Under the pieces are notes generated by a model, which saw only the letters and a list, made by a program, of their open reading frames with translations, was not told where the DNA came from and ran no database searches. From Alphaproteobacteria bacterium (lineage in GTDB: Bacteria > Pseudomonadota > Alphaproteobacteria > Thalassobaculales > Thalassobaculaceae), in NCBI GenBank assembly GCA_024742275.1, contig JANSYS010000008.1, positions 62,001 through 126,000 of the forward strand: 64,000 bases of DNA, written 5' to 3'. How positions within the stretch are numbered: the stretch's first letter is position 1; every line of letters starts with the position of its first letter. Below, piece after piece: positions 1 to 64,000 of this stretch. The position numbers and the translations under genes are program-made.

Positions 1-372
1 CCGGCCCGGATTTAGGCCACGCATGATGGCTTTGTTCACGGAGATCAGGGCTTCGATATCGCCCTCACCCGACTGCACGAGCCCGGTCTCTCGCGATACC
101 CAAATTCCGAGACTTACGATGGCCGCACGTAGTTCACGCGGCAGCATGTTTCCCTCGGTGCCGACGTCCTCGACGAACGTATCCCAAACCTGATTGTTCC
201 AGTTCAGCGCATCCATGACCTCAGCCATCACAGTCGGCTTGCCACGCGACTCGCCGATCTGCTCCTGTGCCTTGATCAACGCCGCTGTAACCTGCCCGAG
301 CAGACGATACTCAACGTCGCGCGGCGTCGCGGTGCTCTTGATCGTTCGATTGTAGGCATCGTAGCTGGACAT
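1..372 (-). CDS. flaF: Flagellar biosynthesis regulator FlaF (3' end cut by window)
   Basis: The 124 readable codons begin MSSYDAYNRT and match the FlaF family, a small cytoplasmic protein needed for flagellin synthesis or secretion in alphaproteobacteria, where it works with FlbT and flagellin. The start ATG is at 372-370 and no stop is reached before base 1. FlaF is usually about 115-125 aa, so only a few residues are probably missing. It lies 18 bp downstream of flbT on the same strand and is very likely co-transcribed with it. Assignment rests on recognised family sequence plus the flbT neighbour. Confidence 0.9.
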   Translation of the reverse strand, partial: MSSYDAYNRTIKSTATPRDVEYRLLGQVTAALIKAQEQIGESRGKPTVMAEVMDALNWNNQVWDTFVEDVGTEGNMLPRELRAAIVSLGIWVSRETGLVQSGEGDIEALISVNKAIMRGLNPGR

Positions 373-390
373 TCGGACTTCACCGTCCAA

Positions 391-828
391 TCAGGGCGTT
401 TCCAGAGCGATACTTGGCTTCTCGGCCGTCTCACCGCGACCGAACGCAAGCACCTGCTCTTCATAAGCGATTAATGCTTTACAAGTCTTTAATGCCCTGT
501 AGTAGCGCGCTGCGTTGACATCCTGAACGATGTGCAACAGCGTCCGCCGCACCTCGTTGAAAGTCGTAGCCTCCATGAATTCCTCGATCAGTCTCATGAA
601 GGTCGGGTAGTAGTCCTTGCGTCCTTCATCATCGAGGTACATCAGGAGGATAGAGAAATAGATACGCTTAGCGGGCGTATCCGCCTCCGTCTCCTGCATG
701 ATGTCCTTGCCCAGCAGGATCGTCGCCTCATTCTGCAACACGAGCGACGCACCCTTGTTGCCGGCGACCATGACGGCGCCGTTGACGACGAATTTCTCTC
801 CAGGCTTGATGTTGACCTTTAGCGGCAT
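391..828 (-). CDS. flbT: Flagellin synthesis post-transcriptional repressor FlbT
   Basis: The 145-aa product is full length for FlbT and carries the family N-terminus MPLKVNIKPGEKFVVNGAV. In Caulobacter FlbT binds the 5' untranslated leader of flagellin mRNA and lowers its translation and stability until the hook is finished. flaF follows 18 bp downstream, and two flagellin genes with a shared leader sequence lie 2-4 kb away, so the likely RNA targets are close by. The ribosome binding site upstream of 828 is weak. Divergent from the TPR-glycosyltransferase gene. Confidence 0.94.
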   Translation of the reverse strand: MPLKVNIKPGEKFVVNGAVMVAGNKGASLVLQNEATILLGKDIMQETEADTPAKRIYFSILLMYLDDEGRKDYYPTFMRLIEEFMEATTFNEVRRTLLHIVQDVNAARYYRALKTCKALIAYEEQVLAFGRGETAEKPSIALETP

Positions 829-941
829 GTGGTAAATGTCGCATTCATTTTCCGACTGTCAAGCGAAGCTGGGCTAACACGAATGATTTGTCGGTGGCAT
901 CGAAGCGCCCATGCGGGTTTCCGCTCTCGCATGTTCATGCC

Positions 942-967
942 CGGAACGGCGGGTTCGGAACGGCGGG
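942..967. repeat. 12-bp direct repeat, 14-bp period, upstream of the TPR-glycosyltransferase
   Basis: CGGAACGGCGGG occurs at 942-953 and again at 956-967, separated by TT, ending 37 bp before the chosen ATG at 1005. Such closely spaced copies can be a regulator site or a slippage product. No known binding motif was recognised. Confidence 0.5.
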
Positions 968-1004
968 ATGCACTTCTCGTTCATCCGATTCGCTTGTTCT
1001 GAGT

Positions 1005-2771
1005 ATGCCTGACCTGCTGTCCGACGCGTTGAATGCCGGCTTGCGCGCTCACAGAGCGGGCCAAATCGAACAGGCGCTGGCGACGTACGATGCCGTGCTG
1101 GCGATCGAACCAAACCATGGGACGGCGCGTCACTTACGTGGTTTCGCACTACTGCAACTCGGCAGCCTCGAAAAGGCCGCGCTCGACTTACGGGCAGCAG
1201 TGCGCCTGACCCCGTCCAACGCGAACGCATGGGGTCATCTAGCCGTTTGTCTTTCCCGGATGGACGAGAGCGCCATATCCACGGCCCGCCGGGCCCTGTT
1301 GCTGAACCCCGCATCCGCAGAACCTCTGGATGTCATCTGCCGCGCGCCAGAGGCAGGCCCGAAAAGTGTCTCTCAGCTCCTTCAGATATCTCCGGGAGAG
1401 CCTACAGTCTGGAGCAGGGCTGGAGTGAATCTAGCCCGGTCCGATCCGGACGCGGCCCGACGGGCTCTTCAGCGATGCTTGATGCTCGCACCCGGCGAAG
1501 CCCCGTCCCTGCTCGACTTAGCCGATCTGGAGCGCCAACGCAAAGCGCCCGCCACCGCTCACAGGCTGGCGTCATGGAGCTTGATCCTGCGGCCGATGGA
1601 ACCGCGGTCGCTCGCCGAACGGGCAGCGGCATCGGTTGAGTTGGATGCTATCGACGACGCGCTGGCGGAGACGGCGATGGCCCTTGTGCGCGACCCGGCA
1701 CACGTGAGGGCATGGGGGAATCGCGGCGAAGCCTTCTATAGACTGGCGGACTACGAGGCGGCCAAGGACTGCGGAAAGCGCGCGCTCATGCTCGCGGGAA
1801 ACGATCCGGACGTCCGCGCCAACCTGGGCGCCTATAGACTTGCAGCCGGCGATCTTTCTGCCGGTTGGCGCCTCTTCCGCAACCGGCCCGCCCGCCGACA
1901 AATACGGCGCGCGGATCTGCCTAGATGGACAGGCGAATCCGGCGTCCGCCTCTTGGTGCTGGCGGAACAGGGCCTGGGCGACGAGTTGCTGTTCTCGTCT
2001 ATGTGGTCCGATCTCGATCGTCGGATCGCGGACGGCGGACTCGCATCGGTCAAGGTTGAAGCGGATAGACGCATCATCGCGCTCGGTTCCCGCGCTTGCC
2101 CGCATCTGACCTGGCATCCGAGGCTCTCGCCGGAGGCTAGCGGAGAGCATCTCACCCATTGGTGCCTGGCGGGCGATCTGCTGGAGATGCTGCGTCCGAC
2201 CCTGAGCGACTTCGGCGGATCGAGATCGGGGCTAGCTCCGGACCCCGGGCTCGTCGACAAGTGGGTGAACTGGATGGACCAAAATGCCGGCGGACGGCCG
2301 GCAGTCGGGCTGTGCTGGCGCTCCGGCAGCCTCGCGGGGCATCGGCAACGGCACTATCCGGCAATCGAGGACTGCGCTCCTATCTTGCTGCAGAAGGACC
2401 GTTTTTTCGTTGTTCTTCAATACGATGAATGTGAGAGAGAAGTATCTGGCGCCCCCCTGGGTCAAGGATCAGAGGTCGCGTTTCCACCCGGTCTGGATCG
2501 CCGGAACGATCAGGAAGGAGTCGCCGCGCTCATGGCAGCCCTCGATTTGGTGGTAAGTGCCGATACCGCGGTCTTGGCGCTCGCCGGCGCGCTCGGCGTC
2601 CCGGCGCTCGGGTTTGTTCTCCATCCGGGCTGGGTAGGCCTGGGACAACCGGGGCACCCATGGTTTCCAAGCGTTGAGCGGCTCTACCGTCCGCCAACAA
2701 TCCCCTGGAAGCAAACCATGACGTCGGTCGCAGAACGGGTAGATGCCCTCTTGAATCCTCGACCCGTCTGA
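1005..2771 (+). CDS. TPR protein with C-terminal glycosyltransferase-like domain (candidate flagellin glycosyltransferase)
   Basis: The 588-aa product starts MPDLLSDALNAG, followed by tetratricopeptide repeats over about residues 5-300 and a glycosyltransferase-like domain from about 315 onward. The domain has the EQGLGDE signature at 321, VGLCWRSG at 434-441 and DLVVSADTAV near the end, as in TPR-linked GT9/GT41-type transferases. The open frame runs upstream to 888 with a TTG, but the TPR region begins right after the ATG at 1005, so that start was chosen. It lies between flbT and the flagellin genes and is a paralogue of the gene at 9805. In Caulobacter the TPR-glycosyltransferase FlmG modifies flagellin; the same role here is inference from architecture and position. 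Confidence 0.7.
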   Translation: MPDLLSDALNAGLRAHRAGQIEQALATYDAVLAIEPNHGTARHLRGFALLQLGSLEKAALDLRAAVRLTPSNANAWGHLAVCLSRMDESAISTARRALLLNPASAEPLDVICRAPEAGPKSVSQLLQISPGEPTVWSRAGVNLARSDPDAARRALQRCLMLAPGEAPSLLDLADLERQRKAPATAHRLASWSLILRPMEPRSLAERAAASVELDAIDDALAETAMALVRDPAHVRAWGNRGEAFYRLADYEAAKDCGKRALMLAGNDPDVRANLGAYRLAAGDLSAGWRLFRNRPARRQIRRADLPRWTGESGVRLLVLAEQGLGDELLFSSMWSDLDRRIADGGLASVKVEADRRIIALGSRACPHLTWHPRLSPEASGEHLTHWCLAGDLLEMLRPTLSDFGGSRSGLAPDPGLVDKWVNWMDQNAGGRPAVGLCWRSGSLAGHRQRHYPAIEDCAPILLQKDRFFVVLQYDECEREVSGAPLGQGSEVAFPPGLDRRNDQEGVAALMAALDLVVSADTAVLALAGALGVPALGFVLHPGWVGLGQPGHPWFPSVERLYRPPTIPWKQTMTSVAERVDALLNPRPV

Positions 2772-2840
2772 CACCGCGGACAGTCATATCGACGGGTATT
2801 GCGCCGCATTTCCAAGACGACCCGACACCAACGACAAGCA

Positions 2841-2877
2841 CTAAAAAGAAAAAGGGCCGGACATCACTGTCCGGCCC
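2841..2877 (-). terminator. Intrinsic terminator of flagellin gene 1
   Basis: A perfect 10-bp stem (2854-2863 with 2868-2877) with loop TCAC is followed on the minus strand by TTTTTCTTTTTAG. It sits 23 bp after the flagellin stop codon. The T-run is on the minus-strand side, so it ends flagellin transcription. Confidence 0.9.
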
Positions 2878-2899
2878 CGGAATTGAGTTGGCGAACCGA

Positions 2900-3730
2900 T
2901 TAACGGAACAGGCCCAGCACCGACTGCGGACGCTGGTTGGCGATACCAAGCGTCTGGATCGAGAGCTGCTGCTGCACCTGAAGCGCGGTCAGTCGAGCGG
3001 ACTCACGGGCCAGGTCGGCATCGACGATGTTGCCGAGACCTTCCTCAATCGCGTCAGTGATCTGCTCGATGAACGTGGTCTGCAGGTTGAGCGCGCGGAC
3101 CTCGGCACCGAAGGAACCCAGGGCCGTGTTGACAACCGACTCCAAGTTGGAGAACTGGTTCGTGAGGACTTGCTGAGCGGAGGTCGCCGACCCGACGCTA
3201 ACCGCAGCCAGCGACACGGTCTGCGTACGCAGGTCCTGAGCCGACAGGGTGAGCGTGCCGCCATTCAGGTTCGACAGAGTGTTCACGTCTACCGACGCAG
3301 TTGCTGTATCAAGCAGGTTGATGCCGTTGAACACCGAGTTGTCGATGAAGTTCGCGGCCTGGGAAAGCAACTGGTTGAAGTCGCTCGTCAGGATGTCCCG
3401 CTGAGCCGTGGTGATGCCGTCGTTCGACAGCTCGGTCAGCTTCTGGCGGATATCGGTCAGCAGGTTCGAAACGCCGGTCGTTCCGGCAACCGCGACCGCG
3501 CCGATACCCTTTGCGGTATTCAGGCCCTGAGTGACGGCCGCAAAACCCTTCAGCTCGCCCCGGATACCCTGGGCGATGGAGAAGTTCGACGCGTCATCGA
3601 GAGCACCCGCAACCTTCAAACCCGTGGACACGCGGTTCTGCGTGATATCAAGGGACCGGTTCACCGAATTGAGGGTCCGGAGAGCGGTAAAGGCAGACGG
3701 ATTGGTGTTAATGGAGTTCTGAACAGCCAT
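2900..3730 (-). CDS. fliC: Flagellin (copy 1 of the tandem pair)
   Basis: The 276-aa filament protein starts MAVQNSINTNPSAF. The conserved N-terminal (about 1-135) and C-terminal (about 195-276) coiled-coil D0/D1 regions are present and there is almost no variable D2/D3 part, as in Caulobacter-type short flagellins. The C-terminus ends with the hydrophobic QSVLGLFR. A strong GGAGG site precedes the ATG at 3730, and the leader shares a 16-nt block with flagellin 2. It is followed by an intrinsic terminator and is probably monocistronic. Very similar to the gene at 4040-4870, consistent with tandem duplication. Confidence 0.95.
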   Translation of the reverse strand: MAVQNSINTNPSAFTALRTLNSVNRSLDITQNRVSTGLKVAGALDDASNFSIAQGIRGELKGFAAVTQGLNTAKGIGAVAVAGTTGVSNLLTDIRQKLTELSNDGITTAQRDILTSDFNQLLSQAANFIDNSVFNGINLLDTATASVDVNTLSNLNGGTLTLSAQDLRTQTVSLAAVSVGSATSAQQVLTNQFSNLESVVNTALGSFGAEVRALNLQTTFIEQITDAIEEGLGNIVDADLARESARLTALQVQQQLSIQTLGIANQRPQSVLGLFR

Positions 3731-3737
3731 TGTGGCC

Positions 3738-3753
3738 TCCTCGTTCTAAGGAT
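3738..3753 (-). promoter_or_regulatory. Conserved flagellin leader block (copy 1)
   Basis: The minus strand reads ATCCTTAGAACGAGGA, identical to the block before flagellin 2 and at the same distance (7 nt) from the ATG. It runs into the ribosome binding site GGAGG. A shared leader abutting the ribosome site is a natural candidate for FlbT-dependent control; that role is inferred. Confidence 0.65.
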
Positions 3754-3981
3754 ACGAACATTTTGTCCGAAAAAGGGTCAACGGACCCCAGAGCACCAAC
3801 AGAACTGCCCCACGCGCATCGATGAGTCAACCAGATTCTTCGGCTGACGACGATGCCGCAGGGGAGGAGACCTCTACGGGTTGATCTGAAAAGCGTCTAA
3901 CAAATTGGTTTCATTTAAGATACCGGTCTCTCCGTCGTTCCTCTTTCGTTTCGATTTCACCATCAACCGAATGTTTGGGTG

Positions 3982-4016
3982 GGGGTGGAGCCGGCGGCTC
4001 CACCCCACATTTTTTT
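3982..4016. terminator. Stem-loop after flagellin gene 2
   Basis: A perfect 11-bp stem (3982-3992 with 3996-4006) and 3-nt loop begins 34 bp after the flagellin 2 stop. The T-run (4010-4016) lies on the plus-strand side, so on the minus strand the hairpin is preceded by A residues and lacks a downstream U-tract. It may still end or protect the flagellin 2 transcript. Confidence 0.6.
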
Positions 4017-4039
4017 CTGACGTTCGCCGTCCCAACCGG

Positions 4040-4870
4040 TTACCCGAACAGGCCCAGCAGGGTCTGCGGGCGCTGGTTGGCGATGCCCAGCGTCTGGATC
4101 GACAGCTGCTGCTGCACCTGCTTGGCGGTCAGCCTGGCCGACTCCCGCGCAAGATCAGCATCGACGATGTTGCCCAGACCTTCTTCGGTCGCATCCGAAA
4201 TCTGCTCCAGGAACGAGGTCTGCAGCTCAAGAGCCCGAACCTCGGCACCCAAGGAACCGAGCGCAGAGTTCACCACCGATTCCAGGTTGGAATACTGGTT
4301 GGCGATGACCGCCTGCGTGGATGTGGCCGAACCGACGCTGACCGCGGCCAGCGACAGGGTCTGGGTCCGCAGGTCCTGACCGGTCAGGGTCAGAGTGCCG
4401 CCCGTCAGGTTCGACAGGGTGTTCACGTCCGGAGACGCGGTGGTCGTATCGAGAAGATTGACGCCGTTGAACACCGCGTTGTCGATGAAGTTGGCGGCCT
4501 GCGACAGGAGCTGGTTGAAGTCGCTCGTCAGGATATCCCGCTGAGCGGTCGTGATCCCTTCGTTCGACAGTTCGGTCAGCTTCTGGCGGACCGTCTGCAG
4601 CAGATCGGAGATACCGGTCGTGCCGGCAATCGCGACCTTGCCGATACCCTTCGCGTTGTTCAAACCCTGAGTCACCGCTCCGATTGCCTTGAGCTCACCG
4701 CGAATACCCTGGGCGATAGCGAAGTTCGACGCATCGTCCAGAGCACCGGTGACCTTCAAGCCGGTCGACACACGATTCTGGATCGTGTCGAGCGTCCGGT
4801 TCACGGAGTTGAGGTTGCGAAGGGCCACGAAGGATGCCGGGTTTGTGTTGATGGAGTTCTGTACAGCCAT
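4040..4870 (-). CDS. fliC: Flagellin (copy 2 of the tandem pair)
   Basis: The 276-aa flagellin starts MAVQNSINTNPASF and ends QTLLGLFG. It has the same length and domain layout as copy 1, with differences spread through the central part (for example about residues 145-185). The ATG at 4870 follows a GAGGA site inside the shared leader block. Upstream on the minus strand lies an AT-rich tract with a TTGACA hexamer, so this copy may have a strong vegetative promoter. Two flagellins of identical length suggest duplication with division into early and late or minor and major subunits, which the sequence cannot decide. Confidence 0.95.
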   Translation of the reverse strand: MAVQNSINTNPASFVALRNLNSVNRTLDTIQNRVSTGLKVTGALDDASNFAIAQGIRGELKAIGAVTQGLNNAKGIGKVAIAGTTGISDLLQTVRQKLTELSNEGITTAQRDILTSDFNQLLSQAANFIDNAVFNGVNLLDTTTASPDVNTLSNLTGGTLTLTGQDLRTQTLSLAAVSVGSATSTQAVIANQYSNLESVVNSALGSLGAEVRALELQTSFLEQISDATEEGLGNIVDADLARESARLTAKQVQQQLSIQTLGIANQRPQTLLGLFG

Positions 4871-4877
4871 TGTTCTG

Positions 4878-4893
4878 TCCTCGTTCTAAGGAT
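4878..4893 (-). promoter_or_regulatory. Conserved flagellin leader block (copy 2)
   Basis: Same 16 nt as at 3738-3753 (minus strand ATCCTTAGAACGAGGA), again ending 7 nt before the ATG. Immediately upstream is a 5-bp CCGGC-AAAAA-GCCGG hairpin (about 4900-4914) that is not present before flagellin 1. Confidence 0.65.
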
Positions 4894-4946
4894 GGGTTGC
4901 CCGGCTTTTTGCCGGCCAGAAAACGGATCGCTCCGTCTCGTCCACC

Positions 4947-5012
4947 TTTAAATCACATTGTGTATTCTGATGTCAAGTATTTTAGATAAAAAAATAATGT
5001 ATTTTATATAAT
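4947..5012 (-). promoter_or_regulatory. Possible sigma-70 promoter with UP-like AT tract for flagellin 2
   Basis: On the minus strand a perfect TTGACA (4971-4976) is followed after 18 bp by TTTAAA (4947-4952). Directly upstream, 4977-5012 is almost pure A/T with several A- and T-runs, like an UP element. The -10 match is only 4 of 6. Confidence 0.4.
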
Positions 5013-5145
5013 GTCATTCCGCACCGTTCCGGCTCGCTGCTGCATCTCTCATGCCTTTTCTGGGCAAATGACCGATCACGGCCCGCTCGGCCCGCATTCA
5101 TACCCAGCGTCTAAACCGGAACTGGCGCCTGTTGACCGCTATAGG

Positions 5146-5191
5146 CGGCAAGGCTTGCCGACTGAGGGCACAGGACCGGCAAGTTCTGCCG
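5146..5191. promoter_or_regulatory. Two palindromic enhancer-like sites (candidate FlbD sites)
   Basis: CGGCAAGGCTTGCCG at 5146-5160 and CGGCAAGTTCTGCCG at 5177-5191 are near-identical 15-bp palindromes. Their centres are 31 bp apart, about three helical turns, and lie about 118 and 149 bp upstream of the start predicted from the sigma-54 promoter. This is the usual place for enhancers of sigma-54 activators, and the window encodes one, FlbD. The link to FlbD is inference. Confidence 0.55.
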
Positions 5192-5275
5192 CCGGCCCTT
5201 CCCACCAGCTGACAAACCCGCCGATGACCGCCGGCAATCCCGACGATTTCCGCCCTGAACCATTGTCGACGCTTC

Positions 5276-5291
5276 TGGCCCGCCCTTTGCA
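5276..5291 (+). promoter_or_regulatory. Sigma-54 (-24/-12) promoter of fliK-flgD-flgE
   Basis: TGGCCCG-CCCT-TTGCA differs from the TGGCACG-N4-TTGCW consensus at one base and has the invariant GG (5277-5278) and GC (5289-5290) exactly 10 bp apart. Transcription would start near 5302, 25 bp before the fliK ATG. Confidence 0.75.
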
Positions 5292-5326
5292 AAGGTGTCC
5301 ACGCAACCGACCAGGCAGGTGGGATC

Positions 5327-7060
5327 ATGGACCTCCAAGCAATAGATCCACGGGCATCGTCCCCGTCAGCGAGCAATCGGAAACAACCGGCATCGACCGG
5401 CGGCGTCTTCCAGGGCGTCATGCAGATGATGTCTGACATCGCCGATCGCCGGATCGAGGCGAAGAGCCGCGATACATCGGACACTGCGCCCACGCGACAC
5501 GCGGACCGCACCGAAGACCCTCAAGCCGATGAGCTCCGTACGGACAAGCCTCGCGATAAGGATGATGCGGATCAGGCGAAGGCCGGAGACAAAGAGAAGA
5601 ATCACGATGCGGTCGCCGAGTCGGTCGCCCTCAATCCCGCTACCATCGATCCCGCCGTGATCGCCTCCGCGTCCGAGACGACGACCACCTCCAATGGCGA
5701 CGTCGGCTCCCTAACAGGAACGCGCAACGCACCTCAGGTTTCCGCCCCCCGTTCAACAGCCGCTTCTGCTACGCAGGGTGACGCGGTCGACGGTGCGCGC
5801 GCAGCGAATCCACAGGGGCAGTCGCTCCCGCCGCAGAGCGTTCCGAATCAACCGACGCAGTCCCAATCGGCAACACCCCAATCCCCAGTGGCCGACCAGG
5901 CGTCTGCTGTCGCCCGCATTGTCCCGCCGCCGGTGAAACAAGGCGAGTCGTCGGAGGCGGCGATCAAACTGTCCGGAGCCGGCAACGGCGCCGGACAGAA
6001 GACGGACGGCGCGGCCGGACGGCCCGACGCGCTGATGGGCGCCAAAGTATCCGTCGAAGGGCCCGCTCCGGTCGCTCGATCACAAGGCGTATCCTCGGCC
6101 GTGCTGGTCCAGGCTCAACAGGCTGCCGCGACCGCGCAGCCGCAGTTGCAGACGTCCACGGCGAATGGCGGCGCCGGCACCCTGCATGTCGGAGGCAATC
6201 AACCGACGTTCGTCGGCGCCGACGGCATCGCATCGGGCGGCCAGGGCGCAGCCGGGCAGAACAGCGGTGGCCAGAACAACGCTGGCCAGAACGGCGGCGC
6301 CCAGAACCAAGGGCAGAATACCGGGCAAAACGGTCAGACGAACCCGCAGCAGATCGGCGCCAGCTTTGGCGCGACGATCGGTCAGCGCGGCTTCGGCGGC
6401 GACGCCTCCCGTGCCGAATTTCAGCAAATCCTCGCAACCCGAACCGCTCGGCCACAACCGGCAGCACTGGCCAGCGGCGAGTCCGGACGCCCGATGGGGG
6501 CATCCGGCGGTTCCTTGTCGACGACACCTTTGACCATGGCCGGGGTTGGCGGACCCCAGAGCACGCATACCTCCGCCTCCCTGGTCAACCGGGCGGCCGC
6601 AACCGCTCATGGCCGGCCGGGTGCCACTTTGGGCACCCCGGCCGACCAGGTTGCCGTGAAGCTTTCAGCCACCGCCAAGGATGGCGGCGGAAAAGTCACG
6701 GTGCGCCTGAACCCTGAAGAACTTGGCAAGGTCGACATCAAGATGGAGATCTCGCGGGACGGTCATGTCCGGGCAATCGTCGCAGCCGAGCGCCCTGAGA
6801 CCCTGGAATTGCTCCAGCGAGACGCCAAGGCTCTCGAGCGCGCGCTGCAGGATGCCGGTCTTCAGACCGATGGCGACTCACTGGAGTTCGATCTTCGCGG
6901 TGACGGCGGGAGGTTTGCCGAGAGCTCCGGCGACGAACCCGCGAACAAGCCAGGCGCCGCCCCTGAAATCGATGACGGCGACGTGGTCGCCGATGACCAG
7001 CAGAGCGATACGGGTTCGGGCGGCTTAAAGGCCGACGGCAGCCTCGACATGGTCGCTTAG
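5327..7060 (+). CDS. fliK: Flagellar hook-length control protein FliK
   Basis: The 577-aa protein has a long low-complexity N-terminal and central part rich in Gln, Ala, Gly and Asn (a Gly-Gln-Asn-rich run at about residues 300-345), as expected of the extended ruler region. The C-terminal Flg_hook domain at about residues 435-530 includes VTVRLNPEELGKVDIKM. FliK is secreted during hook growth and switches export from hook to filament substrates. Translation starts at an ATG after GGTGGG. flgD follows 11 bp after the stop, and the set lies behind a sigma-54 promoter, fitting a late hook-class operon. Confidence 0.92.
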   Translation: MDLQAIDPRASSPSASNRKQPASTGGVFQGVMQMMSDIADRRIEAKSRDTSDTAPTRHADRTEDPQADELRTDKPRDKDDADQAKAGDKEKNHDAVAESVALNPATIDPAVIASASETTTTSNGDVGSLTGTRNAPQVSAPRSTAASATQGDAVDGARAANPQGQSLPPQSVPNQPTQSQSATPQSPVADQASAVARIVPPPVKQGESSEAAIKLSGAGNGAGQKTDGAAGRPDALMGAKVSVEGPAPVARSQGVSSAVLVQAQQAAATAQPQLQTSTANGGAGTLHVGGNQPTFVGADGIASGGQGAAGQNSGGQNNAGQNGGAQNQGQNTGQNGQTNPQQIGASFGATIGQRGFGGDASRAEFQQILATRTARPQPAALASGESGRPMGASGGSLSTTPLTMAGVGGPQSTHTSASLVNRAAATAHGRPGATLGTPADQVAVKLSATAKDGGGKVTVRLNPEELGKVDIKMEISRDGHVRAIVAAERPETLELLQRDAKALERALQDAGLQTDGDSLEFDLRGDGGRFAESSGDEPANKPGAAPEIDDGDVVADDQQSDTGSGGLKADGSLDMVA

Positions 7061-7071
7061 GAGGTACGGAT

Positions 7072-7746
7072 ATGGATGTCAGCAGCACCACAAGCACCAG
7101 CTCGAGCACCAGCTCCGGCACCAGCAGCTCGATGACAGGGTTGGCCGATCAGTACGATCAGTTTCTGACCCTGCTGACGACCCAGTTGCAGAACCAGGAT
7201 CCGCTGAACCCCATGGATAACAACCAGATGGTGGATCAGCTCGTGAATTTTGCGTCGGTCGAACAGCAGATCAAGCAGAACGACAACCTCGAGTCGTTGA
7301 TCGGTCTGCTCAACGCCAGCGCCGACGCGGCCGCCGTCTCCTACATCGGCAAGGATGTTCAGGTCGAAGGAGATATCTCCCACTTCGACGGACAGAACCC
7401 GATCACCTTCGGCTACAAGCCCGACAAGGGCGTCGAGGAGTTGACGGTCAAGATCTACGGCTCGGACGGCCAACCGGTCCGCGAGTTCGCGGGCGGCACC
7501 TCCGCTCAGCGGCACGAAATCACCTGGGACGGGACCGACCAGAACGGCGATCCGGTCGAACCCGGCCTCTACTACTTCGCCGTAAGTGCAAAGGACGCCG
7601 ACGACAACACCGTCAAGGCGACCGCGGACATCACGGGCCGAGTGACCGGAACGGAGTTTTCAGACAACGGCCCGGTCGTGCAGATCGGTGACGCCGAATA
7701 CGCGCTGAATGAACTGATTTCAGTGACCGACCGCGGCAACACCTGA
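7072..7746 (+). CDS. flgD: Flagellar hook assembly scaffold FlgD
   Basis: The 224-aa FlgD caps the growing hook and lets FlgE subunits polymerise. After a Ser/Thr-rich start comes the conserved core QFLTLLTTQLQNQDPLNPMD at about residues 27-46, then NNQMV, then the FlgD Ig/tudor-like region with the WDGTDQNGDPVEPGLYY block. A strong AGGAGG precedes the ATG. It lies between fliK and flgE, a standard order. The length is normal for the family. Confidence 0.96.
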   Translation: MDVSSTTSTSSSTSSGTSSSMTGLADQYDQFLTLLTTQLQNQDPLNPMDNNQMVDQLVNFASVEQQIKQNDNLESLIGLLNASADAAAVSYIGKDVQVEGDISHFDGQNPITFGYKPDKGVEELTVKIYGSDGQPVREFAGGTSAQRHEITWDGTDQNGDPVEPGLYYFAVSAKDADDNTVKATADITGRVTGTEFSDNGPVVQIGDAEYALNELISVTDRGNT

Positions 7747-7862
7747 TCGACGATTCTCCGGCCCCAGAAGGTGGCCGGTCTCCCTAGCCAGAAGGCGCTC
7801 TATCAAGCTTCCCGATGCGGACAGCGGCAAGAACCGCGCGCATCCCATGGAGGAAAAGAACA

Positions 7863-9152
7863 ATGAGCGGTATCTATGGTGGCCTCTTCGCAGGCGTGGC
7901 GGCGATCAGCGCCCAGTCCACGGCCTTTGCGGCGATCTCCGACAACATCGCGAACGTCAACACGACCGGCTACAAGGAAACTCGGGTCCGCTTCCAGACC
8001 CTGGTGACCGAGTCGGCGAGCGACACCCAGTTCGCACCGGGCGGCGTCATCGCGCGCCCTTTCACGGATCCAGAGAAACAGGGGCAGATCCAGGGCACGA
8101 CCTCGGACACCGATCTGGCTTTGGTCGGTGAAGGTTTCTTCGTCGTGAACCAGACCGACGGCTCCGAAGGCGAATTCTTCTTCACCCGCGCAGGTTCGTT
8201 CACCCAGGACGAAGACGGCAACCTGGTCAACACTGCAGGCTACTACCTGCAGGGCTGGCGGACCGACACTACTGGCAACATCGTCAACGCTACCACCCAG
8301 GATCTTCTGACCAGCTTGGAGACGGTGAACCTCACCGGCTTCAGCGCGATCGCCAACCCGACGACGCGCATCAACATCGCCGCGAACCTGCCCGCCGCTT
8401 CGGCTACCGGCACGACCGCGACGACCAACCTGACGATCTTCGACTCGCTTGGCACAGACCACCTGCTGACGATCAACTGGACCAAATCGGCCGTTGCCAA
8501 CACTTGGACCTACACCGTCGATCTGACCAACTCCAACGGCAACACGAACCAGGTTGCCGCCGCGCAGACCATCGTATTCAACGGTGACGGCACATTGGAA
8601 AGCGTCGATGGCACCGCCGGTGCAAGCGCCGCGACGGCGTCCACGGCGCTCACCATTCCCGCCAACTTCTTCTCGACGGGTGCGAACGCTTCGACTCCGA
8701 CGGTTGTCTGGGGCACGTTCGACAGCTCGACCGGCCTCGGGCAGTTTGACGACATCTACGAGGCGACGCTGCTGAACCAGGATGGCTCCGGCCCGTCCGA
8801 CCTGCTGCAGGTCGATGTCAACGAGGATGGTCTGATCACCGGTCAGTTCCGAAACGGCGAGTCCCGGGCCCTCTACCAGCTCGCGCTGGCTTCGGTTCCC
8901 GCCGCCACCGAGTTGCGTCAGGAGACAGGCAACGCCTACGCCTTATCCAACGACTCCGGCGAGCTCGTGCTCGGCAGACCCGGCACCCAGGGGCTTGGAT
9001 TCGTCCAGTCCGAAGCGCTGGAACGCTCCACCGTGGATATTTCGGCCGAATTCACCGACCTGATCGTCACCCAGCGCGCCTACTCGGCAGCGACCAGGGT
9101 CATTACAACGGGCGACGAACTCCTGGACGAAATCATCCGCGTCAAGCGTTAG
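7863..9152 (+). CDS. flgE: Flagellar hook protein FlgE
   Basis: The 429-aa hook subunit starts MSGIYGGLFAGVAAIS, with the rod/hook N-terminal motif SDNIANVNTTGYKE at about residues 29-42 and the C-terminal motif of FlgE-family proteins (FTDLIVTQRAYSAATRVITT). The middle part is Thr/Ala/Asn-rich and variable as usual. The frame is open from 7815, but GGAGG at 7849-7853 supports the ATG at 7863. Downstream is an intrinsic terminator, so the operon fliK-flgD-flgE ends here. A CGGCAAG half-site at 7825-7831 resembles the palindromes before fliK. Confidence 0.96.
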   Translation: MSGIYGGLFAGVAAISAQSTAFAAISDNIANVNTTGYKETRVRFQTLVTESASDTQFAPGGVIARPFTDPEKQGQIQGTTSDTDLALVGEGFFVVNQTDGSEGEFFFTRAGSFTQDEDGNLVNTAGYYLQGWRTDTTGNIVNATTQDLLTSLETVNLTGFSAIANPTTRINIAANLPAASATGTTATTNLTIFDSLGTDHLLTINWTKSAVANTWTYTVDLTNSNGNTNQVAAAQTIVFNGDGTLESVDGTAGASAATASTALTIPANFFSTGANASTPTVVWGTFDSSTGLGQFDDIYEATLLNQDGSGPSDLLQVDVNEDGLITGQFRNGESRALYQLALASVPAATELRQETGNAYALSNDSGELVLGRPGTQGLGFVQSEALERSTVDISAEFTDLIVTQRAYSAATRVITTGDELLDEIIRVKR

Positions 9153-9185
9153 TCCTAGCCCTCGTTAGAGATACCGCTTTCCTTA

Positions 9186-9213
9186 GCCCCGGCCTTCGGG
9201 CCGGGGCCCTTTT
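9186..9213 (+). terminator. Intrinsic terminator after flgE
   Basis: A perfect 9-bp GC stem (9186-9194 with 9199-9207) with a TTCG tetraloop is followed by CCCTTTT. It lies 33 bp after the flgE stop. Confidence 0.88.
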
Positions 9214-9337
9214 CCCGCACCCTATCGACCGATTGTCGACGATTTTCCTTTTTCACCCGCCCGGGCACCGCTCGCGGCGGCGCTCGGCGTTGCGTGTTCA
9301 CGAGCCGGAAGACCGGCTTGGCAAGCCGACCGAGAGC

Positions 9338-9352
9338 TTAGCCTTTTGTTAA
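9338..9352 (+). promoter_or_regulatory. CtrA-like box upstream of sciP
   Basis: TTAG-CCTTTTG-TTAA fits the CtrA consensus TTAA-N7-TTAA with one mismatch. It ends 49 bp before the sciP ATG, a position compatible with activation. In Caulobacter CtrA activates sciP and SciP then inhibits CtrA. Confidence 0.5.
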
Positions 9353-9401
9353 GCGACCAGTGTCATCCTGCCCTGATCCGGTACCAACACATGTACTCGA
9401 C

Positions 9402-9722
9402 ATGAGCGCACATACGACATTCGACTACTCGACGGCGACACCCTCCGAGGACGACGCGCGGATCACAGAAGTCATCGGCCCCGATGGCAACATGCTCCGT
9501 ATGGAGGATCTCCCCCCGGCCGACACCGCCCGGTGGGTGATGCGGCGCAAAGCCGAAGTGGTTGCCGCCGTCCGCGGACGTTTGCTGACGGTGGAGCAAG
9601 CCTGCGCACGCTGGAACCTGAGCGAGGAAGAGTTTGCCTCCTGGCAGCGCCTCATCGACAGGCACGGGGTCCGCGGGCTGAGGGCGACACGGGTTCAGCA
9701 GTACCGCCGAAAGACCGGCTGA
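9402..9722 (+). CDS. sciP: CtrA inhibitor SciP (DUF1153, helix-turn-helix)
   Basis: The 106-aa DUF1153 protein has the conserved block VIGPDGNMLRMEDLPP followed by a helix-turn-helix segment (RGRLLTVEQACARWNLSEEEFASW). In Caulobacter SciP binds CtrA on DNA, blocks recruitment of RNA polymerase, and so times flagellar and cell-cycle genes. The frame is open from a GTG at 9360, but conservation begins later, so the ATG at 9402 is preferred. It stands alone between the hook operon and the second TPR-glycosyltransferase, behind a CtrA-like box. Confidence 0.88.
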   Translation: MSAHTTFDYSTATPSEDDARITEVIGPDGNMLRMEDLPPADTARWVMRRKAEVVAAVRGRLLTVEQACARWNLSEEEFASWQRLIDRHGVRGLRATRVQQYRRKTG

Positions 9723-9804
9723 CGAGGCCGGGGGCTCCTTGCGCGTTCCGCGCGTCCGATCGGATCGGCATCCCTTTCGTGCCGATCCGGGCGGACTGAA
9801 CAGA

Positions 9805-11358
9805 CTACCACTGTCGTTTCTCGACAATCCCGGCGATGTGCCGCATGAGCCCGCTCCAGGGTTCGCTGGGCCGTTTTCCAATGGGCCTGATCGATGGAAA
9901 CCAGGGATCGGTCCCGCCTATCGGATAGCCCTTCGGAATAGGTCTGCCGAAGAACTCAAGCCCTGGCGTCGACACGCCCCCGGCGATCGTTGCCACGGAC
10001 GTGTTCGCGCTCACCACGAAGTCCAACGCCTCGGTCAACGCCGCCGATCCGTCGAGGTCGTCAAAGAGGTCCAGATCGTCGAAGGTTTGAATCTCGGCGC
10101 CGAACCGCTCGCGGGCCTGGGCGATCTCGGCCCGTGCGTCGTCGTATTGCAGGTTTACGAAAACAACGCCCTTTAGTCGGAACAGCGGCGCAAGGTCTTC
10201 TATCGCCGCGTACATGTCTGATCGCAGCCGGCCACGAAGACCGCTGCGCCAACATAGGCCGATCTTGGGTTCCGGGCCGAGCGCCTGCAGGCGCTCGGCG
10301 AATTCCGTCACGCGCCGGGGGTCAGTCTTCAACAGCGTCCGATCGCGAGGAAAGGTATCGCGGCCTCGGCGCAGATACTGTGCGAGGCTGCCGGTCGGCA
10401 TGGCGACGTCGAAGACCTCCTCGCCCCGATCGGCCGGCGCGTACCGGGCGGCGACCAGCCTGAGCGCCGGGAAGCTCCTTCGGAACAGCGGCATCAGCTT
10501 CTCGGAGCATTCCAACGTGATCTCCCCGCCCCGGCGAGCGGCGTCCTCGACCATGGTGGCGAAACGGAGCTCGTCGCCGATCCCCTGCTCCCGAAACAGA
10601 AAGACCCGTTTGCCCTCGAAGCTTTCCGGCACCTCCTTCGTGACCGGGATCGGCCGGAGGGATCCGGCATATGTACCGGACAGGAAACGCCACTCGTGCA
10701 ACGGCCAACCGATGTCCCAATGTCCCTGCCAGAGCTGATTCATGCCGTAGTGGAAATTTGCGACCGGATGTCCGGGCACCTGCTTCAGCGCGCGTTTGAA
10801 ATTCCGGTCCGCCGCGCCGTACTCACCGACCCGGGACAGAACGGTGGCGTAGTTGACGAGCGCATCCACCGGGCTGCCGGACTGCTTCAACGCCTCCCGA
10901 AAATGCGGCAAGGCCTGATAGGGCCGATCCACGGAGTTTAGCACGCTGGCGAGATTCTGACGGATGCCGGGATGACCGGGATCGAGCTTCACCGCTTCCT
11001 GGTTGGCCCGTACGGCATCGTCCCATAGATCCAGGTCCTGCAGCGCGTTTCCTAGGTTCGACCAAGCGATGGCCGACCGCGGGTCGGCAGCAATCGAGCG
11101 GCGCAGAAGCTCAGCGGCGGTCTGGTACTGACGCATGGCGCGGGCAACGATGCCCATGCCCATCAACGCCTCCGGATGCTCGATGTTCTCGTCCAGCACG
11201 GCGCGGAACCGCGTCCGCGCGGCGTCGATATCACCGGCCTCGTAGGCAATGATCCCTTCGCGGATCAAAGCGGCATGACGCTGAGCGACGGCCGATTGCG
11301 GCCCAGCGGTTCCCGGAGACTTCTGAGGAGAACCGGATGTCTTCCCACCACGCGCCAT
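9805..11358 (-). CDS. TPR protein with C-terminal glycosyltransferase-like domain (paralogue 2)
   Basis: The 517-aa product has TPR repeats over about residues 25-210 (for example AWSNLGNALQDL) and then the same transferase-like domain as the gene at 1005: EQGIGDE from residue 257, IGLCWRSG, and DFVVSANTSVATIAGG. The ATG at 11358 is preferred because GGGGAGC lies just upstream; an ATG at 11382 has no good site. A CtrA-like box lies 58-72 bp upstream. Position between sciP and fliF supports a flagellar role, most likely glycosylation of a flagellin or other flagellar protein. Sugar donor and acceptor are not readable from sequence. Confidence 0.68.
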   Translation of the reverse strand: MARGGKTSGSPQKSPGTAGPQSAVAQRHAALIREGIIAYEAGDIDAARTRFRAVLDENIEHPEALMGMGIVARAMRQYQTAAELLRRSIAADPRSAIAWSNLGNALQDLDLWDDAVRANQEAVKLDPGHPGIRQNLASVLNSVDRPYQALPHFREALKQSGSPVDALVNYATVLSRVGEYGAADRNFKRALKQVPGHPVANFHYGMNQLWQGHWDIGWPLHEWRFLSGTYAGSLRPIPVTKEVPESFEGKRVFLFREQGIGDELRFATMVEDAARRGGEITLECSEKLMPLFRRSFPALRLVAARYAPADRGEEVFDVAMPTGSLAQYLRRGRDTFPRDRTLLKTDPRRVTEFAERLQALGPEPKIGLCWRSGLRGRLRSDMYAAIEDLAPLFRLKGVVFVNLQYDDARAEIAQARERFGAEIQTFDDLDLFDDLDGSAALTEALDFVVSANTSVATIAGGVSTPGLEFFGRPIPKGYPIGGTDPWFPSIRPIGKRPSEPWSGLMRHIAGIVEKRQW

Positions 11359-11415
11359 GACCTGCTCCCCGAAATCATCCATGCCGCGCTTCAGTCGGCA
11401 CTCAAACGATCGCCT

Positions 11416-11430
11416 CTAATTACCTGTTAA
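11416..11430 (-). promoter_or_regulatory. CtrA-like box upstream of the second TPR-glycosyltransferase
   Basis: The minus strand reads TTAA-CAGGTAA-TTAG, a one-mismatch CtrA box. It shares the TTAG half and N7 spacing with the box before sciP but is in the opposite orientation. It lies in the divergent region with fliF, 204 bp upstream of that gene. Confidence 0.45.
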
Positions 11431-11634
11431 CTTTTACAGAAGACAGTGATAGCTTGGGTAGGAAAATTTTGCCCACATAGCCATGGACAATGGTGGTGTG
11501 ATTTTGTATAAAATTTTAAATGTTTTGTCGATAGACGCACTGCCGTGCCACGCGAGGGCTTCGGACAGGGCTGCCGGTGATACGTTCAGCGCCGGCGTTC
11601 GCCCCAGAGCCCGCCTTGAGGGAAGTGACCGACC

Positions 11635-13317
11635 ATGAACCCGTTCGCCGATCTCGTCCGCAACCTCGGCCCGGTTCGCCTGGCAGCGCTTGTCGGGACG
11701 GCCATCGCCGTTGTCGGCTTTTTCATTTTTCTGGTGTCGCGCCTGTCCACCGGCAGCATGTCCCTGCTGTATTCGGATCTCGATCCAGCGGATAGCGGCG
11801 CGATCGTCCGCGAGTTGGAAGGCCGGAACATTCCCTATCAACTCAAGGCCGGCGGGACGCAGGTTTTCGTGCCGTCCGACCAGATGCTCAATCTGCGCGT
11901 CACCCTGGCCGAACAGGGCATCCCCGGCGGCGGCGGCATGGGGTACGAAATCTTCGATGAAAGCCAGGGCCTCGGCACGACCAGTTTCGTGCAGAACGTC
12001 AATCTGGTCCGCGCCCTGGAAGGCGAGCTGGCGCGGACGATCTCGTCGATTCGCAACGTCCGCGCCGCCCGGGTCCATCTCGTCCTGCCCCGCCGAGAAC
12101 TGTTCTCGCGCCAGCAGCAGGAGCCAAGCGCATCAGTGGTGCTGCAGACCAACGGCACCCTGCGCCCCGGCAAGGAAGAGATCCTCGCGATCCAGCATCT
12201 AGTCGCCGCGGCGGTACCGCAGCTTACCCCCGAGGGCGTGTCGATCCTCGACGACAGGGGTCAACTCTTGGCCCGCGGGTTCGGCGAAGAAGGCTCGGCC
12301 GCGCTGGCGCTGCAGAACGCCGAGGAGATGCGGACGGCGTTCGAGAATCGACTCCGGCAGCAGATCGAGGAATTGGTCGAGCGTACAGTCGGCCTCGGCC
12401 GGGTGCGCGCCGAAGTGACGGCGGAGATCAACTACGACCGGCTGACCGAGAGCCAGGAGCGCTACAATCCCGACGAGGTCGTCGCGCGATCCACCCAGGC
12501 CATCGAGGAGACCAGCCAGGAATCCGAACAGGCCGGCCAGGACACCGTCACGGTTCAGAACAACCTGCCGGAAGCCGACGCTGCCAACGGGGGCTCGACC
12601 AACACCGCCAACCGCCAGGAAAGCCGGACCGAAGAGACGACCAACTTCGAGATTTCGCGCACCGTCACAGAACGTGTGAAGGAAGGCGGCGAGGTCGAGC
12701 GACTTTCAGTGGCCGTGCTGGTCGACGGAAACTACGTGCGGAACGACGACGGTGACAGGGTCTACGAGCCGCGTAGTCAAGATCAGCTCGACGCGATCGA
12801 AACCCTGGTGAAATCCGCCATCGGGTACAACGCCGACCGCAACGACGTTGTCGAGGTGGTCAACATGGAGTTCGTCAAGCTCGAGCCCGGCGACCTCGAC
12901 GACGGCTCTTTGCTGTTCGGCGTTTCCAAGGAAGAGCTTTTGCAGCTCGCCGAGGTTCTGGTGCTGGCGGTCGTCGGCCTTCTTGTCATCCTTCTGGTGG
13001 TGCGTCCGGTCCTTACCCGACTGTTCGAGAGCATGCCGACCACTATCGCCGGCGGTGCCGGCGGCGGCAGTCTGATGGCCGGCGGCGAGATGGCGCAACT
13101 CGCCGGTCCCGGCGCCACCGCCGACATGGCGGAATTGCTCGAAGGCGAGGAGGACGCAGAGGAGAGCCTGCTCGACCAGATGATCGATATCAATCAGGTG
13201 GAAGGTCGAGTGCGGGCGTCCTCGCTGCGGAAGATCGGCGAGATCGTCGACAAGCACCCGGAAGAAGCCGTAGCGATTATCCGCAACTGGATGTACCAGG
13301 AAGGCGCCCAAACCTGA
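11635..13317 (+). CDS. fliF: Flagellar MS-ring protein FliF
   Basis: The 560-aa protein has an N-terminal transmembrane helix at about residues 17-38, the ring-building YscJ/FliF domains (GGGGMGYEIFDESQGLGTT near 100 and VRAARVHLVLPR near 145), a second transmembrane helix at about 440-465 and a C-terminal tail (VRASSLRKIGEIVDKHPEEA) that normally contacts FliG. It forms the MS ring, the base of the motor and export gate. A GAGGGAAG site precedes the ATG. It starts a run of flagellar genes on the plus strand; fliG does not follow it. Confidence 0.97.
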   Translation: MNPFADLVRNLGPVRLAALVGTAIAVVGFFIFLVSRLSTGSMSLLYSDLDPADSGAIVRELEGRNIPYQLKAGGTQVFVPSDQMLNLRVTLAEQGIPGGGGMGYEIFDESQGLGTTSFVQNVNLVRALEGELARTISSIRNVRAARVHLVLPRRELFSRQQQEPSASVVLQTNGTLRPGKEEILAIQHLVAAAVPQLTPEGVSILDDRGQLLARGFGEEGSAALALQNAEEMRTAFENRLRQQIEELVERTVGLGRVRAEVTAEINYDRLTESQERYNPDEVVARSTQAIEETSQESEQAGQDTVTVQNNLPEADAANGGSTNTANRQESRTEETTNFEISRTVTERVKEGGEVERLSVAVLVDGNYVRNDDGDRVYEPRSQDQLDAIETLVKSAIGYNADRNDVVEVVNMEFVKLEPGDLDDGSLLFGVSKEELLQLAEVLVLAVVGLLVILLVVRPVLTRLFESMPTTIAGGAGGGSLMAGGEMAQLAGPGATADMAELLEGEEDAEESLLDQMIDINQVEGRVRASSLRKIGEIVDKHPEEAVAIIRNWMYQEGAQT

Positions 13318-13457
13318 GCCCGCTCCTGAAACCGGTCGAAAGGCATGTCGTTCAGCTTCCGGTCGTCGCGACCACAGGGCGGTGGATAGAATGACGGGAA
13401 GAGTTGTGAGCACCGTCGGACTGGCGGACGAAACGTCGAATTGGGGGGCAACCGCGC

Positions 13458-14294
13458 ATGGCTAAGCTGAAGCCATTCCTCTTCGAGTACAGCTTCGATG
13501 ATGGGGCGGACGAGGCACGCCGCGCCGAAGAAGAGGCCCAGCGCCGCGCCGAAGAAGAGGCCGAAGCCAATCGGCCGCCGACCTTCACCGTCGAGGAGTT
13601 GGAGGCGGCGAAAGCCGAGGCCTATGCCACAGGCCGGCAGCAAGGCATGGACGATGCCATGGCAGGTATCGAGCAGCAGGTGGCACGGACTCTCGACGCA
13701 GTGTTTTCCCGGGTACAGAAGGTGTTCGAGGAACACAGGGCCTGGACCCGCGAGATGGAAACCGACGCTGTCCGCCTGGGCCTTGCCGTGATCGGCCGTC
13801 TGGCGCCTGAGTTGGCGCGCGACAACGAACTGCCAGAGGTCGAAGCGGTTATCCGCGAGGCATTCGGATTTCTGACCGAGCAGCCGAAGGTGATGATCCG
13901 CGTCGCCAAGGAACTCGAGGAACCGCTGTCCGGCAAGGTCGAATTGATGGCCTCACGCGTCGGCTATGAGGGTCAGGTCGTGCTGGTCGGAGATCCGGAC
14001 CTGCCGGTGGACGATTGCCGCATTTCCTGGCAGGCCGGCGCGGTTGAACGCTCGCTCGACAACGTTTGGGAACAGATCGACCAGATCGTCGAGCGCGTCG
14101 TCGCCGGCGCCCCAACCCGCAAACGGGACGCGGGCCCCTCCGCGCCGACGGAAGAGACCCCGGCGGGCGGCGACATCGCCCCTGACATTGCGGCAGCATC
14201 CGAGGCCGAGGCAGAAGAGCAAGCCCACGACCTGCCGGAGGAGACTCCCCACGCCGCGGACGATGCAGATCCGCAGACCACGACCGCCCCATAG
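13458..14294 (+). CDS. fliH: Flagellar export ATPase regulator FliH (FlbE-like)
   Basis: The 278-aa protein has an acidic, Arg/Glu-rich coiled-coil N-terminus (about 15-60, with the near repeat EEAQRRAEEEAEA) and a FliH/HrpE-like C-terminal region with VDDCRISWQAGAVERSLD at about residue 180-200. The last 60 residues are acidic and disordered. FliH binds the ATPase FliI and delivers it to the export gate through FliN. It lies directly before fliN. The 140 bp between fliF and this gene, where Caulobacter has fliG, hold no open frame of note. Confidence 0.85.
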   Translation: MAKLKPFLFEYSFDDGADEARRAEEEAQRRAEEEAEANRPPTFTVEELEAAKAEAYATGRQQGMDDAMAGIEQQVARTLDAVFSRVQKVFEEHRAWTREMETDAVRLGLAVIGRLAPELARDNELPEVEAVIREAFGFLTEQPKVMIRVAKELEEPLSGKVELMASRVGYEGQVVLVGDPDLPVDDCRISWQAGAVERSLDNVWEQIDQIVERVVAGAPTRKRDAGPSAPTEETPAGGDIAPDIAAASEAEAEEQAHDLPEETPHAADDADPQTTTAP

Positions 14295-14303
14295 GAGGAC
14301 GCG

Positions 14304-14675
14304 ATGTCCGACGACGATCTCAATCTCGACGACCTGGACGACACCGACATGGCCGCCGCCATGGCCCAGGACGCCGCGGACGACCCCGAGGAAATGCTCG
14401 GCGATGACGGCAAGGGCCAGATTACCGCGCGCGAACTTGAGGCGGTCTACGACATCCCCGTCCAGGTATCCGCGGTACTCGGAAAGACCAGCATGCAGGT
14501 CAGCCAGCTCCTCAAGCTCGGCCGCGGCGCCGTGGTCGAGCTCGACCGAAAAGTCGGCGAGGCCATCGATATCTACGTGAACAACCGGCTCGTCGCCCGC
14601 GGCGAGGTGGTGATCGTGGACGAGCGTCTCGGGGTGACGATGACGGAAATCATCAAGTCCGATCGCCCCGTCTGA
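14304..14675 (+). CDS. fliN: Flagellar C-ring switch protein FliN
   Basis: The 123-aa protein has a disordered, Asp-rich N-terminus (1-35) and a C-terminal SpoA (surface presentation of antigens) domain at about 45-120: YDIPVQVSAVLGKTSMQV, then LLKLGRGAVVELDRKVGE and VDERLGVTMTEI. FliN forms the lower C-ring and docks FliH. The ATG follows AGGAGG 9 bp after the fliH stop. Normal length and content. Confidence 0.97.
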   Translation: MSDDDLNLDDLDDTDMAAAMAQDAADDPEEMLGDDGKGQITARELEAVYDIPVQVSAVLGKTSMQVSQLLKLGRGAVVELDRKVGEAIDIYVNNRLVARGEVVIVDERLGVTMTEIIKSDRPV

Positions 14676-14739
14676 CGGCGGCCGACGGACCTTGACGGAC
14701 CGGGGGGCTGGAGCCATGCCGGACGACGGAGAACGACGA

Positions 14740-15594
14740 ATGGCGGACGCGGAATTCGTACCTTCCCGGGCTGCCCCGCAGAGCGGCGGGACGGTGTCGT
14801 ATGACGTGCCGTCGAGCGGGATCACGGTTGACGGCGCTCTGCTGATCGGCCTGATCGGCGCCTTTGTGCTTGTGGTCACAGCCATGCTGTGGAGCGGGTC
14901 GCTCGCCGCGTTCTGGAATCTGCCCAGCGTCCTGATCGTGTTCCTCGGCACGATGGCCGTAACCATGGTGTCTTTCTCCATAGGAGAGGTATTCAGCGTC
15001 GTTCCGCTGATCGTCCGGACGATCTTCCCACCGAAGCGAGACAGCAGACGGGCCTGCGAGCGAGCGATGAACCTTGCCGAGATCGGCCGGCGGGCCGGTG
15101 TCCTGGCGCTGGACGCGATCCTGCCGCAGCTCGACAAGGAACCGTTCCTACAACGGGCGGTGGCCATGGCCGTGGACGGATCCAATCCCGACCACATCGA
15201 CAACGTCCTGCAGACGGAGATCGAGGCCTCGACGGAACGTCTGACCCGATCGGCCAACGTTCTGCGCCGAGCCGCGGAGGTGGCACCCGCCATGGGTCTG
15301 ATCGGTACCCTGGTCGGCCTGATCCAGATGCTGTCAACACTGAACGACCCGAACAGTATCGGCCCTGCCATGGCGGTCGCCCTGCTGACCACGTTCTACG
15401 GCGCGATCCTGGCCTATATGGTCTTCGCGCCGATCGCGGCGAAGATCGATCGCAATGCGGCGGACGAACGGCTAATCCAGCAGGTCTACCTGGTCTGCGC
15501 CACCTCCATCGCCCGTCAGGAGAACCCGCGGCAGCTTGAGACCATGTTGAACACGGTCCTGCCACCCTCCCAGCGCATGACCTTCTACACATGA
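14740..15594 (+). CDS. motA: MotA/PomA-type flagellar stator subunit
   Basis: The 284-aa membrane protein has four predicted helices (about 30-55, 60-85, 195-215, 225-250) and the MotA-type pore region (EVAPAMGLIGTLVGLIQML) before helix 3. MotA forms the ion-driven stator with MotB. GGAG at 14728-14731 sits 8 nt before the ATG at 14740, so that start is preferred; an ATG at 14716 and a TTG at 14692 are in the same frame. A motB partner is not in the window. A motA-like gene after fliN and before flbD is known from other alphaproteobacteria. Confidence 0.88.
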   Translation: MADAEFVPSRAAPQSGGTVSYDVPSSGITVDGALLIGLIGAFVLVVTAMLWSGSLAAFWNLPSVLIVFLGTMAVTMVSFSIGEVFSVVPLIVRTIFPPKRDSRRACERAMNLAEIGRRAGVLALDAILPQLDKEPFLQRAVAMAVDGSNPDHIDNVLQTEIEASTERLTRSANVLRRAAEVAPAMGLIGTLVGLIQMLSTLNDPNSIGPAMAVALLTTFYGAILAYMVFAPIAAKIDRNAADERLIQQVYLVCATSIARQENPRQLETMLNTVLPPSQRMTFYT

Positions 15595-15616
15595 GCACGT
15601 CCATCGGAGCCCACAG

Positions 15617-17053
15617 ATGCGTCTGTTGATCGTCGGAACCCTGGAAGGCCACATCAGCGCGGCCGGCCAAATCGCGCTTCAGCGCGGCGCGAAGGTGAGC
15701 CACGTTGACGATATCGAGGCGGGGCTGAAGATCCTGCGCGAGGGGCCAGGCGCCGACCTGACCATGGTCGATGTCCGCGAGCCGGTCGCCAAGATGCTGA
15801 AGCAGATGAAGCAGGAGCGCATCAACTGCCCGGTGGTCGCCTGCGGCGTTCAGTCGGATCCGGACGCGGCCGTCGCCGCGATCCGCGCCGGGGCCAAGGA
15901 ATACATGCCCCTGCCCCCGAACGCCGAACTGATCGCCGCCATCCTGGCCGCCGTCGCCGAGGAGCAGACCAGTGTCATCTTCCGCGATCCGATCATGGCG
16001 GGCGTCCTCAAGCTCGCCGATCAGATCGCTCCGTCCGATGCCAGCGTCCTGATCACCGGCGAGTCCGGCACCGGTAAGGAAGTGCTGGCCCGCTACGTCC
16101 ACTCGAAGTCCCGGCGAGCAAACGACAAGTTCGTGTCGGTGAACTGCGCGGCGATCCCGGACAATCTGCTCGAGTCTGAGCTGTTCGGCCACGAGAAGGG
16201 CGCCTTTACCGGCGCCGTCGCAAAGCGGATCGGCAAGTTCGAGGAAGCCAACGGCGGAACGCTGCTGCTGGACGAGATCAGCGAGATGGATATCCGTCTT
16301 CAGGCCAAGCTGCTGCGGGCGATCCAGGAGCGCGAGATCGACAGGGTCGGAGGAAGCACGCCGGTCAAGGTCGACATCCGCCTGATCGCAACTTCGAACC
16401 GCGACCTGGAGCGCCATGTCCAGGAAGGCCACTTCCGCGAGGATCTCTATTTCCGGCTCAACGTGTTCAACCTCCAGCTTCCGGCGCTGCGCGACCGGCC
16501 CGGCGACATCAGGGCGCTGGCCGGTCATTTCGCGAAGAAATACGCCGAAGCCAACGCTATGCCGGAGCGGAAGCTGACGGAGACGGCCTTGTCCCGGCTC
16601 GAGAGCCATACGTGGCGCGGCAACGTTCGCGAGCTTGAGAATACGCTGCACAGGGCGGTGCTGCTGGCCCAGGGCGACGAGATCGACGTGGACGCGATCA
16701 TGCTCACAGGCGAAGGCATGACCCCCGCCTCGCCGACCCCGGCGTTCTCCAGCGCGCCGAGGACCGAGGCACCGGCGCCGCCGGCACCATCGGCCACCGC
16801 TGCGGCCCCGGCGGCCGCGCCGCCTGCGCCAGCCGAGTCCGCGTCCGGTGCCGATACCGGCGCTCTGGTCGGACGTACGGTCGCCGACGTGGAGCGCCAC
16901 CTGATCATCGACACCCTGTCCCATTGCCTCGGCAATCGGACGCATGCCGCGAACATTCTCGGCATTTCCATCCGGACCCTGCGCAACAAGGTCAAGCAAT
17001 ACACGGATGAAGGCTACAACGTGCCCTCCCCGAGCGACCGGGCTGCAGGGTGA
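15617..17053 (+). CDS. flbD: Sigma-54-dependent flagellar transcription activator FlbD
   Basis: The 478-aa enhancer-binding protein has an atypical receiver domain (1-115), an AAA+ domain (about 125-350) with Walker A GESGTGKE at 148-155, the sigma-54 contact loop GAFTGA at 195-200 and Walker B TLLLDE at 215-220, then a Pro/Ala linker (370-410) and a Fis-type helix-turn-helix (about 440-462). The receiver has LLIVGTLEGH where phosphorylated receivers have an acidic pair, so activation probably does not depend on a kinase, as for Caulobacter FlbD. It likely drives the sigma-54 promoter before fliK. GGAG precedes the ATG. Confidence 0.93.
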   Translation: MRLLIVGTLEGHISAAGQIALQRGAKVSHVDDIEAGLKILREGPGADLTMVDVREPVAKMLKQMKQERINCPVVACGVQSDPDAAVAAIRAGAKEYMPLPPNAELIAAILAAVAEEQTSVIFRDPIMAGVLKLADQIAPSDASVLITGESGTGKEVLARYVHSKSRRANDKFVSVNCAAIPDNLLESELFGHEKGAFTGAVAKRIGKFEEANGGTLLLDEISEMDIRLQAKLLRAIQEREIDRVGGSTPVKVDIRLIATSNRDLERHVQEGHFREDLYFRLNVFNLQLPALRDRPGDIRALAGHFAKKYAEANAMPERKLTETALSRLESHTWRGNVRELENTLHRAVLLAQGDEIDVDAIMLTGEGMTPASPTPAFSSAPRTEAPAPPAPSATAAAPAAAPPAPAESASGADTGALVGRTVADVERHLIIDTLSHCLGNRTHAANILGISIRTLRNKVKQYTDEGYNVPSPSDRAAG

Positions 17054-17109
17054 GGACGCGGACGGTGCGCAGGATGCGGGCCGACACCACGGGGCTGACT
17101 GGCTGAACC

Positions 17110-19239
17110 ATGGCGGACACCTCCAACCAACAGTCCGGCGGCGGCGGCAACCAGGGTGGCGGCTTCTCCATGGGGTCGTTCAGCCTGGAGAGCCTGACCA
17201 AGCGCGGCGACATCCTTCTGGCCGGCGGCGTGATCGCGATCCTGTCGGTCCTGATCCTGCCGATGCCGACATGGCTGCTGGATTTCAGTCTGGCGATCAG
17301 TCTGGTGTTCTCGGTTCTGATCCTCATGACGGTGATGTTCATCGAGAAGCCGCTGCAGTTCAGCTCCTTCCCGACGATCCTCCTGATCGCCACGATGCTG
17401 CGCCTGTCGCTCAATCTGGCGTCGACGCGCCTGATTTTGGGCGAAGGGCACACGGGACCTGACGCCGCCGGACAGGTCATCCAGGCATTCGGCAACTTCA
17501 TGATGTCCGGCAACCCGGTGATCGGCGTGATCGTCTTCGCCATCCTGGTGCTGGTGAACTTCATCGTCATAACCAAAGGCTCCGGCCGTATCGCCGAAGT
17601 CTCGGCCCGGTTCAGCCTGGACGCGATGCCCGGCAAGCAGATGGCGATCGACGCGGACCTGTCGAGCGGGCTGATCAACGAGGATCAGGCGCGCGCCCGA
17701 CGCGAGGAACTCACGTCCGAGAGCAGCTTCTACGGCTCCATGGACGGCGCGTCTAAATTCGTGCGGGGCGACGCCATCGCCGGTTTGCTGATCACGGTCA
17801 TCAACGTTGTGGGCGGCATGATCATCGGCATGGCGCAGAACGATCTCTCGTTCTCCCAAGCCGCCAACACATACACGGTGTTGACCGTCGGCGACGGCTT
17901 GGTCAGCCAGATCCCCGCCCTGATCGTCTCGACGGCCGCCGGTATGCTGGTAACCAAGGCCGGAACCGAAGGGTCGGCCGACAAGGCCGTTTTCGGCCAG
18001 CTCGGCGGCTATCCCAAGGCGCTGTGGATGAGTGCCGGGCTTATGGTCATCATGTCGATGCTGCCCGGCATCCCGATGCTTCCGTTCCTGCTCATCGCCG
18101 CGCTGACCGGCGGCGGCGCCTACTATCTCTGGCGACAGACCGAAAACGCGGCCCAGCGGGAAATCGAGGAGGCCAAGGTCGAGGCGGCCGCTCCCCTGCC
18201 GGAGGAGCCCATCAGTTCCGCCCTGCACATCGACCTGATCCGCCTCGAACTCGGCTACGGCCTGCTGCCGCTGATCAACGAAGCGACGGAAGGTCAACGG
18301 CTGACCGATCAAATCAAGGCGCTGCGCCGCCAGCTCGCCGTCGAGAGCGGCTTCATCATGCCGCAGGTCCGCATCCAGGATAACCTGCAGCTCGGCGCCA
18401 ATGCCTACGTCATCCGCATTAAGGAGATTGAGGTCGGCACAGGCGAACTCCGACCGAACCGCCTCCTGGTGATGGATCCGAGCGGCGGTCAGATCGACCT
18501 GCCCGGCACCGCCACCCGGGAACCGACTTTCGGTCTGCCGGCCATGTGGGTGGCGCCGGAGAACCGTGAGGAAGCCCTTTTCAAGGGATACACGGTCGTC
18601 GATCCGGCAACGGTGATCACCACCCACCTGACAGAGACGATCCGCGACCATATGTCGGAATTGCTGTCCTACGGCGAGACCCAGAAGCTGTTGGACGAAC
18701 TGGCCGAAGAGCACCAGAAGCTGGTGGCCGACATCGTTCCGAGCCAGATTTCCCTGGGCGGTCTGCAGCGGGTGCTGCAGAGCCTGCTGACCGAACGGGT
18801 CTCGATCCGCGACCTGCCGACCATTTTGGAGGGCGTTGGCGAAGCCGCCGGCTACAGCCGCAACGTCTCCACCATCACCGAACATGTCCGCTCCCGCCTG
18901 GCCCGCCAGATCAGCGAGTCCCAGGCCGGCGAAGATGGCGTGATCCCTCTGGTGACGCTGTCCCCGGAATGGGAACAAGCCTTCGCCGAGAGCATGGTCG
19001 GACAGGGGGACGATCGACAGCTGTCCATGGCGCCGAGCCGGCTACAGCAGTTCATTACTACGGTGCGCCACCAGTTCGACAAGTACACCGCGATGGGCGA
19101 GCAGCCGGCGCTTTTGACCTCGCCGGCCATTCGACCCTATGTGCGGTCGATCATCGAGCGGTTCCGACCGCAGACCGTGATAATATCGCAGAACGAGATA
19201 CATCCTAAGGCGAAGATCCGGACGCTGGGGCAGATCTAG
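17110..19239 (+). CDS. flhA: Flagellar export gate protein FlhA
   Basis: The 709-aa FlhA has eight transmembrane helices in the first 330 residues, the FHIPEP-family core (LRLSLNLASTRLIL, then KGSGRIAEVSARFSLDAMPGKQMAIDADL at about 155-183), and a large cytoplasmic C-terminal domain that docks chaperone-substrate complexes. Length is normal. The ribosome binding site before 17110 is weak. It sits between flbD and flhF, a common order. Confidence 0.97.
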   Translation: MADTSNQQSGGGGNQGGGFSMGSFSLESLTKRGDILLAGGVIAILSVLILPMPTWLLDFSLAISLVFSVLILMTVMFIEKPLQFSSFPTILLIATMLRLSLNLASTRLILGEGHTGPDAAGQVIQAFGNFMMSGNPVIGVIVFAILVLVNFIVITKGSGRIAEVSARFSLDAMPGKQMAIDADLSSGLINEDQARARREELTSESSFYGSMDGASKFVRGDAIAGLLITVINVVGGMIIGMAQNDLSFSQAANTYTVLTVGDGLVSQIPALIVSTAAGMLVTKAGTEGSADKAVFGQLGGYPKALWMSAGLMVIMSMLPGIPMLPFLLIAALTGGGAYYLWRQTENAAQREIEEAKVEAAAPLPEEPISSALHIDLIRLELGYGLLPLINEATEGQRLTDQIKALRRQLAVESGFIMPQVRIQDNLQLGANAYVIRIKEIEVGTGELRPNRLLVMDPSGGQIDLPGTATREPTFGLPAMWVAPENREEALFKGYTVVDPATVITTHLTETIRDHMSELLSYGETQKLLDELAEEHQKLVADIVPSQISLGGLQRVLQSLLTERVSIRDLPTILEGVGEAAGYSRNVSTITEHVRSRLARQISESQAGEDGVIPLVTLSPEWEQAFAESMVGQGDDRQLSMAPSRLQQFITTVRHQFDKYTAMGEQPALLTSPAIRPYVRSIIERFRPQTVIISQNEIHPKAKIRTLGQI

Positions 19240-19319
19240 AACCGGGCCGGAGATGAGAAGCCTCCCGACCGACACAGCGCGCGGCGGGAGCGGAGAGTGA
19301 GCGGGGCTACGACCAGGGC

Positions 19320-20279
19320 ATGCGCCTAAAGACCTTCACTGCGCCCTCGATGAACGAGGCCATGCAGCTCGTTAAGACCCATCTGGGACCAGAGGCGATC
19401 ATCGTCTCGACCCAGAAGGGCGAAGGCGGGCTCGGGGTAAGGCTGACCGCGGCCATAGAAGCGCCCGAGGACGAGGACGTCTGGGACTACGACGAGGATC
19501 AGGCGGATCCCATCGACGAGATCGTCGAGGCGCTGGCCCATCACAACGTCTCCGCCGACCTGTCCGAGAAACTCACGCGGATCGCGAGCTCCCTGGACGC
19601 GGACGATGCGAAGTTGGCGCTGGCCGGCGCTCTGGACCAGCACTTCAAATTCCAGCCGTTGCCGGTCAATGGGACCCGACCGATCGTCCTGGTCGGCCTC
19701 CCCGGAGCGGGCAAGACGGTCACCACCGCCAAGCTGGCGACCCGCCAGGTAATGAAGAAGAAGCCGGTGAACGTCATCACGACCGATACCGTGCGCGCCG
19801 GTGGATTCGACCAGCTCGAAGCATTCACCCGACTGTTGAAAGTCGAGTTGCAGACGGCCGGCACCGCCGACGAATTGAGCGACGCGGTCGCGGCGGGCGC
19901 GCCTGGAACGTTGACCCTGATCGACTGCGCCGGCGGAAACCCATTCGATCCCGACGATCTGGAGAAACAGCGCCGTTTGATCGAAGGCCTGGACGCAGAG
20001 ATGGTCCTGGTCATGGCCGCCGGAACGGACCCGTTGGATGCCGTCGACCAGGCGCGGGCTTATGCCCGGATCGGTGCGCGAAGACTGATCGCGACGAGGC
20101 TCGACATCGCCCGACGCCTCGGTTCGATCCTGGCGGCGGCGGATGCCGGACGCCTCGCGTTTGCGGAGGTGGGCATCGGATCCGGGGTGGCCGATGGCCT
20201 CGGACCGCTCAACCCCGTGTCTCTGGCGCGACTCTTGCTTCCCAACGAGCACTCAGCACGCGAGGAAGCGGCGGAATGA
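19320..20279 (+). CDS. flhF: SRP-type GTPase FlhF
   Basis: The 319-aa protein starts with the FlhF N-terminal motif (MRLKTFTAPSMNEAMQLVK), then an N-domain, then an SRP-GTPase G domain with P-loop GLPGAGKT at 126-133 and TTDTVRAGGFDQL. G3 reads DCAGG rather than DTAGR and G4 is TRLD, so GTP handling may differ from canonical FlhF. FlhF places the flagellum at the pole together with FlhG. The stop overlaps the flhG open frame by 4 bp (ATGA). Confidence 0.9.
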   Translation: MRLKTFTAPSMNEAMQLVKTHLGPEAIIVSTQKGEGGLGVRLTAAIEAPEDEDVWDYDEDQADPIDEIVEALAHHNVSADLSEKLTRIASSLDADDAKLALAGALDQHFKFQPLPVNGTRPIVLVGLPGAGKTVTTAKLATRQVMKKKPVNVITTDTVRAGGFDQLEAFTRLLKVELQTAGTADELSDAVAAGAPGTLTLIDCAGGNPFDPDDLEKQRRLIEGLDAEMVLVMAAGTDPLDAVDQARAYARIGARRLIATRLDIARRLGSILAAADAGRLAFAEVGIGSGVADGLGPLNPVSLARLLLPNEHSAREEAAE

Positions 20280-21097
20280 TAACGAGGAAAGGACCCGTGA
20301 TGGTTCCCATGGACGCCCCCGCGGCTTCGGGTGGCAAGCTTCAGAAGGCGGCGAACCTGATCGCAGTGGCCTCGGGCAAGGGCGGCGTCGGAAAGACCTG
20401 GTTCTCCGTCACGCTCTGCCACGCCCTGTCGCGCATGGGCCGCAAGGTCCTGTTGTTCGACGCCGATCTCGGTCTCGCCAACGTTGATATCCAGCTCGGG
20501 CTTATGCCGCAGCGGGATCTCGGCGGCGTGCTGTCCGGTCGGCTCACCCTGGCCCAGGCCAAGGTCCGCTACGACGATGGAAAGTTCGACATCATCGCCG
20601 GCCGCTCCGGCTCCGGGAACCTGGCACAGCTCCCCACCGCGAAACTCGCAGGGCTCGGAAACGAACTGGTGCAGCTGTGCGAGGGGTACGACACGGTGGT
20701 CATGGATCTGGGCGCCGGGCTCGACCGGACCGTCCGCATGCTGGCGGCTCGGGCCGGTACGTGCCTGGTGGTGACGACACCGGAACCGACGTCGCTGACG
20801 GACGCCTACGCCTTCGTGAAGGTCGTTCTAGGGGCAGACAGCAAAGCCGACGTCCGGGTCGTCGTGAATACGGCCGAGACACGGGGCGAAGGCCTGAAGA
20901 CCTATGAGACGCTCCGCAAAGCCTGCCAGAATTTCCTCCGGGTCACTCCGCCGCTGGCCGGTGTGATCCGCCGCGATCGTAAGGTTTCAGACTCAATCCG
21001 CGCCCAGGTCCCGCTGCTGACACGCGCGCCGGCTTCGGACGCGGGTAGCGATGTCGAACGCATCGCGGACAGCCTGATCCATGGCGATGGCGACTAA
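20276..21097 (+). CDS. flhG: MinD/ParA-like ATPase FlhG
   Basis: The 273-aa ATPase has the deviant Walker A motif SGKGGVGKT at about residues 32-40, a switch II-type DLGAG segment, and LFDADLGLANVDIQLGL typical of FlhG/YlxH. FlhG counteracts FlhF and limits flagellum number. The ATG at 20276 overlaps the flhF stop as ATGA, with GAGGAAG upstream; an ATG at 20300 also has a good AGGAAAGGA site, so the true start could be eight codons later. Followed 29 bp later by the FliK-like gene. Confidence 0.92.
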   Translation: MITRKGPVMVPMDAPAASGGKLQKAANLIAVASGKGGVGKTWFSVTLCHALSRMGRKVLLFDADLGLANVDIQLGLMPQRDLGGVLSGRLTLAQAKVRYDDGKFDIIAGRSGSGNLAQLPTAKLAGLGNELVQLCEGYDTVVMDLGAGLDRTVRMLAARAGTCLVVTTPEPTSLTDAYAFVKVVLGADSKADVRVVVNTAETRGEGLKTYETLRKACQNFLRVTPPLAGVIRRDRKVSDSIRAQVPLLTRAPASDAGSDVERIADSLIHGDGD

Positions 21098-21126
21098 AGG
21101 ACGGGCGCACCGATGAGCGACGCGCC

Positions 21127-23208
21127 ATGACCGACGGGGCCTCCCCGCCCCCGCCTCCTTCGTCGCCGGGAACCGGCTTGCCGCCACCGGGCGCCGGTTC
21201 CTCTGGTCAGACGCAGCCGTCGCAGAATCAGTCTCCCCAAACGCAATCCTCCCAAACTCAGAGTTCGCCGGCTCAGAGCGGGCAGACGCCAACCGGGCAG
21301 GCGGGCCAATCTCCGGCTCAACAAGCTCAGACGCCGCCGGCCAGCAGCAATGCCCAGGCGCAGCAGCCGCTCCCTCCCGACCTCGCCCGCGCCCAACCCG
21401 GCACCGTCATCGAAGCGGAAGCGGTCAACCGAAATCCCGACGGAAGCGTGACCATCCGCACGGCCCAGGGCGATATCCGGGCCGATCTCGTCCGCGCACA
21501 GGTGGCCGAACTGTTGCGCGCCGGGACCCGAGTGACTTTGGAACTGCGTAGTCCGACCGCCGCCCCGCCCCAACTGGTCGTCACCGTCCGCGGCGGCACC
21601 GCACCTCAGGCGGCCGTCTCCACCGGCGCGAGCGGGCCGCCGCCGACCGTTCCGCTCACGGTCGGGCGCATTCTCCAGGCGGTCACGGTTCCCGGCCCCG
21701 CACCGGCCGGGAACACGGCCATTCCAGCGGGAGCGGGACAGCAGTCCCCACCCGCCGCGCCGACCGCCGCGCCGACCTCCGCACCGACAACCGGTCCCAC
21801 AGCGGCACAGGGGGCGCCCGGCGGAACGCCAGCCGCGGCGGCACAGGGGGTATCCACGCCAAGTCCCAGCGGAACGTCAGCCGCCGCGCCGGCCCAGCCT
21901 CTGCCGAGTACGACCGGCGGAATCAGCGGAAGCGGAGCCGGAGGCGCTCAAGGTGCCGGCGTCCCGGTTCCGCCCGTAGCCGCTCCCGCCGCTCAACCTG
22001 CCCAGCCGCAGAGCGCCCTGGCCGCACAGTCGGCCTATCGCAGCGCGCTCGGTCTGACCGGGAGGGCGGCTCAAGCGCCGCCGCTTCCCGCCGCCCAGCA
22101 AGCGGTTCCCGTCCCGCAAACAGCGGCGCAACCGCCGTCCGCGTCCGGCGGGGTGCAATCCGCTGGGACAGCAACCGCCGGCGGCGGCCTCGCGGCAGCG
22201 GCGCCGCACGCCGGCGGCGGCCCCCAACTTCCAGTCGGTGCGGTCGTCACGGTGCGGGTGCTCGCGACCGGGGGCGAGGCGGCCCGCTTCGTCGGCGCCC
22301 AGACCACAGCGCACCCCGCCGCAGGCGGACAGGCCGGACAGCCAGCGTCGACGGTTCTAGCGGGTACCGTTTCCGGCGTGACCCAGTCAGGACGGCCGGT
22401 GGTCGCGACTCCCTTCGGACATCTGGCTATCAACGCGACCAGCGACCTGCGCATTGGCGACCGTGTGGCGTTGGACGTGTTGGCAAGCCGGGTCGGCGAC
22501 ATACCCACCGCGGAACGCCCTGCCCCGCTCTCGGTCCTGGCCCGCGAATGGCCCGCGTTGGAAGGCGCGATGCGCGTCCTGCAGGAGACCTTGGGTCAAC
22601 AGGCGGCGGCACAGCTCACCCAGGCCATGGTGCGCCCCTCCCCGCAGATGACCGCCGCGATGCTGTTCTTCATGTCGGCTCTGAAGGGAGGCGACATGCG
22701 ATCCTGGTTCGGCAACGAAGCGTCACGGGCACTGGAGAGCGCCGGGCGCGGCGGTCTGCTATCGGCTTTGGCGGAAGACTTTCAGACTCTGCAACGCGCG
22801 GCGGAGCCAGCCGAGAACGGTTGGCGCGCCTTCCTGATTCCATTGGTAGGCGACGAGAAGCGGCCGATCCGGGTATTGACGCGCGGTCGCCGGGGGCGGC
22901 GGGGCGACAAGGATGGCAACGGCGATCCAGACGGCACGTCCTTTCTAGTCGACCTCGAACTGTCGAAGCTCGGGCCCTTCCGACTCGACGGCCTGGTGCG
23001 CGGCGATCTGGTCGATCTGTGGATCCGGACGACCAAGCCGTTGCCCGCGCTGATCCGGCATGACATCAAGGCGCTGTTCGACGGAACCCTGGATCGAACC
23101 GGAATTCAGGGACGCCTCGCTTTCAAGGCGACCCCGGTTCTGCCGCCTCTGCCCGTATCCGATCTCCAGGCCGCAGCCGCCGGGGATACGGAATCGCTCT
23201 TCGCCTGA
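21127..23208 (+). CDS. Pro/Gln/Ala-rich FliK-like protein at the end of the flagellar run
   Basis: The 693-aa protein has a disordered start (1-75, Pro/Gln/Ser-rich), a small beta module with NPDGSVTIRTAQGDIRADLV at about 100-120, a long Ala/Pro/Gly-rich linker (about 155-365), a second similar beta module (about 370-455) and a folded C-terminal domain (about 475-680, with FLVDLELSKLGPFRLDGLV). The layout resembles hook-length-control proteins and it follows flhG, so a flagellar export or length-control role is plausible. It is not the same as FliK at 5327. Initiation is after a weak site. Function is not established from sequence. Confidence 0.6.
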   Translation: MTDGASPPPPPSSPGTGLPPPGAGSSGQTQPSQNQSPQTQSSQTQSSPAQSGQTPTGQAGQSPAQQAQTPPASSNAQAQQPLPPDLARAQPGTVIEAEAVNRNPDGSVTIRTAQGDIRADLVRAQVAELLRAGTRVTLELRSPTAAPPQLVVTVRGGTAPQAAVSTGASGPPPTVPLTVGRILQAVTVPGPAPAGNTAIPAGAGQQSPPAAPTAAPTSAPTTGPTAAQGAPGGTPAAAAQGVSTPSPSGTSAAAPAQPLPSTTGGISGSGAGGAQGAGVPVPPVAAPAAQPAQPQSALAAQSAYRSALGLTGRAAQAPPLPAAQQAVPVPQTAAQPPSASGGVQSAGTATAGGGLAAAAPHAGGGPQLPVGAVVTVRVLATGGEAARFVGAQTTAHPAAGGQAGQPASTVLAGTVSGVTQSGRPVVATPFGHLAINATSDLRIGDRVALDVLASRVGDIPTAERPAPLSVLAREWPALEGAMRVLQETLGQQAAAQLTQAMVRPSPQMTAAMLFFMSALKGGDMRSWFGNEASRALESAGRGGLLSALAEDFQTLQRAAEPAENGWRAFLIPLVGDEKRPIRVLTRGRRGRRGDKDGNGDPDGTSFLVDLELSKLGPFRLDGLVRGDLVDLWIRTTKPLPALIRHDIKALFDGTLDRTGIQGRLAFKATPVLPPLPVSDLQAAAAGDTESLFA

Positions 23209-23231
23209 CCTACCGATACGAGGGAAGCCCT

Positions 23232-23951
23232 ATGGTCTTGCCGGCCGCTATCCTGTTCGACCTCGACGACACGCTGATCTCCGCCCATCTGCATCCGCGC
23301 GAAGCCTGGACCAACGCGCTTCGGACGTTGGACGGCGGTTTGCCCGACACGCCGTCGGTCGAGAAAGCGGCCGTCGAGATCCACGATGCGGCCCGCTGGT
23401 TTTGGTCGGATCCCGAGCGCCACCGGATAGGCCGCCTCGACATACTGACCGCGCGCAAGACGATCCTGACGAAGGCATTCGCCAAGATTGGGTGGACGGC
23501 GGACGCCGACCTTGTCGATCGGATCGGACGGCACTTCACCGAACAGCGCCGTCGCGATACCAAGCTGTTTCCGGACGCGGTCGAAACCCTTGAGGGTCTA
23601 ATCGACCGGGGCGTTCGTCTCGGGCTGATCACCAACGGCAACGCCATCGAACAACGCGCCAAGGTCGAGCGCTTCGATCTGGCGCGGCATTTCATCCACG
23701 TTCAGATCGAGGGAGAGGTCGGCTTCGGAAAACCGGAGGAACGGGCCTACGCTCACGCTCTGGACAAGCTGGGTACCACGGTCGAAGAGACCTGGATCAT
23801 CGGTGACAACCTCGATTGGGAAGTGGTGGTCCCGCAACGCCTCGGTTTCTACGCGATCTGGCGCGATCCGATCGGCAACGGGCTTCCGGCCGGCACCCAT
23901 GCGAAGCCCGACCGCATCGTCACCCGTTTGGCGGAACTGTTGGACGCCTAG
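23232..23951 (+). CDS. HAD-superfamily hydrolase (subclass IA)
   Basis: The 239-aa protein has HAD motif I FDLDDTL (nucleophile Asp10, acid Asp12), motif II ITNGN, a Lys in FGKPEERAY and motif IV IIGDNLDWEV. The cap inserted after motif I is alpha-helical, as in phosphoglycolate-phosphatase or YjjG-like enzymes that dephosphorylate small metabolites or nucleotides. GAGGGAAG precedes the ATG. It follows the flagellar run by 23 bp but has no flagellar signature. Confidence 0.85.
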   Translation: MVLPAAILFDLDDTLISAHLHPREAWTNALRTLDGGLPDTPSVEKAAVEIHDAARWFWSDPERHRIGRLDILTARKTILTKAFAKIGWTADADLVDRIGRHFTEQRRRDTKLFPDAVETLEGLIDRGVRLGLITNGNAIEQRAKVERFDLARHFIHVQIEGEVGFGKPEERAYAHALDKLGTTVEETWIIGDNLDWEVVVPQRLGFYAIWRDPIGNGLPAGTHAKPDRIVTRLAELLDA

Positions 23952-23998
23952 CCGCCGGTCGGCAATCGTCACGGCGCCCCCTTCGCCTCATCGCAAAA

Positions 23999-24020
23999 CG
24001 GGGACGCCGAAGCGTCCCCG
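23999..24020 (-). terminator. Intrinsic terminator after the peroxiredoxin gene
   Basis: A perfect 9-bp stem (23999-24007 with 24012-24020) with loop CGAA is followed on the minus strand by TTTTGCG. It begins 28 bp after the peroxiredoxin stop and lies between two convergent genes. Confidence 0.8.
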
Positions 24021-24048
24021 TCATTGCACGACGCCGTTGCGTAGCAGT

Positions 24049-24588
24049 TCAGGCGGCAGCCGCATTCTCCTGCAACGCCTTCAGAATGTTCTGCGGGGCG
24101 CTCTCGCCATACGGATCGGTGGCGCATTGGTCGGAATAGCCGGGTTCCTCGAACCACATCTCGACCACACCGTCATCGATCACAGCGGCATAGCGCCAGG
24201 AGCGCATGCCGAAGCCGAGATTGTCCTTGGCGACCAGCATGCCCATCTTGCGGGTGAACTCGCCGGAACCGTCGGGGATCAGGCCGACATTCTCGACGCC
24301 CTGGGACTTGCCCCAGGCATTCATGACGAAAGCGTCGTTCACGGACATGCAGTAGATCGCGTCTATCCCGGACGCCTGGAAATCGCCGAACAGCTTCTCG
24401 AAATCAGGAAGCTGAAACGTGGAACAGGTCGGCGTGAACGCGCCCGGAAGCGAGAACAGCACCACGCGCTTGCCCTTGAAGTAGTCCTCGCTCCACACAT
24501 CCTGCCAGCGATACGGGTTCGGACCTTCGACGGACTCGTCGCGAACGCGGGTCTTGAACGTCACGGACGGAACCTTGCGACCGATCAT
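24049..24588 (-). CDS. Peroxiredoxin, Prx5 (AhpE-like/atypical) family
   Basis: The 179-aa thiol peroxidase starts MIGRKVPSVTFKTRV with peroxidatic Cys55 in PGAFTPTCS, the canonical PxxxTxxC box. It reduces hydrogen peroxide and organic hydroperoxides in the cytosol, using glutathione or thioredoxin. GGAGG lies 5 nt before the ATG at 24588, so the frame that stays open upstream to 24651 is not used. Normal length for the family. No second conserved Cys of the typical 2-Cys kind is seen. Confidence 0.9.
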   Translation of the reverse strand: MIGRKVPSVTFKTRVRDESVEGPNPYRWQDVWSEDYFKGKRVVLFSLPGAFTPTCSTFQLPDFEKLFGDFQASGIDAIYCMSVNDAFVMNAWGKSQGVENVGLIPDGSGEFTRKMGMLVAKDNLGFGMRSWRYAAVIDDGVVEMWFEEPGYSDQCATDPYGESAPQNILKALQENAAAA

Positions 24589-24747
24589 GTATCCCTCCAT
24601 TGAGTCGTTGCTTGACACAGTGATCGGCGCCGGGTCGATCGACGTCATCACCGGATACGAACCGATCTAGCGCCGAACAGGGCTGCGGTCGAGAACAGAA
24701 ATGCCGCACCGCACAAAAATATACAGCTGGTGAAGATTTTTGTTTAA

Positions 24748-25434
24748 TTATTGTTTTTCATACTGAAAAGAGCGATCACTTTCCGTTGCCGCTACATCTA
24801 TGTGGCGGTGCAACACGCACGTCGCCGCGGAGATGTCGCCATCGGCGGCGGCCGCGATCATCGCGCGGTGATCTTCCTGAGACATCCGGTCTCGGCCGAG
24901 TCTGGCTAGGTGGAAGCGCAGGTATCGGTCGTGCTCGACAAGCTGGCGTTCGATCAGCCGCAGCAGCTTCGGGCTGCCGGCGCGGGCATAGAGCGACATG
25001 TGGAATCGCCGGTTCAGTTCGCCAAGCCGGCCGTGGTCCGGCTCCCGATCCATGTCGTCGACCAGATCCTCCGCGCGATCCAGATCCTCCCGCGTCAGAT
25101 GGGGGATAGACCGGGCAAAGGCCACCGGTTCGAGCGCCCTTCGGATCAGATATGTGTCTGCCTGGTCCTGGATCGATATCTCGGCGACGACAGCTCCCTT
25201 GTGCGGCGTGAACTCGAGCAACGCCTGCGCCTCGAGCTGCCGTAACGCCTCACGAACCGGCATCCTGCTCATGTCGAAGGCCTCCGCCAACGCCTCCTGC
25301 CGCAACGGTGTGCCAGGCGGAATGCGTCCGTCGAGGATCGCCGCCCTCAAGACCCGCTGCACGAATTCGGACGCCGTCCTGGGGCGCTCCCCGGACCCCG
25401 CCGCAAGCGCCGCGAAATCGACACCGTGTTCCAT
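24748..25434 (-). CDS. GntR-family transcription regulator (FCD/FadR subfamily)
   Basis: The 228-aa protein has an N-terminal winged helix (about 20-85: FVQRVLRAAILDGRIPPGTPL, then MSRMPVREALRQLEAQ) and a C-terminal FCD ligand domain (about 95-220) with metal-binding His/Asp residues (DLDRAEDLV, NRRFHMSLY, EDHRAMI, HRHI). Such regulators usually repress uptake and catabolic genes and are released by a small carboxylate ligand. It is divergent from the BenE-like transporter with a 12-bp palindrome between them. Confidence 0.92.
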   Translation of the reverse strand: MEHGVDFAALAAGSGERPRTASEFVQRVLRAAILDGRIPPGTPLRQEALAEAFDMSRMPVREALRQLEAQALLEFTPHKGAVVAEISIQDQADTYLIRRALEPVAFARSIPHLTREDLDRAEDLVDDMDREPDHGRLGELNRRFHMSLYARAGSPKLLRLIERQLVEHDRYLRFHLARLGRDRMSQEDHRAMIAAAADGDISAATCVLHRHIDVAATESDRSFQYEKQ

Positions 25435-25457
25435 CGCTCGGTGACATCCATTTGTTG

Positions 25458-25469
25458 ATTGGATCCAAT
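25458..25469. promoter_or_regulatory. Palindromic GntR-type operator between regulator and transporter
   Basis: ATTGGATCCAAT is a perfect 12-bp palindrome, 23 bp upstream of the GntR start and 97 bp upstream of the transporter start. FCD-type GntR proteins bind short palindromes of this kind. TTTGGA/TCCAAA arms also occur at 27934-27959 before the oxygenase gene. Confidence 0.65.
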
Positions 25470-25565
25470 TTTTACTCTACGCTTTCCGGATCGTCTGTCA
25501 AACGCCACCCACTCCGGACTGCTCGACGTTTACGTCACGCCGGCCGCCCAAAGGATAGACCCGCT

Positions 25566-26756
25566 ATGTCCGATGCCGGGAGGCCGATCTCCTCCGTTCC
25601 GAAGACGCCCATCGCCGTTCCGGTTTCAGCGGGACTGCTCGCGGCGATCGTCGGGTTCGCCAGTTCTTTCGCCGTCGTCCTTGCGGGCCTGCAGGCGGTT
25701 GGCGCGACGCCGGAACAGGCCGCCTCCGGACTGATCGCGCTATGCGCCGGTCAGGGCGTGCTGATGATCGTTCTCGCCTGGCGGTCCAGACTCCCCCTCA
25801 GCTTCGCTTGGTCGACGCCGGGTGCCGCACTCCTGGTCTCGACCGGCCTCCCCCTGGGCGGTTTCGCCGAGGCGGTCGGCGCCTTCCTCCTGGCGGCCGT
25901 GCTGATCGCGATCGCCGGGCTTTGGAAACGCTTCGGCCGCGCCGTGGAGGCGATCCCCGCGAGCCTGGCCAGCGCGATGTTGGCGGGCGTTCTCCTGAAC
26001 CTCTGCCTCGCGCCGATCCGCGCGGTCGAGGCATTTCCATGGCAGGCTGCGGCGATCATTCTGACCTGGGCGGTAACGCTTCGGTTCGCCCGCCTCTACG
26101 CGGTACTGGCGGCCGTCGCCGCCGCAGCCGTCGTCATCCCGCTATCGACGCCCCTTCCTCAAGGCGTTTTCGGCGCCGCCTGGCCTGTACCGGTCTTCGT
26201 CCTCCCGACCTTCAGCGTCGACTCGGCAATCGGGATCGCTCTGCCACTGTTCCTCGTCACCATGGCGTCGCAGAACATTCCCGGCTTGGCGGTGTTGAAC
26301 GCCAATGGTTATCGGGCAGCCGCCTCGCCGCTCTTCGTCGCCACGGGCGGCACCAGCATTGTCACCGCATTGTTCGGCGGCCACATGCTGAATCTGGCGG
26401 CGATCACAGCCGCGCTGTGCGCGGGACCGGACGCCCATCCGGATCCGAAGAAGCGGTATATAGCCTCATTGACGGCGGGGGCCTCCTATATCGTCATCGC
26501 GCTATTGGCCGGCATCGCCGCGGCTTTCGCAACGGCGTCGCCGCCGTTGCTGATCCAGACGGTCGCCGGTCTCGCCCTATTCGCCAGTCTGGCAGGCGCT
26601 GCCTCTTCCGCGCTGTCCAAGTCGGATGAACAGGTCCCGGCCATCGTCACCTTCGTGACAACGGCTTCCGGATTGTCGCTCTTCGGCATCGGCGCCGCTT
26701 TCTGGGGGCTGCTGGCGGGCGGCGCGATGTTGGCGATCCTGAAGCTCCGGCGTTAG
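25566..26756 (+). CDS. BenE-family benzoate/aromatic acid transporter
   Basis: The 396-aa membrane protein has about 12 hydrophobic segments and the BenE/YdcO-family layout, with GFASSFAVVLAGLQAVGAT near the start and TMASQNIPGLAVLNANGY at about 238-255. It probably imports benzoate or a related acid by proton symport. AAGGA before the ATG at 25566 supports this start; the open frame upstream to 25308 is antisense to the GntR gene. No benzoate-catabolic genes are nearby, so the substrate is open. Confidence 0.85.
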   Translation: MSDAGRPISSVPKTPIAVPVSAGLLAAIVGFASSFAVVLAGLQAVGATPEQAASGLIALCAGQGVLMIVLAWRSRLPLSFAWSTPGAALLVSTGLPLGGFAEAVGAFLLAAVLIAIAGLWKRFGRAVEAIPASLASAMLAGVLLNLCLAPIRAVEAFPWQAAAIILTWAVTLRFARLYAVLAAVAAAAVVIPLSTPLPQGVFGAAWPVPVFVLPTFSVDSAIGIALPLFLVTMASQNIPGLAVLNANGYRAAASPLFVATGGTSIVTALFGGHMLNLAAITAALCAGPDAHPDPKKRYIASLTAGASYIVIALLAGIAAAFATASPPLLIQTVAGLALFASLAGAASSALSKSDEQVPAIVTFVTTASGLSLFGIGAAFWGLLAGGAMLAILKLRR

Positions 26757-26769
26757 GTCGCCGCGATCG

Positions 26770-26797
26770 CCGCCCCGGCACCACCGCCCCGGCACCA
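26770..26797. repeat. Tandem 14-bp repeat in a convergent intergenic region
   Basis: CCGCCCCGGCACCA occurs at 26770-26783 and 26784-26797, with a partial third copy (CCG). It lies between the BenE-like gene and the oxygenase gene and probably arose by slippage. Confidence 0.5.
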
Positions 26798-26850
26798 CCG
26801 AGCCGGCGGTGGCATCCGCCCTGTCGTCCAGAAACGACAGAGCGGTTCAC

Positions 26851-26875
26851 GGACCGGATTGCAGCGATCCGGTCC
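26851..26875 (-). terminator. Stem-loop after the oxygenase gene
   Basis: GGACCGGAT (26851-26859) pairs perfectly with ATCCGGTCC (26867-26875) across a 7-nt loop, 9 bp after the oxygenase stop. No U-tract follows on the minus strand. A second 7-bp hairpin lies at 26821-26840. Confidence 0.5.
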
Positions 26876-26884
26876 GATCGCGCC

Positions 26885-27910
26885 CTACCCTGCGGGCTGA
26901 TCCTGACGATAGGTGAATGTGTCGTCGAACCGGGACTGGAGATAGGGACCGGCCAGGACAGGCGCGAAGCGCGGCGGCTCCCCCGGGACCTCGCAGCCCG
27001 GCAGGCAGGAGATTTCCGCCTCCCAGTTCGGGTCGAAGAAAAACGGCATCGAATAGCGTTCCCTGCCCGACACGTTGATCACGCGATGCGGGGTCGCCTG
27101 AAACCGGCCGTTGGTCCAACGCGCCATCTGATCGCCGAGATTGACGACAAAGGCGCCGGGGATCGGCGGCGCGGCGATCCATTCTCCAGCCGTGTTCCGG
27201 ACCTGAAGGCCGCCGTTCGGGTCCTGCGCCAGGATGGTGAGACAGCCATAGTCCGTATGGGCCCCGCAGCCGATCGTCCTCGCCTCGACATGGCCGGTCT
27301 GCGGCGGATAGTGGAGGAGGCTAAGCTGGGCGAGCGGACGATCAATCTTATCCTCGAAAAATGCGGGATCGAGATCCAACGCGATGGCAAAGCCACGCAT
27401 CAGGCGTTCCCCGAGCCGGTTCAGTGCCGCGAAATAGCGCTCCGCCGTCTGCCGAAACGCCGGCGCATCATCCGGCCACTGGTTCGCCCCGTGCAACGGC
27501 AGCCCGGCCACCACCTCCGGCGCGTCGGCCCCCAAGTCTCGGCCGAGATCGAAGCCTTCCTTGAGGTCGGCGGTCATCGTCGGATCGGTGTTTTCCTCGA
27601 ACACGGGAAAGTAGCCGCGATGAACGGGCCAGTTGGCGATATGCGCCGCCATTTTCTCCTCGAGGGGGCGGTCGAAGAACGCCTGCGCCTGCGCGAACAT
27701 GGCGTCGATCATCGTCTGGGGGATTCCATGGCCGGTCACATACAAGAAGCCGACACGTTCCGCCGCATCGCCGAGCCGGGCCGCCACCCCGGCCTCGTCA
27801 CGACCGGAAACCAAGTCCGCGATATCCACAACCGGAATCGCGTCGAACGGGACTTCGCGTCCCTTCAAGTCCTCGGAGAGTTCAACATGCGTCAAGGCAC
27901 TAGAAGACAT
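26885..27910 (-). CDS. 2-oxoglutarate/Fe(II)-dependent oxygenase, isopenicillin-N-synthase family
   Basis: The 341-aa enzyme has the DIOX_N region (about 25-140, with GFLYVTGHGIP) and the catalytic core with iron ligands His218, Asp220 (GAHTDYG) and His275 (ATPHRV) and the co-substrate motif Arg285-x-Ser287. Family members hydroxylate or cleave small amino-acid, flavonoid or ethylene-type substrates. GAGGTGACCC precedes the ATG. It converges on the BenE-like transporter and has GntR-like half-sites upstream, so it may belong to the same regulon; substrate unknown. Confidence 0.88.
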   Translation of the reverse strand: MSSSALTHVELSEDLKGREVPFDAIPVVDIADLVSGRDEAGVAARLGDAAERVGFLYVTGHGIPQTMIDAMFAQAQAFFDRPLEEKMAAHIANWPVHRGYFPVFEENTDPTMTADLKEGFDLGRDLGADAPEVVAGLPLHGANQWPDDAPAFRQTAERYFAALNRLGERLMRGFAIALDLDPAFFEDKIDRPLAQLSLLHYPPQTGHVEARTIGCGAHTDYGCLTILAQDPNGGLQVRNTAGEWIAAPPIPGAFVVNLGDQMARWTNGRFQATPHRVINVSGRERYSMPFFFDPNWEAEISCLPGCEVPGEPPRFAPVLAGPYLQSRFDDTFTYRQDQPAG

Positions 27911-27933
27911 GGGTCACCTCGAGCCGATCGAAA

Positions 27934-27959
27934 TTTGGACCAGTACACACCGATCCAAA
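27934..27959. promoter_or_regulatory. Inverted repeat with GntR-operator-like arms before the oxygenase gene
   Basis: TTTGGA (27934-27939) and TCCAAA (27954-27959) form an inverted repeat with a 14-bp spacer, 24-49 bp upstream of the oxygenase start. The arms match the TTGGA/TCCAA halves of the palindrome at 25458-25469. Confidence 0.35.
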
Positions 27960-27987
27960 CTCGCAAACCAGAGTCAAACGAGTGTCT

Positions 27988-28995
27988 TCAGCTTCCGGTG
28001 GCGATCCGATGCGCTATCCGAACGACGTCGACGGCATCGACGAGACGCGCGACGTAGTGATCGCGGGGCGAGAAGGCAGCGGGGCCATCGCCGCGAAAGT
28101 TCTTTTCGATCGTGCTCAGCATCCGGTTCAACCGGCGTCGATGCAGCCCAAGAGACCGTTGCAGGGGATCGGCCAGGACCCCGGCGAACGCGGCGACAAT
28201 CGCGCCGACCGCCGCCAGTGACGCGACCGTGGTGCCGATCAGCATCGTCCCCGCGGTCGCCGGAAAGGCCGCGTACCATGCGCTGCCGATCGTCGCCCCC
28301 AGAGGAAAACTCGAGATCGCCATGTTCTGCGCCATGATGCCGGCGAGAAGCGGACCGAGGGTCCAGACGCTCGGCGTTATCTGGTGTGCCGCCGCATACC
28401 CAACGCCGGTCGACACCATGGCACCGACGAGATCCGACGCCGCCGCGCGCGTTCCGGTATAGGCGGCCAGGGTTTCCTCCACCCTACGCCTGATCTCGGG
28501 ATCCTCCGCATGACGGGCGATCTCCGCCAACGGTTCGGCCAACGCATGGTGCAATCGCGGGTCGGCAAACATCGCCTCGGCCAGAGCGTCTTTCTTGGAG
28601 AGTCGGTCACCGTCGTCGAAGGGGAGTTCGAGAAAGTCGGTCCAGAGCCGCCATTCCAGTTCTCTGTCGACAGAGGTCCGCAGCAGGAGACGGCGCGTCT
28701 TCATCCAATGCCCGGCCCGTCGCGCACCGAGCCGCCCGACGGCCATGCCCGAGAGATTGACCAGAAGTTGCGGCGGTACCAGCGCGACGTTCAACGGTGC
28801 CCGGACCAGATCCATTCCGAATGCGTTGCGATGCAGTCTCGCCGACCCCTTCCATCCGTAGTGCCGGTCGATGAAATCGTCGATCCGTTCCCGGCGACTC
28901 TCGATGTAGCGCGTTATGGCGTCATCGACGACGGACCGCGCGGTCGACGGGTCGAATGGCAAGGATGCGGTCGTGGCGGTCGGCAAGTCTTGCAT
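27988..28995 (-). CDS. Uncharacterised membrane-associated protein (335 aa)
   Basis: No function recognised. The first 70 residues are soluble (SRRERIDDFIDRHYGWKGSARLH), followed by a moderately hydrophobic stretch (about 70-85), a charged helical middle (100-180) with DPRLHHALAEPLAEIARHAED, and two or three strongly hydrophobic segments between about 190 and 275. The tail (275-335) is basic and soluble. It resembles conserved hypothetical proteins of proteobacteria with no known role. It stands alone between the oxygenase and the divergent 573-aa gene. No signal peptide is seen. Confidence 0.6.
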   Translation of the reverse strand: MQDLPTATTASLPFDPSTARSVVDDAITRYIESRRERIDDFIDRHYGWKGSARLHRNAFGMDLVRAPLNVALVPPQLLVNLSGMAVGRLGARRAGHWMKTRRLLLRTSVDRELEWRLWTDFLELPFDDGDRLSKKDALAEAMFADPRLHHALAEPLAEIARHAEDPEIRRRVEETLAAYTGTRAAASDLVGAMVSTGVGYAAAHQITPSVWTLGPLLAGIMAQNMAISSFPLGATIGSAWYAAFPATAGTMLIGTTVASLAAVGAIVAAFAGVLADPLQRSLGLHRRRLNRMLSTIEKNFRGDGPAAFSPRDHYVARLVDAVDVVRIAHRIATGS

Positions 28996-29144
28996 CCTTC
29001 CTAGATGGCGAGCGGACGGCCGAGATCAACACTTGCCGCCGATTAGGCGGCTATTGCGTAAAATGTCATAAATACCAATGGTTTGCAAAAGCCCCTTGTT
29101 GGCTTAAGCTTTGCTAGGTGTCCGCGTACAACGCGGAGTGGGGA

Positions 29145-30866
29145 ATGGTCGCCAAGTCTGAGATCTTTGAAATCCATCTGCAGCGTGATGGTCGCTGGCT
29201 GATAGATTCGAGCGCGGATAGCCAGTCCGAAGCCGAAGCGATCGCCCGAAAGGTTCTGAATCGCCAAGGCGTTGGCGGCGTGAAGGTCGTCAAGGAGACC
29301 ACCCGCGGAAACACTGCGCGCGAGCAGGTAGTATTCGAACAGACCAAGTCGACCGGCGGCAGCGACAAGGTCTTTGTCGGCGAGGTGGATGAAGCTCCGG
29401 TCTGCGAAGACGCGGACGATCTCTATGGGATCGGCGGTCGGCAGACCCTCAACCGGCTGTTCCGTACCTATCTAGACAAGAACGGTGTCACCGCGACCGA
29501 AGTCATGCACGAGTTCCGCGAGCTGAAGCGCCTCGTGGACGCCGATACTCTCGTGATGTCCGGTATCGGCAAGGTGTCCGTGCTTCAAGCCAAACTTTAT
29601 CCAGAAGGCGGAGACGCGTCCGCCCGACGGGATGCCCTCTTCGGATTTCTTGACGCCTTGACCGACAGAGCCCGGGAAGCGGCGTCGAAGACTCTGCCTC
29701 TGATCCGCAAGGAAGGGTTCGAACCCGCGATTGAGAAAATCACCGCGCACGCGGGCGACCAGGACTGCGCCTTCCTGATCCGCCTCGCCGTCGCCCGGGA
29801 ACTGGTGCAGGAAAGGTCCTATTTCGCGAAGCTCGGCAAAGCCGTGGACTGGGCGACGCCGTGCGAGTCCGATGCGGGCCGAGCGGTCGCCGACACTTTC
29901 ATTTCCGATACGCTGTGCAATCCCGAGACCCTTCAGGACCTGCTCGGAACCCAACAAAGCCTCTCGGATGCGTTGGGAGCGCTGGTATCGCTGACGCAAG
30001 GCTCCTTGGAAACGGACGCAGATGGGCAACCGGACGACGCGCCGCAGGCGGTGGCCGCCCGGCTCACCGACCTGTTCGCCCGCGGTGTCCTCCCCGACAG
30101 TCGCGTCGTTCTGGTCGACCGGGTTCGCCGACAGGTCGCCGGGAAGCAGCCGCTTTCCCAGGCCGGCGGGGACGACGAAGCGGATGCGCTCAAAGGACTG
30201 GTCGACACGCTGATGCCGGACGGCACCCTACTGGGCGGCAGTGGGATGGCGGAAGCTCTTACCCACCGGCAATCCCGGATCATCAACAAGGGCGGAGCGA
30301 ACGGCTTGCGCGAGGCCACGGGCCGGATGCTGCCGATCTTCGGGGATCCGGTCCGCAAGGCCGCCTATCTGATCGCGCTGTCGGAGAGCGGGCTCGCTGC
30401 GACCATCGGCGAGGAGATCGCCATGCAGATCGAAGGGCTGTTCGTGCGGCCGGACTCGGTCAAGCACATCGTCCGGGACGACCGACCGCCCAACAAGAAG
30501 ATGCAGACGGTCACCGCCGTCTACCGCATGTTCAACGAGTCTACGATAGACTGCACTCTGAAGTCGCGGATCGCGAAGCGGCTCGACGAGTTGCTGGCGC
30601 GCTATATCACAGAGGACAAGATCCTGGACCGCGTCGACGACCCGAACCGCCCGCTACACATCCGCGCCTTCATGCTGCTTGCCATGTGCAGTCCCGAGAT
30701 GCTGCCGGAGGGCCAGGCCTCGAAGCTCGCGCGGCAGATCGTGGTCAAGCACCTGCGGCGCAAGAATTTCGAGAGCGAATTGGTAGCTCAGGTGCCGGTC
30801 GCGGAGAAGGAGCGTGTCCTCCGAGACTTCCACGTCCAACTTCATCGCTGCGGCTTTATGCAGTAA
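29145..30866 (+). CDS. Uncharacterised 573-aa protein
   Basis: Not recognised. A small alpha/beta module spans about residues 1-60 (FEIHLQRDGRWLIDSSADS, then GVGGVKVVKET), followed by a linker and a long, mainly alpha-helical body with conserved-looking blocks such as LYGIGGRQTLNRLFRTYLD (about 92-110), IRKEGFEPAIEKI and a C-terminal block rich in basic residues (HLRRKNFESELVAQVP). No transmembrane helix or signal peptide is seen, so it is probably cytosolic. The frame opens at a GTG at 29118, but the ATG at 29145 has GGAGTGGGG close upstream and is preferred. It is convergent with the VWA-domain gene, 17 bp apart. Confidence 0.6.
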   Translation: MVAKSEIFEIHLQRDGRWLIDSSADSQSEAEAIARKVLNRQGVGGVKVVKETTRGNTAREQVVFEQTKSTGGSDKVFVGEVDEAPVCEDADDLYGIGGRQTLNRLFRTYLDKNGVTATEVMHEFRELKRLVDADTLVMSGIGKVSVLQAKLYPEGGDASARRDALFGFLDALTDRAREAASKTLPLIRKEGFEPAIEKITAHAGDQDCAFLIRLAVARELVQERSYFAKLGKAVDWATPCESDAGRAVADTFISDTLCNPETLQDLLGTQQSLSDALGALVSLTQGSLETDADGQPDDAPQAVAARLTDLFARGVLPDSRVVLVDRVRRQVAGKQPLSQAGGDDEADALKGLVDTLMPDGTLLGGSGMAEALTHRQSRIINKGGANGLREATGRMLPIFGDPVRKAAYLIALSESGLAATIGEEIAMQIEGLFVRPDSVKHIVRDDRPPNKKMQTVTAVYRMFNESTIDCTLKSRIAKRLDELLARYITEDKILDRVDDPNRPLHIRAFMLLAMCSPEMLPEGQASKLARQIVVKHLRRKNFESELVAQVPVAEKERVLRDFHVQLHRCGFMQ

Positions 30867-30883
30867 GGGCGTGGCGGCCGGAT

Positions 30884-31711
30884 TCAGGGATCAAAAGGGT
30901 TGTTCAGCAGCCATTCTCTGAGCTGACGCTCGCCGACCAGGCAATCGTAGCCTCGCGTCCGCTGCAAGAGCGGGAGGGGATCGCGCGGAGGGGCCAGCCC
31001 GGCGATCTCGAGCACCAGCTTTCGGCGGATCGCCCGCCCGAAATCCGCGAACCCGTCGGCGGCGAGCACAAACGCCCCCTGGCCGGTGATGACGCATTCC
31101 TCGAAATAGATGTCCAGATCCTCCAGAACCGGAAAACCGAGCGGGCCGGGGTCGAGATTCAGGATCACCAGTCCGTTGATTCCCACACCCGCTTCCTGCG
31201 CCCGAGCCCGCGCGGTGAGTACGGGCATGCCATTGTTGTTCGGCCCGTCGCCGGAAATATCGATGATCCGTCTAGCACCTGAGAAACCGTTGGTCTCGAA
31301 CATCGGCAGAACATGTTCGATCACGCCGCTGATGGAGGTCCGCCGCCCGGTCTCCGGCCAGTTCCGTTCAAGTTCGACAAGAAACGCATCCGCCGCAGCT
31401 CGCCCGTCCACCAGGCGCCAGTCAACCACGGTCCGCGCGGTTCCAAGCCCGGCCCACTCCACATAGGCGAGTGCGATCCGGCCGAGCGGACCGGCGGTCA
31501 CCGCACGGATAACCTCGTCGCTCGAGAGGGCGGTCAGGTATCCCTCGCGCTGAAGCATCGCCTCGCTCGTGTCGATCGATCCTGAAACATCGACGGCAAG
31601 AACAAGTTCCAGATCGACCGCCTGCTGCGCGCGCACCTCGGGAACGATCCGTCCGGTCATAAAAGGTCCAGCGACGCACGCCATCAGAACAAGGATAAAA
31701 AGGCGAACCAT
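30884..31711 (-). CDS. Secreted VWA-domain protein (DUF1194)
   Basis: The 275-aa protein has a Sec-type signal peptide (1-29, cleavage near VRAQQ) and a von Willebrand factor A fold whose MIDAS motif DVSGS lies in LAVDVSGSID at about residues 39-48. The DUF1194 blocks ALAYVEWAG and RIIDISGDGPNNNG follow. Such proteins are periplasmic and probably bind protein partners through a metal ion; the role is unknown. The ATG at 31711 is chosen because the signal peptide starts there, though the frame is open far upstream. Confidence 0.88.
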   Translation of the reverse strand: MVRLFILVLMACVAGPFMTGRIVPEVRAQQAVDLELVLAVDVSGSIDTSEAMLQREGYLTALSSDEVIRAVTAGPLGRIALAYVEWAGLGTARTVVDWRLVDGRAAADAFLVELERNWPETGRRTSISGVIEHVLPMFETNGFSGARRIIDISGDGPNNNGMPVLTARARAQEAGVGINGLVILNLDPGPLGFPVLEDLDIYFEECVITGQGAFVLAADGFADFGRAIRRKLVLEIAGLAPPRDPLPLLQRTRGYDCLVGERQLREWLLNNPFDP

Positions 31712-31791
31712 CGTTGCATTGCACGGCAAGCGGCGCACTCTGTCCAGGGGATAGGGAACTAGGCCGCAGACGTGCGCGCCGGTGCCGACCG

Positions 31792-33195
31792 CTAGTCCGC
31801 GAGCGCCGCCAGTTCCTCTATTGTCACTGGCTTTACCGGTGGCCGGATGCGGTAGTAGCCGACCGCGCCCGGCGTGGACCCTCGAGCCTCCGCCAGGACC
31901 TCGGTGACGGTATTGCCGCACATGCGCCCCTGACACGGCCCCATGCCGGCCCTGGTATAGGCCTTGAGCTGGTTCGGGCCCTGGGCGTGAGGAGCGACCC
32001 TGCGGAGATCGGCGGCACGAACCTCCTCGCATCGGCATACCGTGGCGTCGTCCGCCATCCGGCCGATCCAGTCCGGCGGTGGAAACATCGCATCCAGAAA
32101 CAGTCGCAGCCAACGCTGGCCGGTGAGCCGATCGAGATCCGCCGCCGTCCGCAAATCCCGCTCCGATTCCACGATGATGCCAAGCGCGTGCGCGATGGCA
32201 ACCGCAGCGACCCGGCCCGACAGCTCTGCCGACACGGCGCCGAGAATGCCGCCTCCGTCGCCGGCGACGAAGACACCCTGGGCGTCGCTCGCGCCGAAAG
32301 CGTCGAGCACCGGGCGGAAACACCGCTGTCGGTCGTCCCAAAGGTGACGCGCGCCGACCAGCCTGGCGAGTTGCGCGTTCGGAATGACGCCTTCGTGCAG
32401 GGCCAGCGTAGCGGCCTCGATCTCTCGGACCCGGCCGGACGAGTCCGTAAAGCGAACCCTTTGGAGCGCGTCCTCGCCCTCCGCCCGGATGTCGGTCACG
32501 CCGGTCCACACCTCACGGGCGCCTCTACCATAGGCGTTGCGCAGCTTGAGCCCCTTCAAAATTGTCCGCCACGCGCCCAGCGCCGCGAGCGGCAGCCGGG
32601 GCAGCGCCTTGCCCATGGTCCCCGGCGGGGCGGTATCCAGGATCGCGTCGACCTGAACACCGGCTCCCGCGTACTGAGCCGCCAGCAGCATCAGCAGCGG
32701 GCCGCTTCCGGCGAGAACCACTCGTCCTTCGGGGTACACGGCGGCCTGTTTCAACACCGTCTGCAGCGCGCCAACGGTGGTCACGCCAGGAAGGGTCCAG
32801 CCTGGGATCGGGACCGGTCGCTCCATCGCCCCCGTCGCCAGCAGCACGGCACGAGTCTTCACCCTACGCGCCCGTCCCTGCTCGGACCAGACAACCTGGC
32901 GTCCCTCCGCGCCGCTCATCGGACCGATATGCCAGACCGTGGCTCCTTGCCGCCGCTCGATGTCGACAGCTTTCCGAACCAGAGCGCCGCCCCGGGCGTA
33001 GTCGTCTCCAAGAAAGGCGAGATCGGCGGGACGGCGCTCGGCAACGCGCTGGACGTTGCGATAGATCTGTCCGCCCGCCGACGGCTGTTCGTCCAGAATC
33101 AGCGTATCGAGCCCGAGTGCCCGAGCGCTGATGGCGGCGCTCAGCCCGGCCGGGCCCGCTCCCACGATGACCAGATCGCGCCCCCGCTCCGTCAT
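31792..33195 (-). CDS. FAD/NAD(P)-binding alpha subunit of an opine/amino-acid dehydrogenase (OoxA/HcnB-like)
   Basis: The 467-aa subunit has an FAD-binding GAGPAGL motif at about residues 11-17, a second nucleotide fold (GSGPLLMLLA) and a C-terminal iron-sulphur-type domain with Cys387, Cys389, Cys421 and Cys426 (VCRCEE, GPCQGRMCG). This is the architecture of OoxA, NoxA, HcnB and D-hydroxyproline dehydrogenase subunits. Its ATG overlaps the stop of the 2Fe-2S gene by 4 bp. Together with the genes at 33192 and 34129 it gives a heterotrimeric, membrane-chain-linked dehydrogenase. The substrate cannot be read from sequence. Confidence 0.85.
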   Translation of the reverse strand: MTERGRDLVIVGAGPAGLSAAISARALGLDTLILDEQPSAGGQIYRNVQRVAERRPADLAFLGDDYARGGALVRKAVDIERRQGATVWHIGPMSGAEGRQVVWSEQGRARRVKTRAVLLATGAMERPVPIPGWTLPGVTTVGALQTVLKQAAVYPEGRVVLAGSGPLLMLLAAQYAGAGVQVDAILDTAPPGTMGKALPRLPLAALGAWRTILKGLKLRNAYGRGAREVWTGVTDIRAEGEDALQRVRFTDSSGRVREIEAATLALHEGVIPNAQLARLVGARHLWDDRQRCFRPVLDAFGASDAQGVFVAGDGGGILGAVSAELSGRVAAVAIAHALGIIVESERDLRTAADLDRLTGQRWLRLFLDAMFPPPDWIGRMADDATVCRCEEVRAADLRRVAPHAQGPNQLKAYTRAGMGPCQGRMCGNTVTEVLAEARGSTPGAVGYYRIRPPVKPVTIEELAALAD

Positions 33196-33482
33196 CGCTC
33201 GTCCCGATCGGTGGTGACGATCATCCCGTCGTGAACAGGAACGAGACAGGCCTGGCGGTCTGCGACGCCGTCGATCGCGACGAGGCATTCGAAGCAGACC
33301 CCCATCTGGCAATAGGGTGCCCGCGGCGTACCCGAGACGGCCGAGCGGCGGACCTGAAGACGCCCCGAAGCGAGCAATGCCGTCGCCACCGTGTCGCCCT
33401 CTCGGGCCGAGATCGGTTGACCGTCAACGGTCATACGGACGATCCGCGCCTTCGCCGGACCGGGGAGACGTGCATAGCTCAC
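33192..33482 (-). CDS. 2Fe-2S ferredoxin-like gamma subunit (HcnA/OoxC-like)
   Basis: The 96-aa protein has a 2Fe-2S cluster motif with Cys58, Cys63, Cys66 and Cys79 (YCQMGVCFEC then QAC), as in HcnA and the small subunit of opine dehydrogenases. Translation begins at a GTG (33482-33480) that overlaps the stop of the LysE gene as GTGA, so it is translationally coupled. It transfers electrons between the two flavin subunits. Confidence 0.88.
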   Translation of the reverse strand: MSYARLPGPAKARIVRMTVDGQPISAREGDTVATALLASGRLQVRRSAVSGTPRAPYCQMGVCFECLVAIDGVADRQACLVPVHDGMIVTTDRDER

Positions 33483-34123
33483 CGGACCGCCTCCGGGCGC
33501 TCTCCACCGGCCACCAGGGCGCCAAGACCGATCAGAATCAGCCCCGACACACGGTCCTGCCAACGGGCGATCCAAGGGCTCGCGGACAGCTTGCGGGCGA
33601 CGACCCCGGCGGAGAACGCGACCAGCACGTCGCACGGTATGGCGGTCACCACGACGATCAGGCCGAGGATCAGGCTCTGCACCGCAACCGAGCCCGCCGA
33701 CGGATCGACGAACTGCGGAAGCAGCGCGAGAAAGAACAAGGCGGTCTTGGGATTCAGCAGTTCGACCAGGATGCTCTCGCGGTAGATGTGACGCATCGGC
33801 TTCGCGGGAGCCTGTTCCACCCTGCCGAGGCCCGAACCGGCCGAGACCAGATGCTGGAGACCCAGCCAGACCAGGTAGGCTGCGCCGACCCATTTCAGAA
33901 CGACGAACGCCTCCGCCGAGGCCAGTACGATGGCGGACAGACCGAAAGCCGCCGCCGCCACGTGGCCGAGCGCACCCGTGAAGAGCCCGGCGGCCGCCAC
34001 CAGCCCGGCGCGCGGTCCCTGGCTCATGCTGCGGGCCATGACGTAGAGGTTCGAGGGTCCAGGCGACAGATTCAGGACCACCGCGGCGACGGTGAAGACG
34101 ACGAGGGTATCGAGCGACGGCAT
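33479..34123 (-). CDS. LysE/RhtB-family amino-acid exporter
   Basis: The 214-aa membrane protein has about six hydrophobic segments and the LysE motif LNLSPGPSNLYVMARSMSQG at about residues 17-36. The family exports amino acids or homoserine lactones. It lies inside the dehydrogenase operon, 5 bp after the beta-subunit gene and overlapping the 2Fe-2S gene by 4 bp, so it probably handles the substrate or product of that enzyme. The ATG at 34123 is chosen because the hydrophobic N-terminus starts there. Confidence 0.9.
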   Translation of the reverse strand: MPSLDTLVVFTVAAVVLNLSPGPSNLYVMARSMSQGPRAGLVAAAGLFTGALGHVAAAAFGLSAIVLASAEAFVVLKWVGAAYLVWLGLQHLVSAGSGLGRVEQAPAKPMRHIYRESILVELLNPKTALFFLALLPQFVDPSAGSVAVQSLILGLIVVVTAIPCDVLVAFSAGVVARKLSASPWIARWQDRVSGLILIGLGALVAGGERPEAVR

Positions 34124-34128
34124 GTCCG

Positions 34129-35232
34129 CTATCCTCGCGCGGTGAAACGTCGGGAATGAAAGGGCGCGAAGCGATCCGCCAGGCTGCCGTCCAGGATCGT
34201 CGGCGCCAGATCCAGGGCGTGGGCCGCCGCCAAGGTGACACCGCTGTGGCAGGTCACCACGAAGGCGCCCGGACAGGTCTCGCTCTCCGCGTAGATCGGG
34301 AATCCGTCCGGCGACATGATCCGCAGCGCCGCCCAAGTCCGGACGATCCGCGCCTGACCCAGTGCCGGCACCATCCGCCGCGCCCGTGCCGCAAGCCGCG
34401 CCGAGGTCTCGATATCAAGCTCCGTGCTGTAGCCGACCTGCGCGTGGCTCGCCCCGACCATGACCGATCCCTCCTCGGTCTGTCGCAGCCTAGCCATGGG
34501 ATGGTTGAACAGTTTCGGCATCCTCTGGGTTACCAGGATCTGCCCGTGATCGGGCGCGGTCGGCACATCGAGCCCGACCATTGGCCCCAGCCGGCCGTTG
34601 CCGAGCCCGGCCGCCAGGACGACCTTGTCCGCTTCCACCGGTCCCCGTGCCGTCTCCAGAATGAAGCCCTCCGCGGTATGGCGGACGCTTTCCACCTTGT
34701 GATCGAGCCGATGATCGACGCCGTGCCGCGCCATCCCGGCGTGCAGGCCGCGCAGCAGGTAGAGCGGGCTGACATGGCCATCATGCGGACAGAAGCTCGC
34801 GCCGGCGATCTCCGGACTCAATGCCGGCTCCAACTCCCGGGCCTCGGCGGCCGAGATCATGCGAACATCGTTGGCGCCGACGCCGGGCTGGTTATGCATC
34901 CGCTTGAGGGACAGCTCTGCTTCGGCGTACTCCGCCTCGTCGATACAAGCTTCGATGCCGCCCGGCTGGCGCAGGCCCACATCCACGCCCTCCTCTTCGG
35001 AAATGGCGGCGGCGAGTTCCGGCCAGAGCTGGGCGCTCCGCCGGGTCCAGCCCGCATAGTCGTGCATGCCGTCGCCCTTGCCCTGAACCCAGACCAGGCC
35101 GAAATTGCCGCGGCTCGCCCGAAACGCATCGTCACCCTCGTCCAGGACCGTCACTGTCGCGCCGGCACGGGCAAGTCCCCAGGCGACGGCGGCCCCGACC
35201 AGTCCCCCACCGATGACGGCGACGTCGCTCAT
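34129..35232 (-). CDS. FAD-dependent D-amino-acid-oxidase-like beta subunit (OoxB/HcnC-like)
   Basis: The 367-aa DAO-family flavoprotein starts with the FAD motif VAVIGGGLVGAAVAWGLA, followed by RASRGNFGLVWVQGKG, and has a C-terminal DGFPIYAE...AFVVTCHSGVTLA segment. It is the catalytic subunit that oxidises the amine C-N bond of an amino acid or opine. It is the first of the three subunit genes, 38 bp after the ArsC-like gene, and is followed by the LysE exporter. Confidence 0.87.
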   Translation of the reverse strand: MSDVAVIGGGLVGAAVAWGLARAGATVTVLDEGDDAFRASRGNFGLVWVQGKGDGMHDYAGWTRRSAQLWPELAAAISEEEGVDVGLRQPGGIEACIDEAEYAEAELSLKRMHNQPGVGANDVRMISAAEARELEPALSPEIAGASFCPHDGHVSPLYLLRGLHAGMARHGVDHRLDHKVESVRHTAEGFILETARGPVEADKVVLAAGLGNGRLGPMVGLDVPTAPDHGQILVTQRMPKLFNHPMARLRQTEEGSVMVGASHAQVGYSTELDIETSARLAARARRMVPALGQARIVRTWAALRIMSPDGFPIYAESETCPGAFVVTCHSGVTLAAAHALDLAPTILDGSLADRFAPFHSRRFTARG

Positions 35233-35270
35233 GCCGATGCCTTCATCGTCGGGTCCTCGTCATCCCGCCC

Positions 35271-35627
35271 TCATAGCCGCTCTTCGAGCGCGTCCTGTTG
35301 CTTCTTGGCGAAGCCGACGATCACCTCGCCACCGTTCATTTCGAAGACCGGGCGCTTGATCAAGGCGGGGTTGGCCAGCAGCAGGGCAACGGCACTGTCG
35401 TCGCTCTCGGCCGCGGCTTGCGTTTCCGGCGGCAGGCCGCGCCAAGTGGTCCCGCGCCGATTGATCAGGACATCGCCGCCGATAGCGGCAAGCCAGCCGC
35501 CGACCTGCTCTGCTGCAAGTCCGTCGGCCCGAACGTCCTTGAAGGCGAAGGTCGCTCCCTTTCCCTCGAGCCAGGCCCGCGCTTTTTTGCAGGTATCGCA
35601 GTTCTTCAGACCCCAGACGGTGATCAC
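35271..35627 (-). CDS. ArsC/Spx-family thioredoxin-fold protein (YffB-like)
   Basis: The 118-aa protein has the CxxC motif Cys10-Cys13 (KNCDTCKKA) at the end of the first strand and the ArsC-family tail NPALIKRPVFEMNGGEVIVGF. Most ArsC-like proteins of this short Spx/YffB type are glutathione-linked reductases, not proven arsenate reductases. A GTG at 35627 overlaps the M14 gene stop as GTGA, and GGGGGAG lies just upstream, so the GTG is chosen over more distant starts. Confidence 0.85.
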   Translation of the reverse strand: MITVWGLKNCDTCKKARAWLEGKGATFAFKDVRADGLAAEQVGGWLAAIGGDVLINRRGTTWRGLPPETQAAAESDDSAVALLLANPALIKRPVFEMNGGEVIVGFAKKQQDALEERL

Positions 35628-36754
35628 AGTCCACTCCCCCAGTCGTCTACCATAACCAGCATTGCTTCCAGGCAGTGTCCGGCGAGGTGCTTGCACCGAT
35701 CTGGCGACCAACCGATTTCGGGCATCGGGTTGTTCGCCGTGTCTTTGAACGGCATCTCCAGCGTCATCGCCGGACAGCGGAAAGTATTGGCGATGTGTCC
35801 GGTCGACGTCGTCAGGTTGCCTTTGCCGGGAGAGGCCTTCGGATAGCCGTGCTTGGTCTGGAAGTCCGGTGTCAGGCGAGACAGCTCGCCGCGGAACCGG
35901 TCGAGTGGAGCCAGGTGCGCCTCGGTCAGGTCAGGGACACCCTCGTATCCGGCGATGAAATTGTAAGGCAATCCCTCGTCGCCATGGGCATCCAGGCACA
36001 TGGCGACACCGGTCTCCTCCATCCGGCGGATGACGTGGAAGACCTCCGGGCTCTTCTCCAGGCTCGGCTCCCTCCACTCTCGGTTCAGGTTGGTTCCGGC
36101 CGCGTTCGTCCGCAGGTTGCCGCGGAACACACCGTCCGGGTTCATGTTCGGGACGAGGCGGATTGTCGCCGCCGAGAGCAGCGCGCGAGCGACCGGGTCC
36201 TGGGCGTCGCAGAGCTTCTCGACCAGCCCTTCGGCGAACCATCCCGCCATGCTCTCGCCGGGATGTTGGCGGGCGATGATCCACAACGGCTTTTCGCCGG
36301 ACCCGAAGGTCAGCAGATCCAGGTCGCGGCCCTCCAGGGTCGCGCCGAGCCGCTCGGCCGTCGCCGCCCCGCTCGCTTGAGCGAACGCGACGAGATCGTC
36401 GTGCTGCTCCAGCGTGTACGGCGCGAAATACGCGAACCAAGACAGGTCGCTCTCCGGGGTATGGCGGATGATGAGCTTTCCGTCCTGGTAATCCGTCTCG
36501 GTGCGCCACCAGGACGTCCGGTCCTCGGAGACAACGGCGCGGTAGTCCTGCCAACCCTTCGGATAGCTTGAGGCCCCGGCGTTCTCGATCGTCATGGTGA
36601 GCGGGACGCCCCGCGCACCGGACACCCGGAAGAAGAACCACTGAAAGAAGTCGGAATTGCCGTCCTTGCGGATGCTCAGCCGGACATCGTTCGGACTGCG
36701 CACGTCGACGACCTCGATATTGCCGCCGTCGAACTGGCTCGAGATATGGATCAC
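35624..36754 (-). CDS. M14-family zinc carboxypeptidase (cytosolic carboxypeptidase-like)
   Basis: The 376-aa enzyme has an N-terminal beta domain (1-115), as in the cytosolic carboxypeptidase group, and an M14 catalytic domain with zinc ligands His164, Glu167 (RQHPGES) and His257 (DAHGDE), the NMNPDG motif at about 203-208 and catalytic Glu333 (TLEMPFKD). It would remove C-terminal residues from peptides or proteins. Starts at a GTG (36754-36752) with AGGAGAG upstream. The catalytic set appears complete. Confidence 0.88.
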   Translation of the reverse strand: MIHISSQFDGGNIEVVDVRSPNDVRLSIRKDGNSDFFQWFFFRVSGARGVPLTMTIENAGASSYPKGWQDYRAVVSEDRTSWWRTETDYQDGKLIIRHTPESDLSWFAYFAPYTLEQHDDLVAFAQASGAATAERLGATLEGRDLDLLTFGSGEKPLWIIARQHPGESMAGWFAEGLVEKLCDAQDPVARALLSAATIRLVPNMNPDGVFRGNLRTNAAGTNLNREWREPSLEKSPEVFHVIRRMEETGVAMCLDAHGDEGLPYNFIAGYEGVPDLTEAHLAPLDRFRGELSRLTPDFQTKHGYPKASPGKGNLTTSTGHIANTFRCPAMTLEMPFKDTANNPMPEIGWSPDRCKHLAGHCLEAMLVMVDDWGSGL

Positions 36755-36845
36755 GGTCTCTCCTGGGCGCCGGTTGGCAGGAGACCCTAATCCGCGGGTA
36801 CGGCGATGAAAAGACCGGGCGAGACGACGCCTTTCCCCGCCGCCG

Positions 36846-37736
36846 CTATTCGGCTGCCGTCCCCACTTTTGGGTCGAAGGCGAAGTAACGGTTCTTCAGC
36901 GCAGTCTGGTTCTCGTAGATCGACCCCTCGCGCTTCGCCTTGGGATAGGGTAGCCGGATCGGGCAGTCGACCACCCGCGGCGTCAGCGTCGACGTGCCGG
37001 CAATCATCCGGCTCTCGTTCTCCTCCCAGGAAGCCGGCAGGCCGCGCAGATCCCAGGCGTCGGCGGCGGCGATCTGGTAGAGCAGGAGCTGGCGGTCTCG
37101 GCCGGAGGTGTTCTGGGCCGAGCCGTGGACCGCGCGCACATGGTGGAAGGTGCAGGAGCCGGCCTTGCCGGTCAGGGCCACCGCCTTGGAGAAGTCGAGA
37201 TCACACGCGTCCGGGTCCATGGCCCCGGCGAAATGGCCGTCCACATGATGATCGTAGGTCGGGCCCTGGTGGCTGCCGGGCATGACCATCAGCGGTCCGT
37301 TCTCCTCGGACGTGTCGTCCAGCAGGACGCCGACCGCCAGCACATCATCGTTGGTATGAGGATAGAAAGCCCAGTCCTGATGCCACTCCACCGGCGAACC
37401 GTACTCCGCCGCCTTGATGTTGATTTTGCCACCGTGGAGCCGGAGGTTCGGAGAGACGATCTTCGACAACACCGAAATCAGATTCGGATGCTCGACCATG
37501 TCGCGGAAGACGGCATCCGCCTCGAACGGCTTCTTGATACGACGGACGCGTGGAGATTCGGGGGTATGACCCGGTTCGAGGTCGTAGATCGGGTCGTGAT
37601 CGGTGAGTCCGCGCGCCTTCTCGATCAGACCGGCAAGCGCGTCGCGCATCGCCTGCACCTCTTCCGGCGCATAGACGTTCTCGACGACGAGGTACCCGTT
37701 CTCGCGATAGAATGCGGCATCCGCTTCGCTGATCAT
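36846..37736 (-). CDS. Phytanoyl-CoA dioxygenase (PhyH) family Fe(II)/2-oxoglutarate oxygenase
   Basis: The 296-aa protein has iron ligands His119 and Asp121 (EWHQDWAFYPH) and His204 (RAVHGSAQNTS), with an Arg at 213 or 215 for 2-oxoglutarate. The family hydroxylates small molecules from phytanoyl-CoA to ectoine; ectoine synthesis genes are not present here. GGAGGAAAC precedes the ATG. It lies 91 bp upstream of the M14 gene in the same run. Confidence 0.85.
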   Translation of the reverse strand: MISEADAAFYRENGYLVVENVYAPEEVQAMRDALAGLIEKARGLTDHDPIYDLEPGHTPESPRVRRIKKPFEADAVFRDMVEHPNLISVLSKIVSPNLRLHGGKINIKAAEYGSPVEWHQDWAFYPHTNDDVLAVGVLLDDTSEENGPLMVMPGSHQGPTYDHHVDGHFAGAMDPDACDLDFSKAVALTGKAGSCTFHHVRAVHGSAQNTSGRDRQLLLYQIAAADAWDLRGLPASWEENESRMIAGTSTLTPRVVDCPIRLPYPKAKREGSIYENQTALKNRYFAFDPKVGTAAE

Positions 37737-37775
37737 CCCGTTTCCTCCAGGCAGTATCGGCTCTCCGGCTGTTGC

Positions 37776-39191
37776 CTAGATTTCACCCTGCGCCGCATGG
37801 GCCGTCCAGACCCGAAGTTCGGCCCCCATGAACGGGCGGTCCTGCGGCCCCAAGGCGGAGTGGCCGACCGTCCATGCGGAGACCGGCTGCCCACGTTCGA
37901 TGCCCTGGGCGGAGGCACCGTGCAACGACGACCACGGAGTCTCGTCGTTCCAGCGCCAGAGCAAGCCTCCGGGGCCCATCGCTCCGTGAGCGGCGACCTG
38001 AATGTCGAAGGCGGCACCCGGTGGTAGGGACGGACCGAACCAAGTATGCGGACTGCGTCCCGGAGCCGAGCCGAGCATGACGACCAGCCGCTGGTCCGGA
38101 CCGGCCAGTCCGATCCATACCGACGGCATGGCCGAGCCGGCACCCGAGCCTTCGACAAGGGTCTGAGCCGCCCCCCCGCCGGCCGGGGTGCGACCGCTGA
38201 ACCGCCAGGCTCTGAGCGAGGCGTCCAGCGGCCCGGTGGCGACCCGCGTTTCGGTTTCCGTTTCTGACGACATCCGCCGCCATCCACGAGCCGCCGGCAG
38301 AATGGGCGGCCAGGAGAGTGCTTCGCGGACCGCGCCCCCGTCGTCGATGACCCGAATCCGGAACTCGTCCGCGTCGAGCGCCGCCTGCACCGCATGCAGG
38401 TACTCGACGCCTTCGGGCATGCGGTGAGCCGTGCCGGCGCCCGCACTTGTCACCTGCAGCACCCCGTCATGGACTTGTACGTCGAAGGCCAGAATGTGGC
38501 TGCAAAGATACGCCAGCACGTTGTGCCTGACGAGGACGCGCCAGAACTCCTCCGCATGCGGAGGACCGATCTCCCGCTGAAACGGGCCCTGGAAACCGTT
38601 TACGGGGAAGACCGGATGGTGGCCCACCACCAGCTTGTAGCGCGCATCCACATGCGCCCGCAGAATCGAGTCCAGCCACTCGGTCTCCACGTGACCCTCG
38701 CCTCCGAGTCCCGACCAAAGCGTGTGGACGAAGACCATAAGCAGGTCGCCGCGCCGCACGAAGTAGGTCAGTCCCTCCTGACCCGGCGGCCCGTTTCGCG
38801 GCAGATGGCCCATCACCTCTGCGAAGACCCGTTCGCTCATCGGATCGTAGGCCGTGTGGTTGGCGGTGGTGTGGAAGATCGGAATTCGCGCCCGGTCCAG
38901 CCACGCCATCTCGACCTCGAACCAGTGCCGCCACTGGGCGCGCAATTCCGCCTCGTCTCGGGTCAGGCCGATGATCTCGTCGCCGGGAAAGACGATGAAC
39001 TCGGGCGCCGGGTCGAACCGGCTCACCACGGCATTGACCCGGGCGAAGGTCGCCTCGTGCCGCCCGCCCGGCTCACCGGCGCAGGCATCGCCGTATATCA
39101 CGAACCGGTGTCCCTCTCCCCGCGCACCGAGCGCCGGGATCCGCGCTCCGTCGGCCCGGCCTGTGTCCGGCACAGGACCGGATGCGATCAT
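37776..39191 (-). CDS. Degenerate metallophosphoesterase with C-terminal beta domain
   Basis: The 471-aa protein has a calcineurin-like phosphoesterase region (about 25-265) with GDEI, NHT and GHHP motifs in order, but the first motif reads GDACAG instead of GDxH and the last reads CSHILAF instead of GHxH, so two metal ligands may be missing. A second region (about 310-465) looks beta-rich, as in a lectin-like sandwich. No signal peptide. Its ATG overlaps the stop of the small membrane protein gene (ATGA). Catalysis is uncertain. Confidence 0.7.
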   Translation of the reverse strand: MIASGPVPDTGRADGARIPALGARGEGHRFVIYGDACAGEPGGRHEATFARVNAVVSRFDPAPEFIVFPGDEIIGLTRDEAELRAQWRHWFEVEMAWLDRARIPIFHTTANHTAYDPMSERVFAEVMGHLPRNGPPGQEGLTYFVRRGDLLMVFVHTLWSGLGGEGHVETEWLDSILRAHVDARYKLVVGHHPVFPVNGFQGPFQREIGPPHAEEFWRVLVRHNVLAYLCSHILAFDVQVHDGVLQVTSAGAGTAHRMPEGVEYLHAVQAALDADEFRIRVIDDGGAVREALSWPPILPAARGWRRMSSETETETRVATGPLDASLRAWRFSGRTPAGGGAAQTLVEGSGAGSAMPSVWIGLAGPDQRLVVMLGSAPGRSPHTWFGPSLPPGAAFDIQVAAHGAMGPGGLLWRWNDETPWSSLHGASAQGIERGQPVSAWTVGHSALGPQDRPFMGAELRVWTAHAAQGEI

Positions 39192-39517
39192 TGCCGGGGG
39201 CGGTCGTCGTCGGACGTCCTCTCGGCCTCGTTGTCCGCCTCGTTCTCCAATCGTCGTTCGACGGCGAGACGGGCGGCTTTCTCAGCGTTGATACGCCGCT
39301 GGCGCTTCCACAGTTCGATCACGTACATCATGAAGCCGAAGATCACACCGGCGAAGACGTCCTGGACGATAAGGTCCTGATTCAGCGGTCGAGGCTCCTG
39401 GAAGATCCCGTTGACCTGCATGGCCATCAGAAGCCCGGCGAAGACGATGCCGTTGGCCACGCCTCGGGTGACGGGGCGTTGCCAGAAGGTGGGGGTCTCT
39501 GTCTGCTCGTCGGTCAT
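39188..39517 (-). CDS. Small membrane protein, unknown function
   Basis: The 109-aa protein has two hydrophobic segments (about 20-38 and 48-66: GVANGIVFAGLLMAMQV and DVFAGVIFGFMMYVIEL) and a charged C-terminal helix (69-109) with many Arg, Glu and Asp. GGAGCAG precedes the ATG at 39517. The stop overlaps the phosphoesterase start by 4 bp, so the two products are probably made together and may act at the membrane. Not recognised as a known family. Confidence 0.7.
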   Translation of the reverse strand: MTDEQTETPTFWQRPVTRGVANGIVFAGLLMAMQVNGIFQEPRPLNQDLIVQDVFAGVIFGFMMYVIELWKRQRRINAEKAARLAVERRLENEADNEAERTSDDDRPRQ

Positions 39518-39536
39518 TCGGCTGCTCCAGCTCAGA

Positions 39537-40445
39537 TCATCGCGCATAGACCAGTAGTACGACGATGCCCACGGCCACAAGACACATGCCGACCATCTCG
39601 CGCAGGCTCGGCCGTTCCTTGAAGACGATGATCGACACCGCGATCGCCAATACGAACTCCACCTGCCCGACCGCCTTGACGTAGGACGCCCGCTCGATGG
39701 TCATCGCGGTGAACCAGCCAGCCGAGCCGAGGGCGCTGGTAAAGCCGACGAAGACTGCCGCCTTCCACGCACGCGCGATGGCGCCGACTTCCCCCGCCCG
39801 GGTGGCGACGACGAAGGCCCCGAGGCCGACGGTCTGCAGCAGGATGACGGCGAACAGCGTCATCGACGCTGTGGTCATCACGTCCGGGTCGCCGAGCGAC
39901 AGACTGGCCTGACGCAGGAACAGCGACGCGAGCGCGAAGAACAGCCCGGAAAGCAGGCCGATCCCCGCCGCGCGATTGAAGGCCGACGCCAGCAGCGCGC
40001 CCATGCCGACACCTTGACGGGCCAGGCTGATCAGCATCACGCCGGCGCCGCTGACCAGGATCGCGATCCAGCCTGCGCCGTCGATCGCCTCGCCGAACAG
40101 GGTCGAGCCCAGGACGGCGGTCGGGATCGTCTCGGTCCGGGCGTAGGACGATCCGACGGCGAAGTTCCGAAGGCCGAACAGCATGACCAGCAGCACGGTC
40201 GCCAGGATCTGCGACACCGCCGTACCGGCGCACCAGACGAAGAACTCGAGATGAAGATCCGGCGCCGGGGTCGTGCGCTGCGCCAGGGCGTAGGCCATGT
40301 AGCCGAGCGCGAAGGGCACGCCGAACAGGAACCGCACCCAGCTCGCGCTCCAGGCGGACATGGATCCTGCCAGATGTTTCTGTCCGGCGTTCCGCGCGGT
40401 CTGCGCGAAGGCGGCGAGCGCGGCGATGATCGCCCAAACTGGCAT
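39537..40445 (-). CDS. EamA/DMT-superfamily transporter
   Basis: The 302-aa protein has ten predicted helices in two five-helix EamA halves (1-145 and 150-302), including YVKAVGQVEFVLAIAVSIIVFKERPS in the second half, a typical EamA segment. Such proteins export metabolites or amino acids. GGAGGAACC precedes the ATG. It is the first gene of a ten-gene run on the minus strand (40445 to 31792) in which every gap is below 100 bp. Confidence 0.88.
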   Translation of the reverse strand: MPVWAIIAALAAFAQTARNAGQKHLAGSMSAWSASWVRFLFGVPFALGYMAYALAQRTTPAPDLHLEFFVWCAGTAVSQILATVLLVMLFGLRNFAVGSSYARTETIPTAVLGSTLFGEAIDGAGWIAILVSGAGVMLISLARQGVGMGALLASAFNRAAGIGLLSGLFFALASLFLRQASLSLGDPDVMTTASMTLFAVILLQTVGLGAFVVATRAGEVGAIARAWKAAVFVGFTSALGSAGWFTAMTIERASYVKAVGQVEFVLAIAVSIIVFKERPSLREMVGMCLVAVGIVVLLVYAR

Positions 40446-40540
40446 GATCGGTTCCTCCCACCCGCGAGCCTAACGGCGTGGCCGGAAAGGGTAAGTCGCC
40501 AAATGAGCTGTATCGGTTTGCGGTTAAAGCGGAAGGGCCT

Positions 40541-41362
40541 TCAGGAGAACAGGCCCAACAGGGCCTGAGGCTGCTGGCTGGCGATCCCGAGGGTCTGGAC
40601 GGAGAGCTCCTGCCGCACCTGAACCGCTGTCAGTAGAGCGGCACTACGCCCCATATCGGCGTCGACGATGTTGCCGAGCCCTTCCTCGGTCGCGTCCATC
40701 AGGGCCTCGTTGAAGACGATCTGCGATTCGATCACCCGCGCCGAGGCCCCCAGGCCGCCCAGCGCCTCGCCCACGGTCTGCAACGCCTCGACCACATATC
40801 GGTCGGCCGCCTCGGCATTGGCGAGGGTGCGGAGGTTGGCGTCCGCGCTTCCGAACTGCAGATTGACGGCCCGAAGCCGATAGTTGCCGACGGTGAGGGT
40901 GCCCCCCTCGATGTTGCTCAGCACCGTCAACGGGCTCGACGCGAGATCAATCAGGTTCTTGCCGTTGAACACCGCGTCGGACACAAGACTGTCGAATTGA
41001 TCGCGGAGTTGGATGAAGTCGTCCGCAATGATCGTTCTCTGCTGATCGGTGAGACCTGCGTTGCGACCCGCGACCGATTTCGCCCGCATGTCCGTCAGGA
41101 TCTCAGATACCGCGGTCGCGGCAGCGATCCCGACCTTGACGACGCCCAAGGCCGCGCGCAGCCCCTGGTTGACGGCCATATAGGCCTTGATCTCACCGCG
41201 AACGCCTTGGGCTATCGCGAAGTTCGACGCGTCGTCGACCGCACCGGTCACCCGCAGACCGGTGGAAACCTGATTTTGGATGGACTCCGCTTTCCGGTTC
41301 ACCGTGTTCAGGTTGCGCAGTGCGGTGAACACACCGGGATTGGTGATAATCGAGTTACCCAA
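40541..41362 (-). CDS. fliC: Third, divergent flagellin (orphan)
   Basis: The 273-aa flagellin has conserved D0/D1 ends (NRKAESIQNQVSTGLRVTG and EEGLGNIVDADMGRSAALLTAVQVRQELSVQTLGIASQQPQ) and ends ALLGLFS. The centre is unlike the tandem pair. It starts at a TTG (41362-41360) because an in-frame stop lies four codons upstream and no ATG is near, and the ribosome binding site is poor, so expression may be low. It lies 145 bp after the hydroxyacyl-CoA dehydrogenase gene and lacks the 16-nt leader of the other two flagellins. Far from the flagellar cluster. Confidence 0.9.
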   Translation of the reverse strand: MGNSIITNPGVFTALRNLNTVNRKAESIQNQVSTGLRVTGAVDDASNFAIAQGVRGEIKAYMAVNQGLRAALGVVKVGIAAATAVSEILTDMRAKSVAGRNAGLTDQQRTIIADDFIQLRDQFDSLVSDAVFNGKNLIDLASSPLTVLSNIEGGTLTVGNYRLRAVNLQFGSADANLRTLANAEAADRYVVEALQTVGEALGGLGASARVIESQIVFNEALMDATEEGLGNIVDADMGRSAALLTAVQVRQELSVQTLGIASQQPQALLGLFS

Positions 41363-41507
41363 GACACTGTCTCAACGGTTGCTGAACCAGCGTTGGTCAA
41401 AACGCCGTCATGCGGGAAAAGATCATGCATGAGTAGCAGAGATAAATGAGATGGCTCAATACCCTTATTTACTGTAAGGAAAATTAGGCGGCCGTGTTTC
41501 TCCCGGC

Positions 41508-43019
41508 TCAACCCGTCTGATGCGCCCCCAAGCCAAGCAGCGCCCGCCGGCGTAGCCAGAGCGACGGGCGATAGCGCGGGTCCCCAGTCGCCTCGTGGAT
41601 CGCCGAGATGATCGCGTAGGTCCGCGTGACCCCCATCTCCTCCGCGATCTCCAGGGGCCCCTTCGGATAATTCAGGCCGAGCTTCATGGCGGTATCGATA
41701 TCCGCCGGGGTCGCCAGGGCAATCTGCGCCATCTCGCAGCCGAGATTGGCGATCATGGCCCGCATCCGCTGTAGGATGAAGCCGGGGCTGTCCTGGATCA
41801 CCGTCGGTGCGATGCCGGCCTTGGCGAAGGCAGCCGCAACAGCATTGCGGTGCGCCAGGTCCGCCGCCGGTGCGGTCATCAGCGTCACCCGCTTCGAGGT
41901 ATCGCCGGTGGTGTCGACCGCGACCAGACGGGTGTGATCGATCCCGGTCCGCGCCGAGAACCCGGTCGCGTCCTCGCCGTAAAGTGCGGCGACGATTGGC
42001 ATCGAGCCGTCGTCGGTCCGGACGTTGAGGCCGGCCCGCTCCAGCAGCTCGGCGAGCGCCTCGTCGTTGTCGGTGGCGACCGCGACAGCCGTCGCCGGGG
42101 CGGCGTCCGTCGCGTGGTCCGGACTCGGCGGATCGATCACGTGGCCGTTCTCGTCGTAGGTGAAATGGCCCTGCTGGGTTTTGCGCCCGAACCGCCCGGC
42201 GTCGTAAAGCGCCCGATGCATCGGCGTCGTCCGTAGCCGTGGATCGTTGAGGAACTGCTCGAACACAATCATCGAGACCGGGTAGTTCACGTCGATCCCG
42301 GTCAGGTCCATGAGCTGGAAAGGCCCCATGCGGAAGTGGCCGCAGTCGCGCATGACCGCGTCGACCTGGGCCGGGGTGGCCACCGCCTCGTGCGCCAGGT
42401 GCAGCCCTTCGGTAGTGAAAGCGCGGCCGCCGAGATTGACCAGGAAGCCGGGGCTGTCCTTGACCACGACGGGGGTGCGGCCGAAGCGCTCGCCGACGGT
42501 GACAAGTTTCTCGATCACCGCGGCGTCGGTGGCCGGTCCCCGGATGATCTCCACCAGACGCATCAGCGGCACCGGATTGAAGAAGTGCAGACCAGCGATC
42601 CGCTCCGGGCGCTTGCAGACCCGGGCGATGGAGCCGATCGGCAGCGACGAGGTGTTGGAGGCGATGATCGCGTCCTCGGCCACTACCTCCTCGATCGCGG
42701 TGAACAGGTCGCGCTTGACGTCGATGTCCTCGAACACCGCCTCGACCACCACGCCGCAGGGCGCCAGGTCCTCGATGCCGCCGGAGACGACCAGCTTCTC
42801 CTTCATCGCGGCGGCGTCGGCCGCGTCCAGCTTGCCCTTTTCCACCAGCCGGTCGAGACGGCCGAGCACCTTCCGCGTGCCGACGTCGGCGCCGCCGGCC
42901 ATCGCGTCATGGGCGATGACCTTCATACCGCCCTGCAACGCGACCTGAATTATCCCCTGGCCCATGGCGCCGCATCCGACGACGCCGATGACGAGGTCGG
43001 GGGAGGTTGCATCCACCAT
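41508..43019 (-). CDS. 3-hydroxyacyl-CoA dehydrogenase (PaaH-like)
   Basis: The 503-aa NAD-dependent enzyme has a Rossmann motif GVVGCGAMGQG at about residues 12-22, the SNTSSLPIGSIA and GLHFFNPVPLMRLVEIIRG blocks, and a second C-terminal 3HCDH domain (about 380-490), giving the double-domain architecture of PaaH/HbdA-like enzymes. It oxidises 3-hydroxyacyl-CoA to 3-oxoacyl-CoA, the substrate of the thiolase next to it. The start is 3 bp after the thiolase stop. Confidence 0.92.
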   Translation of the reverse strand: MVDATSPDLVIGVVGCGAMGQGIIQVALQGGMKVIAHDAMAGGADVGTRKVLGRLDRLVEKGKLDAADAAAMKEKLVVSGGIEDLAPCGVVVEAVFEDIDVKRDLFTAIEEVVAEDAIIASNTSSLPIGSIARVCKRPERIAGLHFFNPVPLMRLVEIIRGPATDAAVIEKLVTVGERFGRTPVVVKDSPGFLVNLGGRAFTTEGLHLAHEAVATPAQVDAVMRDCGHFRMGPFQLMDLTGIDVNYPVSMIVFEQFLNDPRLRTTPMHRALYDAGRFGRKTQQGHFTYDENGHVIDPPSPDHATDAAPATAVAVATDNDEALAELLERAGLNVRTDDGSMPIVAALYGEDATGFSARTGIDHTRLVAVDTTGDTSKRVTLMTAPAADLAHRNAVAAAFAKAGIAPTVIQDSPGFILQRMRAMIANLGCEMAQIALATPADIDTAMKLGLNYPKGPLEIAEEMGVTRTYAIISAIHEATGDPRYRPSLWLRRRALLGLGAHQTG

Positions 43020-43022
43020 GGA

Positions 43023-44231
43023 TCAGACCTTCTCGATGATGACGGCCATGCCCTGGCCGACCCCGACGCACATGGTGCAGAGCGCGTAGCGTCCGCCGGT
43101 CTCGTGCAGCGTCTCGGTCGCGGTCTGGATCAACCGTGTTCCGCTGGCGCCCAGCGGATGACCCAGCGCGATGGCGCCGCCATTCGGGTTGACCCGCGGA
43201 TCGTCGTCAGCGACGCCGAGTTCCCTGAGGCTGGCCAACACCTGGCTGGCGAACGCCTCGTTCAATTCCAGGACATCCATGTCCTCGATCGAGAGACCGG
43301 CGATCTTCAGCGCCTTCTGCGAGGCCGGTGCCGGTCCGATCCCCATGATCCGCGGCTCGACCCCCGCCGCAGCGGCGGCGACGATCCGGGCGCGCGGCGT
43401 CAGCCCGTGCTTCTTGGCCGCCCTCTCGCTGGCGACCAGCATGGCGGCAGAACCATCGTTGACGCCGCTGGCGTTGCCGGCGGTCACCGAACCACCCTCC
43501 TTACGGAACGGTGTCGGCAGCTTCGCCAGCTTTTCGAGCGTGGTGTCCGGGCGCGGATGCTCGTCCGTATCGACGACGGTAACGTCGCCCCGGCGGCCCT
43601 TGATTTCCACCGGAACGATCTCCTTGGCGAGGCGACCGCGCGCCATCGCCTCGCCGGCCTTGCGCTGGCTGTTGTAGGCAAACAGGTCCTGGTCCTCGCG
43701 ACGGACCTGATACTTCTCGGCAACGTTCTCGCCGGTTTCCGGCATGCTGTCGGTTCCGAAGCGCTTCTCCATCTCCGGATTGACGAACCGCCAGCCGATC
43801 GTGGTGTCGTACATCTCCGCGCTGCGCGCGAAGGCGGTTCCGGCCTTCGCCATGACGAACGGCGCCCGGGTCATGCTCTCGACCCCTCCGGCGATGGCAA
43901 AGTCGCCCTCGCCCGTCTTGATCTGACGCGCCGCATCCGCCACCGCCATCATGCCGGAAGCGCAAAGCCGGTTGACGGTGACACCCGGAACGCTCGCCGG
44001 TATCCCCGCCAACAGAAGCGCCATGCGCGCGATGTTGCGGTTGTCCTCACCGGCCTGGTTAACGCAGCCATAGAACACCTCGTCTACCGCGTCCCAGTCG
44101 GCGGAGGGATTCCGTTCCATCAACGCCTTCAACGGAACGGTCGCCAGGTCGTCGGTGCGGACCTGCGCGAGCGCGCCGCCGTACCGTCCGATCGGGGTGC
44201 GGACGGCGTCGCAGATGAAGGCTTCGGTCAT
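43023..44231 (-). CDS. Thiolase (3-oxoadipyl-CoA/acetyl-CoA acyltransferase, PcaF/PaaJ-like)
   Basis: The 402-aa thiolase has catalytic Cys90 (NRLCASGM), the GGVESMTRAP block, His in GGAIALGHPLGASG and the C-terminal CMCVGVGQG. Length and sequence fit PcaF/PaaJ-type enzymes, which split 3-oxoacyl-CoA, such as 3-oxoadipyl-CoA, into acetyl-CoA and a shorter acyl-CoA. GGAGGAAACC precedes the ATG. It is third of four genes in an operon with BKACE and MDR genes. Exact chain specificity is not readable. Confidence 0.92.
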   Translation of the reverse strand: MTEAFICDAVRTPIGRYGGALAQVRTDDLATVPLKALMERNPSADWDAVDEVFYGCVNQAGEDNRNIARMALLLAGIPASVPGVTVNRLCASGMMAVADAARQIKTGEGDFAIAGGVESMTRAPFVMAKAGTAFARSAEMYDTTIGWRFVNPEMEKRFGTDSMPETGENVAEKYQVRREDQDLFAYNSQRKAGEAMARGRLAKEIVPVEIKGRRGDVTVVDTDEHPRPDTTLEKLAKLPTPFRKEGGSVTAGNASGVNDGSAAMLVASERAAKKHGLTPRARIVAAAAAGVEPRIMGIGPAPASQKALKIAGLSIEDMDVLELNEAFASQVLASLRELGVADDDPRVNPNGGAIALGHPLGASGTRLIQTATETLHETGGRYALCTMCVGVGQGMAVIIEKV

Positions 44232-44308
44232 GGTTTCCTCCGGGAGCGGGTCTTCTTATGGGCACCTGATGTGCCATGCAGGCTAGGGCCGGTCAATCGA
44301 CCGGCCGT

Positions 44309-45316
44309 TCAGGCTGTGATGACGATTTTGCCGAAATGGCCGGCCGCCTCCATGGCGCGATAGGCCGACTTCGCATCGTCGAACGCGAAGCTCTGGTCGA
44401 TCACCGGCTCCAACCGATGCAGGGAGATCGCCGCGTTCATCTCGGCGAACATGCGGTAGGAGCCGACATAGATCCCCTGGACCGTGAGCGACTTGCGCAT
44501 GATCAGGGTCGGGTTGATCTCGCCGCCGGTCAGCACGCCGATCAGGCCGATCGCGCCGCCCACCCGGGTGGCGGCGATCGATTTGGCCAAAGTGCCGGCC
44601 CCACCGACTTCGACCGTCACATCGGCGCCGACGCCGCCCGTGAGCTCCACGACGGCGTCCTGCCACTCCGGCGTGGTCCGGTAGTTGACCGTGTCGTCGG
44701 CGCCCATCGCCTTCGCGCGCTCGAGCTTGGCGTCGCTCGACGAGGTCAGGATCACCCGCGCGCCCATGAGCTTGGCGAACTGCAGGGCGAAGATCGACAC
44801 GCCGCCGGTCCCGAGCAATAGAACAGTGTCGCCCGCCGTCACCCGCCCGACATCCACCAGCGCGTGCCATGCCGTCAGAGCGGCACAGGGGAGCGTCGCC
44901 GCCTGCTCGAACGACAGATGGTCGGGCACCGGAATGACGCCGCCGGCCTTCAGAACCACTTCCTCGGCCAGCACACCGTCCAGCGCACCGCCGAGCGCGC
45001 TGTTCATCACGTCGACGGAGCACGGTCCCGCCGGCCAATCCTGGAAGAAGCAGGACGCCACCCGGTCACCGACCTTCAGACCCGTCACTCCGGCGCCGAC
45101 GGCGGTGACGGTCCCCGCGCCGTCGGAATTCGGAACGCGCGGATAGGGCAGGTTCCGGGCAACCGGATCCGTGATGGTCATGAGATCCCGGAAATTGATC
45201 GAGGACGCGGCGATCCTCACCCGCACCTCGACCGGTCCGGGTTCGGGCGTCGCGACGTCGGCGAGGTGGAGGGCGTCGATGCCGCCGTCGGAGACGATCT
45301 GCCAGGCTTTCATCAT
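44309..45316 (-). CDS. Zinc-free MDR oxidoreductase (quinone-reductase/enoyl-reductase-like)
   Basis: The 335-aa medium-chain dehydrogenase/reductase has an N-terminal GroES fold with INFRDLM in place of the catalytic zinc Cys, a Rossmann motif with VLLLGTGGVS and VILTSSSDAKLERAKAMGAD. The structural zinc cysteines are absent. It uses NAD(P)H to reduce an enoyl or quinone-like substrate, or works as an alcohol dehydrogenase without zinc. Its ATG overlaps the BKACE stop by 4 bp. Confidence 0.85.
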   Translation of the reverse strand: MMKAWQIVSDGGIDALHLADVATPEPGPVEVRVRIAASSINFRDLMTITDPVARNLPYPRVPNSDGAGTVTAVGAGVTGLKVGDRVASCFFQDWPAGPCSVDVMNSALGGALDGVLAEEVVLKAGGVIPVPDHLSFEQAATLPCAALTAWHALVDVGRVTAGDTVLLLGTGGVSIFALQFAKLMGARVILTSSSDAKLERAKAMGADDTVNYRTTPEWQDAVVELTGGVGADVTVEVGGAGTLAKSIAATRVGGAIGLIGVLTGGEINPTLIMRKSLTVQGIYVGSYRMFAEMNAAISLHRLEPVIDQSFAFDDAKSAYRAMEAAGHFGKIVITA

Positions 45317-46197
45317 CCATGTCCTTTGATCGAGAAAAGCTCGCGCGCTTCGTCCGGCGTAGCGACCGTCGAGCCAAGCGCCTCGACGATGGTCACCGCC
45401 CGTTCGACCAGCACGGCGTTGGACGGGGCCAGAACCCCGCGTTCTATGTAGAGATTGTCCTCGAGGCCGACCCTGACATGCCCGCCCAGAATGACCGCCT
45501 GGGCGGCCATCGGAAACTGCATGCGGCTGATTCCGAACCCCGACCACACGGCGCCCGCCGGCAACAGACTGGCAAGGTAACTCATGGTCTCCGCGGTCGC
45601 CGGTGCGCCCCAGGGGATGCCGAGGCAGAGCTGGAACATCGGCGGCGCGTCCACCAGCCCTTCCTTGACGAGTTGAGCGGCCAGCCGGGCGTGACCGGCA
45701 TCGAAAACCTCCAGTTCGGGCTTCACACCGCTGTCGCGAATGCGCGCCGCCATCTCTCGCAGATGGGCCGGGGTGTTCATGAAGACGTGCTCGCCAAAAT
45801 TCATGGTGGCGATGTCTAGGGTGCAGACTTCCGGGCGGAGTTCATCGACGTGCTCGACCCTCTCCTGCGGCGTCTTCAGAGTGGTGCCGGGAGCCGGCAC
45901 CATCGGGTCCTGTGTACCGGGAATATACCGCGCGCCGGGTCCGGTGGTCAGATTCAGTACCAGCTTCGAGCCGGCTGACCGGATTCGGTCTACCGTCTCA
46001 CGATAGAGCGCCGGATCCATGGACGCCTTGCCCGTCGCCGGATCGCGGACATGGATATGGGCGATCGCCGCCCCCGCCCGCTCGGCCTCCAGCGCCGAGT
46101 TGGCGATCTGCTCCGGGGTGACGGGAACCGCGGGATTCTTGTCGACGGTATCGAACCCCCCGGTCAACGCGCATGTGATAACCGTCTTCTCGTTCAC
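45313..46197 (-). CDS. Beta-keto acid cleavage enzyme (BKACE, DUF849 family)
   Basis: The 294-aa protein has the BKACE zinc motif His47-x-His49 (AHIHVRDP), VLNLTTGPG and PELEVFDAGH. Family members, such as the 3-keto-5-aminohexanoate cleavage enzyme Kce, combine a beta-keto acid with acetyl-CoA to give acetoacetate and a new CoA ester. The start is a GTG (46197-46195) preceded by GGGAGGAAG. It is first in the operon and divergent from the TAXI-TRAP genes, suggesting uptake and cleavage of one carboxylate. Confidence 0.9.
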   Translation of the reverse strand: MNEKTVITCALTGGFDTVDKNPAVPVTPEQIANSALEAERAGAAIAHIHVRDPATGKASMDPALYRETVDRIRSAGSKLVLNLTTGPGARYIPGTQDPMVPAPGTTLKTPQERVEHVDELRPEVCTLDIATMNFGEHVFMNTPAHLREMAARIRDSGVKPELEVFDAGHARLAAQLVKEGLVDAPPMFQLCLGIPWGAPATAETMSYLASLLPAGAVWSGFGISRMQFPMAAQAVILGGHVRVGLEDNLYIERGVLAPSNAVLVERAVTIVEALGSTVATPDEARELFSIKGHG

Positions 46198-46235
46198 GAC
46201 TTCCTCCCGATCCCGCGCTTCTGATACTGGCGCTT

Positions 46236-46241
46236 GTATAC
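46236..46241. promoter_or_regulatory. GTATAC palindrome between the BKACE operon and the TAXI-TRAP genes
   Basis: TTGTATACCA at 46234-46243 contains the GTATAC palindrome and sits near the middle of a 122-bp divergent region. A similar TTGTATACA occurs at 54463-54471. FCD-type GntR proteins often bind such sites. Confidence 0.3.
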
Positions 46242-46319
46242 CATCTCTCAATGGGCATACTCCCCCCAGGTGGAGGCGGGAAACAACCCGGCCCTGAATT
46301 TGAACAAACGGAGGAAACT

Positions 46320-47477
46320 ATGGAGATGACCCTGCGCTCCCGCGCGGTGGCCGCTATTGTCGGCGCGACCGCGCTCACCCTGGCCGGTGCCGCATCGGCC
46401 GAGGTGAAGCTGCCCAACACCCTGATCTGGTCGGCCTATGACACCGGTTCGTCGGGCCACGCCCAGTCGGTCGCGATCGGCAAGGCCTTTAAAGAAAAAT
46501 ACGACGTGAACCTGCGGGTTCTCCCAGGCAAAAACGATATCGCCCGCCTGACCCCGCTGAAGGTCGGCAAGGCGGATGCCGTGGCCAACGGCGTCGGCAC
46601 CTACTTCGCCCAGGAAGGCGTTTTCGGCTTCGCCAAGCCCGATTGGGGCCCGCAACCCCTGCGCCTCATCATGTCGTCAAAAGGCAAGGCCGGTCTGATG
46701 GTCGGCGTGGCCGAAGACACCGGCGTCAAGGAATTCAAGGACCTCAAGGGCAAGCGGGTGGCCTGGGTGAAGAGCGCTCCGGCTCTCAATCACAACGTCA
46801 CGGCGGTCCTGGCCTTTGCCGGATTGACCTGGGACGATGTCGAGAAGGTCGAGTTCGCCGGCTTCGGAGCCTCCTGGGAAGGCATGACCAACAACCAGGT
46901 AGATGCCGCGTTCGCCATCACCGTGTCCGGTTCGACCAAAGCGGTTGCCTCCAGCCCGCGCGGCTTGGTCTGGCCGCCGTTGCCGTTCGACGACGCGCAG
47001 GGCTGGGAGCGGATGATGGCCGTCGCCCCCTACTTCACGAAGAACAAAGTCTCTGCGGGCACGAACGTTCCGAAGGAAGGCATCGATGGTCAGGCCTATC
47101 CGTATCCGATCCTGACCGTTCGCGACGATATGACCAACGACGTCGCCCAGGCGATCACTGCCGCGCTGCTTGAGACCTATGACCTCTACAAGGACGGCGC
47201 ACCGGGCGCGGCCGGCTGGGCTCTGGCCAACCAGACCTTCGAATGGGCCGTCCCCTACCACGACGGCGCCATTGCCGCGTTCAAGGACGCTGGCGTATGG
47301 ACCGCCGACATGCAGGCCCACAACGACGCGCTTGTCGCGCGCCAGAAGGTGCTGATCGACGCGTGGGCCGCCTTCACGAAGGACGCCCCCTCGGACGAGG
47401 ACGCCTTTGTCGAGGGGTGGGGCAAAGCGCGTGTCGCAGCGCTCGAGGCGGCCGGTCTCGATCCGGTCATTCGCTGA
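46320..47477 (+). CDS. TAXI-family TRAP solute-binding protein
   Basis: The 385-aa protein has a Sec signal peptide (1-27, cleavage after ASA in GAASAEVKLP) and the TAXI-type binding-protein fold, including GSSGHAQSVAIGKAF and LKGKRVAWVKSAPALNHN. It delivers a substrate to the TRAP permease downstream. GGAGG precedes the ATG at 46320. It lies 51 bp upstream of the fused permease and divergent from the BKACE operon. Substrate is unknown; TAXI receptors include glutamate and glutamine binders. Confidence 0.9.
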   Translation: MEMTLRSRAVAAIVGATALTLAGAASAEVKLPNTLIWSAYDTGSSGHAQSVAIGKAFKEKYDVNLRVLPGKNDIARLTPLKVGKADAVANGVGTYFAQEGVFGFAKPDWGPQPLRLIMSSKGKAGLMVGVAEDTGVKEFKDLKGKRVAWVKSAPALNHNVTAVLAFAGLTWDDVEKVEFAGFGASWEGMTNNQVDAAFAITVSGSTKAVASSPRGLVWPPLPFDDAQGWERMMAVAPYFTKNKVSAGTNVPKEGIDGQAYPYPILTVRDDMTNDVAQAITAALLETYDLYKDGAPGAAGWALANQTFEWAVPYHDGAIAAFKDAGVWTADMQAHNDALVARQKVLIDAWAAFTKDAPSDEDAFVEGWGKARVAALEAAGLDPVIR

Positions 47478-47527
47478 TCGCTTCGATCAGCTAACCCGCG
47501 GTTCAACCAACAGAGAAAGGCTCGCAC

Positions 47528-49513
47528 ATGAGCGAGCCCATCCCTGACGGCCCGTCAACGGACGGCGCGGTGACGGACACGATCCGTCACCGCGCTCTCG
47601 GTCCGGGATGGACGGCGCTGATCATGGTCATGACGGCTGCCGCTGTGGCGCTGTCCGTCTATCAGCTCTTCAACATCGGTTCGATGGTCGGCTGGGTCAT
47701 CCTCGACCTCGCCTATCTCGACTTGATGCTGGCGCTTCTGCTCCCGGTCGTCTTCCTGGTGTTCCCGATGCGGGCCGCCGACAAGGACCGCCGATCGCCG
47801 CCGATCTACGACATCGCGCTGTTCTTCGGCACCTTCGTACTGGGATGCTTCCTTGCCTGGATCGCTGTGCCGGCCGTCGAGAGCGGATGGGAGTATTTCG
47901 CGCCGGACTACGCCCGCATCCTGGGCTTCGTGCTGTGGGCGCTCATGCTCGAAGCGGTGCGCCGCACGGGCGGTCTCGCCCTGACGATCATCGTTCTCAT
48001 TTTCTCGTTCTACCCGCCGATCGCCGAGTCCATGCCGGGTCCGCTCCAGGGCGCGCAGCAATCGCTCTGGGAAGTCAGCCAGTATTACCTGTTCTCCTCC
48101 GAAGCGATCTTCGGCATCCCGATGCGGGCCTTCGGCAAGCTGGTCATCGGCTTCGTGATCTTCGGCGTGGCGCTGCAGCACACCGGCGCCGGACGCTTCT
48201 TTATCGATCTCGCCTTCGCTCTGCTCGGCCATGTCCGCGGCGGCGGCGCGAAGGTCGCGATCTTCTCGTCGGGCCTGCTCGGCTCCATGAGCGGCTCCGT
48301 GATCACCAACGTGCTGACGACGGGCCGGCTGACCATTCCGGCGATGCGACGGACAGGTTTCGGCAAGGAAACGGCGGCAGCGGTCGAAGCCTGCGCCTCG
48401 ACGGGCGGCGTGCTGATGCCGCCGGTGATGGGGGCAACCGCCTTCGTCATGGCCTCGTTCCTGAACGTTCCCTATATCGAGATCGCCGTCGCCGCGGTGA
48501 TCCCGTCTCTGCTCTACTATCTCGGCCTGTTCCTGCAGATCGACGCCTACGCGGCGAAACGTGGCCTCAAGGGACTCCCGCGCGAGACCCTGCCGAAGGT
48601 CGGCGCCGTTTTCCGTCAGGGCTGGCACTATCTCTTTGCCTTGTTCCTGCTGGTCTATCTGCTCCTCTATCTCAAACAGGAAGCGCTGGCGCCGTACTAC
48701 GCGACCGCCGTTCTGCTGATCACCAATCAAATCTTCGGCAAGCGGCTCGGATGGTCCGACGTCAAGAACTTCCTGTACGAGACCGGCCAGGTCCTGGCCG
48801 AGCTGATGGCGATCCTCGGTGCCATCGGTCTGATCATCGGCGCGCTGTCGGTGACAGGTCTGGTCGGATCCATCGCGACGGACCTCGTGCTGCTCGCGGG
48901 CGGCAACGTCTATGCCCTTCTGCTGATGGGGGCCGCCACCAGCTTCGTCCTCGGCATGGGCATGACCGTGACGGCGGCCTATGTCTTTCTGGCCATCGTG
49001 CTGGCGCCGTCCCTGGTGAGTTCGGGTCTGGACCCCATGGGGGTACATCTCTTCATTCTCTACTGGGGAATGCTTTCCTTCATCACCCCGCCGGTCGCGC
49101 TCGGCGCCTTCGCGGCGGCCACGATCTCGGGGGCGACACCGATGCGGGCGGGCTTCTCGGCCATGCGGCTCGGTTCGATCATCTACTTCATTCCGTTCTT
49201 CTTCGTGCTCGAGCCGGCCTTGATCCTGAACGGAGCACCGCTTCAGATCGTTGTGGTTCTGGCCAGCGCCCTGGCCGGCGTGCTGCTGATCGCATCGTCG
49301 ACCCAGGGCTACCTCGTCGGCTTCGGAACGTTCGGAGACGGAACGTCTGGCTTGGTCGCCCGCGCTATCGTGTTCGTCGGGGGCCTGATGTTCGCCTTCC
49401 CGGGCAGCGAGGATCTCGGAATCGGCCACTGGGAGGCGGCGATGGCCGGCGTCGTGATCGCCGCCGTCGGTCTCGGGTTCGGTTTGCTGACGCGGCGCCT
49501 CGCTCCCGGCTGA
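47528..49513 (+). CDS. TRAP transporter fused permease (4TM/12TM, DctQM-type)
   Basis: The 661-aa protein has about 16-18 hydrophobic segments, the small-subunit-like region at about 1-160 and the large DctM-like domain at about 185-600, with GGGAKVAIFSSGLLGSMSGSV and the ACASTGGVLMPPVMGATAFV motif. The fused form goes with TAXI binding proteins. It works by sodium or proton gradient. It is followed by a bidirectional terminator. Confidence 0.93.
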   Translation: MSEPIPDGPSTDGAVTDTIRHRALGPGWTALIMVMTAAAVALSVYQLFNIGSMVGWVILDLAYLDLMLALLLPVVFLVFPMRAADKDRRSPPIYDIALFFGTFVLGCFLAWIAVPAVESGWEYFAPDYARILGFVLWALMLEAVRRTGGLALTIIVLIFSFYPPIAESMPGPLQGAQQSLWEVSQYYLFSSEAIFGIPMRAFGKLVIGFVIFGVALQHTGAGRFFIDLAFALLGHVRGGGAKVAIFSSGLLGSMSGSVITNVLTTGRLTIPAMRRTGFGKETAAAVEACASTGGVLMPPVMGATAFVMASFLNVPYIEIAVAAVIPSLLYYLGLFLQIDAYAAKRGLKGLPRETLPKVGAVFRQGWHYLFALFLLVYLLLYLKQEALAPYYATAVLLITNQIFGKRLGWSDVKNFLYETGQVLAELMAILGAIGLIIGALSVTGLVGSIATDLVLLAGGNVYALLLMGAATSFVLGMGMTVTAAYVFLAIVLAPSLVSSGLDPMGVHLFILYWGMLSFITPPVALGAFAAATISGATPMRAGFSAMRLGSIIYFIPFFFVLEPALILNGAPLQIVVVLASALAGVLLIASSTQGYLVGFGTFGDGTSGLVARAIVFVGGLMFAFPGSEDLGIGHWEAAMAGVVIAAVGLGFGLLTRRLAPG

Positions 49514-49537
49514 TCCGGCCCCACCGTCCGCCATGCA

Positions 49538-49575
49538 CAAAAAAGGGGAGGCCGACGCCTCCCCTTTCTCTTTGT
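49538..49575. terminator. Bidirectional intrinsic terminator between TRAP permease and BCCT genes
   Basis: An 11-bp stem (49542-49552 with 49557-49567) with loop CGAC has A-rich sequence before it and CTCTTTG after it. The minus strand after the stem reads TTTTTTG. It lies between convergent stops and can serve both genes. Confidence 0.85.
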
Positions 49576-49588
49576 TGGTATCGGCGTT

Positions 49589-51220
49589 TCAGCCGGAGTC
49601 CGACTTCGGCTCGCTCATCAGGCCTTTCACAATGGCGAAACACGCCAGCAAGAGGACGATGGTGAACGGGAACCCGGTGGAGACCGCCATGGCCTGCAAG
49701 GCAGCGAGCCCGCCGCCCAGCAATAGGGCGATCGCCACGAGGCCCTCGAAGCAAGCCCAGAACACCCGCTGGGACACCGGAGCGTTGGTCTTGCCGCCCG
49801 CAGTGATCGTGTCGATCACCAAAGACCCCGAGTCCGAAGACGTAACGAAGAACACGATCACAAGAACGATGCCGATAAAGGACGTGATCTGCGCCAACGG
49901 CATTTGATCGAGCATGACGAACAGTTTGAGCGGCAGCCCGGCCTCGGTGATTGCCGTCACACCGGACTCCACGAAGCTGATCGCCGTCCCACCGAACGCC
50001 GTCATCCAAAGCACCGAGACGAGCGACGGAATCAGGAGCACGCAGATGATGAACTCCCGTACCGTCCTGCCGCGCGACACCCGGGCGATGAACATGCCGA
50101 CGAACGGCGACCAGGAAATCCACCAGGCCCAATAGAACGACGTCCAGCCTTGGCTGAAGTTCGCGTCGGAACGGCCGATCGGATTCGACAGCGCCGGCAG
50201 ATACTCGAGGTAGGAGACCAGGTTCGAGAAGAACCCGGTGATGATCGCCATGGTCGGTCGGACGATGATCACGAACAACAGGAGCAGGAAGGCCAGGACC
50301 ATGTTGATCTCGGACAGCCGCTTCACCCCGGCATCTAGCCCGGCCAAGACCGATAGCAGAGCGACGCCGGTGATGCCGACGATCAGCAGAACCTTCGAGG
50401 CATCGCTGACCGGGACGCCGAACAGGAACTCCAGCCCGGCATTGGCCTGCGCGGCGCCGAAACCGAGCGAGGTCGCCAAGCCGAACAGCGTGGCGAACAC
50501 CGCCAGGATGTCGATGACGTGCCCCGTCCATCCCCAGACCCGGTCGCCGAAGATCGGATAGAAGACCGAGCGCATGGTTAGCGGAAGGCCCTTGTTGTAG
50601 GAGAACAGCGCCAGCGCCAGGGCGACGATGGCATAGATCGCCCAAGGGTGCAGGCCCCAGTGGAAGATGGTCGCGGCCATTCCCAGGGCCTTCGCCGCCT
50701 CCGGATCTCCCGCCGCCCCTGAGAGAGGCGCCCAGCTATCCGGAGATCCCGCACCCTCGGCCACCGAGGAGGCGAAGTGGGAAATCGGCTCGGACACGCC
50801 ATAGAACATCAGCCCGATGCCCATGCCGGCAGCAAAAAGCATGGCGAACCAACCAGGGTAGGAGTAGTCGGGCGTCGCGTCGCGACCGCCGATCCGAACC
50901 CTGCCGAGGGGTGTAACGATCAGCGCGAGGCAGAGGATCACGAACACGTTAGCCGCGCCGATGAAGAACCAGTCGAATGTCGATGTGAGGGTCACGCGCA
51001 GGGCGTTGAACATCTCCGCCGCCTGGTCCTGAAGCGCCAGCGTCAGGAAGGTGAAGGCGACGATCACCAGCCCAGAGACGAAGAAGACCGGATTGTGGAT
51101 GTCGAGCCCAAAGGGCCCAAGCTGCTTCTGGATGTTGTCCTGGCCGATCTCGTAGTCGGTTTCGATCAGGTCAGCCGGCCCTTCGGGCGGCTGTACTGCG
51201 TGGTCGCTCGGGTCGCTCAT
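49589..51220 (-). CDS. BCCT-family betaine/carnitine/choline transporter
   Basis: The 543-aa protein has twelve predicted helices, the Gly-rich motif GMGIGLMFYG (about 145-155) and the Trp box HWGLHPWAIYAIVALALA (about 200-217). BCCT carriers import quaternary ammonium compounds such as glycine betaine, choline or carnitine, mostly with sodium or protons. The soluble N-terminus (1-45) is acidic. It stands alone with 413 bp before it. Confidence 0.92.
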   Translation of the reverse strand: MSDPSDHAVQPPEGPADLIETDYEIGQDNIQKQLGPFGLDIHNPVFFVSGLVIVAFTFLTLALQDQAAEMFNALRVTLTSTFDWFFIGAANVFVILCLALIVTPLGRVRIGGRDATPDYSYPGWFAMLFAAGMGIGLMFYGVSEPISHFASSVAEGAGSPDSWAPLSGAAGDPEAAKALGMAATIFHWGLHPWAIYAIVALALALFSYNKGLPLTMRSVFYPIFGDRVWGWTGHVIDILAVFATLFGLATSLGFGAAQANAGLEFLFGVPVSDASKVLLIVGITGVALLSVLAGLDAGVKRLSEINMVLAFLLLLFVIIVRPTMAIITGFFSNLVSYLEYLPALSNPIGRSDANFSQGWTSFYWAWWISWSPFVGMFIARVSRGRTVREFIICVLLIPSLVSVLWMTAFGGTAISFVESGVTAITEAGLPLKLFVMLDQMPLAQITSFIGIVLVIVFFVTSSDSGSLVIDTITAGGKTNAPVSQRVFWACFEGLVAIALLLGGGLAALQAMAVSTGFPFTIVLLLACFAIVKGLMSEPKSDSG

Positions 51221-51633
51221 ATGACTCCCTCTCGCTTAGTTTGGTGGGCGCACCAATCGGCCGCAGGACCGTTAGGCGCTCCGTATCCGAACCCATCACG
51301 GTCCGAATGGTTCCAGGTAGGGTCGGGAAGCAGGGCGAATTCCGGAGCGGCCGTGGCCCGCCCTCCAAACGCAATATCCCGCATACCCCCAAGGCGCCGG
51401 CTTTGGGACCGACGACGCGGACCGTCTGTTTCGGTGCCGCAGATCGACGCTAATCTAACGAACTGGAGCGTTTAGTCAAAAAACGACGAAAAGCCGGGCG
51501 ACTGTCCCGATGTCGACATCGCATCCACCATCAGGACCGGCAGAGGCCGCCCATCCCGGTTGGAGCGGCCCTCACCCGCGCGCCGGAGGACCGCCCCGGA
51601 GAGCGATCCCGGCGGCGCGAGGGACGGTCGGCC
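51221..51633. other. Intergenic region upstream of the BCCT gene
   Basis: These 413 bp hold no recognised gene; open frames in it look like noise of a GC-rich sequence. The part next to 51221 should carry the BCCT promoter. No clear -35/-10 or operator was found. Confidence 0.5.
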
Positions 51634-53172
51634 TCAGCCGTCCAGTCTGTGCTTCAGGATCTTGCCAGCGGCCGTCGCCGGCAGGCTTTGGCGCATCTCC
51701 CAGCGCCCGGGGCGCTTGTAGGGTGACAGGCGGTCCGCGACGAAAGCCGCCAGATCCCCGGCGCTTGGCGACCTCCCTTGAATAGGCTGCACGAACGCCA
51801 CCACCTCCTCGTTGCCGTCCTGCGCCGGGCGGCCGACCACGGCGCACAGGGCGACATCAGGATGCTGCGCGATCGCCGCCTCCACTTCCGGCGGATACAC
51901 GTTGAAGCCTGAACGGATGATCAATTCCTTCTTCCGACCCACCACGTAGACGAGACCGTCAGCGCTGAGACGGCCGAGATCGCCCGTCCTGAACCAGACT
52001 CCGTCCCGGACCGCGGCCGTCTCCTCGGGCGCCTTGTAGTAGCCCTTCATGACGAGGGGACCCGCGACCTGAATCTCGCCGACACTGCCTGCCGGCACGA
52101 CCGTTCCACGGTCGTCCACGACGCGCACGTCGACACCAGCAACGATTTCACCGACCGTATCGTCATCGCGCGGGCGGTCCATATCGGTGACCGCAATCGT
52201 CGGCGCCGTCTCCGTCATTCCGTAGCCATTGTGCAACGGAACGCCGAACGCCGCCTCGACCCGTTTCTTGAGCCCCAAGTCCAGCGGAGCGCCACCGGAG
52301 GAGAGATATCGGATACGACCCGGATCGAGCCGCCGCCCACGGATAGTCGTAAGTTCCAAGAGTCGCGCATACATCTGGGGTACGCCGTTGAACAGGCTGA
52401 TGGATCCGCCCTCGATCGCCTGCAGCGCCCGTTCGGCCGAAAACCGGGATACGAGGTCAACCCGGCCGCCCATGTACATGTTACCCAAAAACACCGACGC
52501 GAGGCCGAAGACGTGACTGATCGGCAACACGCCGTATATCCGGTCGCCCGGTTCCACCCTCCTGGACTCGCCCGACCGCGCGGCAACGAAAAGCAGGTTG
52601 CGGTGCGTCAGCATCACCCCTTTGGGCTGACCGGTGGTGCCGGAGGTGTAGATCATCACGGCGACCCTGTCCGTCGGGTCGTCGCCGCGCTCGTCGACCG
52701 GATCGCCGGCATCGTCGAACGCGGCAAGGCTCACGCCCATATCCTGGAGTTCCGGCACCGCAACCGCACCGTGGCGGACACCATGCTCCGCCGCGTGATC
52801 GGAGACGATATCGGTGTAGACCGCAAGACGGGGTCGGGCATGATCGCGGATGGCGTCGATCTCCCCCTGGGATAGCCGAGCGTTGATCGGCACGGCCCAG
52901 GCGCCCAGTTTGGCCGCCGCCAGAACCGACAACGCCATAGCCAGCCCGTTCTCGCCGACGATGAACAACCTGTCGCCCTCGACCAGCCCTCGATCCGCCA
53001 GCGTCTCGGCCAACCGCCCCGCCCGGGCGTCGACGTCGCGATAGCTCAGGACCCGATCTTCCTCCCCCAAGGCCGGGAGACCGGGAAAGCGTGCCGCCCA
53101 CCAGGCGATCGGGTCTGCGATGCGGACGAAGACGTCTTTCGCCGGACGGGACCCGTCCCACGTTTCCTGCAT
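51634..53172 (-). CDS. AMP-forming acyl-CoA synthetase/ligase
   Basis: The 512-aa adenylate-forming enzyme has the ATP-binding A3 motif YTSGTTGQPKG, the A5 motif NGYGMTETAPT, the hinge GRKKELIIRSGFNVYP and the C-terminal catalytic Lys in AGKILKH. It activates a carboxylic acid with ATP and CoA. An ATG at 53172 or a GTG at 53181 is possible; both lie just after the acyl-CoA dehydrogenase stop, so the two genes are coupled. The pair would form and then dehydrogenate an acyl-CoA. Chain length is unknown. Confidence 0.9.
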   Translation of the reverse strand: MQETWDGSRPAKDVFVRIADPIAWWAARFPGLPALGEEDRVLSYRDVDARAGRLAETLADRGLVEGDRLFIVGENGLAMALSVLAAAKLGAWAVPINARLSQGEIDAIRDHARPRLAVYTDIVSDHAAEHGVRHGAVAVPELQDMGVSLAAFDDAGDPVDERGDDPTDRVAVMIYTSGTTGQPKGVMLTHRNLLFVAARSGESRRVEPGDRIYGVLPISHVFGLASVFLGNMYMGGRVDLVSRFSAERALQAIEGGSISLFNGVPQMYARLLELTTIRGRRLDPGRIRYLSSGGAPLDLGLKKRVEAAFGVPLHNGYGMTETAPTIAVTDMDRPRDDDTVGEIVAGVDVRVVDDRGTVVPAGSVGEIQVAGPLVMKGYYKAPEETAAVRDGVWFRTGDLGRLSADGLVYVVGRKKELIIRSGFNVYPPEVEAAIAQHPDVALCAVVGRPAQDGNEEVVAFVQPIQGRSPSAGDLAAFVADRLSPYKRPGRWEMRQSLPATAAGKILKHRLDG

Positions 53173-53186
53173 GACCGTCACCGTGA

Positions 53187-54347
53187 TCAGCGCGACGCGG
53201 CGTGCGCGCGCAGCATGTTGCGGGCGATGACGATCTGCTGGATCTGGGACGTGCCCTCGTAGATCCGGAACAGACGGACGTCGCGATAGAACCGCTCGAC
53301 CGCGTACTCGTTGATATAGCCGGCGCCGCCGTGAATCTGTACCGCGCGATCCGCGACCCGGCCGACCATCTCCGACGCATAGTATTTTGCGCAGGCGGCG
53401 ACCATGGCCGTGTTCTCGCCGGCGTCGTATTTCGCCGCCGCGTCCTTCACCATGGCCTCGGCCGCATAGGCTTCGGTCTTGCTGTCCGCCAACATGGCCT
53501 GCACGAGTTGGAAGTCGCTGAGGGCCGAGCCGAACTGCTTGCGGTCCGTCGCGTAGTTCAGGCTCTCGCCGATCAGCCGGTCCGCCATGCCGATGCAAAC
53601 GGACGCCAGGTGCAGGCGCCCCCGGTCCAGGACCTTCATCGCCGTCTTGAACCCCTGCCCCTCTACGCCGCCGATGATCGCGTCGCCCGGCACCTTCACA
53701 TCCTCGAAGATCACGTCCGCCACGTGGGTGCCCTGCTGCCCCATCTTGCGGTACGGCTTGCCGGTGGAGATGCCCGGCGACTTGGCGTCGACCAGAAAGG
53801 CGGAGATGCCGCCCGCCCCCTTGTTGTCCGGGTCGGTCCGGGCCATCACGGTGAATACGCCGGCGCGGGTCGAGTTGGTGATGTAGCGCTTGGTGCCGTT
53901 GAGGACGTAGCCGTTCCCGTCCTTCCTTGCCGAGGTCCGGACGGACGCGGCGTCCGATCCGGCATCGGGCTCGGTCAGGCAGAACGAACCGACCAGTTCG
54001 CCACTCGCCAGCCTCGGCAGGTAGTCGCGTTTCTGCTGTTCGGTCCCATCGATGACGATCGCCTGGCTGCCGATGCCGACATTGGTGCCGATCAGCGACC
54101 GGAAGCACGGCGCCGTGTGGCCGAGTTCGTTGCCGATCACGACCTCCTCGGACATGGACAGGCCCAGCCCGCCATACTCCTCCGGGATCGACAGGCCGTA
54201 GAGGCCCATCTCCGCCATTTCCTGGGAGACCTCTTCGGGGATCGCATCGTCCCGGCTGACCTGTTCCTCCAGCGGGATGAGCCGCTCGTTCACATAGCGG
54301 CGGACGGTGTCCACGAACTGGTTGAGCGTCTCCTGGTCGAGCGCCAC
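53187..54347 (-). CDS. Acyl-CoA dehydrogenase
   Basis: The 386-aa flavoenzyme has the family signatures SFCLTEPDAGSDAASVRT (about 120-137) and the C-terminal YEGTSQIQQIVIARN with the Glu usually assigned as catalytic base. It oxidises acyl-CoA to trans-2-enoyl-CoA with transfer of electrons to ETF. The ATG at 54347 begins the conserved N-terminus (MALDQETLNQFVDTVRR). Operon partner of the acyl-CoA ligase, and divergent from the glutamyltransferase-like gene. Confidence 0.94.
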   Translation of the reverse strand: MALDQETLNQFVDTVRRYVNERLIPLEEQVSRDDAIPEEVSQEMAEMGLYGLSIPEEYGGLGLSMSEEVVIGNELGHTAPCFRSLIGTNVGIGSQAIVIDGTEQQKRDYLPRLASGELVGSFCLTEPDAGSDAASVRTSARKDGNGYVLNGTKRYITNSTRAGVFTVMARTDPDNKGAGGISAFLVDAKSPGISTGKPYRKMGQQGTHVADVIFEDVKVPGDAIIGGVEGQGFKTAMKVLDRGRLHLASVCIGMADRLIGESLNYATDRKQFGSALSDFQLVQAMLADSKTEAYAAEAMVKDAAAKYDAGENTAMVAACAKYYASEMVGRVADRAVQIHGGAGYINEYAVERFYRDVRLFRIYEGTSQIQQIVIARNMLRAHAASR

Positions 54348-54463
54348 GCTAGCCTCCCTGATATCGATCTGCCTGATCCGTACGGTTACATTTCCGCACG
54401 ATTGTCTTTCCGGGCCGGACTATAGGTTCGGGGTCGCCCGGCGTCCACGCACCTTGCCCCTTT

Positions 54464-54471
54464 TGTATACA
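54464..54471. promoter_or_regulatory. TGTATACA palindrome between acyl-CoA dehydrogenase and glutamyltransferase genes
   Basis: TGTATACA lies about 47 bp upstream of the glutamyltransferase-like start and 117 bp upstream of the acyl-CoA dehydrogenase start. It resembles the site at 46234-46243. Confidence 0.3.
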
Positions 54472-54517
54472 CCGGCTACACCGCTGGAAATTGATCGAAG
54501 CGAGGAAACACTCGACC

Positions 54518-56101
54518 ATGCGCGACCTGCACCTTCCCGGCCGCTCGCCGGTGTACGCACCCAACGCCGCCATCGCCACGTCCCACCCGCTCGCGAGCCA
54601 GGTCGGCCTCGACGTTCTGAAATCCGGCGGCACCGCCGTCGATGCGGCGGTCGCCGCCTGCGCCGTGCTTTGCGTGGTCGAGCCGCACATGACCGGCATC
54701 GGCGGAGACTGCTTCGCGCTGGTGGCGCCGAAGGGCAGCGGCGACGTGGTCGCCATGAACGGCTCCGGCCGCGCGCCGGCCAAGGCGGAGCTTTCCTGGT
54801 TCCAGGAGAAGGGCATCACCGAACTCGGCCTCTCCGGCGATCCGCACACGGTTACCGTTCCGGGCGCAGTCGGCGCCTGGTCGGCCCTGCTCGAGCGCTT
54901 CGGAACCAAGACCCTGGGCGAGTTGCTGCAGCCGGCGATCCAGTACGCGGAGAACGGCTATCCGGTGAGCTCGCGCGTCGGCAGCGACTGGGCCGATGCG
55001 GTCGAGAAGCTCTCGAAGAACCCGGCGGCCAAGGCGGCGATGCTGCCGAACGGGTCGGCGCCGGCGATCGGCACCCGCCACAGCCAGCCGAAGCTAGCGG
55101 CGACGCTGAAGGTGATCGCCGAGAAGGGCCGGGACGGCTTCTATACCGGCGCCGTGGCCGAAGACATCGTCGCCAGCCTGAACAAGCTCGGCGGCCTGCA
55201 CACAGTGGAGGACTTCGCCAACGCCGCACCCGAGTGGGTCGACCCGATCAAGGGCAAGTTCGCCGGCCATGACGTGTACGAGTGCCCGCCGAACGGTCAG
55301 GGCGTGTGTGCGCTGATGATCATGGGCATCCTGGACCGCCACGACATCGCCAACATGGGCGAGGCCGACCGGGTCCACCTGATCGCCGAGGCCACCAAGC
55401 TCGCCTACGCCCAGCGCGACCGCTACGTCGCCGACCCGCGTCAGGTCGACGTGCCGGTCGACTGGCTGCTGTCTGACGCCCACATCTCGGCGCTCGACGC
55501 GATGATTGACCCGAACCGGGCCGGCGTCTTCGAGCCGAGCGACTTCCCGGTGCACAAGGACACGATCTACCTGTCCTGCGTGGACAAGGACGGAACCGCG
55601 ATCAGCTTCATCAACTCGATCTTTTCCGATTTCGGAAGCTGCATCATGAGCGAGAACACCGGCGTCATGCTGCACAACCGCGGCAAGTCGTTCCACCTGG
55701 TCGAGGGCCACCCGAACGCCATCGCCCCGAACAAGCGCCCGATGCACACTATTATCCCGGGTATGCTGGTGAAGGACGGCAGCGCCGTCGCCCCGTTCGG
55801 CGTCATGGGGGGCCAGTACCAGTCGACCGGGCAGTCGACCTTCCTGTCCAACATGCTGATGCGCGGCATGGACCCGCAGGAGGCGCTGGACGACAGCCGG
55901 AGCTTCGCCACCGAAGGCACCCTGCAGGTCGAGAGCACCTTCGCGCCGGAAACCTACGCGGCGCTGGAGGCCAAGGGCCACGCCCTCACCCACATGCCGA
56001 AGCCGATCGGCGGCGGTCAGGCGGTCCTGATCGACGAGAAGAACGGCGTGCTCGTCGCCGGCTCCGATCCCCGCAAGGACGGCTGCGCGCTGGGGTACTG
56101 A
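54518..56101 (+). CDS. Gamma-glutamyltransferase-family protein (cytosolic type)
   Basis: The 527-aa Ntn-hydrolase has the N-terminal GGT blocks (AIATSHPLASQVGLDVLKSGG, HMTGIGGD, NGSGRAP) and the nucleophile Thr349 at the autocleavage point (KDTIYLSCVDKDG), followed by SIFSDFGS. The residue after Thr349 is Ile where many GGTs have a second Thr. No signal peptide is present, unlike periplasmic GGT, so it may act on a cytosolic glutamyl or acyl substrate. GAGGAAAC precedes the ATG at 54518. A Gfo/Idh gene follows 158 bp later. Confidence 0.88.
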   Translation: MRDLHLPGRSPVYAPNAAIATSHPLASQVGLDVLKSGGTAVDAAVAACAVLCVVEPHMTGIGGDCFALVAPKGSGDVVAMNGSGRAPAKAELSWFQEKGITELGLSGDPHTVTVPGAVGAWSALLERFGTKTLGELLQPAIQYAENGYPVSSRVGSDWADAVEKLSKNPAAKAAMLPNGSAPAIGTRHSQPKLAATLKVIAEKGRDGFYTGAVAEDIVASLNKLGGLHTVEDFANAAPEWVDPIKGKFAGHDVYECPPNGQGVCALMIMGILDRHDIANMGEADRVHLIAEATKLAYAQRDRYVADPRQVDVPVDWLLSDAHISALDAMIDPNRAGVFEPSDFPVHKDTIYLSCVDKDGTAISFINSIFSDFGSCIMSENTGVMLHNRGKSFHLVEGHPNAIAPNKRPMHTIIPGMLVKDGSAVAPFGVMGGQYQSTGQSTFLSNMLMRGMDPQEALDDSRSFATEGTLQVESTFAPETYAALEAKGHALTHMPKPIGGGQAVLIDEKNGVLVAGSDPRKDGCALGY

Positions 56102-56129
56102 TCCCCGCGCGTTTGAGGAGGAACACTTC

Positions 56130-56231
56130 CCGGCCCCGTGCCGGGGCCCACGGATCGGTCGCACGGGCGCTGTCAGCAGTGCGGTCGGCGTCCGATCCGC
56201 GGAAACGTAGGCCCCGGAACAGCTCCGGGGC
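56130..56231. repeat. REP-like structured intergenic element
   Basis: About 100 bp contain three nested or adjacent inverted repeats: GGCCCCG/CGGGGCC (56132-56148), CGGATCGG/CCGATCCG (56151-56158 with 56192-56199) with inner CGCAC/GTGCG, and GCCCCGGA/TCCGGGGC (56211-56231). The outer hairpins share the CCCCGG core. This looks like a palindromic repeat element of the kind scattered in alphaproteobacterial genomes. It lies between the glutamyltransferase-like and Gfo/Idh genes. Confidence 0.6.
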
Positions 56232-56259
56232 GTGAGCGTCTTGAGAGGGGGAGCCTGCC

Positions 56260-57219
56260 ATGGCCCATAAGATCGCGATCATCGGCCTCGGTATCATGGG
56301 CCGCCGGCTGCTCGGCCGAATTCTGGAACACGCCGCGTTCGAGCCGGTGGCGCTCTGGGATCCGTCAGAGGCCGCCTGCAAGAAGGCTGCGGAGGAGGCG
56401 CCCGGCGTACCGATCGTGGCCAGCGCAGAGGCGGCTATCGCCGCGGCGGACGTTGTCTATCTCGCCTGCCCACCAGCCCCGCGCAAGGCCTATGCGCTGC
56501 AAGCGGCGGCAGCCGGAAAAGCTGTGTTCCTGGAGAAACCGCTCGGCGTCGATCTCGAGGAAAGCCACGATCTGGTAGAGAAGCTGAAGGCGTTCGGCGT
56601 GCCGGCCGCCGTCAACTTCACCCAGGCAGCGGGCAAAGCGCTGGCGACGGTGCAGGACGCCATGTCCTCGGGCACAGCCGGGGCCATCAGCAACATCAAC
56701 ATCATCGTCACCTACCCGGCCTGGCCGCGGGCCTGGCAGGTCGATGCCGACTGGCTGCGCTTTAGGGCCGAAGGCGGATACACCCGCGAGGTCATCTCCC
56801 ACTTCGTCTTCCTGTCCGAGCGAATCCTTGGCCGCACGAAGCTGGTCTGGGCGAAGCCTTCCTACCCGGCCGACCCTGCGCTGTGCGAAACCCAGGTTCT
56901 GGCGCGCCTGGAGAACGAGGCCGGCGTGCCGGTGTCGATCCTCGGTTCGGTCGGCGGCACGCAGCCGGATCGCCAGGAAGTGTATCTGAATTTCGAGAAA
57001 ACCGGCTTCCTGGTGGCCGAGTTCTACCGGCTTTTCCAGTCCGACGGGGGCCCGTGGACAGAGATACTCGATCCACCCGCGGACCCGCGCAAGATAAGCC
57101 TCGGCGCCCAGCTCGACGCGCTCGACGACCTGCTGCAGGGCCGACCGTCCAAGCTCGCCACCTTGGACGACGCGCTCAGCGTGCAGGAGAAGATCGAAGG
57201 AATGTTGGCGGGGACCTGA
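56260..57219 (+). CDS. Gfo/Idh/MocA-family oxidoreductase
   Basis: The 319-aa protein has an N-terminal Rossmann motif IIGLGIMGRR and the family motif EKPLGVD at about residue 91-97, then a Gfo/Idh-type C-terminal domain with beta strands. It would use NAD(P) to oxidise or reduce a sugar-like or other small substrate. The ATG follows GAGAGGGGGAG. The REP-like element separates it from the glutamyltransferase-like gene, so linked transcription is uncertain. Confidence 0.85.
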   Translation: MAHKIAIIGLGIMGRRLLGRILEHAAFEPVALWDPSEAACKKAAEEAPGVPIVASAEAAIAAADVVYLACPPAPRKAYALQAAAAGKAVFLEKPLGVDLEESHDLVEKLKAFGVPAAVNFTQAAGKALATVQDAMSSGTAGAISNINIIVTYPAWPRAWQVDADWLRFRAEGGYTREVISHFVFLSERILGRTKLVWAKPSYPADPALCETQVLARLENEAGVPVSILGSVGGTQPDRQEVYLNFEKTGFLVAEFYRLFQSDGGPWTEILDPPADPRKISLGAQLDALDDLLQGRPSKLATLDDALSVQEKIEGMLAGT

Positions 57220-57258
57220 GCGCCTCCAATCAGGCGTGGCAGGTACTAGGACCGACCT

Positions 57259-57843
57259 TCAGGCCGGATCGACGGGTCGCCAGCCATGCAGAATCGCGCG
57301 GCTCGCAATGGAAAGCGCGAAGTAGTTGCCGCCGGCGGCACCGGGCTGATCGAGATCGCGGGAGATCGGTCTTCCGAGGTAGTGGGCGAGCGCCAACGCC
57401 CCCACGGCACCATGGCTGACCACCGCAACGTCGCCGGCCGACTCGACCAGAATCGCCTCCAGCGCCGCGACAATGCGCGCCTGCTCGTCCACCGCCCGCG
57501 CCCAGCCCCGCACGGACGCATCCGGCTCGGCGAAGAAGGCATCTGCGGTCGCCTGAAACTCGGCCGGGGGGAGGTATCCGGTCGCGGTCCGGTCGTTCTC
57601 TCCTAGATCAGGCCGCTCGATCGGCATCAAACCTGTCAGCCCGGCGAGGACCGCCGCCCCGTCCCGCGCCTTCCGCTCGCTGCTGCAATAGATCGCTTCA
57701 AGCCGCCATATCCACGGCCCCGCCGCCAAGGCCGCCATTCGCTGGCGTCCCACTCCCGAAAGCGGCCAGTCAGTGATCGCCGTACTCGGGTCGATCACCA
57801 CATCCGCGTGGGTGACGAAGTAGAGAGTGGGCGCCTCGCTCAC
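57259..57843 (-). CDS. Histidine-phosphatase-superfamily protein with altered RHG motif
   Basis: The 194-aa protein has the phosphoglycerate-mutase-like fold, with the second His in VVSHGAVGAL and SSERKARDGAAV. The first motif is THA (LYFVTHADV) rather than RHG: the nucleophile His12 is kept but the preceding Arg is not. It starts at a GTG (57843-57841) with no clear ribosome site, 22 bp after the nitronate monooxygenase gene, so it is probably coupled to it. Activity is uncertain. Confidence 0.75.
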   Translation of the reverse strand: MSEAPTLYFVTHADVVIDPSTAITDWPLSGVGRQRMAALAAGPWIWRLEAIYCSSERKARDGAAVLAGLTGLMPIERPDLGENDRTATGYLPPAEFQATADAFFAEPDASVRGWARAVDEQARIVAALEAILVESAGDVAVVSHGAVGALALAHYLGRPISRDLDQPGAAGGNYFALSIASRAILHGWRPVDPA

Positions 57844-57865
57844 GGCCGGCGGCCAATCGGGCCGT

Positions 57866-58882
57866 TCATTCCGCCGCCGCGGCCGCCCCGCCGACCGAGA
57901 TCGCGCCCATCCGCCCCGCCGCCGCCGTAGCCTCGTCGATCAGCCGGTCGATGATCGCCTCCACCGGCTCAATCCGGTCGGCGAACACGCAGGCCTGTCC
58001 CATGGAGAGAATACCCTTCTCCGGGTCGCCGGCCGTGTAGGCCTCCTTCTGCGCCACCCCCATGACGTAGGGTCGATAGGCTTCGAAATCCGTCACGCCC
58101 TGCTTCTCCAGCTCGGCGATGGCTCGGGTGGTCGCATTGTCGATGCCCCGAAACGTGTTGCGCATCGAAGCCAGCACGAGGGCGGTGTCTGTCTCTTGGG
58201 CATCGATCACCCGCTGCTTAATGGCGTCGTGGCTCCAGATCTCGCTGGCCACCAGGAATCGGGTCCCGATCAGCGCAGCGTCCGCGCCCATGGCGAGCAC
58301 CGCGGCGACCTGCGCTCCCGTGCCGATGCCGCCTCCGATCAGCACCGGTTTGTCGATGCGCTCCACAGCCAGCGGCGCCTGAACGATGGAGCCGACCAGG
58401 TTGAGGCCCGGATGGCCGCCGCATTCCGCGCCGACGACGGCGATCGCATCCACGGGCAGCTTGGAGGCGGCGGAGACCGCATGCTTCACCGTGGCGACCT
58501 TGTGGAACACCACGCCGCCGGCATCCTTGATCCGCTCGACGAAATCGGCAGGCGGCAGCCCCGCCGTTTCGAAATGGCGCACCCCCTTGTCCAGGGCGAC
58601 CTCGAGCTGGGCGGGCAGGTCCTTGTTGTGGTCGGTGTGGACCGAGAGATAGAGATTCACACCGAACGGCTTCCCGCCGGTGAGGGCCTTGGCCTTGTCG
58701 AGTTCGGCCTCGAACTCTCCGGGACCGGGGAAGGTCTTGGCGGTGATGTACGCCATCCCTCCGGCGTTCACGACCGCCGCGACATAGGCAGCATCCGACA
58801 ACCACATCAGGCCGCCGGCGACGATCGGGTGGTCTATCCCGAACAACTCCGTGATCCGAGTCTTGAAGCGCTGGGGTCTCAT
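57866..58882 (-). CDS. Nitronate monooxygenase-type FMN enzyme
   Basis: The 338-aa TIM-barrel flavoprotein has HPIVAGGLMWLSDAAYVAAVVNAGG near the N-terminus and the FMN phosphate site GGIGTGAQVAAVLAMGADAALIGTRF at about 200-225. Family members oxidise nitronates or act as enoyl-type reductases and are often found with CoA-ester catabolic genes. GAGGGAGGAACG precedes the ATG. It is the third gene of the operon cyclase, acyl-CoA synthetase, this gene, histidine phosphatase. Confidence 0.88.
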   Translation of the reverse strand: MRPQRFKTRITELFGIDHPIVAGGLMWLSDAAYVAAVVNAGGMAYITAKTFPGPGEFEAELDKAKALTGGKPFGVNLYLSVHTDHNKDLPAQLEVALDKGVRHFETAGLPPADFVERIKDAGGVVFHKVATVKHAVSAASKLPVDAIAVVGAECGGHPGLNLVGSIVQAPLAVERIDKPVLIGGGIGTGAQVAAVLAMGADAALIGTRFLVASEIWSHDAIKQRVIDAQETDTALVLASMRNTFRGIDNATTRAIAELEKQGVTDFEAYRPYVMGVAQKEAYTAGDPEKGILSMGQACVFADRIEPVEAIIDRLIDEATAAAGRMGAISVGGAAAAAE

Positions 58883-58913
58883 CGTTCCTCCCTCACGGCA
58901 CCGAGGCTCTTCG

Positions 58914-61022
58914 TCATCGGGGTACGATCAACGCGTCGAGCGCCACGCAGCCCTCTCCTTTTGGTAGCACCCGGACCGGGTTCAGGTCGACGCTCTCGAT
59001 CCTTTCGCCCTCGCTTGCGGCGAAGACGGAGACCTTGGCGAGAAGCTCCGCCAGTGCGTCCAGGTCGGCGGCCGGCGCCCCGCGCACGCCGTCGTAGATC
59101 TTGGCGCCCTTCAGCTCCGCGATCATGCGCCTCGCCTCGTCGACGCCGAACGGCGCGAGGCGGAAAGATACGTCCTCCAATACCTCGACCAGAATGCCGC
59201 CCAGGCCGACCATGACTACCGGGCCGAAGGTCGGGTCGTTCTGCACGCCGATCACCGTTTCGACGCCCTCGGGTGCCATCGCCGCGACCAGCACGCCGTC
59301 GATCCTCGCCTCGGGCGCCGCAGCCGACACCCGGCCGAGCAGCCCGTCATAGGCGGCGGCAGCCATATCGGCACCGACGCCGACCATCACGCCCCCGACC
59401 TCGGTCTTATGCAGAATGTCGGGCGACGCGATCTTCAGCACCGCCTTGCCGCCGACGGCTCGGACGGCCTCCGTCGCCTCGCGAGCGCTGGTGACGAGCC
59501 GGCGCTCCACGAACGGCACGCCCCAACTCTCAAGCAGGTCCGACGCCTCGTTCTCGCCCAACTGCCTGGCCGGGACCGCTGCCGCTTTCGAGGGGACGGA
59601 GGGGGGCGGCGTCTCGTTCTTGCGCGCGAAGAACCGGCCGAACCGGCTGATCGCGGCGGCCGCCGCGACAGCCCTCGTCGGGTCCTCGAACACCGGATAA
59701 CCGCCGTTCTCGTAGTGCCGCACGATCTCCGGCGGCGCGATGAGCGACAGAATGATCGACTTGTCCGGGAATCGCTCCCGCGTGTCTTCCAGCGTCTTGA
59801 TCAGATCGTCGGCGATATATCGGGAGGCGGCAATCATGGTGAAGAACGCGACCACCACGTCGTAGCCGCCTTCGTCGAGCATCATCCGCATGTTCGTGGT
59901 GATCAGCGACAAATCGTTGAACGCCTGGGCGGTGATGTCGACCGGGTTGCGCACCGCGGCGAACGGTAGGAGTTCCTTCAGTGTCTTCTGCGTCTCGGCC
60001 GGCATCTCCTTGACGTCGAGCCCGTAGTCGACCGCCGCATCTGCCATCTGCACGCCGACACCACCGGAGATCGTCATCAGACCGATCGCCTTGCCGTCGG
60101 GAAAGGCGCCGCGGGAACAGATGTAGGCGGCGTCGATCATCTGGTCGGTGGTATCGACCCGCATCACCCCGTACTGGGCGAACAGCGCGTCGTAGATCCG
60201 ATCGGAGCCGGCCAAAGCGGCCGTGTGCGAGGCCGCCGCCGCCGCGCCGATCTCGGAGCGGCCGACCTTCTGGAAAATCACCGGCTTGCCCGCCGCCGCC
60301 GCCGCTTCCAGCGCCGCCCGCGTCGCGTCCCCGTCGCGGATCCCCTCCGCATAGGCGACGATCACCTTGGTCTCTTCGTCCGCCGCCAGATAGGCGATGG
60401 CGTCCGCCACGTCGACATCGGCCTCGTTTCCTGTGGTGATCCAGATCCCCGTCTCGACCCCTTTTTGGCGCATCAGATGGAAGACGTGGCTGCCATAGGC
60501 GCCGGACTGGCTGGCGATCGAGACCGGGCCTGGCTTCGGCAGCAAGTGGTCGACCGACGACGAAAAGGTGGCGAGCCAGTCGCAGCGCGCGTTGAAGATG
60601 CCGAGGCAGTTCGGCCCCAAAACCCGGATACCGCCGGCCCGGGCGACCGAGCGCACCCGATCCTGCAGCTTCGCGCCGTCCTCGCCCATTTCCGCAAAGC
60701 CCGACGAGAACACCACCGCCCCCCTGCAGCCCTTGTCCGCCAGCGCCTCGAGCGTGTCGGCGACCATCGGGGCCGGAACGGCGACGATGGCGGCGTCCGG
60801 AGCCGCCGGCAGGGCGGCGACCTCGGCATAGGCCTGCAACCCCTGCACCATCTCGCGCTTCGGATTGACCGGCCAGATCGGACCGGAGAACCCGGCTCGG
60901 ATCATGTATCCCAGCGGTCGACCGCCGATCCGCGTGGGGTCGTCGGAAGCCCCGATGACCGCGATGGAACGGGGTGCAATCAACGGCGTCAGGGTGGCGA
61001 CGTCGGGTCTGTCCTGGCTCAT
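58914..61022 (-). CDS. ADP-forming acetate/acyl-CoA synthetase (fused alpha-beta ACD)
   Basis: The 702-aa protein has the CoA-binding domain (about 15-110, IAVIGASDDPTRIGGRPLGYM), succinyl-CoA-ligase-like domains (about 130-430, including ASHTAALAGSD) and a C-terminal ATP-grasp domain (about 480-690, KIASPDILHKTEVGGVMVG). It converts acyl-CoA, ADP and phosphate to acid, ATP and CoA or the reverse. The ATG at 61022 follows the cyclase stop by 14 bp. Normal length for the fused type. Confidence 0.9.
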   Translation of the reverse strand: MSQDRPDVATLTPLIAPRSIAVIGASDDPTRIGGRPLGYMIRAGFSGPIWPVNPKREMVQGLQAYAEVAALPAAPDAAIVAVPAPMVADTLEALADKGCRGAVVFSSGFAEMGEDGAKLQDRVRSVARAGGIRVLGPNCLGIFNARCDWLATFSSSVDHLLPKPGPVSIASQSGAYGSHVFHLMRQKGVETGIWITTGNEADVDVADAIAYLAADEETKVIVAYAEGIRDGDATRAALEAAAAAGKPVIFQKVGRSEIGAAAAASHTAALAGSDRIYDALFAQYGVMRVDTTDQMIDAAYICSRGAFPDGKAIGLMTISGGVGVQMADAAVDYGLDVKEMPAETQKTLKELLPFAAVRNPVDITAQAFNDLSLITTNMRMMLDEGGYDVVVAFFTMIAASRYIADDLIKTLEDTRERFPDKSIILSLIAPPEIVRHYENGGYPVFEDPTRAVAAAAAISRFGRFFARKNETPPPSVPSKAAAVPARQLGENEASDLLESWGVPFVERRLVTSAREATEAVRAVGGKAVLKIASPDILHKTEVGGVMVGVGADMAAAAYDGLLGRVSAAAPEARIDGVLVAAMAPEGVETVIGVQNDPTFGPVVMVGLGGILVEVLEDVSFRLAPFGVDEARRMIAELKGAKIYDGVRGAPAADLDALAELLAKVSVFAASEGERIESVDLNPVRVLPKGEGCVALDALIVPR

Positions 61023-61036
61023 GCTCTGCCTATTCT

Positions 61037-62083
61037 TCAGACGGTGGCGATGGCGTTTGCCGGCGATCCCACCGCGCCCGGCAAGTTCAACGGCGGCGCG
61101 GTCAGGAGGAAGCGGTTGCGCCCGTTCTCGTGCAGCCAGGTCGCCAGTTCCGTCAGATACCAAATCTCGCCGAGATGGACGCCGAGCTTGAACAGACAGA
61201 GCTCGTGCAGCGGCAACATGACCTTCTTCGGACCGTTGCGCCGATCCCGTCCGGGCGCCTGCTCGACGGCGTAGTTGTCGGCGATCAGCACGGACAGGCC
61301 GCTGTCCCGAACCCAATCCTGGAGATCGGGGTCGCCGCCATCGAGCGCCGGGCAACCGTTGTGCATCATCTCCGGATCCGGATCACCCTGCATGTCGATG
61401 ATCTTCTGAGCGAAGCCGGTGTGGAGGCACACCATGTCGCCCTCCTCCACCGTCACGCCGTCCTCCTCCATGATCTTCGACAGGGTCTGGAAGTCGACAA
61501 CCGTTCGCTCGTCGCCCAGATGGCGGTGCAGGTCGATCATCACGCCGCGGCCCTGAACGCAGGCGCCGGCCATGTTCTCGATGCCGAGCGCCTTGGCGCG
61601 CACGCCCTCGAACCGCATCAGAGGATCGGCTTTGTCGTTGGGATCGCCGGCCAGCTTGTGTTCCTGTCCGCTCCAACCGTTGTAGTAGACGACCTCCGGC
61701 ACACCGTCGCCGTTCGCGTCGAACATCGAACCAACATGGGTGAGGCTGTCCCATTGGGACGAGTACTGGAGACAAATGAGAGCCGCATCGTCGCAAATGA
61801 CATCCGTCAGCTCCGGGTCTTCGCGCTCCATCGCGAAGTTGTAGTTCGCGAGGCTGTTGCGTTCCGTCGCGAACAGGCGCGGCGGAAACCGCCGGGGATT
61901 CAGGACGCGCCCGCCCGGCAGGTCCAGCGGAAGCGACAGACAGAACCGCTGCCCAGTCTTGACTTCCTTTACCGCTTCGACCACCCGCTCGGGGGTCAGA
62001 AGGTTCAACCGTCCAAGCTGGTCATCAGGCCCAAAATCGCCCCAATTGGAGCCATCAGGCCGGTTCACCCACCGTCCCGCCAT
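61037..62083 (-). CDS. Cyclase-family metal hydrolase (kynurenine formamidase-like)
   Basis: The 348-aa protein belongs to the cyclase/KynB-like superfamily, with QWDSLTHVGSMFD at about residue 113-125 and CLHTGFA, ADNYAVEQAP and LPLHELCLFKLGVHLGE blocks. The His in SLTH and nearby Asp are likely metal ligands. The standard HxGTHxDxPxH motif is changed. GGAGGAAAC precedes the ATG at 62083. It is the first gene of the four-gene minus operon. Confidence 0.82.
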   Translation of the reverse strand: MAGRWVNRPDGSNWGDFGPDDQLGRLNLLTPERVVEAVKEVKTGQRFCLSLPLDLPGGRVLNPRRFPPRLFATERNSLANYNFAMEREDPELTDVICDDAALICLQYSSQWDSLTHVGSMFDANGDGVPEVVYYNGWSGQEHKLAGDPNDKADPLMRFEGVRAKALGIENMAGACVQGRGVMIDLHRHLGDERTVVDFQTLSKIMEEDGVTVEEGDMVCLHTGFAQKIIDMQGDPDPEMMHNGCPALDGGDPDLQDWVRDSGLSVLIADNYAVEQAPGRDRRNGPKKVMLPLHELCLFKLGVHLGEIWYLTELATWLHENGRNRFLLTAPPLNLPGAVGSPANAIATV

Positions 62084-62244
62084 CGTTTCCTCCATCCCGG
62101 ATTGCCGCCTCTTGTCCGGGCGGCATTTGACTTCCCTTGTCCCCGATTGTCGCGGGTGGCGTAAACGCGCGCAAGACCACTCCCGCGCAGATCCGTGATG
62201 AAGAGCGTCTCGTGCTCGACATCCAATTTCATCAATTTGAACGA

Positions 62245-62256
62245 AATATTAATATT
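62245..62256. promoter_or_regulatory. AATATTAATATT palindrome in the cyclase/PAS divergent region
   Basis: A 12-bp perfect A/T palindrome in an AT-rich patch (about 62230-62275), 36-47 bp before the first PAS gene start. It could be part of a promoter or an operator. Confidence 0.3.
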
Positions 62257-62291
62257 ATCCGTGGAATTTCGCTCAACCTTGCGACGCGCGT

Positions 62292-62846
62292 ATGGAGACG
62301 GCATTGAAGAAGGAGTTCATTGAAACCGCTGCGAATGGCGGAGCGGTGTTCATCCCCCAGGATCCAGACAGCGGGCTCTTTCTGACGCGCCGGTTGCCTC
62401 TGGATGCCACCCTGGAGCCGAACTCGCCGTTCCGTGAAATCCACGCGATCTGGAACAGCCGCCGAACCGACGACGGACCGCCCCGCTGGGAAGACTTCGA
62501 CTTCACCGATTTCAGGGGATGGCACAGCCGCCTCAAGGTTTCGGTATTTCCGGACGATCAACCCGACCCCGAATTCCGAATCATGGGTGAGAATTGGAGG
62601 GATATCGCAATGCAGAACCTAGCCGGCATGAGGTTCAGCAAGATGCTTCCCAAACAGTTCGAGTATCAGTTTCGCGACCATTTCCGAGAGATTCGAGACA
62701 AGGCTCTCATCGGCCATGCATTCGGACCGGTTGCCGCGATAGAGTTTGGCCTTCGCAAGACCGAAGTTTTAGAACTCCCGGTGTCGCGAAATGGAGAGAA
62801 GGTAGGCGGACTCCTTCATTGTTTGCACATCGATGCAGCGCCGTGA
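62292..62846 (+). CDS. PAS_5-domain protein (copy 1)
   Basis: The 184-aa protein fits the PAS_5 family (PF07310), with the signature IWNSRRTDDGPPRWEDFDF and FRGWHSRLKVSVF, then DPEFRIMGENW, and a C-terminal LPVSRNGEKVGGLLHCLHI. The family is common in alphaproteobacteria, with no fixed function and often no output domain. It may sense a ligand or bind a partner. The region is AT-rich upstream. A paralogue follows 293 bp later. Confidence 0.85.
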   Translation: METALKKEFIETAANGGAVFIPQDPDSGLFLTRRLPLDATLEPNSPFREIHAIWNSRRTDDGPPRWEDFDFTDFRGWHSRLKVSVFPDDQPDPEFRIMGENWRDIAMQNLAGMRFSKMLPKQFEYQFRDHFREIRDKALIGHAFGPVAAIEFGLRKTEVLELPVSRNGEKVGGLLHCLHIDAAP

Positions 62847-63139
62847 CCCTATGGCCTCCAGCGGGTAGCTAAAGAATCCCCACGACAAGAAATCGAACGA
62901 GTTTCAACGGTATCGAGGTTCGATGCCAGCGAACGAAAGCCCATGCTGGGATGATGCAGACTCGGGCCTCGAGAGCTTCACAGCGGGATGTATTGCGGCC
63001 GCTCTAGCGACCGCTCTTGCGACCCAGGGCGATCCGGGCCCGGCAGGCCGCAGTTGTCTCGCATCGGCGGAAGCAGCCTCCCCGATTGCATCAGGCTGCG
63101 GTTCGGAGCCATCATTCGTGGGCCGGACGGGAGAAGCGA

Positions 63140-63685
63140 ATGGCATCAGCTAACCGCACAGAGCCGCGCGCGGCCGAAGTCTTTCCGCTTTTGGAGGATC
63201 CGAACGCCGATCCCATGGTGCTGTACCGGATGTCCGCCGAAGAAGCACTGGCGGCGGATACGCCTTTCACCGACCTGATCCAGGTTTGGGCGAACCGGCG
63301 CACGGACGAGAATCCTCCTCATTGGGACGACTTCGATTTCGCGCATTTCCGGGGCTGGCATAGTCGGCTTTGCGTCACCGCGTTCCGCGACGAAACACCG
63401 GATCCTGAAATACGGATCTCGGGCGACGAGTGGATCGCGACCGGCGGAGCGTCCGCGAACGGACTTCGCATCGGCCAGATCGTACCACGGCTCTATGAGC
63501 TACAGTTGCGCGACCATTTTCAGGCCATCCGGGACACCGGGTGCATCGGCCTTACCGTTGGCCGTGTCGCTTTCGTCAACAGGGGGTTCATCCGCATGAA
63601 GATCGTCGAACTCCCCGTTTCGCGCTACGGCGAACGGGTCGGCGGGCTCATCCACGGGCTCCACATCGACAACCGAGGCGACTGA
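63140..63685 (+). CDS. PAS_5-domain protein (copy 2)
   Basis: The 181-aa paralogue shares RRTD...PP.W.DFDF..FRGWHSRL and LPVSRYGERVGGLIHGLHI with copy 1, plus a somewhat different core (DPEIRISGDEW). GGAGAAG precedes the ATG at 63140. The 293 bp before it hold no convincing gene; a small open frame at 62923-63153 overlaps its start and is not supported. The tandem copies point to local duplication and divergence. Confidence 0.85.
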   Translation: MASANRTEPRAAEVFPLLEDPNADPMVLYRMSAEEALAADTPFTDLIQVWANRRTDENPPHWDDFDFAHFRGWHSRLCVTAFRDETPDPEIRISGDEWIATGGASANGLRIGQIVPRLYELQLRDHFQAIRDTGCIGLTVGRVAFVNRGFIRMKIVELPVSRYGERVGGLIHGLHIDNRGD

Positions 63686-63757
63686 TCGCCACGACGAGGC
63701 TTCTAAGGCAAGCGCGGGCATGCTAAGCGCGAGGCTCCTTTCCGGAGTCACCCGATC

Positions 63758-64000
63758 ATGCGCAGCGAACCCGGTCCGGCCGCGCCCGCTCAGGCGGCCT
63801 CCGGCATCCTCCTCATTCTGCTCGCCAATCTCGGCTTCGCCGGCATGGACGCGGTGTCGAAAACACTGACCATGGAATACTCGGTAGCCCAGATTCTCTG
63901 GGTACGATTCGCCTTCTTCGCCGGATTTGCGACGATGTTCGCCTGGCGACGTGCCCGAGCGGACGGCGGCGAGGGTCTGATCGGCCAGTTTCGGACGACC
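63758..64000 (+). CDS. EamA/DMT-type transporter, 5' part (cut by window end)
   Basis: The 81 visible codons begin MRSEPGPAAPAQAAS and contain a first hydrophobic helix (GILLILLANLGFAGMDAVSKTL) and the start of a second (ILWVRFAFFAGFATMFAWRRA), the layout at the start of EamA-type carriers. No stop occurs before the window end. CCGGAG lies upstream of the ATG. It is 72 bp after the second PAS gene. Confidence 0.8.
   Translation, partial: MRSEPGPAAPAQAASGILLILLANLGFAGMDAVSKTLTMEYSVAQILWVRFAFFAGFATMFAWRRARADGGEGLIGQFRTT

Follow-up and report, generated by a model that had tools for sequence, protein, structure and literature searches.

Transcription by sigma-54 RNA polymerase requires an AAA+ activator, which is usually bound upstream of the promoter. 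In Caulobacter, the sigma-54 targets of FlbD and its ftr sites include, besides fliK, flgF, flgI and the hook operon, and ChIP data for Caulobacter FlbD have reportedly been published. A site for IHF between enhancer and promoter is known in Caulobacter and is not known to be a required feature. Sites are called ftr-like here by reference to the letters that we take to be the ftr consensus. FlbD binds ftr motifs (PMC3930126). In C. crescentus, loss of FliX lowers the activity of a fliK reporter and raises that of a fliF reporter, which the authors consider to agree with activation of class III and repression of class II genes by FlbD (PMC3096577).

Here we analysed a stretch of 64,000 nucleotides of alphaproteobacterial DNA (the window), in which two palindromes lie between fliK and a divergent flagellin gene. 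By analogy with Caulobacter, these palindromes are very probably FlbD enhancers of a sigma-54 promoter of fliK, and are probably shared with the flagellin gene. The features on which the analysis is based are the following:

391-828, minus strand: flbT, by family a flagellin translation regulator (PF07378, E 4e-40)
4040-4870, minus strand: divergent flagellin gene
4972-5014, minus strand: strongly conserved A+T-rich block of putative role (congener alignment)
5056-5041, minus strand: weak sigma-54-like element, AGGCATGAGAGATGCA, oriented towards the flagellin gene (3 mismatches; predicted start at about 5030)
5146-5160, no strand: palindrome 1, CGGCAAGGCTTGCCG, putative member of a twin FlbD-type (ftr-like) enhancer (exact CGGCAAGSCTTGCCG in 4/4 congeners)
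5177-5191, no strand: palindrome 2, CGGCAAGTTCTGCCG (1 mismatch to CGGCAN5TGCCG in G002, G003 and G004)
5276-5291, plus strand: predicted sigma-54 -24/-12 promoter of fliK, TGGCCCGCCCTTTGCA (letters re-read; TGGCCCG-N4-TTGCA in 4/4 congeners)
5302, plus strand: predicted transcription start of fliK-flgD-flgE, placed from the -12 element at 5290
5312-5330, plus strand: ribosome-site and start block CAGGCAGGTGGGATCATGG (identical in 4/4 congeners)
5327-7060, plus strand: fliK, hook-length control protein, 577 aa (PF02120, E 2.8e-15)
7072-7746, plus strand: flgD, hook cap (FlgD-type NCBIfam models, E 1.5e-41 to 4e-40, under the curated cut-offs)
7815-9152, plus strand: flgE, hook protein (TIGR03506 above cut-off; FlgE model E 9e-104, slightly under cut-off)
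15617-17053, plus strand: flbD, proposed binder, with GAFTGA and a C-terminal helix-turn-helix (NF050807, 764.7 bits, cut-off 750)

An earlier note on this DNA had described a -24/-12 sequence before fliK with GG and GC spaced exactly 10 bp, two 15-bp palindromes 31 bp apart at about -149 and -118, and a gene for FlbD in the window. Re-reading of the letters and the above-threshold match to the FlbD model bear out all of this, and the coordinates of the promoter (TGGCCCG-CCCT-TTGCA) are right. By direct reading, GG lies at 5277-5278 and GC at 5289-5290, and the sequence has one mismatch to the consensus TGGCACG-N4-TTGCW. The assignment of 5276-5291 as the sigma-54 promoter of fliK, with a predicted start at 5302, is well supported by homology; the fliK ATG at 5327 would follow this start by 25 nt. 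Palindrome 1 is a perfect 7+1+7 repeat, CGGCAAG-G-CTTGCCG, centred at -149 from the predicted start. Palindrome 2 is centred at -118, with pairing limited to the outer CGGCA/TGCCG arms, and the 31 bp between the two centres correspond to about three helical turns. An inverted repeat at a distance of at least about 100 bp from a predicted flagellar sigma-54 promoter is also the layout of Caulobacter fliK. No IHF-like site with up to 2 mismatches was found between the twin palindromes and the fliK promoter (5192-5275).

In the window, CGGCANNNNNTGCCG has 2 matches, compared with a mean of 0.20 in shuffled sequences, of which 1 in 100 reaches 2, and CGGCAN5TGCCG occurs at no places beyond the two palindromes. 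A pair of palindromes within 31 bp is found once in the window and in none of 100 window shuffles. The promoter pattern TGGCNCGNNNNTTGCW also has 2 matches there (shuffle mean 0.04; 0/100 reach 2). Across the genome (4.69 Mb), this pattern has 8 matches versus 5 for the reversed control, so that on their own the promoter letters do not stand out genome-wide. The palindrome pattern CGGCARNNNYTGCCG has 9 exact places in the genome versus 23 for its reversed control. Four of these belong to the flagellar cluster (C87:32111, 52022, 67146 and 67177, with the palindromes upstream of fliK at 67146 and 67177); a fifth is at C48:320291, and there are four others. A chance match for the palindromes and promoter was ruled out by the window shuffles, the conservation in congeners and the class-wide counts given below.

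Inverted repeats may also act as RNA hairpins or terminators rather than as protein sites, and the predicted RNA fold of the segment 5140-5200 is unusually stable (z -3.4). However, the repeats lie upstream of the predicted start, and no terminator-like site is present in 4850-5350. Moreover, the inner bases of the palindromes are biased, in that, of the 30 places inspected across the class, 27 have R as the sixth base and 28 have Y as the tenth, a preference that would be needless for a hairpin loop. On these grounds we rejected an RNA hairpin or terminator, which we consider extremely improbable, and treat the palindromes as candidate protein sites.

We aligned the intergenic region between fliK and the flagellin gene from four congeners, namely the window's own genome (G000), G002, G003 and G004. 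Both palindromes, the -24/-12 element and the start block form conserved islands amid scrambled linkers. The alignment runs from the A+T-rich block through a largely unalignable stretch to palindrome 1, a variable linker and palindrome 2. Beyond these come the sigma-54 element and then the start block, each preceded by variable sequence. In G002, G003 and G004, the spacing of the palindromes is 32 bp, and palindrome 2 carries a single mismatch in its arms. The distance from palindrome 1 to the fliK start is 148, 158, 148 and 148 bp in G000, G002, G003 and G004, as counted by a script that gives one base less than counting from 5302. The extra 10 bp of enhancer distance in G002 would keep the helical face.

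Outside the genus, the pairing of palindrome and sigma-54 site is weaker yet present. Among 20 loci upstream of flgD, which include three congeners and two loci running into contig ends (L051 and L065), 14 have a sigma-54 site (up to 2 mismatches) with a palindrome (up to 1 mismatch) upstream, as read by eye from the list. In one of these 14 (L059), the palindrome is only 23 bp from the sigma-54 site. The pairing is absent in the remaining 6 of the 20.

The same intergenic region also faces the flagellin gene. A weak sigma-54-like element conserved in position, which the earlier note does not mention, is present there at 5056-5041. Its GG and GC are ten bases apart, and it occurs at nearly the same position in all four congeners with 2-4 mismatches to the consensus. 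A shared element of this kind was found in none of 2000 letter shuffles, a test that was set up after the element had been noticed. Palindromes 1 and 2 lie at about -123 and -154 from the predicted flagellin start; by script count, palindrome 1 is 108-122 bp upstream of that start in the four congeners. Among 16 scanned loci (L049-L064), a divergent sigma-54 site was also found in G010 (2 mismatches) and G039 (1 mismatch), in both cases with a palindrome upstream of it.

One could argue that the palindromes serve the flagellin gene alone and not fliK. The intergenic region is shared, the palindromes keep a near-constant 266-278 bp from the flagellin gene start in the four congeners, and the sigma-54-like element faces flagellin. 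However, the fliK-side promoter is far nearer to the consensus and is also conserved, and across the class such palindromes precede the sigma-54 sites of, among others, fliK and flgE. We regard exclusive use by flagellin as very improbable, because shared use covers most of what that reading would explain. Instead, given the conserved element facing flagellin, the twin sites probably serve both genes, and we think it rather likely that they also drive the flagellin gene from 5056-5041. With the twin sites between two divergent sigma-54 promoters, the A+T-rich block at 4972-5014 would probably be the leader of the flagellin mRNA, if transcription starts near 5030. In Caulobacter, FlbT binds the flagellin leader (PMC3930126).

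We searched 385 alphaproteobacterial genomes for the palindrome followed by 55-85 bases and a sigma-54 site, with the same pattern read backwards as control. We found 43 places in 39 genomes versus 1 for the reversed pattern, with the caveat that the palindrome taken alone has more matches when read backwards than in its true form (23 versus 9 in the window's genome). Downstream genes were inspected at 30 of the 43 places. The arrangement recurs before flagellar genes at 15 of them, namely flgB (1), fliK (4, of which L138 was called by resemblance to L137), flgD (1), flgE (4), flgF (1), flgJ (1) and flagellin (3). Five places precede GGDEF proteins (L134, L135, L147, L151 and L156) and two precede EF-hand proteins (L153 and L160). 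The remaining eight are unassigned; six of them were scanned and gave no Pfam match downstream (L133, L141, L146, L155, L161 and L162). The other two are L159 and L157, of which the latter, by eye, resembles a chance match within coding sequence. The suggestion that the motif is specific to this lineage thus does not hold; the window carries a symmetrical form of a kind of site found class-wide.

Most of these sites are paired. A second site with up to 2 mismatches is present at 25/30 places (mean 4.1 and maximum 10 in letter-shuffled flanks), and one with up to 1 mismatch at 15/30 (mean 0.36, maximum 3). By eye, twin spacings across the class seem to cluster at about 13, 18-20, 31-35 and 40-42 bp, and the 31-bp spacing of the window falls in the 31-35 group. 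An IHF-like site (up to 1 mismatch) is present in the spacer at 12 of the 30 places, with a shuffle mean of 0.9 and a maximum of 3.

Which protein binds these sites can be addressed from the distribution of FlbD. The window's genome encodes RpoN (TIGR02395, 431 bits, cut-off 277) and, on the same contig as the window, FliX (C87:49290-49691; PF10768, 118 bits). A strong FlbD match was found in 33 of the 39 genomes with the motif and in 149 of the 346 others (Fisher p 7e-7, from lists compared by hand and with relatedness and genome size ignored). The recognition region GNRTHAA(N/T)ILGISIRTLRNK is common to all 13 aligned FlbD proteins, two of them from Caulobacterales (G311 and G388); the FlgE of G311 is identical to that of a named Brevundimonas.

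In five named Caulobacter loci, of which two genes were confirmed as fliK, CGGCAAAAN(G/C)CGCCG is present at -107 or -99 of the sigma-54 site before fliK. Among 13 Caulobacterales loci, seven have such a site upstream of sigma-54 (the five Caulobacter loci, Asticcacaulis endophyticus and G388). The other six lack it, four of them of Brevundimonas type, though Brevundimonas FlbD has the same helix. In all, 14 of 80 named Caulobacterales loci were examined, the majority picked because they are named Caulobacter.

An NtrC-family sigma-54 activator other than FlbD might bind the palindromes: besides FlbD, the FlbD model matches five more times in the genome at E <=0.001, and no FlbD match above the threshold was obtained for 6 of the 39 motif genomes, although three of these six are less than 90% complete. 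We nevertheless consider this unlikely. Motif genomes are enriched for FlbD, half of the inspected class-wide targets are flagellar, and Caulobacter fliK, which is FliX-dependent (PMC3096577), has the same kind of site. Moreover, in three genomes with flgD and no strong FlbD match (G043, G047 and G057), no palindrome was found in about 2 kb before flgD, despite a perfect sigma-54 site before this gene in G047. Taken together, the congener islands, the class-wide recurrence, the FlbD enrichment and the sites at Caulobacter fliK support the earlier proposal that fliK has a sigma-54 promoter and that the twin palindromes are its FlbD-type enhancers.

Further sites in the genome extend this picture. 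On the same contig and outside the window, an exact CGGCAAATCCTGCCG sits at the fliE-fliQ junction, about 33 bp upstream of fliQ (C87:32111-32125; in L067). Among the best 30 of 42 matches to fliQ, the 200 bp upstream of the gene contain an exact site in 13/30 and one with up to 1 mismatch in 18/30, compared with 0.01 and 0.27, respectively, in letter shuffles. The exact sites were found at 13 of 26 loci of the window's family and at 0 of 4 outside it, again within the best 30 of 42 matches; as all 13 cases belong to this family, the fliQ palindrome is, in this sample, a trait of that family. Exact fliQ palindromes sit about 20-55 bp before the gene, with gene starts extrapolated by alignment, and no sigma-54 sequence was seen by eye at these palindromes. 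The flgB promoter lies 1.4 kb upstream of the fliQ palindrome in the direction of the operon.

The fliQ palindrome is likely an FlbD site at an early gene. In C. crescentus, fliQ is CtrA-activated (PMC6180460). Since FlbD represses class II genes there, repression would be a likelier role for this site, by analogy, than that of a downstream enhancer for flgB. Among the entries listed, titles and the first parts of abstracts revealed no literature on an FlbD site at fliQ or at GGDEF genes, in a search that placed most subscription papers outside its scope.

At C48:320291, a palindrome lies at -127 of a perfect sigma-54 sequence, TGGCACGCGGATTGCT, which was found independently by the promoter scan (C48:320181-320305; L011, L267). 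It precedes an uncharacterised gene of 261 aa that belongs to no Pfam family. G004 shares this arrangement, and the letters of the site recur in G002 and G003. The gene at L162 shares 49% identity over 109 aa with the C48 gene, and palindrome and sigma-54 site precede both.

Other flagellar promoters of the window's genome show less. No clear palindrome was found there upstream of the sigma-54 promoters of flgB and flgK (the latter compared in two genomes), and the flgI promoter has only a degenerate conserved stretch. At flgF, a conserved site is present at -192 in G002 and G004, with a one-mismatch site at -205 in the window's genome. An exact palindrome also lies immediately behind the flgI-flgJ-flgN-like operon, between convergent genes (C87:52022-52036; L068); it occurs in G002 and G030 as well and is imperfect in G004. 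Within the window, a second good sigma-54 match is located at 20224-20239, within the end of flhF and before flhG, with a one-mismatch palindrome upstream.

On the basis of these data, we propose that sigma-54 RNA polymerase would wait at the fliK -24/-12 element as a closed complex. FlbD would bind the palindromes at -149 and -118, about three turns apart, and then assemble. The bound FlbD may then loop to the polymerase, and its GAFTGA-containing AAA+ domain would open the promoter at a time set by completion of the basal body and the export gate. FliX, which controls FlbD in Caulobacter, may link FlbD activation to assembly of the basal body. We infer both the start at 5302 and assembly as the signal from homology to Caulobacter.

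A wider model has, in our view, about an even chance of being right. In the window's family, FlbD may act as a two-way switch, with the twin enhancer driving fliK and flagellin, and the fliQ palindrome either repressing early export genes or acting as an enhancer of flgB-flgC-fliE located 1.4 kb downstream. In other alphaproteobacteria, FlbD may drive sigma-54 genes for GGDEF and EF-hand proteins. If true, the two-way switch would give FlbD a reach longer than the known hook promoters, and control of GGDEF genes would tie flagellar assembly to c-di-GMP. The mostly paired site model CGGCAR-N3-YTGCCG is sharp and testable, and concerns a flagellar assembly checkpoint outside Caulobacter. It allows prediction of the FlbD regulon in many alphaproteobacteria, including divergent flagellin, fliQ and signalling genes.

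Comparing the locus with known systems, the activators FlrC, FleR and FlgR of other polar flagellates resemble FlbD as NtrC-type proteins that act on sigma-54 rod and hook genes after the export gate has been built. They differ from FlbD in being response regulators with a kinase, whereas FlbD has no cognate kinase and acts together with FliX (PMC7064773 for both points).

The Caulobacter FlbD/ftr system has the following in common with the window: a sigma-54 -24/-12 promoter with an inverted repeat about 100-150 bp upstream that has a CGGCA arm, the same FlbD helix, an encoded FliX and fliK as a target. A divergent sigma-54 pair with ftr elements is likewise known there from flaN/flbG. However, the arms are symmetrical in the window (CGGCA/TGCCG), whereas the five Caulobacter loci have the CGGCAAAA..CGCCG variant. 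The window, moreover, has a twin with 31-32 bp spacing at about -149/-118 in place of sites at -107 or -99, and it differs from Caulobacter in having no IHF-like site. Control by FlbD, ftr and sigma-54 is known as a kind from Caulobacter, and the control region before fliK is a well-preserved relative. It contributes a cleaner model of the site, a use probably shared with flagellin, the twin spacing and the extensions to fliQ and GGDEF genes.
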